From Candidatus Methanoperedens sp. (lineage in GTDB: Archaea; Halobacteriota; Methanosarcinia; Methanosarcinales; Methanoperedenaceae), in NCBI GenBank assembly GCA_026552975.1, contig JAPMTR010000085.1, positions 1 to 36,673 of the forward strand: 36,673 nucleotides of DNA, read 5' to 3'. The notes beneath the pieces were generated by a model. The model saw only the letters and a list, made by a program, of their open reading frames with translations. It was not told where the DNA came from and did not search any database. Of this stretch, positions 1-36,673 are shown piece after piece. Within the stretch, counting starts at the first letter, position 1. The number at the start of each line of letters is the position of its first letter. A program made the translations under genes and the position numbers.

Positions 1-273
1 AACGCCCACTTTTCCAGTAAGGTATTGAAGACCTTTCTCAGGAATTGTCCTTTGAGGGGCCGATATGAAATTTAACTGTTCTGTTGATCTATCATTCTTA
101 AGGTCATAGTAAAATCCAGCAAAATTCGAAGCATTCCAGCTCGTTAGAACTGAATTATTCGAAACTGCACCACGTATCTCTACTTTAGATACTTGTTCCA
201 CTGCACTTACCGGGTATGCTACAATAAAAAGCATCATAACCGCTAATGCAACAGCTAATATTCGTTTAGTCAT
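1..273 (-). CDS. S-layer protein, N-terminal part (runs off the window)
   Basis: The first 91 residues are visible; the gene continues past base 1. It starts with a Sec-type signal peptide (MTKRILAVALAV, a hydrophobic core, then VSA/VE around residue 24). The mature part begins with EIRGAVS and, about 20 residues later, NFAGFYYDLKND, the pattern I know from the Methanosarcina S-layer duplication domain (PF07752). Such proteins form the outer lattice of the cell and are usually anchored through their C-terminus, which is not visible here. The ATG at 273 has a strong Shine-Dalgarno sequence (GGAGG, 284-288). The gene lies behind a long leader that appears structured (313-448). It is absent from a simple ORF list only because it is cut by the window edge. 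Confidence 0.8.
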   Translation of the reverse strand, partial: MTKRILAVALAVMMLFIVAYPVSAVEQVSKVEIRGAVSNNSVLTSWNASNFAGFYYDLKNDRSTEQLNFISAPQRTIPEKGLQYLTGKVGV

Positions 274-312
274 ATTTTCTTTTCCTCCATATTTTATATG
301 GTATATTTTGTT

Positions 313-448
313 CTCCTTTGAGATATGCCGATCTAACGGCAAGGAGTGATAGTCATCTCAGACTGAACTTTCGTTCAGCCGCCATCGCTTTAAAACCGCC
401 CTATCAGGACAGCCACTATAATGGCGACCATTAAGGCGATTTTATCAC
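313..448 (-). promoter_or_regulatory. Structured 5' leader of the S-layer gene (candidate cis-regulatory RNA)
   Basis: Read on the - strand, this stretch folds into several helices. They are GTGAT/ATCAC (444-448 with 346-350), AAAATCGCC/GGCGGTTTT (435-443 with 392-400, one G-U pair) enclosing GCCA/TGGC (422-425 with 412-415), and GGCTGAAC-GAAA-GTTCAGTC (373-380 with 361-368). The last has a perfect GNRA tetraloop. Next to the gene a TGCCG/CGGCA hairpin (337-341 with 326-330) competes with a CTCCTT/AAGGAG pairing (341-346 with 313-318), which also overlaps the closing helix. This is the layout of a switch-like leader. I recognise no known riboswitch class in it. Confidence 0.5.
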
Positions 449-536
449 CCTCTATTTAATCCCATCTTGGATTACAAACGATTATAGTAATTACCCTATT
501 AAATCTTTTGTGGTCAAAACATGCATGCACGGGCGC

Positions 537-620
537 AATTGACGATTAAGACTTCACGTATTGTCGATTTGATACGACTTTTTTATATAAATTGACGAAG
601 CTTTCATGTTCAATTGACGA
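537..620. repeat. Three copies of AATTGACGA
   Basis: The nonamer AATTGACGA occurs at 537-545, 590-598 and 612-620, in the same orientation, upstream of the AIM24-family gene. It could be a regulator binding site. The rest of the 274-699 gap holds the S-layer leader and AT-rich sequence with TATA-like stretches (about 580-590 and 679-691). I see no gene in it. Confidence 0.3.
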
Positions 621-699
621 ACAAATTCGTGACTTCCCAACCAGACAAATGTCATATTATGCACCAGATTTATGATCCGATAATATATATTAGTACAAT

Positions 700-1368
700 A
701 TGCAGCATGAAATCATGTATAAACCAGCTTATACCCTGCTTGAAGTAAAACTGGAAGCAGGAGAACGAATAGAGGCTGAATCGGGTTCTATGGTCTATAT
801 GTCCCCGGGGATAGAGATCATGACAAAAGCAAAAGGCGGCGTATTTGGAGCACTTACCAGAGGACTGCTTGGTGGTGAATCTTTCTTCACAAATACGTTT
901 ACAGCAAGCTCAAAAGGAATTGTTGGACTTGCGCCGCCTTACCAGGGTGACATTGCCCATCACAGGCTGAATGGAGAAACACTGTATATACAGAGTGGAA
1001 GCTATATGGCATCAACTCCTGAATTAAGTCTTGATACAAAATGGGGCGGTGCAAAATCATTTTTCTCAAGAGAAGGATTGTTCCTTCTTAAAATGGCAGG
1101 AATAGGCGACGCTTTTATCTCAAGTTTTGGTGCGATCCATGAAATAAAATTAAAGGGTGAGTCATTCATTATTGATACAGGGCACATGGTGGCTTTTACT
1201 GATGGTTTGGACTATAAAGTAAAAAGAGTTGGCGGTCTTAAATCAACCATATTTAGCGGTGAAGGTCTTGTTGCCGAATTCAAGGGAACTGGGACTCTTT
1301 ATTTACAGACAAGAAGTATGAATTCATTCATTGATTGGTTGATGCCATTTTTACCAAAAGGTGGATAA
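700..1368 (+). CDS. AIM24 / TIGR00266 family protein
   Basis: This 222-residue protein matches the AIM24 (old DUF124, TIGR00266) family, which folds as a double-stranded beta-helix barrel. Typical family features are the opening KPAYTLLEVKLEAGE, then AESGSMVYM, the glycine-rich GGVFGALTRGLLGGESFF, and repeated blocks such as FKGTGTLYLQTRS near the end. Length is normal for the family. Its biochemical role is not established; eukaryotic AIM24 is linked to mitochondrial architecture. No signal peptide or membrane span is visible. It stands alone, and an inverted repeat follows at 1403-1460. No clear Shine-Dalgarno precedes the ATG, so the transcript may have a short leader. Confidence 0.85.
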   Translation: MQHEIMYKPAYTLLEVKLEAGERIEAESGSMVYMSPGIEIMTKAKGGVFGALTRGLLGGESFFTNTFTASSKGIVGLAPPYQGDIAHHRLNGETLYIQSGSYMASTPELSLDTKWGGAKSFFSREGLFLLKMAGIGDAFISSFGAIHEIKLKGESFIIDTGHMVAFTDGLDYKVKRVGGLKSTIFSGEGLVAEFKGTGTLYLQTRSMNSFIDWLMPFLPKGG

Positions 1369-1402
1369 ACTGTAAGTTATATCCGCCAAACATATAATGA
1401 AC

Positions 1403-1460
1403 AACGAACTGGTACGAACTCAAAACTAACTCATTGTAATAAGAGTTCGTCCAGTTCGTT
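1403..1460. terminator. Long inverted repeat between convergent genes
   Basis: AACGAACTGG (1403-1412) pairs with CCAGTTCGTT (1451-1460), and after one bulged T (1413) ACGAACTC (1414-1421) pairs with GAGTTCGT (1443-1450). This gives an 18-bp stem with a 21-nt loop. It lies between the ends of the AIM24-family gene and the DUF1894 gene. The left arm shares the 16-mer CGAACTGGTACGAACT with 20441-20456, another convergent gap. A bidirectional terminator or a small dispersed repeat are both possible. Confidence 0.55.
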
Positions 1461-1472
1461 TTAGTTCGGTGC

Positions 1473-1757
1473 TTAAAAATCGCCCATTTTTCCTGATCTA
1501 AACCTTTCTACCTCTTCCTTTCCAGGGATCCTTAACACAAAACATCCATGGCAGGGCTTCACATAAGGCATGATAATATAATCATTGTCAACAGCGATCG
1601 GTATCGGCGGCACACCTACAAGGTAATTGTCAAATATTTTGAAACCCGCAGGTACAAAAAATATCTCCTTGAAATTTTTTTTTATATAATCGGCACATTC
1701 CTTAAAAGAGCTATTTGGCAGCAATATCTCATAATTCATCTCGTCAACACAGCCCAT
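1473..1757 (-). CDS. DUF1894 family protein (methanogen-associated)
   Basis: This 94-residue protein resembles DUF1894 (PF08979), a small family found in methanogens and relatives; the structure of M. thermautotrophicus MTH1880 represents it, as I recall. Visible family features are YEILLPNSSFKECADYI, then GVPPIPIAVD and a conserved CHGCF. The ATG at 1757 has a GGGGTGA Shine-Dalgarno five bases upstream, which favours it over the internal Met at 1739. It overlaps the DUF1890 gene by 22 nt and is the last gene of the marker-14 operon, so a role near methyl-coenzyme M metabolism is plausible. Its function is unknown. Confidence 0.75.
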   Translation of the reverse strand: MGCVDEMNYEILLPNSSFKECADYIKKNFKEIFFVPAGFKIFDNYLVGVPPIPIAVDNDYIIMPYVKPCHGCFVLRIPGKEEVERFRSGKMGDF

Positions 1758-2173
1758 GACTTCACCCCGTCAATTTGTGCGCGAAGGGGTGTTGGATTAT
1801 GAACAGCTTTTGCCGCAATAATGATCGAATCTTCGCTTGCTTTAATAAGCGGATCAATATCTTTTCCAAAAATAACTGCTACAGTCTTTGCTTTTGAAAT
1901 TGATTTTATTGTCGCAAGATACGAAATACCGCTATCGCTATGGATAAAAACAAAACAAAGATCAAAATCGGATTTCTTATCTACAATAGCGCCTATACAC
2001 CTGTCAATATCCATTACTTTCTTGATATAATGTTTTTCAGGATCAGAATTAAGAAGAAGACTTATAGCAGCTTTATTTCCTGCCGCAGTAACTTCAAATC
2101 CCTCTATATTTAATTTATTTGCAATATACAATGCTGATGCCGTCTGTACAGGCAGTTCAGGGCATCCCATCAT
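1736..2173 (-). CDS. DUF1890 family protein (methanogen-associated)
   Basis: The protein matches DUF1890 (PF09001), a Rossmann-like family restricted to methanogens and relatives. It opens with MMGCPELPVQTASALYIAN and carries the family's glycine and hydrophobic pattern. The listed start is the first ATG, at 2173, but homologues usually begin with KALLMMGCP. That segment is encoded just upstream (ATA AAA GCA CTT CTT), with a GGGAGG ribosome site at 2197-2202 spaced eight bases from the ATA at 2186-2188. Translation may therefore begin at a non-ATG codon. The gene follows marker 14 by 20 nt and overlaps DUF1894, so the three are probably co-translated. Function is unknown. Confidence 0.75.
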   Translation of the reverse strand: MMGCPELPVQTASALYIANKLNIEGFEVTAAGNKAAISLLLNSDPEKHYIKKVMDIDRCIGAIVDKKSDFDLCFVFIHSDSGISYLATIKSISKAKTVAVIFGKDIDPLIKASEDSIIIAAKAVHNPTPLRAQIDGVKSWAVLTR

Positions 2174-2193
2174 AAGAAGTGCTTTTATGATAA

Positions 2194-3696
2194 TTACCTC
2201 CCTTTAGATCGTTCATAATATTCCATTCGCTGTTTCAGGACGCATGCGCCTCCCCTTATACCTCCGATGGGATTCTTTGGTACTCCCATCGAATTCATAC
2301 AGCGCGCCATTACAGCTGCGCCGCGGGCAAGACCATCATCCACGAATACTATCTGTTCTCCTGGATCTTTTAAAAAACCAAGATTTTCAATGCTTTTTAC
2401 AATTAAATTAGGTTTGCAGCCTGTGATCGCCGCCCTTCCTGTTAAGCCAATTGATGTCCTTTCAGTTACAAGCTTATTTTCAATTGCAAGTTTCACAATT
2501 CGCTCGACCATTGTTGCGCAAACAAGGTCAAGGGTCGCAAACATCGTTCTTAAACCATCTTTAGAATATATTTCCGAACCAATGTCCGTCAAACCTGACA
2601 TCAGGCTTCCGTTTATTCCCACATCGCAGCCAATAAGGATAACACCAATTTCCCTGGCAGCAGCAGGATCTACAGGCACACTCCCATATCGGTCTACATT
2701 ATCTGGCACGATCTCTATTTTTATCAGGTCATTGATCCTGGCAGCATACATCTGGATCTTACTGCCTTTTGAAAGCCATATCAAGCGTTCTTTGGATTCG
2801 CTAAAGAGGTCAAGCGCAGCGCCATACCTTTTATCCACAAGACCTGTTCCTTTAATGATCGCATCCGGGATAGCCCCCGCATAACCGCAAAGATTCGCGA
2901 TCGTTCTGGCATATGGTATTTCAGAATTAGTAATGCGACCTTTCAGGGTCGTCCCGAAATCCATCGAAAAAACTGGATTCCTAAAATCCACTCCAGACCA
3001 TTTGGCGCCTTCTTTGATTCCAGCTGTGGCAAGTTCTCCTTCCATTTCGTTTGCAACGATCTCTACACCTGTTGATCCTACAGGTGGGAGAACACCACCG
3101 ACCGCACCGGTAAATACGATCTTATCTATAAGAGTGCGGTTTTTGAATTTGGCCGGGATGTTATCGATAGACATTGCAGGGACCATCTTTTTAGGCGGGA
3201 TCCCGGCAAGAAGACAACCATCTGCAAGAGCCTTTATGAATTCACCCACTTCATGCGGAGATGAAAAACCTGCCACAACACCTGTTGACCGCACCGCAAA
3301 ATCAAGGTCAGTGGTGATATCAAGATTCACGGCTTCATGCGCTTCAATAAGCGTATCCCTCACAAGTTCCGCAATAGATTCCTTTGTCAGTGATACTCCA
3401 TTAAGCGTTGATCCAAAAATCCTCTCATTGGGTTTGGGTTTTCTGACATCCCGTGTCATTTTAACGGTCTTGTTCAAAACGTGAGTTCGACCATCTTTCA
3501 TATTTGTGGCGGTCAGTATACATTTTGTTGTCGTGTTTCCCACTTCAATGGATGCAACGATAAAGTAAGCTACAAACTCTGCCAGTTTGAGATCACCTTT
3601 CAATTCAAAGGATTTTATGTATTGGCTTTGTGCAATTCTTGGTTTTTTCCCGAACATGCAGCCCAGCAAAAATTTAACCGGATTTTCCATATTCAC
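2194..3696 (-). CDS. Methanogenesis marker 14-type protein (ASKHA-fold ATPase)
   Basis: About 500 residues. After a roughly 45-residue N-terminal segment comes an actin/hexokinase-like first motif (SIEVGNTTTKCILTATN), a second phosphate-motif-like block (SMDFGTTLKG, near residue 240) and a third glycine-rich block (VLIGCDVGINGSLMSGL). I recognise it as TIGR03285, methanogenesis marker 14, a family known only from organisms with methyl-coenzyme M reductase; its biochemical role is unproven. No iron-sulfur cysteine pair like that of the related 2-hydroxyacyl-CoA dehydratase activators is obvious. It overlaps the methyltransferase gene by 23 nt and leads into DUF1890 and DUF1894. ATGs at 3696 and 3690 are both possible starts. 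Confidence 0.75.
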   Translation of the reverse strand: MNMENPVKFLLGCMFGKKPRIAQSQYIKSFELKGDLKLAEFVAYFIVASIEVGNTTTKCILTATNMKDGRTHVLNKTVKMTRDVRKPKPNERIFGSTLNGVSLTKESIAELVRDTLIEAHEAVNLDITTDLDFAVRSTGVVAGFSSPHEVGEFIKALADGCLLAGIPPKKMVPAMSIDNIPAKFKNRTLIDKIVFTGAVGGVLPPVGSTGVEIVANEMEGELATAGIKEGAKWSGVDFRNPVFSMDFGTTLKGRITNSEIPYARTIANLCGYAGAIPDAIIKGTGLVDKRYGAALDLFSESKERLIWLSKGSKIQMYAARINDLIKIEIVPDNVDRYGSVPVDPAAAREIGVILIGCDVGINGSLMSGLTDIGSEIYSKDGLRTMFATLDLVCATMVERIVKLAIENKLVTERTSIGLTGRAAITGCKPNLIVKSIENLGFLKDPGEQIVFVDDGLARGAAVMARCMNSMGVPKNPIGGIRGGACVLKQRMEYYERSKGR

Positions 3697-4390
3697 CTGT
3701 TTTCAATTTCCATTGTATTCGACGCAATATCCCACGCATGGTCTGTACCTCGCGTCCCGTCAAGTCACAACGACCTAATATTCTGCGAAGCATAAGCTTT
3801 GTCTTATCTTCTTTATGTTCTTTATATTCTACATCGTCCAGTACTTCATCTATATGCCCATATAATAGATCAATATCAGAATTTTGTGCCAGGTACCTCA
3901 CTCCGCTTTCAACATCGCTCAGTTCATAAAGAACGACAGCTACTGCATGGGAAAGGTTCATACTGGAATATATCGGACTTGTAGGAATATTCACAATATA
4001 ACTGCAAATTTCAAGTTCTTCGTTTCGAAGACCCGCATCCTCTCTTCCGAATACCAAAGACACGACACCAGAATTTCCGGCAAGCTTGTCTTTCAATTGC
4101 CTCGGACTATATGCCGGTATCCTGAAGTGTTTATTGTCAGTTTTTCCAGGAAGACCTGTCATTCCCACGATAATATTTGAGTCTTTCAGGGCATCCTTAA
4201 GAGAGAACTCTATTCTCGCTTTCTCAATTATATCATAAGCATGGACAGCCATAAGGTGAGCCGGCCTGTCAAGCTCACATGGGTTTAGAAGCACGAGTTC
4301 TTCAAAACCGAAATTCTTCATAACACGAGCTACTGAACCCACATTGCCGCTGTAGATGGGTTCAACAAGGACTATTCTAAAGGTAAGCAT
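3674..4390 (-). CDS. RNA 2'-O-methyltransferase of the TrmH/TrmJ (SPOUT) family
   Basis: The 238 residues begin FRIVLVEPIYSGNVGSVARVMKNFG, the N-terminal block of SPOUT 2'-O-methyltransferases. The knot-forming motifs follow: VSLVFGREDAGL, CSYIVNIPTSPIYSSMNLSHAVAVVLYEL. The combination NIPT...SMNLSHAVAV is typical of TrmJ, which methylates ribose at position 32 of tRNA using S-adenosylmethionine. A C-terminal helical extension follows, as in TrmJ. It is the first gene of the operon leading to marker 14. Substrate assignment within the family is inferred. Confidence 0.85.
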   Translation of the reverse strand: MLTFRIVLVEPIYSGNVGSVARVMKNFGFEELVLLNPCELDRPAHLMAVHAYDIIEKARIEFSLKDALKDSNIIVGMTGLPGKTDNKHFRIPAYSPRQLKDKLAGNSGVVSLVFGREDAGLRNEELEICSYIVNIPTSPIYSSMNLSHAVAVVLYELSDVESGVRYLAQNSDIDLLYGHIDEVLDDVEYKEHKEDKTKLMLRRILGRCDLTGREVQTMRGILRRIQWKLKTGEYGKSG

Positions 4391-4440
4391 GGATAATGGA
4401 ACCGAATTTTTTGAGATTTATTGTTCAGATAACCTATCTA

Positions 4441-4477
4441 AATAGCAAAAGCTATTAAAAAGCTATTCATTAATAGC
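4441..4477 (+). promoter_or_regulatory. Four AATAGC/GCTATT half-sites upstream of an RHH gene
   Basis: AATAGC-4-GCTATT (4441-4456) is followed by GCTATT-4-AATAGC (4462-4477), ending three bases before the ATG at 4481. The alternating half-sites look like an operator for tetrameric ribbon-helix-helix binding, so autoregulation of the downstream gene is likely. Confidence 0.5.
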
Positions 4478-4480
4478 AGT

Positions 4481-4996
4481 ATGGGCGAAAAGAAGCAGTT
4501 GAATGTTAGAATACCTCTTGAGCTGCAAGAGAAAATAGAACAGGATGGCAGACCCAAAGTTGATATCGTTATAGAAGCCCTGGAACTTTATTTTGCTAGC
4601 AAGATGCATCAACATACTAGCAACACTGATGATTCAGCTATTAAGATTGCTAGCCAAAATGATAGCAAGATAGGTAATATTGATAGCAATTTAATCCAGA
4701 ATTATAACAAAGCTAGCCATAATACTAGCAATTCTAGCAATGATGATAGCAACAGGATCAATAAAAATAACAATAAAGATAATAATATAGAGACTAATGA
4801 TAGTACGATTAGCAGAATAGAGCAACAGGATAGCAACGAGATATTAAGGATGAAGACAGAGATCGAATTCTTAAGGACAAAGATTGACGACTTGCTTAAA
4901 CTGCTGCATCAGGAACAGGTCCTTCACATCCAGACCCAGCGAATGTTAACTGCACCACAGCAACCCCATAATAAATGGTGGCATATCTGGAAATAA
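4481..4996 (+). CDS. Ribbon-helix-helix protein with Asn/Ser-rich linker and coiled coil
   Basis: The 171 residues have three parts. Residues 1-42 look like a ribbon-helix-helix DNA-binding domain: strand KQLNVRIP, helix LELQEKIEQ, helix KVDIVIEALELYFASK. Residues 43-120 are low complexity, rich in Asn, Ser and Asp. Residues 122-155 form a heptad-like coiled coil, and the end is WWHIWK. In the linker the DNA repeats TAGC eleven times, almost always as the serine codon AGC preceded by T, which is the core of the upstream half-sites. No function beyond DNA binding is assignable. It is single and divergent from the methyltransferase gene. A partition-like or repressor role is possible but unproven. 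Confidence 0.65.
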   Translation: MGEKKQLNVRIPLELQEKIEQDGRPKVDIVIEALELYFASKMHQHTSNTDDSAIKIASQNDSKIGNIDSNLIQNYNKASHNTSNSSNDDSNRINKNNNKDNNIETNDSTISRIEQQDSNEILRMKTEIEFLRTKIDDLLKLLHQEQVLHIQTQRMLTAPQQPHNKWWHIWK

Positions 4997-5004
4997 GAAA
5001 AAAA

Positions 5005-5048
5005 GTATCCGTGTATATCCGCGAAATCAGCGTCATCCGCGTTCTATT
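5005..5048. repeat. ATCCGCG-type intergenic repeat
   Basis: The stretch contains TATCCGTG, ATATCCGCG and GTCATCCGCG in tandem, a pattern I recognise as a common dispersed intergenic repeat in many prokaryotic genomes. It fills the gap between the RHH gene and the end of mptD. I assign no function. Confidence 0.35.
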
Positions 5049-5054
5049 CAAATA

Positions 5055-5411
5055 TTACATTTCCTCAATTTTATATATACTCATAAGGGGATAATCATTC
5101 CCTTCATCATAACACATTTGTACATGCGCTATAACATTTTTGTACAAAACCTGGATGCTTACGTGAAGCATACGCCCTTCAAGTTCGCAATATCCAAATC
5201 CTGGATTTTGTTTCCTCTTAACCATTTCACTATCGATCGTGACGCTAATGCTTCGTACATATGGCTGGACGCCTATGCTTTCTTCTATGATCCTTGAAAG
5301 CCCTTCGATCATATCAACATTGATGGGTGTGCCAACGAACTGATGATACAATGCGCCAAGCTTTATACCGGCTTCAAAAACAGCCATATCGCGATTATTG
5401 ATCTGTGTCAT
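5055..5411 (-). CDS. mptD: Archaeal dihydroneopterin aldolase MptD
   Basis: The 118-residue protein has the length and motifs of the PF04038 (former DUF372) aldolase, including FEAGIKLGALYHQFVGTP near the N-terminus and a central YVRSISVTID. MptD cleaves 7,8-dihydroneopterin to 6-hydroxymethyl-7,8-dihydropterin and glycolaldehyde on the way to tetrahydromethanopterin, the C1 carrier of methanogens and methanotrophic archaea. It is cytoplasmic and forms a tetramer in the family. It overlaps the end of pssA by 17 nt, so translation is coupled to a lipid gene, an odd functional pairing. Confidence 0.85.
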   Translation of the reverse strand: MTQINNRDMAVFEAGIKLGALYHQFVGTPINVDMIEGLSRIIEESIGVQPYVRSISVTIDSEMVKRKQNPGFGYCELEGRMLHVSIQVLYKNVIAHVQMCYDEGNDYPLMSIYKIEEM

Positions 5412-6075
5412 TCTTCCTCCATATCGGACTTAAAACATATGCCATGATCAATAATAAAAGGAGTAATATACCCTTCTTTAAAAGACCAGAGTAATTAAAA
5501 TAATATAATATGATATCAAATAAAAGAACAATCGCCATTGGTGCAAGAACTATGGGGTTTTTTATCTTTGGATAATTTATTGTGCTGACCATTAATATAG
5601 ATAAAATGAAAAGAAGTGCGGGAAAAATAATACCATAATATGGAACAATATCTTTTACAAATATGAACAGCGCGACAATAAAACCTCCGGCAGTTATTGG
5701 AATACCTTCAAACCCATCTTTTTTCCCTGAAACATTGAACCTGGCCAGGCGCAATATCCCGCAAACCATAAAAAGACCGGGAAAAACGATCAAAGAATAA
5801 TTATTATCAAGTGTAACAAAAGCTACTACTGCTGGAGCCACTCCAAATGATATCACATCTGACAGCGAGTCAAGATTGGCACCAAGTACACCTGTTCCGG
5901 AGTATCTAGCTACCGCTCCATCAGCTCCATCAGCTATCACAGCAAGAAAGATCAACACCAGGGCGCTTTCTATCTGTCCGTTCAGGGTCATCAGGATCGA
6001 GGCAAATCCAAATAAGGCATTGAAAAGGGTAATTATATCTGCAGGTTTTATAAGTTTCAGAATATTTTGTCCCAT
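5395..6075 (-). CDS. pssA: CDP-archaeol:serine transferase (archaetidylserine synthase)
   Basis: This is a CDP-alcohol phosphatidyltransferase with the full metal-binding motif. Counting from the GTG at 6084, the residues are D52, D55-G56, A59-R60, G68, D72 and D76 (ADGADGAVAR followed by GANLDSLSD). Six or more hydrophobic helices cover the chain, so it is an integral membrane enzyme. It would condense CDP-archaeol and serine to archaetidylserine. I prefer the ATG at 6075, preceded by AGTGA, over the GTG at 6084. It sits between asd and mptD with 10 nt or overlap on each side. In Haloferax, PssA together with PssD is needed for archaeosortase A processing, and artA is in the same operon here. 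Confidence 0.88.
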   Translation of the reverse strand: MGQNILKLIKPADIITLFNALFGFASILMTLNGQIESALVLIFLAVIADGADGAVARYSGTGVLGANLDSLSDVISFGVAPAVVAFVTLDNNYSLIVFPGLFMVCGILRLARFNVSGKKDGFEGIPITAGGFIVALFIFVKDIVPYYGIIFPALLFILSILMVSTINYPKIKNPIVLAPMAIVLLFDIILYYFNYSGLLKKGILLLLLLIMAYVLSPIWRKNDTDQ

Positions 6076-6085
6076 ATTTTTCACT

Positions 6086-6727
6086 TTAATTTTTACAGAA
6101 TTTATCTTTCTTTACAGCGATAATAGTCGCCCCTGCTTTTAACACATCATTCAACTTTACCCTGGTAACATATCCTTCCGGCAATATTACATCAACGCGC
6201 GAACCAAAACGGATCATACCAATACGCTCACCCCTTTTTAGTTCCGTCCCTTCACTGATATACGATACGATGCGCCTGGTCAATACCCCTGCGATCTGCG
6301 TCAATTCAAGGGTTCCTGTTGTAGTCTTCATGACAATATGATTTCTTTCATTAACCTCTGAATCCTTGTTAAACGCAGGGATATATCCTCCTGGTTTATA
6401 ATCAATGTGAGTCACTATTCCAGAAAGCGGTGCCCGGTTCACATGGACATCATGGATATTCATGAATATACAGATCGTCCTGTTCTGTATAGATATTACT
6501 TTTCCATCAGCCGGTGAAACTGCATCATCCTCATCCCCGGTTGGATAACGTTGCGGATCGCGAAAAAAAATAATGAAAAAAATGGTAAGAATGGATGCTA
6601 CTATAAATAAGAGAAAAAGTATCGATGATAGCATAATAGATCCAGATAGAGACCTGGAACCGAACCATGTCAGAATCGCAATTAACGCGATCCCCAATAT
6701 CCATGAATATGAACCCTTAGCCAGCAT
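6086..6727 (-). CDS. asd: Archaetidylserine decarboxylase (PSD family)
   Basis: After two N-terminal membrane helices the chain has the phosphatidylserine decarboxylase core: RDPQRYP, VSPADGKV, FMNIHDVHVNRAP, then RFGSRVDVILP. Family members cleave themselves before the Ser of the G-S pair (Ser182 if counted from 6745) to make the pyruvoyl cofactor. The product would be archaetidylethanolamine. An in-frame TTG at 6745 exists, but the ATG at 6727 gives the usual length of about 213 residues. It overlaps artA by 11 nt and is followed at once by pssA, the preceding step of the same pathway. Confidence 0.88.
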   Translation of the reverse strand: MLAKGSYSWILGIALIAILTWFGSRSLSGSIMLSSILFLLFIVASILTIFFIIFFRDPQRYPTGDEDDAVSPADGKVISIQNRTICIFMNIHDVHVNRAPLSGIVTHIDYKPGGYIPAFNKDSEVNERNHIVMKTTTGTLELTQIAGVLTRRIVSYISEGTELKRGERIGMIRFGSRVDVILPEGYVTRVKLNDVLKAGATIIAVKKDKFCKN

Positions 6728-7541
6728 TCTTGAAAATCCCCCCAACTAGATCAATAAGCCCATCTATCATATCAATTATTTCTGGAAGAATTTTTAGTAC
6801 AGCATAAGCGATAAAGAATAATGCTATCATTGAACCTATTTTTGCGATCACGGTATGCGCAATATAAAAACTCATTTCAGGATCCCCAAACCATGTCATT
6901 CCATAAGCGTCCACTACAAAAACATTCCTGATAAGATTCAAACCATATATTACCGGAACAGAAATGATAAATGCTGAGGCCAATTTTTTATAGGGCGCAT
7001 TCACGCTTGCTATTATCCCTGCGAACAATGCAATACTTTCAATGGCAGTACACGCAAGGATTATTTCAACCTTATAACCATTGACAGCGATCAGATTCCA
7101 ATCAAGTCGTGAGATCGTTATCCCCAGGATAGATCCTAACCATACAGTCTGGTCAGTTACCGTTGTAATTATCCATGAATTCATCAAAGGGATCTCAGAG
7201 AAAACAAAATAAGATAATCCGCCTATCGAAGATGCCGTAGTTAGCATTGTTATCGAATTGATAGTGTTTATTCCATTAATATTTTTAAAAATGATCTCTT
7301 TCCTTATTAGCAAGAAATACCCAAGATAAAAACTGAACAGGGCCGCACATATTGTTAAGAATAAATTCACATAATCGAGGAGTTCATAATAATGCTGCCA
7401 TTGAAGTATCCAGTGACCGGTGAATACTATCCACCCTAATCCTGATATTGTATATTTTGATTTGTTCTTTTTGGGAACAAGTGTTGCTATGATAAGCAAT
7501 CCAAGAGCTACCCAAATGATATTTTCAATCATGTTTTCCAT
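6717..7541 (-). CDS. artA: Archaeosortase A
   Basis: This integral membrane protein of about eight helices has the exosortase/archaeosortase core: the catalytic Cys in ILACTAIESIALFAG (Cys164 from this start) and the conserved Arg in YGLNLIRNVFVV (Arg205). ArtA removes a C-terminal PGF-CTERM-type signal from surface proteins and joins them to a membrane lipid. I choose the ATG at 7541 because the family begins MENIIWVALGLL-like and GAGG precedes it. An in-frame ATG at 7577 has no ribosome site, and the argH TATA box lies in that extension. Operon order is artA-asd-pssA-mptD. The lipid genes fit the known dependence of ArtA on PssA and PssD in Haloferax. Confidence 0.85.
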   Translation of the reverse strand: MENMIENIIWVALGLLIIATLVPKKNKSKYTISGLGWIVFTGHWILQWQHYYELLDYVNLFLTICAALFSFYLGYFLLIRKEIIFKNINGINTINSITMLTTASSIGGLSYFVFSEIPLMNSWIITTVTDQTVWLGSILGITISRLDWNLIAVNGYKVEIILACTAIESIALFAGIIASVNAPYKKLASAFIISVPVIYGLNLIRNVFVVDAYGMTWFGDPEMSFYIAHTVIAKIGSMIALFFIAYAVLKILPEIIDMIDGLIDLVGGIFKNAG

Positions 7542-7560
7542 CAGAATATCATCCTCTATA

Positions 7561-7567
7561 TTTATAA
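7561..7567 (+). promoter_or_regulatory. TATA box of argH (near-leaderless)
   Basis: TTTATAA at 7561-7567 is 27-33 bases upstream of the argH ATG (7594), which places the transcript start about at the start codon. No Shine-Dalgarno is present, in keeping with leaderless initiation. Confidence 0.5.
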
Positions 7568-7593
7568 CTGTTGACATGAATTAAAGATATTTT

Positions 7594-9060
7594 ATGAATA
7601 TATTAAGACGAGGGCGGCTTGCGGTAGTTCCTGGAGAAGATATCATGCGCTTCACGTCGTCAATGGAAGCTGATAAAAGGATATTTTATGCGGATGTGGA
7701 AGTTGATAAAGCTCATGTGGTCATGCTGACAGAACAGAGCATAATTAAGGAGGTCGAGTGCTCATCTATCCTTCGAGGCCTTGACAAAATACAAAAAGAT
7801 GGGATATCTGCTCTGGATACATCTTATGAGGATGTGCATATCGCTCTTGAGGCACGTCTTATTGAAATGGTGGGTGAAGATATTGGAGGTCGGATGCATT
7901 CCGGGCGTTCAAGAAATGATGAGGTCGCAACATGCATACGCCTTACTTTACGTGTGGAACTTTTAAATCTTATGGGTGAAGTCGCTAACCTTATCGCAAC
8001 CCTTATCAAAATAGCAGTAAAACATCATGAAACAATAATGCCTGGATATACTCATACCCAACATGCCCAGCCCACCACTCTTGCTCATAATCTTCTTGCC
8101 CATGCAAATGCTTTCATTCGTGATATTTCCAGAATAAAAGCAGCATATGTATGCACGAACCAGAATCCTCTTGGAGCTGCTGCATTTGCTTCCACTGGTT
8201 TTTCGATCAACAGAGAAAGAACAACAGAGCTCCTTGGTTTTGATTCAACGATCGAAAATTCGATGGATGCTGTCAGCACAAGGGATTTTATGATCGAAAG
8301 CATGAGCTGCTTTTCAAATATAATGACAAACCTGAGCAGGATGGCGGAAGAACTGATATTATGGAGCACATCAGAATTCGGATTTATAGAACTCAATGAC
8401 AGATACTCATCCACCTCATCGATAATGCCGCAAAAAAAGAACCCTGATATTGCCGAGCTGATGCGCGCAAAAACAGGAACATTGAATGGGTCACTCATTT
8501 CAGTGCTTACAATATGTAAAGGTCTTCCCTATAGCTACAATCGCGACCTTCAGGAAGCAACGCCCCATCTTTGGCGATCCGTGGATACAGTTCGAGCTTC
8601 TGTTCGAATGGCTGATGGCATGATAGGTACAATGGGTATAAAAAAAGAGAATATGAAAAAAGCCACAAATATTGGATTCATGACAGCAACTGAACTTGCC
8701 GACGTTCTTGTTCGAAATGCGGACATTCCTTTCAGGACAGCGCATCATATTGTTGGCTCAATAGCCAAAAAAGGCACAACTCCAACACTTGCGATCCTGG
8801 ATGAACTTTCATCCAGGATCATTCATGAAAAGTTAAGCGACAGAGGTTTATCTGGAAAATCAATAAGAGATGCCCTTGATCCCATGAATAATGTAAAGAA
8901 ACGCAACATCAAGGGAGGTCCTGCACCTCGCGAAACAAAGCGGCAACTGACATTTGCTAATAAAAAGCTTTCTAAAATAAGAAAAGATATTGATATATTT
9001 AATAGACAAAGGGACAAAGCGTCAGATAAGCTTGAAAAAATCTGCAAAGAACATTTATGA
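7594..9060 (+). CDS. argH: Argininosuccinate lyase
   Basis: At 488 residues this is the usual ArgH length. It begins ILRRGRLAVVPGEDIMRFTSSMEAD as in archaeal homologues, contains the HSGRSRNDEVAT substrate loop and GYTHTQHAQPTT, and carries the fumarase/aspartase-superfamily signature SSIMPQKKNPD, whose serine is the catalytic base. It splits argininosuccinate into arginine and fumarate in the cytoplasm. The gene is divergent from artA. The next gene begins 10 nt after its stop, with a GGAGG site between. Confidence 0.95.
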   Translation: MNILRRGRLAVVPGEDIMRFTSSMEADKRIFYADVEVDKAHVVMLTEQSIIKEVECSSILRGLDKIQKDGISALDTSYEDVHIALEARLIEMVGEDIGGRMHSGRSRNDEVATCIRLTLRVELLNLMGEVANLIATLIKIAVKHHETIMPGYTHTQHAQPTTLAHNLLAHANAFIRDISRIKAAYVCTNQNPLGAAAFASTGFSINRERTTELLGFDSTIENSMDAVSTRDFMIESMSCFSNIMTNLSRMAEELILWSTSEFGFIELNDRYSSTSSIMPQKKNPDIAELMRAKTGTLNGSLISVLTICKGLPYSYNRDLQEATPHLWRSVDTVRASVRMADGMIGTMGIKKENMKKATNIGFMTATELADVLVRNADIPFRTAHHIVGSIAKKGTTPTLAILDELSSRIIHEKLSDRGLSGKSIRDALDPMNNVKKRNIKGGPAPRETKRQLTFANKKLSKIRKDIDIFNRQRDKASDKLEKICKEHL

Positions 9061-9069
9061 GGAGGCAAT

Positions 9070-10194
9070 ATGAGCGAAGAAAAACCTGAGCAAATTTCTT
9101 CAATAATTGAAGAAAACAAAGACCAAAAGATAATCCTGCCCCTCCAAACCGATAGTAAACAGGCTTTTTGCGTCGCATTGCCCGTATCAGGGGGACGTCC
9201 ATTCAAAATGACAGGAGACAATCCGCATGATTTTATTTCATTCTTAAAAGATTCTTCTGTAGCATGGATCAATTTCCCTGTTCAAGATATAAAAAAAGAT
9301 GCAGATCTAATAGCAATGTCCCTGGGTTTTAGTTCTTCGCTTGTTCCCACGCTTTTATCCAGCTATCTGTCAGCATACGAAGACAGGGATACAGAAATGG
9401 GATTGATGCTTCCTGCAGTTGCTGTGAAAAAATTTGATGTACTCATAAGTCCGATCCTTATACTGATACGAAAAGACCTGATCGTAACGATCCATGAGGA
9501 TAACGTCACCCGTCTAATGCGGCTTTCCCGCTATGCTGACGCGTTTATGAGAAAGATAAAACCAACCCTGATACTGGAAGATAAGATAACGATAATTCTC
9601 ACCAGGATCATCGATGAAAATATAAACCGGAATTTTGACCATTTAAGACAGATAGAATCGCAGGGTGATGAATTGAGCAAGATCCTGATTGACCCCCATA
9701 TACCCAGGGGAATGATCGCCCCTGAGATCCATAACATGAAACATGCACTCATAAGCTATATGGACACGCTTTGGGCAACCCTTGATGTGGTAAATTCACT
9801 TCGACACGGGGATGCAGAATTGATGACCGACAATCCAAAATTACTTGCGCGTATGGGTATCCTTTCAGATGATGTTAACAGGCATATTGCACTTTCAGAG
9901 CACATGTCAGATGTACTTGCATCAGGACTCGAGGTGCTCCAGAGCATTTATAATAATCAGCTCCAGATATTGAATAACAGGCTTGCTCTTGTTATGACCT
10001 GGCTGACTATCCTGGGAACAGCCGTGCTGGTTCCAAATACTATTGCAACCGTTCTGGGAAATTCTGCATTCAATATGGGGGCGAAAGACCAGGGCTGGTA
10101 TATTATACTTCTCGTCACTTCAACAATATTCTCTACCTGGGCTGCTTACTGGTGGGTCAACAAAAAGGGATTGATGCCCCGTAAAGTTGAGTGA
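9070..10194 (+). CDS. CorA-family cation transporter-like protein without the GMN motif
   Basis: The architecture is that of CorA: a large cytoplasmic alpha/beta domain, a long helix (about residues 270-310) and two C-terminal membrane helices, TMs near 312-330 and 342-362, with a charged tail. The stretch between them reads TVLGNSAFNMGAKDQGW. The canonical Gly-Met-Asn filter at the end of the first helix is missing, replaced by Gly-Asn-Ser-Ala-Phe-Asn-Met. The substrate could therefore differ from magnesium; family members also carry Zn or Co. GGAGG at 9061-9065 fixes the ATG. It is probably co-transcribed with argH, without an obvious functional link. Confidence 0.8.
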   Translation: MSEEKPEQISSIIEENKDQKIILPLQTDSKQAFCVALPVSGGRPFKMTGDNPHDFISFLKDSSVAWINFPVQDIKKDADLIAMSLGFSSSLVPTLLSSYLSAYEDRDTEMGLMLPAVAVKKFDVLISPILILIRKDLIVTIHEDNVTRLMRLSRYADAFMRKIKPTLILEDKITIILTRIIDENINRNFDHLRQIESQGDELSKILIDPHIPRGMIAPEIHNMKHALISYMDTLWATLDVVNSLRHGDAELMTDNPKLLARMGILSDDVNRHIALSEHMSDVLASGLEVLQSIYNNQLQILNNRLALVMTWLTILGTAVLVPNTIATVLGNSAFNMGAKDQGWYIILLVTSTIFSTWAAYWWVNKKGLMPRKVE

Positions 10195-11313
10195 TCATTT
10201 CTTTGATAAATTTTTCGAATTAAAAGAAATTACCGCCAATATAACTATAAATATACCTGATACAATTGATATAGAGGGTGTTCCTGGTGTTTTCTTGGTC
10301 TGGGGAGTTTGTTCAGTATAAATCGGAGTTGGTTGAACTGTTTTGACTACAGTTTGAGTAGTCGTTGGCTCATTCACAGGATTCTTTAGATTCAGGACGT
10401 TTATCAACCGATTTCCCTTGATGTCTATGTCTTCATAGATTATTCTGGTTCCATCCCTGCTCCACCTGGGATTCTTCTGGTTAAAATCACCGTCTTCAAC
10501 AAGGCGTCGCTTACCTGTACCATCAGGATTTATAACAAATATCTTTTCACTACTTGCGATCTGTTCTTCTGTTGATACGAAAAGTATCCCATATTTACCC
10601 CAATCCAGTTCATATTTCTTAAAACCATCATCTGTGATCTGTCTTATACCCGTGCCATCGGCATTAGCTATGAACAATTGGTCAAGATTCTTGCTGTCCT
10701 GTGAAACATATACAAATGAATCACCTTCAGGACTCCACTGGGGATTCCATTGTCTGGAGCTATCATTAATTACCATTCTTAATCCAGTTCCATCAATGTT
10801 TACCTGGAATATTTTTTCATCACCCTTTGGACCGTATGAAGTGAATAATATTACTTCTTTTTCAGGAGACCATGAACCTGCACCCCAGAACCGGTCACGT
10901 TTTATTGGTTCCATTCCCTGTCGGATCGTCTCATTCATCAGTCTTCTTCTCTTTGAACCATCAAGTGAAACAAGAAATATTTTCTGGATTCCATCTGTGT
11001 CGTAGGAATTGAATAATATCTCATCTGTTAACCATTCAATACCCCACTTACGATTTGTATCATTTGTGAGTTGTTTCCTATCAGAGCCATCGATATTTAT
11101 CGTAAATATCTGTTGTTTTCGCTGTTTTGAATCATCGTATGCAACATAAGCAATAGTTTCTCCATCCGGGCTCAAAGCAGAGCTCCAGGCATCTTTATCC
11201 GTAATATTTGCGGTCAGATTACTTTCAATGATAAGGTCTGCAGATACTGGTACTGAAAATAAAGATATTATCAATAAACAAATAAATATATGTGATACTC
11301 TCATAAATCCCAA
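10195..11313 (-). CDS. Secreted TolB-like beta-propeller protein with C-terminal anchor
   Basis: A signal peptide (residues 1-25, ending VSAD) is followed by about six blocks of the PD40/WD40-like pattern. Each has a (W)SP(D/E)G..I.Y..... element and a following IF.(I/V)N.DG(S/T)..R motif, as in TolB propellers. A Thr/Pro/Gln-rich linker follows, then TPGTPSISIV, a hydrophobic helix and the basic tail KNLSKK. That tripartite end resembles an archaeosortase sorting signal in which PGF has become PGT. The protein probably sits outside the membrane; its ligand is unknown. Its stop abuts the CorA-like stop: the palindrome TGATCA (10192-10197) supplies both stop codons. Confidence 0.78.
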   Translation of the reverse strand: MGFMRVSHIFICLLIISLFSVPVSADLIIESNLTANITDKDAWSSALSPDGETIAYVAYDDSKQRKQQIFTINIDGSDRKQLTNDTNRKWGIEWLTDEILFNSYDTDGIQKIFLVSLDGSKRRRLMNETIRQGMEPIKRDRFWGAGSWSPEKEVILFTSYGPKGDEKIFQVNIDGTGLRMVINDSSRQWNPQWSPEGDSFVYVSQDSKNLDQLFIANADGTGIRQITDDGFKKYELDWGKYGILFVSTEEQIASSEKIFVINPDGTGKRRLVEDGDFNQKNPRWSRDGTRIIYEDIDIKGNRLINVLNLKNPVNEPTTTQTVVKTVQPTPIYTEQTPQTKKTPGTPSISIVSGIFIVILAVISFNSKNLSKK

Positions 11314-11397
11314 TTAGTAATATAGATAAAACATGATAAATGTTACGTTGTGAGCAAAGCTTTTAATCAGTGAATCCCTTTAGGAAACCGAATTATT

Positions 11398-12270
11398 ATG
11401 TTAGACATCGCTCTCCCAAAGGGTAGTCTCGAAGAGCAGACCCTTCTTTTATTTAAACAGGCAGATCTTGAAATAAGGAAAACCGACCGTGAGTATAATC
11501 CAACTGTAAAAGACCCCAGGATAAAGAAAGTTAAGATACTCAGGCCCCAGGAGATCCCAAAATACGTTGAAGAAGGATATTTCGACCTTGGGATATCTGG
11601 AAAAGATTGGGTCATCGAATCTGATTCAGATGTTGTGGAAGTTGCAGATATGTTCTATAGCAAGATGGGAGAAGGTATCGTTAAGATCGTGATAGCTGTC
11701 CCGAATGATAAAGACATAAAAAGTGCAAAAGACATAAAACCTGGAAGCAGAGTTTCAACGGAATATCCAAATCTCACAAAGAGATTTTTTGATAAACTTG
11801 GAATACCCGTTGACCTGCGATATTCCTATGGAGCGACCGAAGCAAAAGTCCCGGAACTTGTTGATGTTATAGTGGATCTCACCGAAACTGGTTCAACCCT
11901 GCGAAAAAACGGATTGAAGATCGTTGATATCATCCTTGAATCTAATACAAAGCTTATTGCAAATAAGAAGTCATGGAATGACCCTGTAAAACGAAAGGAA
12001 ATCGAAGAGATCAAGATCCTTTTGCAGGCTGTACTTGAAGCACGCGGAAAGGTTTTTATTATTATGAACGTGCCAGAAAACAAACTTGATACTGTTGTAA
12101 GCGGTCTTCCTGCGATGAAAGAACCTACTGTCTCGAAACTCTATAAATCAGATTACTATTCCGTGCAGACTGTAGTAAGTAAGAGCGAGATCAATATCCT
12201 TATCCCCAAACTCAAGAGCCTCGGGGCAGAAGATATACTTGAAATAGATATAACAAAGATAGTACATTGA
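11398..12270 (+). CDS. hisG: ATP phosphoribosyltransferase, long form
   Basis: The 290-residue protein begins MLDIALPKGSLEEQT and has the HisG motifs DLGISGKDWV, VSTEYPNLT and VDVIVDLTETGSTLRKN (PRPP loop). Residues from about 215 to the end form the C-terminal regulatory domain of the long form, which binds histidine for feedback inhibition and needs no HisZ. It catalyses the first step of histidine synthesis, joining ATP and PRPP. A TTTTAAT box lies about 35 bases upstream. No other his genes are nearby. Confidence 0.95.
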   Translation: MLDIALPKGSLEEQTLLLFKQADLEIRKTDREYNPTVKDPRIKKVKILRPQEIPKYVEEGYFDLGISGKDWVIESDSDVVEVADMFYSKMGEGIVKIVIAVPNDKDIKSAKDIKPGSRVSTEYPNLTKRFFDKLGIPVDLRYSYGATEAKVPELVDVIVDLTETGSTLRKNGLKIVDIILESNTKLIANKKSWNDPVKRKEIEEIKILLQAVLEARGKVFIIMNVPENKLDTVVSGLPAMKEPTVSKLYKSDYYSVQTVVSKSEINILIPKLKSLGAEDILEIDITKIVH

Positions 12271-12365
12271 AATTAAATGTATATGAACTTAAGGAATAAG
12301 ATTATATCTGGCAATAAATAATTTAATGAATTATATCAGGATATGCTTGATAAATTAATTCCTGA

Positions 12366-13115
12366 ATGATAATAATGGCTAAACCCAAAATACTTGTTGT
12401 AGATGATGAAGTGCTGAATGTAGAACTTCTTGACGGGATGCTTTCGCATGATTACACGGTTATAAAAGCATTCAACGGAAGTGACGCATTAATTGAAATA
12501 GGAAAATCATTACCCGACCTGATCCTTCTTGATATAATGATGCCGGGAATTAATGGATATGATGTATGCAAGAAGATAAAAGGTAATGAAAAGTCCATGC
12601 ATGTACCCGTAGTGATGGTAACAGCTCTAAAGGAAAGAGCAGATAGGATCAAAGCCATAGAAGCAGGGGCAGATGATTTCCTTAGTAAACCAGTTGATGT
12701 ATATGAATTAACAGCAAGAGTAAAATCCCTGGTCAGGGTCAAGCAGTATCATGATGCATTAATTAATGAACAGGATCAACTCCTTATATTCAAATCAGCC
12801 GTTGATAGCATGGACGATTGTGTTGTAATAACAAATGTCAGTGGTGATATCAAATATATTAATCCAACATTTGAGAAAAAATATGGTTATTTACAGGGTG
12901 ACATGATCGGAAAACACATCAGTATCATTGCTCATCCCCGGAGTCCGCTTTTAATAGATAAAGAAAGTCTTCTGCAGGATACAAGGAATGAATGGGGGGG
13001 GAATCTTACCAGTGTTAATAAGCATGGATTAACGCTCAAAATGAGTATTAAATGCTCACCGATCATAAAAGATAAGAGAAGAATAAATCTTATTTTTGTA
13101 ATGAGGCAGGTTTGA
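12366..13115 (+). CDS. Response regulator with C-terminal PAS domain
   Basis: Residues 7-125 are a receiver domain: KILVVDDE with acidic pair, phospho-acceptor Asp56 in LILLDIMMPG, Thr86 and Lys108 (FLSKPVD). From about residue 140 a PAS domain follows (AVDSMDDCVVITNVSGDIKYINPTF...YGY). There is no DNA-binding or kinase output, so it may relay phosphate or assemble with a separate kinase, as is common in methanogen-type archaea. Starts at 12366 and at 12375 (MAKPK) are both possible. The lone PAS histidine kinase at 25.2 kb is a possible partner, by inference only. Confidence 0.85.
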   Translation: MIIMAKPKILVVDDEVLNVELLDGMLSHDYTVIKAFNGSDALIEIGKSLPDLILLDIMMPGINGYDVCKKIKGNEKSMHVPVVMVTALKERADRIKAIEAGADDFLSKPVDVYELTARVKSLVRVKQYHDALINEQDQLLIFKSAVDSMDDCVVITNVSGDIKYINPTFEKKYGYLQGDMIGKHISIIAHPRSPLLIDKESLLQDTRNEWGGNLTSVNKHGLTLKMSIKCSPIIKDKRRINLIFVMRQV

Positions 13116-13120
13116 ATAGA

Positions 13121-13378
13121 TCAAAGTATATTGAGGATGGATCGTCTAAATCCAGATGTATCGAAAACACTTGCGACTGCAAGACCTAAAGAGTAAACAG
13201 ACCCAGCTGCAATTTCACATGTTTTCCGATTTTGTTTTGATCCGATCACAACTATTTCAAAAAGTAGAGGACACTTTTCTATTTTGAAATTATTTTCTTC
13301 AAGATACATTCTTTCGATTTGTTTACCTGTAAAACCTGCTTTTAGCATTTTTATTCTTTCATTTGATGTTTCCAACAT
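13121..13378 (-). CDS. Small conserved-looking hypothetical protein
   Basis: The 85 residues start MLETSNERIKMLKAGFTGKQIERMYLEE, read as two amphipathic helices, then KCPLLFEIVVIG. A Gly/Ala-rich helical segment ending FDTSGFRRSILNIL follows. The first part resembles proteins I vaguely associate with Methanosarcinales, but I cannot name the family. GGGG lies just upstream of the ATG and a TATA-like TTTATATC is present 60-70 bases upstream. The end is 5 nt from the end of the response regulator gene, so the two converge. Confidence 0.55.
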   Translation of the reverse strand: MLETSNERIKMLKAGFTGKQIERMYLEENNFKIEKCPLLFEIVVIGSKQNRKTCEIAAGSVYSLGLAVASVFDTSGFRRSILNIL

Positions 13379-13542
13379 TTTATCCCCGGCACCTGATATT
13401 ATAATCTATCTATGTTCATTCTAATTCACATTATTATCATTATGATATAAAAACTTTATGCATCACAGAATGAAATGTTTTTAATAGACATTGTAAGGAT
13501 CAGAAGCAAAAAATTATAGTATGGGAAAAGGATGAGTCTTTC

Positions 13543-14328
13543 ATGCGTTTGAATCATATCGTCCGCCTTGACCATATATCTTTTATTCGAAATAGCAGCA
13601 AAATACTACACGATCTACATTTGAGTATAGATAAGGGCCAGCACTGGGCAATAATTGGTCAGAACGGTTCAGGGAAGACCAGTCTTATAAGTATTATAAA
13701 CGGTTATCACCAGCCATCGCAAGGCAAAGTAAGTGTTCTCGGAAAAAAATTCGGTTCTGCCGACCTTCGGGAACTGCGCCTGCACATAGGGGAATGCAGT
13801 TCACAGATACGGAATATGATACACCAGTGGGAAGCCGTCAGGGATATTGTTATTTCAGGAAAGTTCGCAAGTATAGGACTTTATGAAACACCATCTTTAA
13901 AAGTCAAAGAACGTGCAAACGAATTAATAGAAACGCTTGGATTATCCAGGATGTCAGACCGCAGATTTGAAACCCTTTCAGACGGTGAAAAACAAAAAAC
14001 ACTCCTTGCCAGGGCGCTTATGCCGGAACCTGAATTGCTTCTTCTTGATGAACCATGTGCCGGGCTTGATATAAAAGCCAGGGAAGAATTGCTATCAGGC
14101 ATACAGAAAATGATGTTGATGAAGGACGGACCTACTTTAATCTATATCACTCATCATATAGAAGAGATACTGCCTTCTATAACCCATGTCCTTGCTTTGA
14201 AAAATGGCATAATGGTAGCAAGCGGCGAACGAGAAAAAGTACTTACGAATAAAGTGCTAAGTAAAACTTTTGATATTCCGGTCAAACTTCACAAAAAAAG
14301 AGGGAAATTATGGATATCTGTGAACTAA
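13543..14328 (+). CDS. ABC transporter-type ATPase (ModF/YlmA-like)
   Basis: A single nucleotide-binding domain of 261 residues carries Walker A GQNGSGKTS (39-47), signature LSDGE (145-149), Walker B LLLLDEP (165-171) and the switch histidine in YITHH. The opening (IVRLDHISFIRNSSKILHDLHLSI) and QHWAIIGQNGSGK resemble the ModF/YlmA group, which is often not linked to a permease. No membrane subunit lies nearby. GGATGA precedes the ATG at a good distance. The last 19 nt overlap the JAMM peptidase gene, so the two products are probably made together. Function beyond ATP hydrolysis is open. Confidence 0.85.
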   Translation: MRLNHIVRLDHISFIRNSSKILHDLHLSIDKGQHWAIIGQNGSGKTSLISIINGYHQPSQGKVSVLGKKFGSADLRELRLHIGECSSQIRNMIHQWEAVRDIVISGKFASIGLYETPSLKVKERANELIETLGLSRMSDRRFETLSDGEKQKTLLARALMPEPELLLLDEPCAGLDIKAREELLSGIQKMMLMKDGPTLIYITHHIEEILPSITHVLALKNGIMVASGEREKVLTNKVLSKTFDIPVKLHKKRGKLWISVN

Positions 14329-14714
14329 GAATACCACGAGCAGAGTATGATATGATACAATCTTATATGGAAGAAAATAAACCCTATGAAGCCTGCGGAG
14401 TTCTTATTGGGACCATAGATGGTGTAATTGTGGAAGTAGAAAAGGCACTACCCATAAAAAATGTTAAACGGACTAATAAAAGTTTTGAATTTGACCCTAC
14501 AGAACATTTTACTGCCTGGAATGAAGCCGAAAAGAACGGTAAGGGAATAGTCGGAATTTACCATACTCACCCTGCCTCCTTCGCAGTTCCTTCTTTATGG
14601 GACATAGAGACGATGGAGAATGATTTATCAGTCTGGCTTATAGCTGGCACTGATGGGATGCGAGCATATACGTGGGAAAAAGGGGTTAAATCTATACAAA
14701 TTAGAAAATATTGA
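14310..14714 (+). CDS. JAMM/MPN+ metallopeptidase (desampylase-like)
   Basis: This 134-residue Mov34/MPN protein has every JAMM residue: Glu27 (YEACGVLIG), His85 and His87 (YHTHPAS), Ser95 and Asp98 (PSLWD). The zinc site is therefore intact. Archaeal single-domain JAMM proteins such as HvJAMM1 remove ubiquitin-like SAMP modifiers; others act on sulfur-carrier proteins. Which applies here is not visible, since no SAMP gene is in the window. The start lies inside the end of the ABC ATPase gene (overlap 19 nt). GAGGGAAATT just upstream serves as ribosome site. Confidence 0.88.
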   Translation: MDICELRIPRAEYDMIQSYMEENKPYEACGVLIGTIDGVIVEVEKALPIKNVKRTNKSFEFDPTEHFTAWNEAEKNGKGIVGIYHTHPASFAVPSLWDIETMENDLSVWLIAGTDGMRAYTWEKGVKSIQIRKY

Positions 14715-14829
14715 TCTTGATCGATTAAGCATGTAATACATAATAATGAGGATTATACTAAGCATAATTTCTGAAGGCACCTATAAATATTTTCAATATC
14801 CTCTATATTTTGTATCTCATAGGAGTGAA

Positions 14830-14988
14830 ATGAAAAATTATCAGAAATCAAAAATTCCAATCTTGAAATCTCATGCCTCAGCTGAATCCAAAATATCAGA
14901 AAAAGCACCTCCTATGGATTTTAGCATTAAAATAAGCCATTCTATGAAAATTGACTGGCTAACTGCTTCAGAATCATTGTTGGAATAA
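14830..14988 (+). CDS. Small protein, 52 residues
   Basis: The ATG at 14830 follows a strong AGGAGTGAA site (14821-14829), and a TATA box CCTATAAATA (about 14780-14789) would start transcription near 14812. I therefore prefer it to the longer reading from 14746. The product is MKNYQKSKIPILKSHASAES, then KISEKAPPMDF and a possible amphipathic end IDWLTASESLLE. It has no recognisable domain, signal or membrane span. It converges with the phosphohexomutase gene. Confidence 0.45.
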   Translation: MKNYQKSKIPILKSHASAESKISEKAPPMDFSIKISHSMKIDWLTASESLLE

Positions 14989-15001
14989 ATCAATACTCAA
15001 A

Positions 15002-16402
15002 TCAAATCATAGCCTTTTCAAGCCCATCCATTGCAATCCCGATAAGCTCCTGCGCTCGATCTTGTGTTCGTCCTTCTGAAAATATCCTCACTTTTGGCTC
15101 TGTGCCGCTGGCTCTTACCAGAAACCAGCCATCTGTGTAATCCATCCGCAATCCGTCCATATCAGACGCTTTTTCGTAACCTGCCGGGATCTCTTTTTTT
15201 ACTCGCTCAATTATTTTATCAGTGTCAGTACCTGCAGGAAGGATCTTAGCCTCCTTTATCTGGTGATATTTCGGATATGTTTCCACAAGCTGGGAAAAAG
15301 TCATTTTCTCTTTTGAAAGTATTCCGGCCATTACTCCAGCAAGCATCGGTCCCTCTCGGCTCCATTCAATAAGCACAGAACCATGCTCTTCAAGTCCGAC
15401 CTGTGCCCCACATAATAATTTTGCCTGAGCCAGATATGGCTCACCAACTGGAGTGTAAATCACTTCAGCGCCCAGGTTCTTTGCTACATCTTTTATGATA
15501 TTTGAGAATGCGATCGTAACTGCGATCTTCTTGACTTTATCTTTGCTCTGCCTGAGTAAATGATCAGCAATGATCGAAGCAGTCACGTCACCCTGTACGA
15601 ATTTTCCATTCTCATCAATAAAGGCGGTCCTATCTCCGTCGCCGTCATGTGCTACACCCATGGCAGCGCCCTCTTTGACCATGAGTTTCTTTAGCTTTGT
15701 CAGGTTCGTATCTGTGGGTTCAGGATTTCTCTCCATGAACATGCCATCATATTTGCAGTTGAATTTCACAACATCATACCCGAGGGACAAAAGCGTTTCA
15801 GGCGTCACAGTAGAGGCTGACCCGCCACCACCATCAACGACTATTTTCAATTGTGAAACAGGGAACAGTTTCTTCACATAATCCACGATATGAGCACGAT
15901 ACCGGTCTCCAGCCCCATTGTCAGTCAATTTTTTTCCTTTTTTCACATTTGGATTGAGATCTCCAAAATATAATTTCTCAAGAGCAAGATCTTCTTCTGG
16001 TGAAAAGCCCATCCCTCTTTTGCTCAGGCATTTCATTCCATTATATTCCGGGGGGTTATGTGATGCTGTGATCATAACTCCGGCATCTGCCTGCCTTCCT
16101 ACTTCAAGGGAGAGTGTATTGGGTGTAATAATTCCAAGTGTTAAGGCATTGCAACCCTGACCCAATATTCCTTCAATGAGCGCTTCCTCAAGCATGGGAG
16201 ATGATTTCCTCGGATCTTTTCCTATGGCGATGGTCTTCCCTTGGCCAAGATAAGCGGCAAGAGCTGCACCCGTTCGTCTTGCCTTTTCAGCTCCCATCCC
16301 TTCATTCACGACACCCCTGAACCCAAAAGTCCCAAATAATTTCTTTTGCTTTCTAATATTTTTATAATCATCAAATTTTTCAGTGAATTTTTCGCATGAC
16401 AT
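15002..16402 (-). CDS. Phosphohexomutase (phosphoglucosamine/phosphomannomutase family)
   Basis: The 466-residue protein has the four alpha-D-phosphohexomutase loops: the active serine in ITASHNPPEYNGMK, the metal loop in AHDGDGDRTAF, the sugar loop in GLEEHGSV and the phosphate loop RASGTEPKVRIF. The sugar loop is not the usual GGE(Q/M)SG, so the substrate (glucosamine, mannose or glucose phosphate) cannot be fixed from sequence. These enzymes feed UDP-GlcNAc or GDP-mannose for glycan and coenzyme synthesis. It follows the PiT transporter gene by 63 nt on the same strand. Confidence 0.88.
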   Translation of the reverse strand: MSCEKFTEKFDDYKNIRKQKKLFGTFGFRGVVNEGMGAEKARRTGAALAAYLGQGKTIAIGKDPRKSSPMLEEALIEGILGQGCNALTLGIITPNTLSLEVGRQADAGVMITASHNPPEYNGMKCLSKRGMGFSPEEDLALEKLYFGDLNPNVKKGKKLTDNGAGDRYRAHIVDYVKKLFPVSQLKIVVDGGGGSASTVTPETLLSLGYDVVKFNCKYDGMFMERNPEPTDTNLTKLKKLMVKEGAAMGVAHDGDGDRTAFIDENGKFVQGDVTASIIADHLLRQSKDKVKKIAVTIAFSNIIKDVAKNLGAEVIYTPVGEPYLAQAKLLCGAQVGLEEHGSVLIEWSREGPMLAGVMAGILSKEKMTFSQLVETYPKYHQIKEAKILPAGTDTDKIIERVKKEIPAGYEKASDMDGLRMDYTDGWFLVRASGTEPKVRIFSEGRTQDRAQELIGIAMDGLEKAMI

Positions 16403-16465
16403 GTTTTCAAAATTGTTTTGATTGTATTTTAATCTTCCATTTTGCTGGATTTTTGACCTGTCTGA

Positions 16466-17440
16466 CTAGATCAACTTCATTAAACCAAATGCAATTGTTC
16501 CCGCAAACAGTGGTGAAATCACCCATGCTACCACGATCTTCTTGACTACATCACTTTTTACTAAATGCATCCCGCTGTTTGCACATCCTATCCCTATGAT
16601 GCCGGCTGCCACGATTTCACCAAGTGAGATCGGTATTCCTTTTATGGAAGCTATATGGACTATAATGGCCGAGGAAAATTCTACGAAAATAGCCCTTATC
16701 ACACACAGTTCTGTTATCTCTTTTCCAACCGTTTCAAGTACCCTTCCCCCCAGAACAAGAGCACCAAGACCGATCGCAAGACCCCCAAAAATAGCACCCG
16801 TAGTTGATCCTATTAATCCTGCCCCTACAAAAGGCCCGACTGCGTTGGCAGCATTGTTGGCCCCTGCCGAATATGCCACATAACAACCTGAAATGGTCAG
16901 GAGGAAATTAAGGGATCTTTTTATTGAAACGTCAGATTCATGATGTTCAGCAAGCCAGATAAGTATGCTTGTATACAAATATTTACCCATTAAGTAAGCC
17001 AGCAACCAGGCAAAAATTGGAGTTATTATCCACCAGCTTATGATAGATCCTATTAATGGAGCATTTATTTTAGAGGCACCATAGAAAAACCCGATGCCTA
17101 CAACAGAACCAACTGCAGCCTGGCTTGTAGATATGGGGACTCTCAGTAAATTGGCAAGAAAAACGGTTATTCCTGCTGCAGCTACTGCAATAATTGCACT
17201 TTCAAGAACAATAGTCCCTGGCGGAAGTATCCCTTTCCCGAGGGTTTTCATGACCTCCCCACCACTAAGTACCGCGCCAAGAACTGAAAATACTCCTATG
17301 AGCAGTACTGCCTGGTATTTTGTCCTGACTTTTGCGCCATATGCCGCGCCCATTGAGGCGGCTGCGTTGTTACCACCGATATTTAACCCCATAAAAAGAG
17401 CAACAGCAATTGCAATAATGAAAGTGAATGAAAGTTCCAT
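16466..17440 (-). CDS. Inorganic phosphate transporter, PiT family
   Basis: The 324-residue membrane protein has about ten helices and the duplicated PiT signature: GLNIGGNNAAASMGAAYGAK near the N-terminus and AYSAGANNAANAVGPFVGAG in the second half. PiT proteins import phosphate (as metal phosphate) with protons or sodium. No PhoU-like regulator gene is adjacent. The upstream gap (17441-17555) contains an AT-rich ATATAATATAAT stretch that may be the promoter. The phosphohexomutase gene lies downstream. Confidence 0.92.
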   Translation of the reverse strand: MELSFTFIIAIAVALFMGLNIGGNNAAASMGAAYGAKVRTKYQAVLLIGVFSVLGAVLSGGEVMKTLGKGILPPGTIVLESAIIAVAAAGITVFLANLLRVPISTSQAAVGSVVGIGFFYGASKINAPLIGSIISWWIITPIFAWLLAYLMGKYLYTSILIWLAEHHESDVSIKRSLNFLLTISGCYVAYSAGANNAANAVGPFVGAGLIGSTTGAIFGGLAIGLGALVLGGRVLETVGKEITELCVIRAIFVEFSSAIIVHIASIKGIPISLGEIVAAGIIGIGCANSGMHLVKSDVVKKIVVAWVISPLFAGTIAFGLMKLI

Positions 17441-17555
17441 GGTTTGTTTTTCAGCTCCAGCTCAGTACTGTAATACATATAATATAATGTAATGGTATCG
17501 GCAATATTTGTTACAATATTTGCAAAAATATTTTTAACAACAATTGGTAATAGAT

Positions 17556-18281
17556 TTACAAAACCAGTTTTGAGATAAGTCTTTTCCCCGTTTCAGTTTT
17601 AAAAATTGGTATATCCCAGTCCTGGACGATCTTTTTTCTTTGGGTACTGACTTCCATTCTTTTTATGGGATCATACCCTGTTTTCTCATAAGACTCCCTG
17701 TAAACCATGATGCCACACCGCTGCCAGACAGGTGTTTCGGCAAGGTTAATTCCCTGCTCGAATACAAGTTCATGGATCTGGGCCGCTTTCATATTTTTAA
17801 GACGCATCGCAGCTTCGTTTTCTGTAAGGCCGGATCTTAAAAGTGTGTAAAATCCATAGGAACTTACATGATTTCTCCATGTCTCAGCCTGGCGCCATAA
17901 AAGATACGAATAAATATCCTCTTTCCCAAGAATAATTACCCTTGAATCAAAGGATACTGGTTTCTCAAGTTTCAACTGGATCGTAAGAGCTGAGGAAATA
18001 AATCCAGGGATAATAGAATCGATCTTCTCGACCCTGTTATTGTAAGACATTTCATTAAATAATAAAGAAATTTCATCTGAGAAAGTGAATGCAAAAAGTG
18101 GATTCAGGCCGCTTTCCTTGAAAAATAATTCGATGGAATCCACCATTGCATGGGCAAAACCATCGTCATACGGTTTTTCCAGACCCAAACGCTGCAGGGT
18201 TCGACTAAAACCCCGGCCGTCTATCCTTACTGCAAAAGGAGGGAATACCTTAAGGTGTGAATATATTTCCCTCTCTTTCAT
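17556..18281 (-). CDS. thg1: tRNA(His) guanylyltransferase / Thg1-like protein
   Basis: The protein opens KEREIYSHLKVFPPFAVRIDGRGF with the metal-binding Asp, continues with FAFTFSDEISLLF (second metal carboxylates) and WRQAETWRNHVSSYGFY, all Thg1 family features. Archaeal members add G to the 5' end of tRNA(His) or repair tRNA 5' ends in a 3'-5' direction. A TTG at 18308 is in frame, but the ATG at 18281 matches where homologues begin. The M. acetivorans gene is known to contain an in-frame UAG read as pyrrolysine; here no UAG interrupts the frame. It follows the PRC-barrel gene closely. Confidence 0.85.
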   Translation of the reverse strand: MKEREIYSHLKVFPPFAVRIDGRGFSRTLQRLGLEKPYDDGFAHAMVDSIELFFKESGLNPLFAFTFSDEISLLFNEMSYNNRVEKIDSIIPGFISSALTIQLKLEKPVSFDSRVIILGKEDIYSYLLWRQAETWRNHVSSYGFYTLLRSGLTENEAAMRLKNMKAAQIHELVFEQGINLAETPVWQRCGIMVYRESYEKTGYDPIKRMEVSTQRKKIVQDWDIPIFKTETGKRLISKLVL

Positions 18282-18317
18282 TTCATGTTCAGTAAGAACA
18301 TTATTCAAGATATATTA

Positions 18318-18611
18318 TTATTCCTCATCTTCAGGGGGGATCTCATAATCTTCACTTACTTCTTCTGTTTTTTTAAACTGATCTTTTACATGTCTTATTA
18401 ATACGACATCACCGATAGCCAGTACCCACCTGAAGGGCACTACGACACCTTTACTTCCGGAATCGAACATACTGCTATTTAATTTCGTAGCCGCAAGACC
18501 AGTTACCTTCTTATCGTTAACTTCAAGAACGACATCGTTAACTTTCCCAATATAAATTCCTTTTTCAGTATAAATATTTAAACCAAATAATGTTGAAACC
18601 TCAGCCTGCAT
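18318..18611 (-). CDS. PRC-barrel domain protein
   Basis: The 97 residues hold one PRC-barrel: FGLNIYTEKGIYIGKVNDVVLEV, TGLAATKLN, VVVPFRWVLAIGDVVLIR, followed by a short acidic tail. Such small archaeal PRC proteins are suspected RNA-processing or cell-division partners; the role is not settled. A near-perfect GGAGGTGAT site precedes the ATG. The Thg1 gene follows, suggesting a shared transcript and, loosely, an RNA-related role. Confidence 0.88.
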   Translation of the reverse strand: MQAEVSTLFGLNIYTEKGIYIGKVNDVVLEVNDKKVTGLAATKLNSSMFDSGSKGVVVPFRWVLAIGDVVLIRHVKDQFKKTEEVSEDYEIPPEDEE

Positions 18612-18707
18612 GGTATATCACCTCCTCTAAATATGAATGACAGTAATATAAACTTTATTGATTGGCTCGCAGAAGTTTAATATTACTGGATGATGATTTA
18701 GGTCGCA

Positions 18708-20408
18708 ATGTTAAATACTGATGATATTAAAATCCTTATTAAAAAATACGCCCTGCAAAATGCCGTCAAGTACAAAAAGCTTCCACAGGCAGGGGCAGTC
18801 ATGGGAAAGGTCATGGCATCTCCTGATCTTAGAGGAATGGCAAAAGAAGTAAATTCACTTGTGGGGGAAGTGCTGGAAGAGATAAACAACATGCCTCAGG
18901 AATTATGGGAAAAGGAATTGAACAGTCTTGCTCCTGAGCTCATTGCAGAATTAAAGGAGAAGAAAGAACCGGAAAAAGGTTTACAGCCTCTTGATATTAA
19001 AGGAGCCCTTGTTATGAGGTTCGCACCCAATCCCAATGGCCCGCCAACGATCGGGAGTTCACGCGGAATAGTGGTAAATTCTGAATATACAAAAAAATAT
19101 AATGGCAAATTCATTGTTCGATTCGATGATACAGACCCTGCGACCAAGGCCCCAATGCTTGAAGCGTATGACTGGTACCTTGATGACTGCAAATGGCTGG
19201 GAGCAAACCCAGATGAGGTCGTGATCGCTTCTGACAGGATACCGAAATATTATGAAGTTGCAGAGCAAATAATCAAAAAAAGCGGAGCATATGTCTGCTT
19301 CTGTGAGCAGGAGGAGTTTAAGGCACTAAAAGATGTAAAGAAATCCTGTCCTCACAGGGATCAGGATGTAGAAAGTAATCTTGGATACTGGGAAAAGATG
19401 CTTTCCGGGGATTATAAAGAGCAAGAAGCTGTGCTTCGGATAAAGACCGATATTGCCCACAAAGATCCGGCAATAAGGGATTGGGTGGCCTTTCGCATCA
19501 TAAAGAAGCCGCACCCAAGACCTGAAGTTTCGGATAAATACGTTGTCTGGCCTCTCCTTGATTTTGAAGGCGCGGTGGAAGATCACCTGCTTGGCACCAC
19601 GCTTATAATCAGAGGCAAAGACCTCATAGACAGTGAAACGCGCCAGAGGTATATTTATACATATATGGGATGGAATTATCCTGAAACCATGCACTGGGGG
19701 CGCATTCAGATACATGAGTTCGGAAAATTAAGTACAAGCGGCTTAAAAAAAGCAATAGCTGATGGGACCTATACGGGATGGGATGATCCGCGCGTGCCAA
19801 CGATCAGGGCACTTCGCAGGCGCGGGATAAGAGCAGAAGCTCTCAGGAAGTTCATGATCGAACTTGGGCTTGGTGAAACTGACATCAGCATGAGCCTTGA
19901 TACGCTCTATGCAGAGAATCGCAAGATCGTTGATCCGATCGCGAACAGGTATTTTTTTGTGTGGGACCCGGTAGAGCTGGATGTTCTTGGCGCAGAACCA
20001 AAAACTGCGAAAGCCCCGCTTCATCCTTCACGAGGCATGATGAGGGAGATCCCGGTTGGAACAAAAGTGCTTGTGTGTAAGAGCGATGTGGAAAATTTAA
20101 AAGATGGAGAACGACTGCGCCTGAAAGACCTTTATAATATCCAGATCACAGGACTGTCACCATTATCTGCAAAATTCATAGGCACAGATATGGATCTCGT
20201 CAAAAAAGAGAAAGCTCGCATCATCCACTGGGCGCCGCCTGATGGTCAAAAAGTAAGAGTTCTTTCACCGGATGGGGAATATTCCGGAATGGGTGAACAT
20301 GGGATCGAATTAGAACTTGATAATGTTGTCCAGTTTGAGAGGTTCGGTTTTGTCAGGATCGATAGCATAAATGGTGATGAGGTGCTGGCATATTATACAC
20401 ATAAATAA
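18708..20408 (+). CDS. gltX: Glutamate--tRNA ligase, archaeal type
   Basis: The 566-residue enzyme has a roughly 95-residue N-terminal helical extension, the class I catalytic domain and the archaeal/eukaryotic-type beta-barrel anticodon domain. The KMSKS loop is FGKLSTSGLKK. The usual HIGH motif is replaced: residues 105-120 read FAPNPNGPPTIGSSRG, with Thr and Ser where both histidines normally stand. I recall related Methanosarcinales enzymes sharing this change, so it is probably functional. The enzyme charges tRNA-Glu and, in archaea, also tRNA-Gln for later amidation. It is divergent from the PRC-barrel gene. Confidence 0.93.
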   Translation: MLNTDDIKILIKKYALQNAVKYKKLPQAGAVMGKVMASPDLRGMAKEVNSLVGEVLEEINNMPQELWEKELNSLAPELIAELKEKKEPEKGLQPLDIKGALVMRFAPNPNGPPTIGSSRGIVVNSEYTKKYNGKFIVRFDDTDPATKAPMLEAYDWYLDDCKWLGANPDEVVIASDRIPKYYEVAEQIIKKSGAYVCFCEQEEFKALKDVKKSCPHRDQDVESNLGYWEKMLSGDYKEQEAVLRIKTDIAHKDPAIRDWVAFRIIKKPHPRPEVSDKYVVWPLLDFEGAVEDHLLGTTLIIRGKDLIDSETRQRYIYTYMGWNYPETMHWGRIQIHEFGKLSTSGLKKAIADGTYTGWDDPRVPTIRALRRRGIRAEALRKFMIELGLGETDISMSLDTLYAENRKIVDPIANRYFFVWDPVELDVLGAEPKTAKAPLHPSRGMMREIPVGTKVLVCKSDVENLKDGERLRLKDLYNIQITGLSPLSAKFIGTDMDLVKKEKARIIHWAPPDGQKVRVLSPDGEYSGMGEHGIELELDNVVQFERFGFVRIDSINGDEVLAYYTHK

Positions 20409-20440
20409 ATATATGATGTGTATATATTATATAAAAACAG

Positions 20441-20507
20441 CGAACTGGTACGAACTAGAGCGAACTCAGGTGGTTTGAGTTCGTATCAAGTTAGTTGCAT
20501 TCGTTGC
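20441..20507. terminator. GAACT-type inverted repeat between convergent genes
   Basis: CGAACTCA (20461-20468) pairs with TGAGTTCG (20476-20483) around a 7-nt loop. Flanking sequence (20439-20456 against about 20489-20507) forms a weaker outer pairing. The 16-mer CGAACTGGTACGAACT at 20441-20456 is identical to 1405-1420. It lies between the ends of gltX and the histone gene, the same setting as the other copy. Confidence 0.45.
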
Positions 20508-20542
20508 TATAACTATATTTTCGATCAAAAAAACTTTGTAAT

Positions 20543-20776
20543 TTAACCCTGTTTCTTTATCCTTGTAACAGCCAATCTTATATCCTCTTCCTTGACCGTT
20601 GTTCTCTTGGCATGTTTTGCCAGGGTTATTGCCTCGCGCGAAATTTCGATCCCATATTCCTCAAGGACTTTAGCAAGCTCTATGCCTGCATCTTCTGCTA
20701 CCCTGTCTGCCCCTGCTTTCCTGATTATGCGCTCGACCGGCGCAAGAGGAAGTATTGGTTGAACTTGATTTGCCAT
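20543..20776 (-). CDS. Archaeal histone
   Basis: The 77-residue protein is a single histone fold: LPLAPVERIIRKAGADRVAEDAG, then the long central helix and AKRTTVKEEDIRLAVTRIKKQG. The RxT pair and the PVERIIRKAGA opening match HMf-type histones, which dimerise and wrap DNA. A short extra N-terminal segment (MANQVQPI) makes it slightly longer than the 67-70 residues usual in methanogens. AGGTGAAAATAA upstream of the ATG serves as ribosome site, with a TATAAATT box farther up. Confidence 0.95.
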   Translation of the reverse strand: MANQVQPILPLAPVERIIRKAGADRVAEDAGIELAKVLEEYGIEISREAITLAKHAKRTTVKEEDIRLAVTRIKKQG

Positions 20777-20962
20777 TTATTTTCACCTATTTGAATTAAA
20801 ATTTATACTTGTTTTGATTAACAATAAAGGAAGAATTTCCTTTATTTAAGTAAATATGTCATTTCAAATGGATAAACTTAATTGTTCCGGAGAAATCAAA
20901 TGATTTTTTCATCATAATATAAATTATAAATAGTTTCATCTTCAATAAACGTATTCCACATC

Positions 20963-22249
20963 ATGAAGCTTACTATCCATAGATCAGAATTAAAAGGCGC
21001 ATCCAATGCTCCTCCGTCTAAAAGCTATACGCACAGGGCAATTGCGATAGCAGCCCTCTCTAAAAAAGCGATCGTGCATTATCCTTTGATCTCCGATGAT
21101 ACAAAAGCAACAATAAGAGCATCTGAAGCTTTCGGAGCAAATGTCGAGCAAAAAAATGATGCACTTACGGTAACAGGTTTTGATGGAAAAGTAAGAATAC
21201 CCGATAATGTGCTTGACGTTGCCAATTCAGGAACTACGCTTCGTATTATGACCGCTGTTTCTTCACTCGTTGACGGGGCTGTTGTTCTTACCGGGGATAC
21301 AAGCATAAGAACAAGGCCGAATACACCGCTTCTAAAAGCGCTCAATGACCTGGGAGCTCAAGCTTTTTCAACGCGCAATAATGGAATGGCCCCAATTGTT
21401 GTAAAAGGTAAAATGAAAGGTGGAAATGTTCATATTGATGGTTCAATAAGCTCACAGTTCATTTCTGCATTGCTTATAGCATCCCCGTTTGCGAGCAGGG
21501 AGACCACAATATTTATTGATGGCGTTCTGAAATCCCGTCCGTATGTGAATATTACGATCGATATGCTAAGAGATGCAGGAGCAAAGATCATTGTGGATGA
21601 AAAAGCAAATTCATTCACAGTTCCCCCGTGTCAGGAATATGACCTGCGGTCCTACAATGTTCCTGGAGATTTTTCTTCAGCTTCATACATGATGGCAGCA
21701 GGAGCGTTATGTGGCGATGTAACGATCAAGAATCTATATCCATCGGAACAGGGTGATTCGGCTCTGATAGAAATACTTGCAAAAATGGGTGCGGATATAT
21801 CATGGGATCAGAAGAAAGGCGAAGTAAAAGTAAGTAAAAGCGAGCTACATGGCATCAGAGTAGATGTTGGTAAAACTCCTGACCTGGTTCCAACTCTTGC
21901 AGTTCTTGGCGCAGCTGCAAAGGGCTCTATGGTCATTGAGAACGCAGAGCATGTAAGATATAAGGAAACGGATCGTCTTCATGCGATGACAGTTGAATTG
22001 AAAAAGATGGGTGTGGATATTACTGAGGAAAAAGACCGGCTTATAATAAAGGGTGGGAAGATGAAAGGCGCAACAGTCCACGGCTGGGATGACCACAGGA
22101 TCGTGATGGCGCTGGCAGTGGCCGGGATGGTTGCAGGGGAAACAACAATAGATACAATAGAGTCAATCAGCATTTCGTACCCAGGATTTTTTAAGGATCT
22201 GGAAAAGGCCGGTGCAGTTATTGATTTTTTGGATAAGGCAATCAATTAA
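20963..22249 (+). CDS. aroA: 3-phosphoshikimate 1-carboxyvinyltransferase (EPSP synthase)
   Basis: The 428-residue protein begins with the substrate loop PPSKSYTHRAIAIAAL, has NSGTTLRIM and GDTSIRTRP near residues 88-115, SSQFISALL in the middle and the C-terminal RYKETDRLHAM, all EPSP synthase signatures. It joins shikimate 3-phosphate and phosphoenolpyruvate in aromatic amino acid synthesis. No other aro gene is in the window. It is monocistronic, followed by tRNA-Met. Confidence 0.95.
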   Translation: MKLTIHRSELKGASNAPPSKSYTHRAIAIAALSKKAIVHYPLISDDTKATIRASEAFGANVEQKNDALTVTGFDGKVRIPDNVLDVANSGTTLRIMTAVSSLVDGAVVLTGDTSIRTRPNTPLLKALNDLGAQAFSTRNNGMAPIVVKGKMKGGNVHIDGSISSQFISALLIASPFASRETTIFIDGVLKSRPYVNITIDMLRDAGAKIIVDEKANSFTVPPCQEYDLRSYNVPGDFSSASYMMAAGALCGDVTIKNLYPSEQGDSALIEILAKMGADISWDQKKGEVKVSKSELHGIRVDVGKTPDLVPTLAVLGAAAKGSMVIENAEHVRYKETDRLHAMTVELKKMGVDITEEKDRLIIKGGKMKGATVHGWDDHRIVMALAVAGMVAGETTIDTIESISISYPGFFKDLEKAGAVIDFLDKAIN

Positions 22250-22323
22250 TATAAAAAGTGGCATATCTCAGGTTACAGAGTACGATATATTTTAATACCA
22301 TCCTTGCATGTAGGGGAGAGTTT

Positions 22324-22434
22324 GCCCAGGTGGCCTAGTCGGTTAGGGCGCCAGACTCATAGGGTATATTTGAAGAGGCGCTTAAAGTCTCCTGAGAAAT
22401 CTGGAGGTCACGGGTTCGGATCCCGTCCTGGGCA
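22324..22434 (+). tRNA. tRNA-Met (CAU) with a 37-nt intron
   Basis: Acceptor GCCCAGG pairs with CCTGGGC, the T arm is ACGGG-TTCGGAT-CCCGT, the anticodon stem is CCAGA/TCTGG, and the anticodon CAT lies at 22358-22360. The intron is 22362-22398, after position 37. A canonical bulge-helix-bulge is visible: CTCA (22356-22359) pairs with TGAG (22393-22396), flanked by the 3-nt bulges TA^G and AA^A. Splicing gives 74 nt; CCA is not encoded. It looks like elongator Met. Ile2 with a modified CAU cannot be fully excluded. A T7 run follows. Confidence 0.92.
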
Positions 22435-22620
22435 TTATCTAATTTTTTTACTGTTTATATTCATGTCTGATGAAATCTGATATTTCAGATCTTGTCTTTT
22501 AAGATAGCATGAAAAAAGCTTATATGATACATATGATAATACTAATTATCGTAAGAGTTGTTTACTTAAGTAAAATCTAGAACTATTGAAAATTAGCCAA
22601 AAAAATTACAATAATAATAG

Positions 22621-22658
22621 TTGAGCAGTGTCTCGTTGCCAAACTCGGCACTTCTCAA
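22621..22658 (+). promoter_or_regulatory. Hairpin in the leader of a lipoprotein gene
   Basis: TTGAG and AGTG (22621-22630) pair with CACT and CTCAA (22649-22658). The alternative pairing CTCA (22654-22657) with TGAG (22666-22669) would bring structure next to the GAGGAG ribosome site of the lipoprotein gene. The rest of the 22435-22676 gap is AT-rich, without a gene. Confidence 0.3.
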
Positions 22659-22676
22659 ACCCCCCTGAGGAGAGCC

Positions 22677-23297
22677 ATGAAACTATTCAACGCAACGCAT
22701 ATGAAAAACAATATCTTTTACCGCAATAAATGGATAGTGATTTTAGGCATAATTATTTTACTGAGCGGATGTCTTCAAGAAAAAGCGCCTTCAGAGGCGG
22801 CGCCATCATCTCAACAGGATATCCAAAAAATAGTACAAACGCCTACTGTAAAGACAATTGCGATCGAACGCATATCTGATGAAATGAATATGTTGAATTC
22901 TAAAGGCTGGTCTCAACTTTCCGGCCAGCTTGGAAGGACAAAAGCAACTACGTTGTTATGGTATCACATAAAATCAAATTACAATATGGATACAAGGATT
23001 GTTTTTGGAAACCCTAATAAACTTGATTCGAGTATAGCAATTCTTGCTTCAATGGGTGGAGAGAGTCCCCTTCCAAAAGTCACGATCAAGGGCGACGAAT
23101 ATTATGTCATAAATCCCAGCACTCCGGGTATCATTAGTGAATTCAATTACGGTTATGTATTTAATGATCCCAGAGGTGCAGATAACTATCTTGGTGGATC
23201 TTTTTCTCTGGGAAGACAGGACAATGAGAAAATAGAACAATGGATGGGACAAAATGGAGTTAAAATTTCATATACTGATTTGAAAAAAACAGAATAA
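22677..23297 (+). CDS. Predicted lipoprotein of unknown function
   Basis: The 206-residue protein has a positively charged start, a hydrophobic core and the lipobox LSGC (Cys32), so it should be lipid-anchored outside the membrane. A Ser/Pro/Glu-rich linker follows. The globular part includes MLNSKGWSQLSGQLGRTKATTLLWYH, GDEYYVINPSTPG and a C-terminal segment ending KISYTDLKKTE. I recognise no domain. GAGGAG upstream supports the ATG at 22677. No operon partner is obvious. Confidence 0.7.
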   Translation: MKLFNATHMKNNIFYRNKWIVILGIIILLSGCLQEKAPSEAAPSSQQDIQKIVQTPTVKTIAIERISDEMNMLNSKGWSQLSGQLGRTKATTLLWYHIKSNYNMDTRIVFGNPNKLDSSIAILASMGGESPLPKVTIKGDEYYVINPSTPGIISEFNYGYVFNDPRGADNYLGGSFSLGRQDNEKIEQWMGQNGVKISYTDLKKTE

Positions 23298-23357
23298 TTC
23301 CGGGAATTCTATTAAGACTGGTAGAAAATTAGCGCAAGATCATTTAGTTATTATCAA

Positions 23358-23367
23358 TATATTTAAA
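23358..23367 (+). promoter_or_regulatory. TATA box of pyrB
   Basis: TATATTTAAA is centred about 30 bases before the pyrB ATG (23392) and no Shine-Dalgarno is present, which fits a leaderless pyrBI transcript. Confidence 0.45.
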
Positions 23368-23391
23368 TTTCAATAACTCCTATTAGACCTG

Positions 23392-24303
23392 ATGTCACAA
23401 CATATCATCTCAATGAAGGATTTTTCGCGAGATGAGATCGATATTATCCTCAACATGGCCAGGGAATTCGAACCGATCGCACGTGGCAGCAAGTCTTCGC
23501 TTCTTTCAGGCAAGATACTTGCAACGCTTTTTTATGAACCAAGTACACGCACACGATTATCTTTCGAAACGGCCATGAAACGCCTTGGCGGAGACGTGAT
23601 CGATCTTGGCTCGGTCGAATCAAGCTCTGTCGCAAAAGGAGAAACCCTTGCTGATACCATCAGGGTAATTGGGAATTATGCAAACGCCATAGTATTGAGA
23701 CATCCCCGTGAAGGCGCGGCACGCATGGCTGCGGAATATTCAAAAGTTCCGATCATAAATGCAGGAGATGGCGCCGGGCATCATCCAACCCAGACTCTAC
23801 TTGACCTTTATACGATCGCACGCGAGAGCAACCTTTCTGACATGAGGATCGCACTTGTTGGAGACCTGAAATATGGAAGGACTGTCCATTCACTTGCCTA
23901 TGCTTTGTCACTCTATCATGCCGATATTACGCTTATTTCACCAAAACAGCTCCAGATGCCGGATATTATAAAGAAAGACCTGAAAAAGCAGGGCGCAAAC
24001 ATCAGGGAGACATCTAATATCGAAGAAGTAATCGGAGAGATCGATGTCTTATATGTGACCCGTATCCAGAAGGAACGTTTCCCGGACACGGCAGAATATC
24101 AGAAAGTAGCAGGCATCTACAGGGTAACTGAAGAACTGCTTGAAAACGCCAGAGACAATCTTATCATAATGCATCCGATGCCGCGTGTAGATGAAATTGA
24201 TCCTTCTGTTGACAGGACAAAATATGCGCGGTATTTCCAGCAGTCTTTTTATGGTGTTCCAGTGCGGATGACCCTTCTTGCAATGGCAATGGGGGCAGTA
24301 TGA
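23392..24303 (+). CDS. pyrB: Aspartate carbamoyltransferase, catalytic subunit
   Basis: The 303-residue enzyme carries the carbamoyl-phosphate motif [16 protein letters not shown], the loop [32 protein letters not shown] and the C-terminal HPMPRVDEI. It forms carbamoyl aspartate, the first committed step of pyrimidine synthesis. Its stop overlaps the pyrI start by 4 nt (ATGA), so the subunits are made together. Confidence 0.97.
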
Positions 24304-24797
24304 AAAAAGACAGTGTAGAGAAAAAACCCGCAGGCTCATGGAAAAAAGAGATGCTTGTACGCCCGATCCGCCAGGGAACTGTGATAGACCATATTCGTGG
24401 AGGGCAGGCTCTCAATGTGTTAAAGATCCTGGGAATATATGGAACAACAGAAGCTGTGGTGAGTGTTGCTATGAATGTCCCAAGCAAAGTGCTGGGTTCT
24501 AAGGATATCGTGAAGGTCGAGGGAAGGGAACTTGAGCAAAAGGAGGTTGACAGGATCTCTCTTATCGCGCCAGATGCCACGATCAATATTATCCGGGATT
24601 TTGAGGTCATTGAGAAATACAGGGTCGAGCTCCCAGAGCGTATCGATGGTGTCGTAAAATGTAATAATCCAAATTGTATTTCCAATACGCATGAACCTGT
24701 AATTTCAAAATTCACGGTCAATAAGAAACCGGTGGATTTAAGGTGCGTATATTGCGATCATGTGATCTCTGAGGGTATAGCTGACCATTTGATTTAA
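24300..24797 (+). CDS. pyrI: Aspartate carbamoyltransferase, regulatory subunit
   Basis: The chain has an N-terminal nucleotide-binding domain ([21 protein letters not shown]) and a C-terminal zinc domain with four cysteines in CNNPNC and CVYCDH. PyrI binds CTP/ATP and gives allosteric control to the PyrB trimers. At 165 residues it is a little longer than typical because of about 15 extra Lys-rich N-terminal residues; an internal Met (MLVRPI) could be the functional start. Confidence 0.95.
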
Positions 24798-24838
24798 AGG
24801 TGCAAACATTAATCTAAGAAAAAGGAGAATAGCATCGT

Positions 24839-25081
24839 ATGGACGAGAACACCGTGAATAGGACAAAGGCAGCCATTAATGCCCTTATTGATGTGGAGCA
24901 ATTATGGATCGAGAACACTCCAAATTATAATCTCTCAACACATGACCTTCTTATCCTGAAAAAAAGACTTGAACGGGTTTCAGAGAACGTTTCAAAGATA
25001 TATGAAGAAAATAAGGAGAAGTTGCAGGCGGCTGAGGATGAGATAAAGAAGATGCACGCTGGCAAGAAAAAAAATAGGTGA
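24839..25081 (+). CDS. Small coiled-coil protein
   Basis: The 80-residue protein is almost entirely helical. A first helix (NRTKAAINALIDVEQLWIE) is followed by a loop and then a long heptad-patterned helix from LILKKRLERVSENV to a Lys-rich end. AAAAAGGAGAA lies about ten bases before the ATG. No family is recognised. It follows pyrI by 41 nt and may share its transcript. Confidence 0.55.
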   Translation: MDENTVNRTKAAINALIDVEQLWIENTPNYNLSTHDLLILKKRLERVSENVSKIYEENKEKLQAAEDEIKKMHAGKKKNR

Positions 25082-25194
25082 TGGTGCTCCTCAAAGTAGA
25101 CATATAATTAAATTGATCTCATTAAATGTGTGGGGCTGTGTGAACTATTTTCAAGAGTAAACCGGAAAAAGAGAGTTTAGAATTATTTCCTTAT

Positions 25195-26655
25195 TTGATT
25201 GACAAATCAAACAATGCTATTACTATTGTTAGCTCGGAAACAGGTTTTATTTTGGATGCAAATGAAAAAGCCAGTAATAGTCTGGGATATTCGAGGGATG
25301 AACTACTTAATATGCATATATATGATTTTGATGTTAATTTACCGGATAATTTTTCATGGAAGGATCATGTTAAAAAAATTCATAAAGAAGGGGGATTGCA
25401 TTTCGAAGGAAATCACAGACGCAAAGATGGTTCAATATTTCGAGTTGAGATAAGTGCTAAATTACATGAGTATGGTAACAAAAGTCGATTAATTACTATA
25501 GCGCGAGATATTAATGAAATTAACCAATCTAAGACAGAAATGGAGAGACTCATTAAAGCCTTTTCAAGCTCTTCAGAGGGCATCGCATTAACTGATGAGA
25601 AGGGCCGATTCATCTATGTTAATGAGGCCCATTCTAAAATTTACGGTTACACTCAAAAGGAACTTATTGGAAATACCTGGCGTAAAATCACTCCAGCCAA
25701 AAAAAATTCTCCAACTGGAAAGGGCGTAACCAATACTATACATAACAAGGATATTGGTTTATTCTATGGAGAAGTTCCAGGTTTGAGGAAAGATGGTAAG
25801 ATAGTCCCTACCGAGGTCACAGGCAAGGATATTTGGGATGAAAATGGCATCTACCGGGGACACATTTGCATTATAAGGGATATCACAGGAAAAAGAGCAA
25901 TAGAAGAATTGCATCTTGAGAATGAGCGCCTGATCAGCTCAAACAAAACCAAATCAAAGCTTCTTACAATTATGAGCCATGAACTTCGGACTCCTCTGAC
26001 ATCTATTATAGGATATTCAAGAATTTTGGAGGGGGAAATTGAAGGTCAATTGAATGACAAACAAAAGTTCTTTTTGGATAATATTATTAAAAGCAGCAAA
26101 CACCTGGTTGATCTTATCAATAATTTTCTTCAACTTGCTGAAATAGAAGCAGGAAAGCGCGAAATGGTCTTTGAAGATATATCTGTTGCTGACGCAATAA
26201 ATGAGGTATTGGAATTAATTAAAGAGAATGCCTCAGAGCGGGGTATAATCCTGAGAAGGGAATTTGACCTTAAAATGCCTCCTATACAGGCTGATAGAGT
26301 AGCACTTAAACAAATATTATTGAATCTGCTAAGCAACGCAATGAAATTCAGGAAAAAAGAAGGGGGGAATATTACCGTATCGACCAGAAGAATAAATGAA
26401 ATGGTGAAGATCTCTATTGCTGACACTGGTATTGGGTTAAAGGAAGAAGACATACCAAGGCTTTTCCAGAAGTTTGAGCAGATTGATTCGGATTTATCCA
26501 GAAAATACGATGGGACAGGGATTGGACTTGCTATTACTAAAGAACTTATTGATATTCTAGGCGGACAAATTTGGGTTTCAAGCGAATTAGGAGTGGGCAG
26601 CACATTTAACTTTTTATTGCCCATAAAGGCGAATAAAGGGAAAAAATTTAAATAA
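25195..26655 (+). CDS. PAS-PAS sensor histidine kinase
   Basis: The order is PAS (about 1-110), PAS (115-235), HisKA with His262 in TIMSHELRTPLTSIIGYS, and a HATPase domain with N box LLNLLSNAMKF, ADTGIGLKEEDIP, FEQID and GTGIGLAITKELI. There is no membrane span, so it senses in the cytoplasm. The start is doubtful. The frame opens with TTG at 25195; no ATG or GTG lies between it and an in-frame TGA at 25141. An ATG at 25126 precedes that stop, beside a TATA-like box. The first PAS domain seems to begin before the TTG. A possible partner is the RR-PAS gene at 12.4 kb, by inference. Confidence 0.85.
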   Translation: MIDKSNNAITIVSSETGFILDANEKASNSLGYSRDELLNMHIYDFDVNLPDNFSWKDHVKKIHKEGGLHFEGNHRRKDGSIFRVEISAKLHEYGNKSRLITIARDINEINQSKTEMERLIKAFSSSSEGIALTDEKGRFIYVNEAHSKIYGYTQKELIGNTWRKITPAKKNSPTGKGVTNTIHNKDIGLFYGEVPGLRKDGKIVPTEVTGKDIWDENGIYRGHICIIRDITGKRAIEELHLENERLISSNKTKSKLLTIMSHELRTPLTSIIGYSRILEGEIEGQLNDKQKFFLDNIIKSSKHLVDLINNFLQLAEIEAGKREMVFEDISVADAINEVLELIKENASERGIILRREFDLKMPPIQADRVALKQILLNLLSNAMKFRKKEGGNITVSTRRINEMVKISIADTGIGLKEEDIPRLFQKFEQIDSDLSRKYDGTGIGLAITKELIDILGGQIWVSSELGVGSTFNFLLPIKANKGKKFK

Positions 26656-26669
26656 GTATATTTATTAAC

Positions 26670-27923
26670 CTATGAGGTAGCTTGATTTATGACATTACCT
26701 TCTTTTTTGCGTTCTAACTTCCTGTTTTTTTTATTTAATACCTGAATTATAGGGACCACAACTGGTTCGCCAATTGTTTCAAGTATTTTTGCTGCTTCTT
26801 CTCTTTGAGGATTTTTTCCTTCGATCACAGCATGGATCAGTTGTTCTATTGCAGGTTCTCCTATATTGGTGAGGATTTCAGCAGCAGTCTTTCTGATGAA
26901 AATATTATTATCATTTAAACTTGAAATGAGATTTTTTATCGCCGGTTCTCCGATTCTTTCAACTGCCCCTACTGCTCTTTGCCTTATGAAAATATCTTCA
27001 TCCTTTAATGCTTTGATAAAATATTCAACAGCAGGTTCCCCTATCTTAACAAGAGCATCCACAGCCATTGAAGCAACATTTGGAAAAACATCCCTTAAAG
27101 CTCCCATAAGAGGTTCCACAGCCCTTTTATCTCGAATTTCCCCAAGAGATTCTATGGCTTTCGTTCTAACATTTACATCTCTATCATTTAATAAATCGAT
27201 CAAAGGACCTACAGCCCTCTTATTGCCTAATTTCCCGAGGGCTACTATAGTTCTCTTTCTCATATAATCGTTCTTATCCTTTAGACCTTTGATAAGAATA
27301 TCAGATGTTTTTTCATCACCGATTTTTTCAAGAGATTCCCAGACAATTTCCCTGACCAATTCGCTTTCATCTTTCAAGGCTTTGATCAAGGCCTCTGATG
27401 CTCTTTTACCTCCGAGGTTCCCGAGGGCTTCTGCTGCTTCTTCTCTGATATACTCATTTTTATCCTTTAATGCCAGGATAAGAGGTTCCACAGCTCTATT
27501 ATCACCAATTTTTCCAAGTGCCTGTGTGGCTTTCTCACGGATGTTTTCGTTTTTATCTTTCAATATTTCAATAAGAGGCTCTATTCCTCTCTTATCTTTG
27601 ATCTTTCCCAGAGCTTCAACTGCGCTCCATCTTACAGAGTCATTTTTATCGTTCAATATTTGAATTAAGGAGGAAACTGCCCTTTTATCCTCCGAATTCC
27701 CGAGGGCTTCTGCTGCGGTTTTTCTAATTACCCAATCAGGATCGATCAAAACCTGATTAAGTGCTACAACCGCACTTTTATTTCCGATCCTGCCAAGTGC
27801 GGTTATTACTTCCCTTCTAAAGATCACGTTTTTCTTTTGGTTTAATAAAACCTTCAAACCGTTAATATCCCGTTCTAATTCCAACTTTTCGATGTCTTTT
27901 TTATAAAAATCAAATATTTCCAT
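26670..27923 (-). CDS. HEAT-repeat (PBS-lyase-like) protein
   Basis: Some twelve repeats of about 31 residues fill residues 20-400. Each has a core like DKN..(I/V)R..A.EALG.IGD.RAVEPLI, the PBS-lyase HEAT or EZ-HEAT pattern. The repeats are very regular. They form an all-helical solenoid, usually a protein-protein scaffold. No catalytic domain is attached. The tail is Lys-rich. AGGAGATGCT precedes the ATG. It converges with the histidine kinase gene, with 14 nt between the stops. Confidence 0.88.
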   Translation of the reverse strand: MEIFDFYKKDIEKLELERDINGLKVLLNQKKNVIFRREVITALGRIGNKSAVVALNQVLIDPDWVIRKTAAEALGNSEDKRAVSSLIQILNDKNDSVRWSAVEALGKIKDKRGIEPLIEILKDKNENIREKATQALGKIGDNRAVEPLILALKDKNEYIREEAAEALGNLGGKRASEALIKALKDESELVREIVWESLEKIGDEKTSDILIKGLKDKNDYMRKRTIVALGKLGNKRAVGPLIDLLNDRDVNVRTKAIESLGEIRDKRAVEPLMGALRDVFPNVASMAVDALVKIGEPAVEYFIKALKDEDIFIRQRAVGAVERIGEPAIKNLISSLNDNNIFIRKTAAEILTNIGEPAIEQLIHAVIEGKNPQREEAAKILETIGEPVVVPIIQVLNKKNRKLERKKEGNVINQATS

Positions 27924-28129
27924 AGCATCTCCTGGAGCATTGGAATAATTATCACTTCTATCCTGCTTCTATATAATTAAATATACAAGCATCTTCGTAT
28001 ATAAATTAATCTGTGTTTAAAAATATTAATGTGTATTATCCTTATAATTATGAATCAAAATCCATTTTATCATGAACATCCATCTGCTTCCCATAAGTAT
28101 TATCTTGTTTAACTTCTCTTTTAGTTGTT

Positions 28130-29317
28130 ATGCGAAATGACATGAAATCAAGAGGAAATAATGTTTTTTCAAATAATAAACACAGGATATATTTTTCTAT
28201 ATGTGGTGAAGGTTACGGACATTCAAGCCGGGAACTGGCTATAGCAGGCCAACTCAAAAGGAGGGGAGCAGACATCCTGATGGGAAGTTATGGATATGTT
28301 TTAGAAAGGTTAAAAAAGAGTTTTGATTCAATAGAGCTAAAACGAGAATTTGAAATGGTCGGGGATAAAGGATCTTTTGATATTGGAGCCACCATAAAGA
28401 AAAGCAGAAAAACTGCGATGCAGTTCTCATCGATCATAAAGGAGGAGAAAAAAGCTATTGAAAAGTTCAATGCGACATGCGTTGTGGCTGATGGAAGAAC
28501 AGCGGCAATTTTCGCTGCATTCCAGCTCGGCCTGCCCTGTGTTAATGTGTCGAACCAGACAAGCCTTGAACCTTTTTTTAAGGACAGTAATTTCCTGGTG
28601 CGTCTTATTGGAAAACCTGTTGAATTTACAATGCAGACCGCAACCACCCTTGCTGAAGTCACTTTGATCCCTGATCTTTCACCTCCTGACACAGTATGTC
28701 TGGCCAGTTTAGGTAAAAGCCGCCATATTATGAAAAAACAATGCTTTGTGGGGCCTGTCGTTTCATCTGAATTTTTTGAGGTAAGTAATGCTGTTGACAT
28801 TAAGTCCCATTTTATCCTGATCCTCCTTGGAGGACATTCTTTCAGGTATCCGATATTTGAAAATATTTTAAAAATCGCAGACCAGTTTCCAGGAGTTGAT
28901 TTTCTTATATTCACAAAATTCAAGAGCGATCATTATCCCCCCAATGTAAAAGTATCCGAATTTGCCAAAGATATCTCCTCATATATGAAAGCTGCTGACA
29001 TGATAATTACTCAGGCAGGTCACAGCACTGCTATGGAAATATTGACGACCGGAAAGCCTGCGCTTATTATTCCTGATAAAGGCCAGATCGAACAGGAAAA
29101 TAATGCCAGGCGAATGAAAGAACTGGGAACATGTGAAACGCTTGATTATGATTCACTTGATCCGGAATCTCTTTCTTCAAAAATAAGGGATTTACTTAAT
29201 GACAGGAAATATTGCGAAAAGGCTGTCCTCTACTCGGAAATGTCAAAAAACATGAAAGGTCCACAAAGATCCGCAGACATCATAATGGAGTTATCCAGGA
29301 GAACACAGTGTTATTGA
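28130..29317 (+). CDS. MJ1255-type glycosyltransferase (GT28-like)
   Basis: Residues 18-40 read RIYFSICGEGYGHSSRELAIAG, the glycine-rich N-terminal loop of MurG/UGT-like GT-B enzymes. The C-terminal half has ILLGGHSFRYP and the nucleotide-sugar site AADMIITQAGHSTAMEIL followed by GKPALIIPDKGQIEQENNA. This corresponds to the TIGR00661 (MJ1255/VC2487) group. Acceptor and sugar are unknown. The ATG at 28130 and the next Met at 28142 are both possible starts. PAP2 follows after 3 nt, suggesting a lipid-linked glycan step at the membrane. Confidence 0.8.
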   Translation: MRNDMKSRGNNVFSNNKHRIYFSICGEGYGHSSRELAIAGQLKRRGADILMGSYGYVLERLKKSFDSIELKREFEMVGDKGSFDIGATIKKSRKTAMQFSSIIKEEKKAIEKFNATCVVADGRTAAIFAAFQLGLPCVNVSNQTSLEPFFKDSNFLVRLIGKPVEFTMQTATTLAEVTLIPDLSPPDTVCLASLGKSRHIMKKQCFVGPVVSSEFFEVSNAVDIKSHFILILLGGHSFRYPIFENILKIADQFPGVDFLIFTKFKSDHYPPNVKVSEFAKDISSYMKAADMIITQAGHSTAMEILTTGKPALIIPDKGQIEQENNARRMKELGTCETLDYDSLDPESLSSKIRDLLNDRKYCEKAVLYSEMSKNMKGPQRSADIIMELSRRTQCY

Positions 29318-29320
29318 TCG

Positions 29321-29866
29321 ATGAGCATAGCATCTTTTATTGAATCAATAGACAGATCCGTCTTTCTTGAAATAAACCTTGATTTCCAGAATAGCTTATT
29401 TGATACCCTGTTCCCATTTTTAAGAGATTTTACATTTGTTTTCTGGATTGGATTCATTATCTATTTGCTTGTTAAGAAAGAAAAAAAACTTGCATTACTG
29501 ATGACTGCCGGGATTATAATCGGAGCCATTTTTACTTTTCCAATAAAATATTTTTTTGAACGCGAACGACCTTATGAACAGCTACTTTCGGCAAGACTTA
29601 TCGCCCCCATGGAATTTGACCCCTCTTTCCCTTCCGGACATACTGAAATGAGCTTCCTTGCAACGACTATCGTATCAAGATTCCATCCAGAATATAGTAA
29701 ATACCTGTATGCATTTTCAATCGTCGTTGCTTTGAGCAGGATATATGTAGGAGTTCATTTCCCGATAGATACGATTGGCGGAGTGATCATAGGGATTCTG
29801 ATCGGCAGGCTTATGTTGATGCTCGCAGAAAGAAGAAAAAGCCTGTTCTGGGAAGAAATCAAATAG
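29321..29866 (+). CDS. PAP2-family membrane phosphatase
   Basis: The 181-residue protein has five or six membrane helices and the full PAP2 triad: Lys76-x6-Arg83-Pro84, Pro104-Ser-Gly-His107 and Ser139-Arg140-x5-His146-x3-Asp150. His146 forms the phosphoenzyme. Such enzymes dephosphorylate lipid phosphates or polyprenyl diphosphates on the outer membrane face. It is translated right after the glycosyltransferase, so recycling of a lipid carrier used in glycan assembly is a fair guess. Confidence 0.9.
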   Translation: MSIASFIESIDRSVFLEINLDFQNSLFDTLFPFLRDFTFVFWIGFIIYLLVKKEKKLALLMTAGIIIGAIFTFPIKYFFERERPYEQLLSARLIAPMEFDPSFPSGHTEMSFLATTIVSRFHPEYSKYLYAFSIVVALSRIYVGVHFPIDTIGGVIIGILIGRLMLMLAERRKSLFWEEIK

Positions 29867-29895
29867 AGTTTCAGGTGAAAAGAATGAACAAATTA

Positions 29896-30188
29896 TTAAT
29901 GTCCACGAACAGATTCAACCTTTACTATTTGTGGTATTTTCTCCATTAGGGCAACCTCTAGCGCCGCAACGATAGTTTTTGTAGGAATTTGACATCTTCC
30001 GCATGACACTCCTTCCCTCGTCCTGTACTTTCGCAAAAATAACTAAATGTCACTGGAACAGTTGTTCTGGTAATAATTACTTTTACTATCCCATCTGTCA
30101 CACCCAGCAATTCTATATCACCACCATCAGCCTGAAGGCTCTTTTTAAAATCCGTGAGGATTTCTTCCACTGATCCCGTTATATCCAT
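29896..30188 (-). pseudogene. NifU C-terminal-like gene with a -1 frameshift
   Basis: The frame from the ATG at 30188 gives the NifU C-terminal start (ILTDFKKSLQADGGDIELLG...GIVKVIIT). It then reaches SYF and runs into unrelated residues, stopping at 29958. From the A5 run at 30035-30039 (T5 on the coding strand) the -1 frame continues the family: LRKYRTREGVSCGRC with the cluster-binding Cys-x2-Cys, then IPTKTIVAALEVALMEKIPQ to a stop at 29896. One lost T in a T6 run would explain it; a sequencing error or a programmed -1 slip are alternatives. The intact protein would carry Fe-S clusters. Confidence 0.75.
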
Positions 30189-30197
30189 AAAAAAAAA

Positions 30198-30698
30198 TCA
30201 GCTCACGAATTTTGGCGAAAAATACTTCTTTATCACGGTATCGCATTTTGCGCAAGTTATCATGAGCCAATCTCCAACAGCCTGTTTATCATAGTGGTCA
30301 AATATTGATGCACCGCAACCCGGGCAGATGTAATATTCCTTGAAATAATAATTATAGAACTCCGGAGTATTTTCAAGCCAGTTGATAGTTTGAAGGAGTC
30401 TTTCAAGATATCTTTGTTTTCCGCCCCGAGCGTCTTTCATTTCCGCCTGGACATGCTCTTCCATATGTTTTATATGGCGTTTGCTATGCTGTCTGATCTT
30501 CTGGTAGTTGCTGATGAATTCTTTTCCATTTTCCAGGTATTTCAGGTATCCTTTTTTTGTTTCTGTGCTTTCATTTATAGTCCTCAGGAAATATTCACTC
30601 ATGAGGTCTTCCATAAGATCAGAGCATTCAGTACATATATTGTAGCCTTTGTAATGTTTTGAGTCCTGCTGTCCATTGCATATTTTGCAGGTTTCCAT
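30198..30698 (-). CDS. Protein with two zinc ribbons
   Basis: About 166 residues. The N-terminus is METCKICNGQQ...YNICTECSDLME (two Cys-x2-Cys pairs). A central charged helical part of about 90 residues follows, and the C-terminus is YYICPGCGASIFDHYDK...ITCAKCDTVIKKYF (two more pairs). I know no name for it. The ATG at 30698 is chosen because GGGTGATG precedes it; an upstream ATG at 30716 lacks such a site. It starts 5 nt after the DUF22 stop, so the two are coupled. A nucleic-acid or metal-sensing role is possible. Confidence 0.7.
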   Translation of the reverse strand: METCKICNGQQDSKHYKGYNICTECSDLMEDLMSEYFLRTINESTETKKGYLKYLENGKEFISNYQKIRQHSKRHIKHMEEHVQAEMKDARGGKQRYLERLLQTINWLENTPEFYNYYFKEYYICPGCGASIFDHYDKQAVGDWLMITCAKCDTVIKKYFSPKFVS

Positions 30699-30703
30699 TA
30701 TCA

Positions 30704-31120
30704 TCACCCTATGCACACAGGTTTGGTCGCTTCTCGTGTAAACATTATCGGATAAAGGTTCAACACCGAAAGCAGGTCTCCCTTGTGGACCTCACCAGAT
30801 TCCTGACCCAGGACATATGCTACATTGATAGTCCTGTCAACTTCTACAGGCGATGGACCTTCTTTTGTTGCGACCTTGACCACAGATATTATAGGATGAT
30901 GGCTGAAAGCGCATGGTATTGCAAGCATGTCTTTCTGGACAATTATTTCCTTTACCTTTACACGCTCAAGTTTTCCTGCGCCGATGGTTACATCCTCGTC
31001 GGCTATCACCATTTCCCATTTAGCTCTTGTTGCAATGGTAAATTCATATGGCGAAGCTTTTACTTTCTTCCTATTTACTTTCCCATTCTTACGGGAAACC
31101 ACGTTTACAATTTCACTCAT
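30704..31120 (-). CDS. DUF22 domain protein
   Basis: From the ATG at 31120 (GGTGAT site eight bases upstream) the 138-residue protein begins MSEIVNVVSRKNGKVNRKKV. It carries YEFTIATRAKWEMVIADEDV, the KVKEIIVQKDMLAIPCAF block and VDRTINVAYVLGQESGEVHKGD, which I associate with archaeal DUF22 (PF01629). It looks like a beta-barrel fold. Function is unknown. An ATG at 31168 is in frame but without a ribosome site. It is the first gene of a unit with the zinc-ribbon gene. Confidence 0.7.
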   Translation of the reverse strand: MSEIVNVVSRKNGKVNRKKVKASPYEFTIATRAKWEMVIADEDVTIGAGKLERVKVKEIIVQKDMLAIPCAFSHHPIISVVKVATKEGPSPVEVDRTINVAYVLGQESGEVHKGDLLSVLNLYPIMFTREATKPVCIG

Positions 31121-31315
31121 AGTATCACCTTTTCCACCTATGTTTTCAAAGTATATATAGTTTATCACGATTAATCATTATAGTTTTTAATAATGACGTT
31201 TAATATATTGGAACTGATTTTAACCCTTGCCGTTATATTGCAGCAGGAGAACTTATATAGTTAACCTTGTGCAAACGAAACTTTAATTAACACATAAAGA
31301 CTTTGAGGTAATCTC

Positions 31316-31390
31316 GCTCCGATAGTGTAGCACGGCCAATCATGTCAGACTCTCACTCTGACGACTGGGGTTCAAATCCCCATCGGAGCA
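31316..31390 (+). tRNA. tRNA-Glu (CUC)
   Basis: GCTCCGA pairs with TCGGAGC, the anticodon stem TCAGA/TCTGA encloses CTCTCAC with anticodon CTC, and the T arm is GGGG-TTCAAAT-CCCC. The discriminator is A at 31390 and CCA is not encoded. No intron is present. A TATA box (CTTATATAG, 31252-31260) lies about 56 bases upstream. Confidence 0.95.
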
Positions 31391-31570
31391 TCTAAAATTT
31401 CTTTATACTCCTATCTTTTGGTGATGTTTTTCACGGATTTTTAAGACAAGTGCAAATCCTTGCCGGGCTATACCACTTTAGTAAGTAATCCGTACAGTTT
31501 TATCAAATCCCTATTTATCCGTATTCATCCTAATAAAACAATGAACTTATAACTTAGAGGAATACAAACT

Positions 31571-31602
31571 TTCCAGCTTGCACCCCAATGTGCAACTGGG
31601 AA
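31571..31602 (+). promoter_or_regulatory. Hairpin upstream of a small gene
   Basis: TTCCAG (31571-31576) and TTGCAC (31578-31583) pair with GTGCAA (31590-31595) and CTGGGAA (31596-31602), with single-base bulges and a 6-nt loop. It lies in the leader of the gene at 31661. Elsewhere the 31391-31660 gap shows only AT-rich sequence with a possible TATA box (AACTTATAAC, about 31545). Confidence 0.35.
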
Positions 31603-31660
31603 ATGAATGGTATATTGGCATCTGGTTTCAAGGATGCCGAAAATCAATGAGGAAGAAAAT

Positions 31661-31978
31661 ATGAAGAAACAAATCGACCGAGAAGCAATGAAAGCCGAAC
31701 AGGAACGAATAAAGGAATCAAACCATCAGTTCATGATCAGTATTTTAAATAATGAAGGCGTCGATGCAAATGAAGTGTCGCGCTTTGATCTGGATAGGTT
31801 GTTACGCATCCAGCGTGAAGTAGGTGTCAACGAACGCAGATTGAAAGAGCTGGTATACGAGTTCAACACAATCTTAAATCCTTATAGACCCGTGGTAATC
31901 GCCAACGCGCCAACCACAACTGATACATCAGAGGCTGAACAGCAAGAAACAACTGATTCCGAGACAACTGAGCCTTAA
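31661..31978 (+). CDS. Small hypothetical protein with Thr/Glu-rich tail
   Basis: I set the start at 31661 because TGAGGAAGAAAAT gives a Shine-Dalgarno eight bases upstream; an upstream in-frame ATG at 31607 has none. The 105 residues are a charged helix (KKQIDREAMKAEQERIKE), then VDANEVSRFDLDRLLRIQREVGVNERRLKELVYEF-like helices, and a disordered tail of Thr and Glu. No family is recognised. A clear terminator follows. Confidence 0.55.
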   Translation: MKKQIDREAMKAEQERIKESNHQFMISILNNEGVDANEVSRFDLDRLLRIQREVGVNERRLKELVYEFNTILNPYRPVVIANAPTTTDTSEAEQQETTDSETTEP

Positions 31979-31997
31979 AAACATCGTTTGTCCCGTA

Positions 31998-32031
31998 ATA
32001 ACGGCCATTATATGGCTGTTATCGCTTTTTT
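31998..32031 (+). terminator. Hairpin plus T6 terminator
   Basis: ATAACGGCCAT (31998-32008) pairs with ATGGCTGTTAT (32012-32022), one G-U pair, and TTTTTT follows at 32026-32031. It ends the transcript of the gene at 31661. Confidence 0.65.
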
Positions 32032-32170
32032 CAAATCCAGTATAACCAAGTAAATCACACACTCCAACAGACAAGAAATTAGATTTTACCCAAACCCAGC
32101 AACAAAAATTATCGATGATCCCACGGGTGATTGTCTCCATGTTTTTTTATTCAAATCCTTGACGCAAAGG

Positions 32171-32197
32171 TATAAATATTTATAAGTATTATAATAC
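32171..32197 (+). promoter_or_regulatory. TATA box within two tandem palindromes
   Basis: TATAAATATTTATA (32171-32184) and GTATTATAATAC (32186-32197) are perfect palindromes one base apart, ending seven bases before the ATG at 32205. The first holds the TATA box at about -30. A regulator bound here would block transcription, so self-repression by the RHH-like product is likely. Confidence 0.5.
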
Positions 32198-32204
32198 GTA
32201 CACC

Positions 32205-32450
32205 ATGAAACGCAAAGAATTAAGTGAAGCAGCTGTCCGAAGAAACTATGCATTCAGTCAGCGCACAATTGAAAACTTTAATTGGCTAATTGACCGTAAG
32301 ATATACAGGAATGAGACTGAAGCTATTGATCTTGCAATTGAACGCATGCGGACTATTTATGAAATGAGGGAAGAAGACTCAAAAGTGTCAAATCAAGAAA
32401 AACCCGATGACATTAAAACGTCTAAAAAAGTTAAGACTGCCGGAAATTAA
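32205..32450 (+). CDS. Small RHH-like DNA-binding protein
   Basis: The 81 residues read KRKELSEAAVRRNYAFSQRTIENFNWL, then ETEAIDLAIERMRTIYEM and a Lys-rich tail. A strand (NYAFS) followed by two helices with an NETEAIDLAI turn fits a ribbon-helix-helix fold with an N-terminal extension. There is no ribosome site, so the transcript is probably leaderless. Tandem palindromes overlap its promoter. No toxin partner lies directly downstream, only structured non-coding DNA. Confidence 0.6.
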   Translation: MKRKELSEAAVRRNYAFSQRTIENFNWLIDRKIYRNETEAIDLAIERMRTIYEMREEDSKVSNQEKPDDIKTSKKVKTAGN

Positions 32451-32594
32451 CCATATTCTCGCTGGAATATTCCTCAAGCATTAGAAAGGGTCAGGGGAAT
32501 CTGTCCCATGCGCACGTTCAAGAAAAAGACGATACAAATGCAGAGTATAATGAAACATATAGCAAGGTCAGTAAAAGTTTCAGCGTCTCAGCAG

Positions 32595-32718
32595 GAGGAT
32601 TTGTACTCACCCCGGGGGCACAGCTGCCCCTTCATGGGCATTGAGTATAAATCCTCGTGAACTGCAGCTTCCGGCATTTCGACAAATGCTGATCATGTGG
32701 GGTCGCCACCCCAACATG
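32595..32718. other. Two GC-rich hairpins in a non-coding stretch
   Basis: GAGGATTTGTACTCA (32595-32609) pairs with TGAGTATAAATCCTC (32642-32656), one G-U pair. Inside it GGGGCA pairs with TGCCCC across CAGC. A second hairpin is CATGT-GGGGT-CGCC-ACCCC-A-ACATG (32694-32718). They lie between the RHH gene and the metallopeptidase gene. A 50-codon frame (32508-32660) crosses the first hairpin, but I doubt that it is a gene. Confidence 0.45.
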
Positions 32719-32734
32719 ACTATGATCGAATTCT

Positions 32735-33379
32735 TCAACCGGTACAGGCTGCAGCTTGCTGCGGTATATTGACCGCAGCCGGGCTTGTTTTTGTCCTGTC
32801 GATCACAAACGTAACAACTTTCTCGATCCTGGACAGGGAATTAAGAAGTTCCCTGAAACTGTAGTTTTCTATATATTCCCTGACATTTCCCAGGGGGATC
32901 TTATAGCCCATGAGATGCCCGATCACAGCTGCGCCAAACTCTGCTATTACTTCCTGATCGTTCCTCTGGCCGGGTTTAAGACCGTTTAGCCTGTAATCAA
33001 CTGCATGGCAAAGCTCGTGAAGGAATACCTCGATATCAGGACTGGCAAGCCGAATATTCTTGTTGACCAGGTTATATGATCCATAATCCCCGCAAAACCG
33101 CACAGGAACAACCTTAAGGCCAAGTTCCTGGATGATGCCGTTAAACTCGCAGGGAATATTGACCGTGAAGTTTTCATATATCAGAGGCGCGCCTTCAGTG
33201 TCTTCGCTTCGAAAAACTGGGATACCCCTGATCTGAACCTTGTATCTGTGGCCGTTCTTGCCGTTTACGGCCTCGAAATATTCAAAGCGGTTCAATACCC
33301 TGATCCCTGCAGATCTTGCAAGCCTTTTCAGGGTGTCCGTATCCCTGACATTTTCAAAGCTATGATCTATCTTCATCAT
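32735..33379 (-). CDS. ArdC-like zinc metallopeptidase
   Basis: The 214-residue protein has the zincin motif His121-Glu122-x2-His125 (FLHELCHAVDYRLNG) and a downstream EVIAEFGAAVIG whose Glu147 can be the third ligand. This order resembles the metallopeptidase domain of antirestriction protein ArdC and MPTase-type domains carried by plasmids and viruses. The N-terminal about 100 residues may be the substrate or DNA-binding part. It overlaps the preceding 68-residue gene by 4 nt. Base composition is visibly more GC-rich than the housekeeping genes, suggesting transfer. Confidence 0.65.
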   Translation of the reverse strand: MMKIDHSFENVRDTDTLKRLARSAGIRVLNRFEYFEAVNGKNGHRYKVQIRGIPVFRSEDTEGAPLIYENFTVNIPCEFNGIIQELGLKVVPVRFCGDYGSYNLVNKNIRLASPDIEVFLHELCHAVDYRLNGLKPGQRNDQEVIAEFGAAVIGHLMGYKIPLGNVREYIENYSFRELLNSLSRIEKVVTFVIDRTKTSPAAVNIPQQAAACTG

Positions 33380-33582
33380 AGCTTCACCCCTTCTGCTACG
33401 AGCTGCCTCTCGATCTCACGGCACCCCTCTGCCCATTCCTCCCATGCCTGATTACCCTCGACCGTGAAGGGGTCGTATTGCGGCGGCCTGGCCGCATGCT
33501 GGCTGAGAAGCCTTGTGAGTTCTTCGATCTTTGCGATCTCCTTCGAGGAGATAGATTTAATTCTCTGTGCGTTGTTTTCCAT
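33376..33582 (-). CDS. Small partner gene of the metallopeptidase
   Basis: The 68-residue protein (MENNAQRIKSISSKEIAKIE, then a WEEWAEGCREIERQLVAEG helix) has no recognised domain. GGAGG lies nine bases before the ATG, and its stop overlaps the start of the metallopeptidase gene by 4 nt, so both are translated from one message. An antitoxin-like or regulatory role is possible but not shown. A GGTG/CACC hairpin lies in its leader (about 33615-33645). Confidence 0.6.
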   Translation of the reverse strand: MENNAQRIKSISSKEIAKIEELTRLLSQHAARPPQYDPFTVEGNQAWEEWAEGCREIERQLVAEGVKL

Positions 33583-33678
33583 ATGCTTATTCCTCCTAGA
33601 CAGGAATGAGCCGCGCCTCTGGGTGTTACAAGCACCGCAGGGGCAATTCTGCTCTTTTCCTTAATGCTTTATACGCAT

Positions 33679-33772
33679 GCATACTATTTAAACTATAGCA
33701 TACTAAATCTCTTTAGGAAGTGCATGCAAAGTATTAATATAAATGCATACAATTTAACATCGAGGCATAGTA
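33679..33772 (+). promoter_or_regulatory. Four GCATACTA-like direct repeats
   Basis: GCATACTA occurs at 33679-33686 and 33698-33705, GCATACAA at 33745-33752 and GCATAGTA at 33765-33772. The pairs are 19 and 20 bases apart (about two helical turns) and 47 bases separate the pairs. The last copy ends four bases before the ATG of an RHH gene. They look like its operators. Confidence 0.5.
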
Positions 33773-33776
33773 TAAA

Positions 33777-33935
33777 ATGACTACAAAAAGCATAAGGCTC
33801 GACGAGGAAACATATAATAAACTCAAGGCAATACAGGATCAATATAATGATCTGACTTTTTCCCAGATCCTGGACTTTCTTATAGACTCAAAGGTGGATA
33901 TGAAGAAACTGGAAAAGATTTCAAGATCTCCCTGA
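33777..33935 (+). CDS. Short ribbon-helix-helix protein (VapB-like)
   Basis: This 52-residue protein is easily missed because of its size. It reads MTTKSIRLDEETYNKLKAIQ, then FSQILDFLIDSKVDMKKLEK: a strand, helix A and helix B of a ribbon-helix-helix domain, with the typical TYNKL turn. Family members of this size are antitoxins or element-encoded repressors. It has no strong ribosome site; the TATA-like TATAAA just upstream and the direct repeats suggest tight autoregulation. No toxin gene follows, only the structured GC-rich DNA. Confidence 0.65.
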   Translation: MTTKSIRLDEETYNKLKAIQDQYNDLTFSQILDFLIDSKVDMKKLEKISRSP

Positions 33936-34497
33936 GTCGGCGCGCAGGCGAACAGCTTCAAACCGTGCGAGTTTAAAACCATCCCCTTCAGGCGCAAACC
34001 GAATCACGGGCAGGCGCAGCGATACCCCACCAGGAAACGGGCGCATAACTGAAAACATCGCGAAGCGCGTGGAAAAGAGGTATCCAGGGAGGTTGGAGCC
34101 TGACCCTGCCACAAAAGAAAACGACATACGACAGGACAACCACATTGGATAGAAAAAAACCTGTGCGCCCTCAATACGAAGAGGAACATTCAAAAGAGTA
34201 TATCCGTGGTGTCATCGCCTGCCCTGCCAGATAGATGAACGAGGAATGAGATTATGATGGCTCGTCGCCGTGCGATTTTTTGCCGCAGCAAAAAACCCTT
34301 CAGGGCGAGCCTTCATTATCTCAGGCGTCGATGACGCTGGCAGGAGCAGGCGGCAGCACGGATATTACCTTTTTGCGTGAACGGAGTATATCAGAGAATT
34401 ATGTTGATGCAAAAAAATCCTAAATAAATCAATTTATATAAAGAGATAGACACATTTATTTAATAGCAAGATTAATAGTAAAATGTAAGGGTGGTAC
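33936..34497 (+). ncRNA. GC-rich non-coding stretch, candidate structured RNA
   Basis: This gap of about 560 bases has no convincing gene and is clearly richer in G and C than its surroundings, except the last 130 bases, which are AT-rich and hold the promoter of the next gene (TTTATATAAAG, about 34433-34443). The core 34200-34365 folds on itself through four nested helices. They are 9 bp (34200-34208 with 34357-34365), 15 bp with one bulge (34216-34230 with 34337-34352), 17 bp with two T-T mismatches (34248-34264 with 34306-34322) and 8 bp with a CGCA loop (34276-34295). A side hairpin GCGTC/GACGC lies at 34325-34337 and CAGGG/CCCTG at 34085-34108. Confidence 0.5.
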
Positions 34498-35511
34498 ATG
34501 TCTCTCAAAGAAAATGGCGTGAATCAACAATCAGTTCTTGATGAAGCAATGATTTTCTCAAAAAAAATGGAATACAGTAATGAAAGGGCTAAAGATATAG
34601 ATACCCAACAAATAATCAATGATTTTGGAAAATACAAGTTTTATTTTCATCTCACAATGAAACCTGAATTTCGAAGGTTTGCTACAATCAGGAATTATAC
34701 AAAGCATAATTGCTGGCGGTTCTTTTTCTATTCACAGAAATATTCAGTTACTAATGGATTTACAACTGTCAGTCCATCTCAATACAGGGCATTAAGTAAT
34801 ATTTCTCCCAACCCTCCGATCAATTTTTCAAATGGAAAGAAAGATTTCATCATAAAAGATGGAATTGATCAAACGTGTATTATTTGCAGAGGGAAAAAAT
34901 ACATTAACTGTGAATATTGTTCTGGTCGTAAAATAATCACATGTTCCGATTGCAATGGCAACAAATACATATTTGAAAATCCAAATACTCCTGAGAAAGT
35001 TCCCCCCAATAATAAAGAAATGAATACAATGAATCCTGTCAAATGCAAGACCTGTAATGGTAAAGGGAATGTCAAATGTTCAAAATGTGGAGGAACTGGT
35101 GAAAAAAGATGTGATTTTTGTGAGGGATCAGGAGTCACTTTTTCAGTTGATAAACATAGAATGAAATATTTTGTTGACCCCCAAATACAGACACTCTATG
35201 GAGATATACCCAAGAATAGAGGTGATAAATTTAGAGGGAAAAAAGAAATAGAACGGAATTTTATTGATCCTAATCCACCGTTTCAAGAAGGCATTTCAGC
35301 GTGTCGTATAGAGGGATTCAGTATCCCAATACTATTACTTGATGTCTATTTTGAAGGCAGGGAGTATAAAATTTATTATGACTTACATAATAAAAAATTT
35401 CAATGGAACGGTTATCCAGTCGATCATATGAGGATTATGGTTTCATCATCAATATTCATTTTGAGTCTATTTGTAATAATATATTTTCTGACAAATGGGA
35501 GGATTATTTGA
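34498..35511 (+). CDS. Membrane-anchored DnaJ-type zinc-finger protein without J domain
   Basis: In the 337 residues, the middle (about 123-216) has repeated Cys-x2-Cys-x-Gly units: CIICRGKKY, CEYCSGRK, CSDCNGNKY, CKTCNGKGN, CSKCGGTGE, CDFCEGSGV. This is the DnaJ cysteine-rich pattern, split by a roughly 30-residue insert. No HPD-containing J domain is present. A single membrane helix (MVSSSIFILSLFVIIYFL) ends the protein, so it is probably tail-anchored. GGGTGGT precedes the ATG. Role is unknown: zinc-dependent chaperone-like binding or an element-encoded factor. Confidence 0.75.
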   Translation: MSLKENGVNQQSVLDEAMIFSKKMEYSNERAKDIDTQQIINDFGKYKFYFHLTMKPEFRRFATIRNYTKHNCWRFFFYSQKYSVTNGFTTVSPSQYRALSNISPNPPINFSNGKKDFIIKDGIDQTCIICRGKKYINCEYCSGRKIITCSDCNGNKYIFENPNTPEKVPPNNKEMNTMNPVKCKTCNGKGNVKCSKCGGTGEKRCDFCEGSGVTFSVDKHRMKYFVDPQIQTLYGDIPKNRGDKFRGKKEIERNFIDPNPPFQEGISACRIEGFSIPILLLDVYFEGREYKIYYDLHNKKFQWNGYPVDHMRIMVSSSIFILSLFVIIYFLTNGRII

Positions 35512-35582
35512 TAAATAATAATTCTGAAAATATGTAGAACGCATTCAAACTATAACTCTCCAATCGTCATTTGAAACAGGTC

Positions 35583-36005
35583 TTATACAGCATTGATTAA
35601 CACCTTGAAGTTATTCTTTATTTTTCCTTTACAATCAATCCAGTAGATAGCGATATTATGACTTTTAATAAAGTCAATAAAAGCAGTTGAAATATAGCCA
35701 TGAGACTTTGGAGTTATAATAATTCTTTCCAGTTTTGAAAGGTCTATTGGATAATTTGTTTTTCCATCTGTCTTTATATTCTTTCCCTTCATACGATTTT
35801 CATAAAAATCAAGTCGTCTTTTAATTTTTTCTTGAGATAAACCAGCTTTTGTATATTGCTTAAGTAACGATTCTTTCAATTCGTTAAGATCGCTTTCACT
35901 GTAAGGTCTTTCTATCTTCTTACCTATTTGAGTATATACTGGTTTATTATCCTGTTGCCTTAGAGCGAATGCGCTATTTATCAATAAAGATGTTTCTAAA
36001 CTCAT
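35583..36005 (-). pseudogene. Cas1-like N-terminal fragment
   Basis: Residues 88-130 read IDLSKLERIIITPKSHGYISTAF followed by KSHNIAIYWIDCKGKI. That resembles the end of the Cas1 beta-strand domain, where a central L.RI.....G.IS..A......NI.I...D..G pattern is typical. The C-terminal helical nuclease domain of about 200 residues is absent: the frame stops after NFKVLINAV and I found no continuation in other frames. Residues 35-75 are an unusual Lys/Glu-rich helical insert. It could be a decayed solo Cas1 or casposase, or a stand-alone domain. Its start codon lies inside one copy of a 17-nt direct repeat (36002-36018). Confidence 0.45.
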
Positions 36006-36080
36006 ACTTTCATCACAAAAAGATATACGTCTTCAAGTTATTAAATACCTTTTGCCTATCCCTTCATACTTTCATCACAA
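36002..36080. repeat. 17-nt direct repeat, two copies 62 bases apart
   Basis: TCATACTTTCATCACAA occurs at 36002-36018 and 36064-36080. The first copy holds the start codon and ribosome-site region of the Cas1-like fragment. The second copy is flanked by the inverted arms CCTATCCCT (36055-36063) and AGGGATAGG (36090-36098). Confidence 0.55.
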
Positions 36081-36635
36081 TCGTATTTTAGGGATAGGTG
36101 CTTTCTTTTGTCTTCTCGTAAACACTAACACTAATCCTAAAACAAACGTGAACAAACACGAACTAACGTAAGATAATACATAAGAGAGAAAGAAGTCCCC
36201 GCGTGAAGTGAAGTGACGTGATGTCGTGTGATGTCACTACTTTTAGACAGTTAGATTATAATAATTGTCATTCATATATTAATAGTCATATCTTAATAAA
36301 CAATGTCGATGCTATTGTTATTTGCTAAGCAATGTGTACTGTTATTGATTTAAAGTCTTATATATAATTACTATGATTAAATTATCCTGATAGCGATTAC
36401 ACATAACCAGCAGCAGTAAACACTATTTATCCAATTGTACAATAGGTTTACCGATAACGATTATAAAATCAATAGCAGTAAACCTATTTTACCCAATTGT
36501 ACATTTAAGTATTAATATATAATTCACCCAATAATATAAGAGGGGGGGGGGGCGAATCATGACGGTATGGTAAATTCACTAAACTCATATTAAATAACCT
36601 TATATATGGACAGAGTAATTTTATGGTGTTTTACT
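36081..36635. other. AT-rich gap with repeats and a G11 tract, no gene seen
   Basis: Besides the duplication at 36389-36503, this gap of about 550 bases holds a GTGA/GTCA-rich block with AGTGAC/GTCACT arms (36212-36217 with 36233-36238), long AT-rich tracts, and eleven consecutive G at 36542-36552. I see no convincing coding frame. Confidence 0.4.
36389..36503. repeat. Degenerate tandem duplication of about 53 bases
   Basis: The unit GATA(G/A)CGATTA...AGCAGTAAAC..TATTT..CCAATTGTACA occurs twice, beginning at 36389 and 36453. Its 30-base second part (36412-36441 and 36474-36503) is best kept and repeats at exactly 62 bases. AATAGGTTTA and TAAACCTATT between the copies are inverted. It could be iterons or operators of an element. 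Confidence 0.45.
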
Positions 36636-36673
36636 ATGACATGTGGTCTTTCTGATGATGAACTCTTTATCTT
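36636..36673 (+). CDS. Possible start of a gene cut by the window end
   Basis: An open frame begins MTCGLSDDELFI and runs off the end. A TATA box (TTATATATG, about 36600-36608) is roughly 30 bases upstream, fitting leaderless start. LSDDELF resembles the opening of some IS1595-type transposases, but twelve residues are too few to say. Confidence 0.3.
   Translation, partial: MTCGLSDDELFI

Follow-up and report, generated by a model that had tools for sequence, protein, structure and literature searches.

A long hairpin in Candidatus Methanoperedens belongs to a larger conserved non-coding element, possibly a structured RNA carried by mobile DNA

The DNA that we analyzed (the window) is a 36,673-nucleotide stretch from Candidatus Methanoperedens sp. 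(GenBank assembly GCA_026552975.1, contig JAPMTR010000085.1). Near its right end, a non-coding stretch that follows a small RHH-type gene folds into a long, irregular hairpin. What is this hairpin, and does it stand by itself? We found that it is one arm, which we will call P4, of a larger conserved non-coding structure and not a stand-alone 166-mer. We propose, at roughly even odds (about 50%), that Candidatus Methanoperedens has a new family of large structured non-coding RNAs, borne by tRNA-targeting mobile elements and read from left to right, in which P4 forms a long arm at the periphery.

The first-pass annotation described a GC-rich hairpin of four helices at 34200-34365, in AT-rich DNA, as a unit of 166 nucleotides. 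The fold is as described: its minimum free energy (MFE) is -88.9 kcal/mol, versus -53.1 +/- 4.1 for dinucleotide shuffles (z = -8.7), and 0 of 200 shuffles were as good. The island is real as well, with a GC content of 0.548 for the hairpin versus 0.395 for the window (the spacer that runs from the RHH gene up to the hairpin has 0.53). The size of the unit did not hold up, as the conserved element spans 34037-34397 and the hairpin is just one arm of it. Among 732 stretches of the window (166 nucleotides each, in steps of 50, plus the exact interval, with MFE regressed on GC content), the hairpin was the most extreme (z = -7.45); the stretch that is one base off scored -7.37 and the next independent stretch scored -3.91. 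A 9-bp stem (ATATCCGTG/CACGGATAT) closes the 166 nucleotides. Inside it, the helices are interrupted by a bulge on one side and by two T-T mismatches, and there is also a side hairpin and a loop of sequence CGCA. Pairing continues outwards to about 34189-34380. The reverse complement is about as stable as the + strand (MFE -83.7, z = -8.5). Variable sites within P4 are spread evenly over the would-be codon positions (4, 6, and 6), so there is no codon periodicity. A second non-coding stretch, at 32545-32815, is also strongly folded (MFE -105.3, z = -5.8, 0 of 200 shuffles) and is the second most extreme in the window; it falls in a stretch that is conserved in G013, G006, and G030a (G numbers are our handles for genomes and copies).

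Table 1. Positions, in the window, of the parts of the conserved element and of its left-hand neighbors
Feature	Position	Strand	Basis
tRNA-Glu (CTC), left neighbor of the putative mobile element	31316-31390	+	Rfam / tRNA scan
81-aa gene, found in each of the five close loci, where it separates tRNA and element	32205-32450	+	
Small gene of RHH type, an inconstant neighbor (3 of 5 close loci)	33777-33935	+	
Conserved non-coding element (5' domain, linker, P4; without the relatives' 3' part)	34037-34397	+	sequence comparison
GGGCGCA, able to pair with TGCGCCC at 34164-34170	34039-34045	+	MFE fold of 34037-34397
P1, mini-hairpin CGC-GAA-GCG	34059-34067	+	read in 13-copy alignment
P2, conserved 5' motif GAGGTATCCAGGG..GGAGCC..CCCTG	34077-34108	+	alignment A3, model R2
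A-rich variable linker	34113-34160	+	23/48 positions vary, five close copies
GTGCGC, 5' strand of long-range helix	34163-34168	+	3' partner after P4 in 10 other copies
Small hairpin CCTC..GAGG ahead of P4	34169-34184	+	fold
P4, long hairpin plus outer TTCAAAAG / CTTTTTGCGTGA pairing	34189-34380	+	fold, alignments
P4 outer stem, 5' arm (3' arm 34357-34365)	34200-34208	+	fold
P4 middle stem, 5' arm (3' arm 34337-34353)	34216-34230	+	fold
P4 inner stem, 5' arm (3' arm 34306-34323); T-T mismatches 34253/34317 and 34258/34312	34247-34264	+	fold
Apical side hairpin, CGCA loop 34284-34287	34276-34295	+	fold

The element in the window is about 360 nucleotides long, with its left end at 34037-34039 and its right end at 34397. 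It is 94.5% identical to copy G004a over 362 columns and 90.4% identical to G030a, and similarity breaks off at about 34037 and about 34397. In relatives, the conserved block is longer, at about 0.9-1 kb: G030a, G004a, and G006 run about 560-600 nucleotides further than the window copy. Over 1008 columns, the blocks of G030a and G004a are 89.6% identical, while the G006 block matches in two pieces (92% and 83%). G013 has the same parts, but with about 850 nucleotides after P4 where the others have some 140. Copies that we call type 3 (G004b, G030b, G025, G004:C32, and G006:C28) have a different, partly alignable 3' domain. By eye, we spotted GNRA-like tetraloops in the 3' block. We also noticed by eye that the G007 copy has no P4 yet retains what normally flanks it to the left and right. 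In the genome of the window, a search for the relatives' 3' part gave a single weak match (115 nucleotides, 71%), so the window copy, which is without this part, may be reduced or decaying. That genome has one full copy of the element; the 7 other matches there are of 14-25 bases, with E values of 0.9 or worse.

How widespread is the element? A 211-nucleotide query matched 9 of the 31 genomes of the genus at E <= 0.01, including its own genome. Four other loci share the query nearly whole (94-96% identity); the remainder share the ends only and have a different inner stem. A pattern search of named genome contigs found 18 loci, of which nine are archaeal (five named Methanoperedens, one named Methanoperedenaceae, and three with broader names) and nine are bacterial; we take the bacterial ones to be chance matches. 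A covariance model of P4 (R1) matched 17 of the 34 genomes of the family. This overstates the number of full copies, because R1 also picks up isolated inner palindromes (matches to model positions 54-139) and the reverse strand. A profile of the 5' domain (R2), run at E <= 0.001 against 185 genomes from the whole order, matched 13 of them, in 17 places, and all 13 belong to one of the 27 genera, Candidatus Methanoperedens. Within the family, R2 matched 18 of 34 genomes at E <= 0.1, with weak matches counted; one of these weak matches, G007, is a real copy on reading by eye. The element had no match in a plasmid collection and just a 26-nucleotide chance match in a phage collection (in two records of one cyanophage), and two patterns had 0 and 0 matches among viral contigs.

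We also came across other palindromes. Near positions 1500-1660 of four loci from four genomes (L041, L043, L044, and L045), a palindrome like the P4 inner stem lies by what seems, by eye, to be the same small gene. The dispersed palindromic repeat CACAGAGCAC...GTGCTCTCTGTGG (L029:2665-2792) has very many copies across the 31 genomes among the matches listed, and two of the element's copies carry it as an insertion. And we considered that the apical hairpin CGCCGCAGCG might be a genome-wide REP, as it occurs at 158 places in 31 genomes (versus 43 for a reversed control). We rejected this idea: of 29 loci, 18 were readable in + orientation, and by eye, only the already known G003 copy folds as such a palindrome.

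Do the copies preserve the pairing? The annotation had named homologous copies whose changes do not preserve pairing, along with a lack of expression on either strand, as grounds for dropping the structure; we found copies with compensatory changes. Alignment A2 has 8 sequences and 41 pairs. Pairing holds in 89.1% of its cells, and both sides have changed in 13 of the 41 pairs; neither value was reached by any of 500 shuffles, although the tested structure has the advantage of having come from this very alignment, and the counts inherit places where MAFFT misaligns parts of P4 between copy types. With the partners slid, as a control, 38-50% of cells paired and 2-6 pairs changed on both sides. 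The number of further pair types did not stand out, as 138 of 500 shuffles did as well. In the divergent copies, the inner stem has been replaced while the architecture is kept, and compensatory changes are present. The isolated T-T mismatches of the inner stem occur in 9 of 14 copies, including some whose stem sequence differs; they are absent from G003, both G025 copies, G005, and G027.

A hexamer ahead of P4 (GTGCGC in the window) can pair with a hexamer after P4 in the 10 copies tested besides the window. We first picked these hexamers by eye. In nine of the 10 copies, all six pairs are standard, and in the other (G025x), five are. The pairings are GTGCGC/GCGCAC, ATGCGC/GCGCAT, and two wobble variants (the 3' hexamers are GCGCAC, GCGCAT, GTGCAC, and GTGCAT), and they include 3 G-U pairs and 0 A-C mismatches. 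The two hexamers are 46 to 249 nucleotides apart in the nine contiguous copies. The 3' partner was not found in the window copy; the 5' hexamer is absent from the type-2 copies G024, G017, and G003, and by eye, G005 has no 3' partner. In the window, the predicted GGGCGCA/TGCGCCC pairing would compete with the long-range helix for GTGCGC.

Constraint is uneven across the element. In the five close copies, the linker varies at 23 of 48 positions, P4 at 16 of 183 (p = 5e-9 for linker versus P4), the P2 motif at 3 of 39, and P1 at 2 of 19. Inside P4, 7 of 144 paired positions and 9 of 48 unpaired positions are variable (p = 0.005). At the pair 34230/34337, the close copies have G-C, G-U, or A-U. 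The pair 34216/34352 is C-G in the window and C.A in the four other close copies, which argues against pairing of these bases on the + strand. Relative to G004a, the element (94.5% identical) is more conserved than most of its flanks but not all of them: the flank by the tRNA is 93.7% identical, and the others are 86.3% and 84.8% identical.

The suggestion that the hairpin is part of a mobile element is supported by the tRNA neighbors and by the comparison of loci. The same tRNA-Glu gene is upstream of the element in the window and in G030a, and the contig of G004a starts inside it. The element is near tRNA-Ala in G013 and tRNA-Gln in G006, and a truncated copy in G030:C7 is about 500 nucleotides from tRNA-Leu. 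Since close copies lie by genes for four different tRNAs, they are probably carried by a mobile element that targets tRNA genes. In G013 and G006, tyrosine integrases lie within 100 nucleotides of the tRNA, in varying positions: the G013 integrase separates the tRNA from the element, and the G006 integrase lies beyond the tRNA. The other copy-bearing loci that we scanned mostly have no tRNA nearby, and a search for a repeat of the tRNA end, which would mark the other side of the mobile element, found none. No protein is common to more than 5 of the 11 loci that we compared, and the 81-aa gene of the close loci has no match in Pfam or NCBIfam. G004a has DUF932, RadC, and AbiEii genes as neighbors, and the distant copies G024 and G017 have ParB-like genes. 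In G030b, a 4.8-kb insertion (L026:5125-9903) with group II introns, maturase genes, and TTCAAAA at both borders parts the 5' domain from P4. In the window, conservation ends directly ahead of a 337-aa protein (34498-35511) that has DnaJ-type cysteine repeats, with BSD2_CRD just above its cut-off; this is a possible cargo gene. Further on, a 140-aa ORF (35583-36005) matches Cas1 weakly and below the cut-off (E = 0.0066), probably by chance.

We considered other explanations for P4. The annotation also suggested an RNA partner for the RHH gene, and P4 might be a regulatory RNA or operator for that gene. The RHH gene (which scores 17.7 bits against VAPB_antitox, below the cut-off of 27.9) is on the same strand, its stop codon (33935) is about 100 nucleotides from the start of the element (34037), and it is upstream of the element in G013 and G006 as well. 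However, relatives of the gene are present in 3 of the 5 close loci and 0 of 6 other loci, and because the element is conserved in loci that lack the gene, a constant partnership is refuted; we think that this explanation is very improbable. We give just as little credence to P4 being a terminator or a 3' untranslated hairpin. It is very stable and does follow a + strand gene, but a conserved 5' domain and linker precede it, the upstream genes differ between loci, and the nearby + strand matches to terminator-like patterns fall inside the hairpin itself. A passive, MITE-like repeat of nested palindromes, spread by transposition and unused by the cell, would account for the terminal inverted repeats (AAAAGAGTATATCCGTG / CACGGATATTACCTTTT), for the occurrence of the inner palindrome alone elsewhere (such as G004:C43), for partial copies in several genomes, and for insertions within copies. 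Against it stand the few copies per genome (R2 found 17 places in 13 genomes), the strongly uneven constraint on the linker and the helices, and the conserved motifs that are not palindromic; we consider it improbable.

P4 might instead act as DNA: it could be an extruded or single-stranded hairpin, as in integron attC sites, that is used for the recombination, transfer, or replication of the mobile element. Several of our observations are consistent with this. The two strands are about equally stable when folded, and of 14 copies, 5 have the better fold on the minus strand. There are not many wobble pairs, and they have no strand bias (15 G-T, 15 A-C, and 867 Watson-Crick pairs across 14 copies), although this test has low power and does not discriminate, as the SRP RNA control is equally unbiased (72 G-T and 86 A-C; 20 of 28 SRP loci were used, without 5 whose flanks were too short and 3 that were weaker or partial). 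Isolated mismatches number 4 and 4, and here too the SRP control has no strand bias. G-U pairs account for 54 of 898 in the MFE folds of P4, a smaller share than in SRP RNA (301 of 1992). Furthermore, irregularities are conserved within stems that change freely, and tyrosine integrases are close to the tRNA in two loci. In the window, G013, and G025, DNA that is not part of the element begins a short way past P4, and in G025 a hicAB pair lies between two P4 copies that point the same way. On the other hand, long conserved parts that are not palindromic flank P4 in a block of 0.9-1 kb, the G007 copy retains the rest without P4, the long-range helix has G-U pairs and no A-C, and the R'' and R' boxes of attC sites were looked for by eye and not seen. 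A DNA site is the main rival of the RNA reading, but we lean against it. The compensatory changes, the long-range helix whose only wobbles are G-U, the conserved non-palindromic motifs, and the copy without P4 argue for an RNA.

If the element is an RNA, does it belong to a known class? Rfam 15 covariance models had no match above the gathering score inside the element, in agreement with the annotation's view that the hairpin fits no known class. In the window, Rfam reported just two tRNAs, and sub-threshold matches around the hairpin had E values of 2.4-9.6. (We also noticed a tRNA match at 22324-22434 that ARAGORN did not report; it is 111 nucleotides long for a model of 71 positions, which suggests an intron.) In eight copy-bearing loci, Rfam matched tRNAs and group II introns only, all outside the element; in four further loci, matches in or near the element were sub-threshold only (best E = 0.42); and in the G030a block there was no match up to E = 5. 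We found no description of the element in the literature (open-licence papers were covered). Relative to Rfam 15 and this literature, the sequence comparisons suggest that the element is probably a new family.

By its setting, the nearest kind of RNA is GOLLD and ROOL. These large ornate RNAs are described from phages and prophages, where they frequently lie close to tRNA islands and have no known function (PMC12286853). Our element is likewise large, structured, non-coding, and on mobile DNA near tRNA genes (tRNA-Glu in three loci, then tRNA-Ala, tRNA-Gln, and tRNA-Leu, with integrases in two loci). It is not a member, because no Rfam family matches; also, it is archaeal, its transcript is predicted only, and it has a plain long arm where the described folds are rich in pseudoknots. 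OLE RNA, which has been described from Gram-positive bacteria, is similar in being a large structured RNA, as our candidate found by comparison would be, but it does not match the element.

The DNA-level systems also resemble P4 in part. Integron attC sites have R'' and R' boxes at their ends, and their stems vary freely, whereas the bulge and the mismatches persist, as they guide recognition and determine which strand is used. P4 is likewise an imperfect palindrome with changeable stems and conserved irregularities, and it adjoins possible cargo genes (toxin-antitoxin cargo in one locus). However, the conserved part of our element is much larger, and no integron integrase is tied to all copies. 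MITEs have high copy numbers and target-site duplications. Like MITEs and REPs, P4 is an intergenic palindrome whose inner stem occurs alone at some places; unlike them, the element is low-copy (1 full copy in its own genome), with long non-palindromic conserved parts and uneven constraint. As for group II introns, they are inserted in one copy (G030b), and no group II model of Rfam matches the sequence of the element proper.

How might such an RNA work? From sequence, we infer that the element is transcribed, and on the + strand. In 4 of the 5 copies examined, a TATA-like box begins 35 nucleotides before the conserved left end (we relied on the usual spacing of archaeal promoters); the four are nearly identical there, and the window copy lacks the box. 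The transcript would start near GGGCGCAT and cover P4. P1 and P2 would form a core together with the 3' domains, tied by the long-range helix. P4 would be an expandable, rigid arm, with the one-sided bulge and the U-U mismatches as points of recognition for a protein. It is doubtful, but conceivable, that the RNA would be a trans-acting scaffold that helps to maintain or spread the mobile element, as has been supposed for the large phage RNAs. A bolder version of our proposal, which we consider unlikely, is that this is an archaeal counterpart of GOLLD and ROOL: a giant ornate RNA family (up to about 0.9-1 kb) that arose in Methanoperedens and moves between its genomes on tRNA-targeting elements, with P4 as an expandable arm and with two competing pairings of GTGCGC that could switch the fold.

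In bacteria and phages, mobile DNA is known to encode large structured RNAs. The proposed family, so far found in Methanoperedens only, has a natural variant without the arm and several tRNA neighbors, and would offer an independent system for probing what such RNAs do. If P4 is a DNA site instead, then it would be a large site in archaea that is recognized by its structure. The family would also mark a family of mobile elements in a genus that is known for its unusual extrachromosomal DNA.
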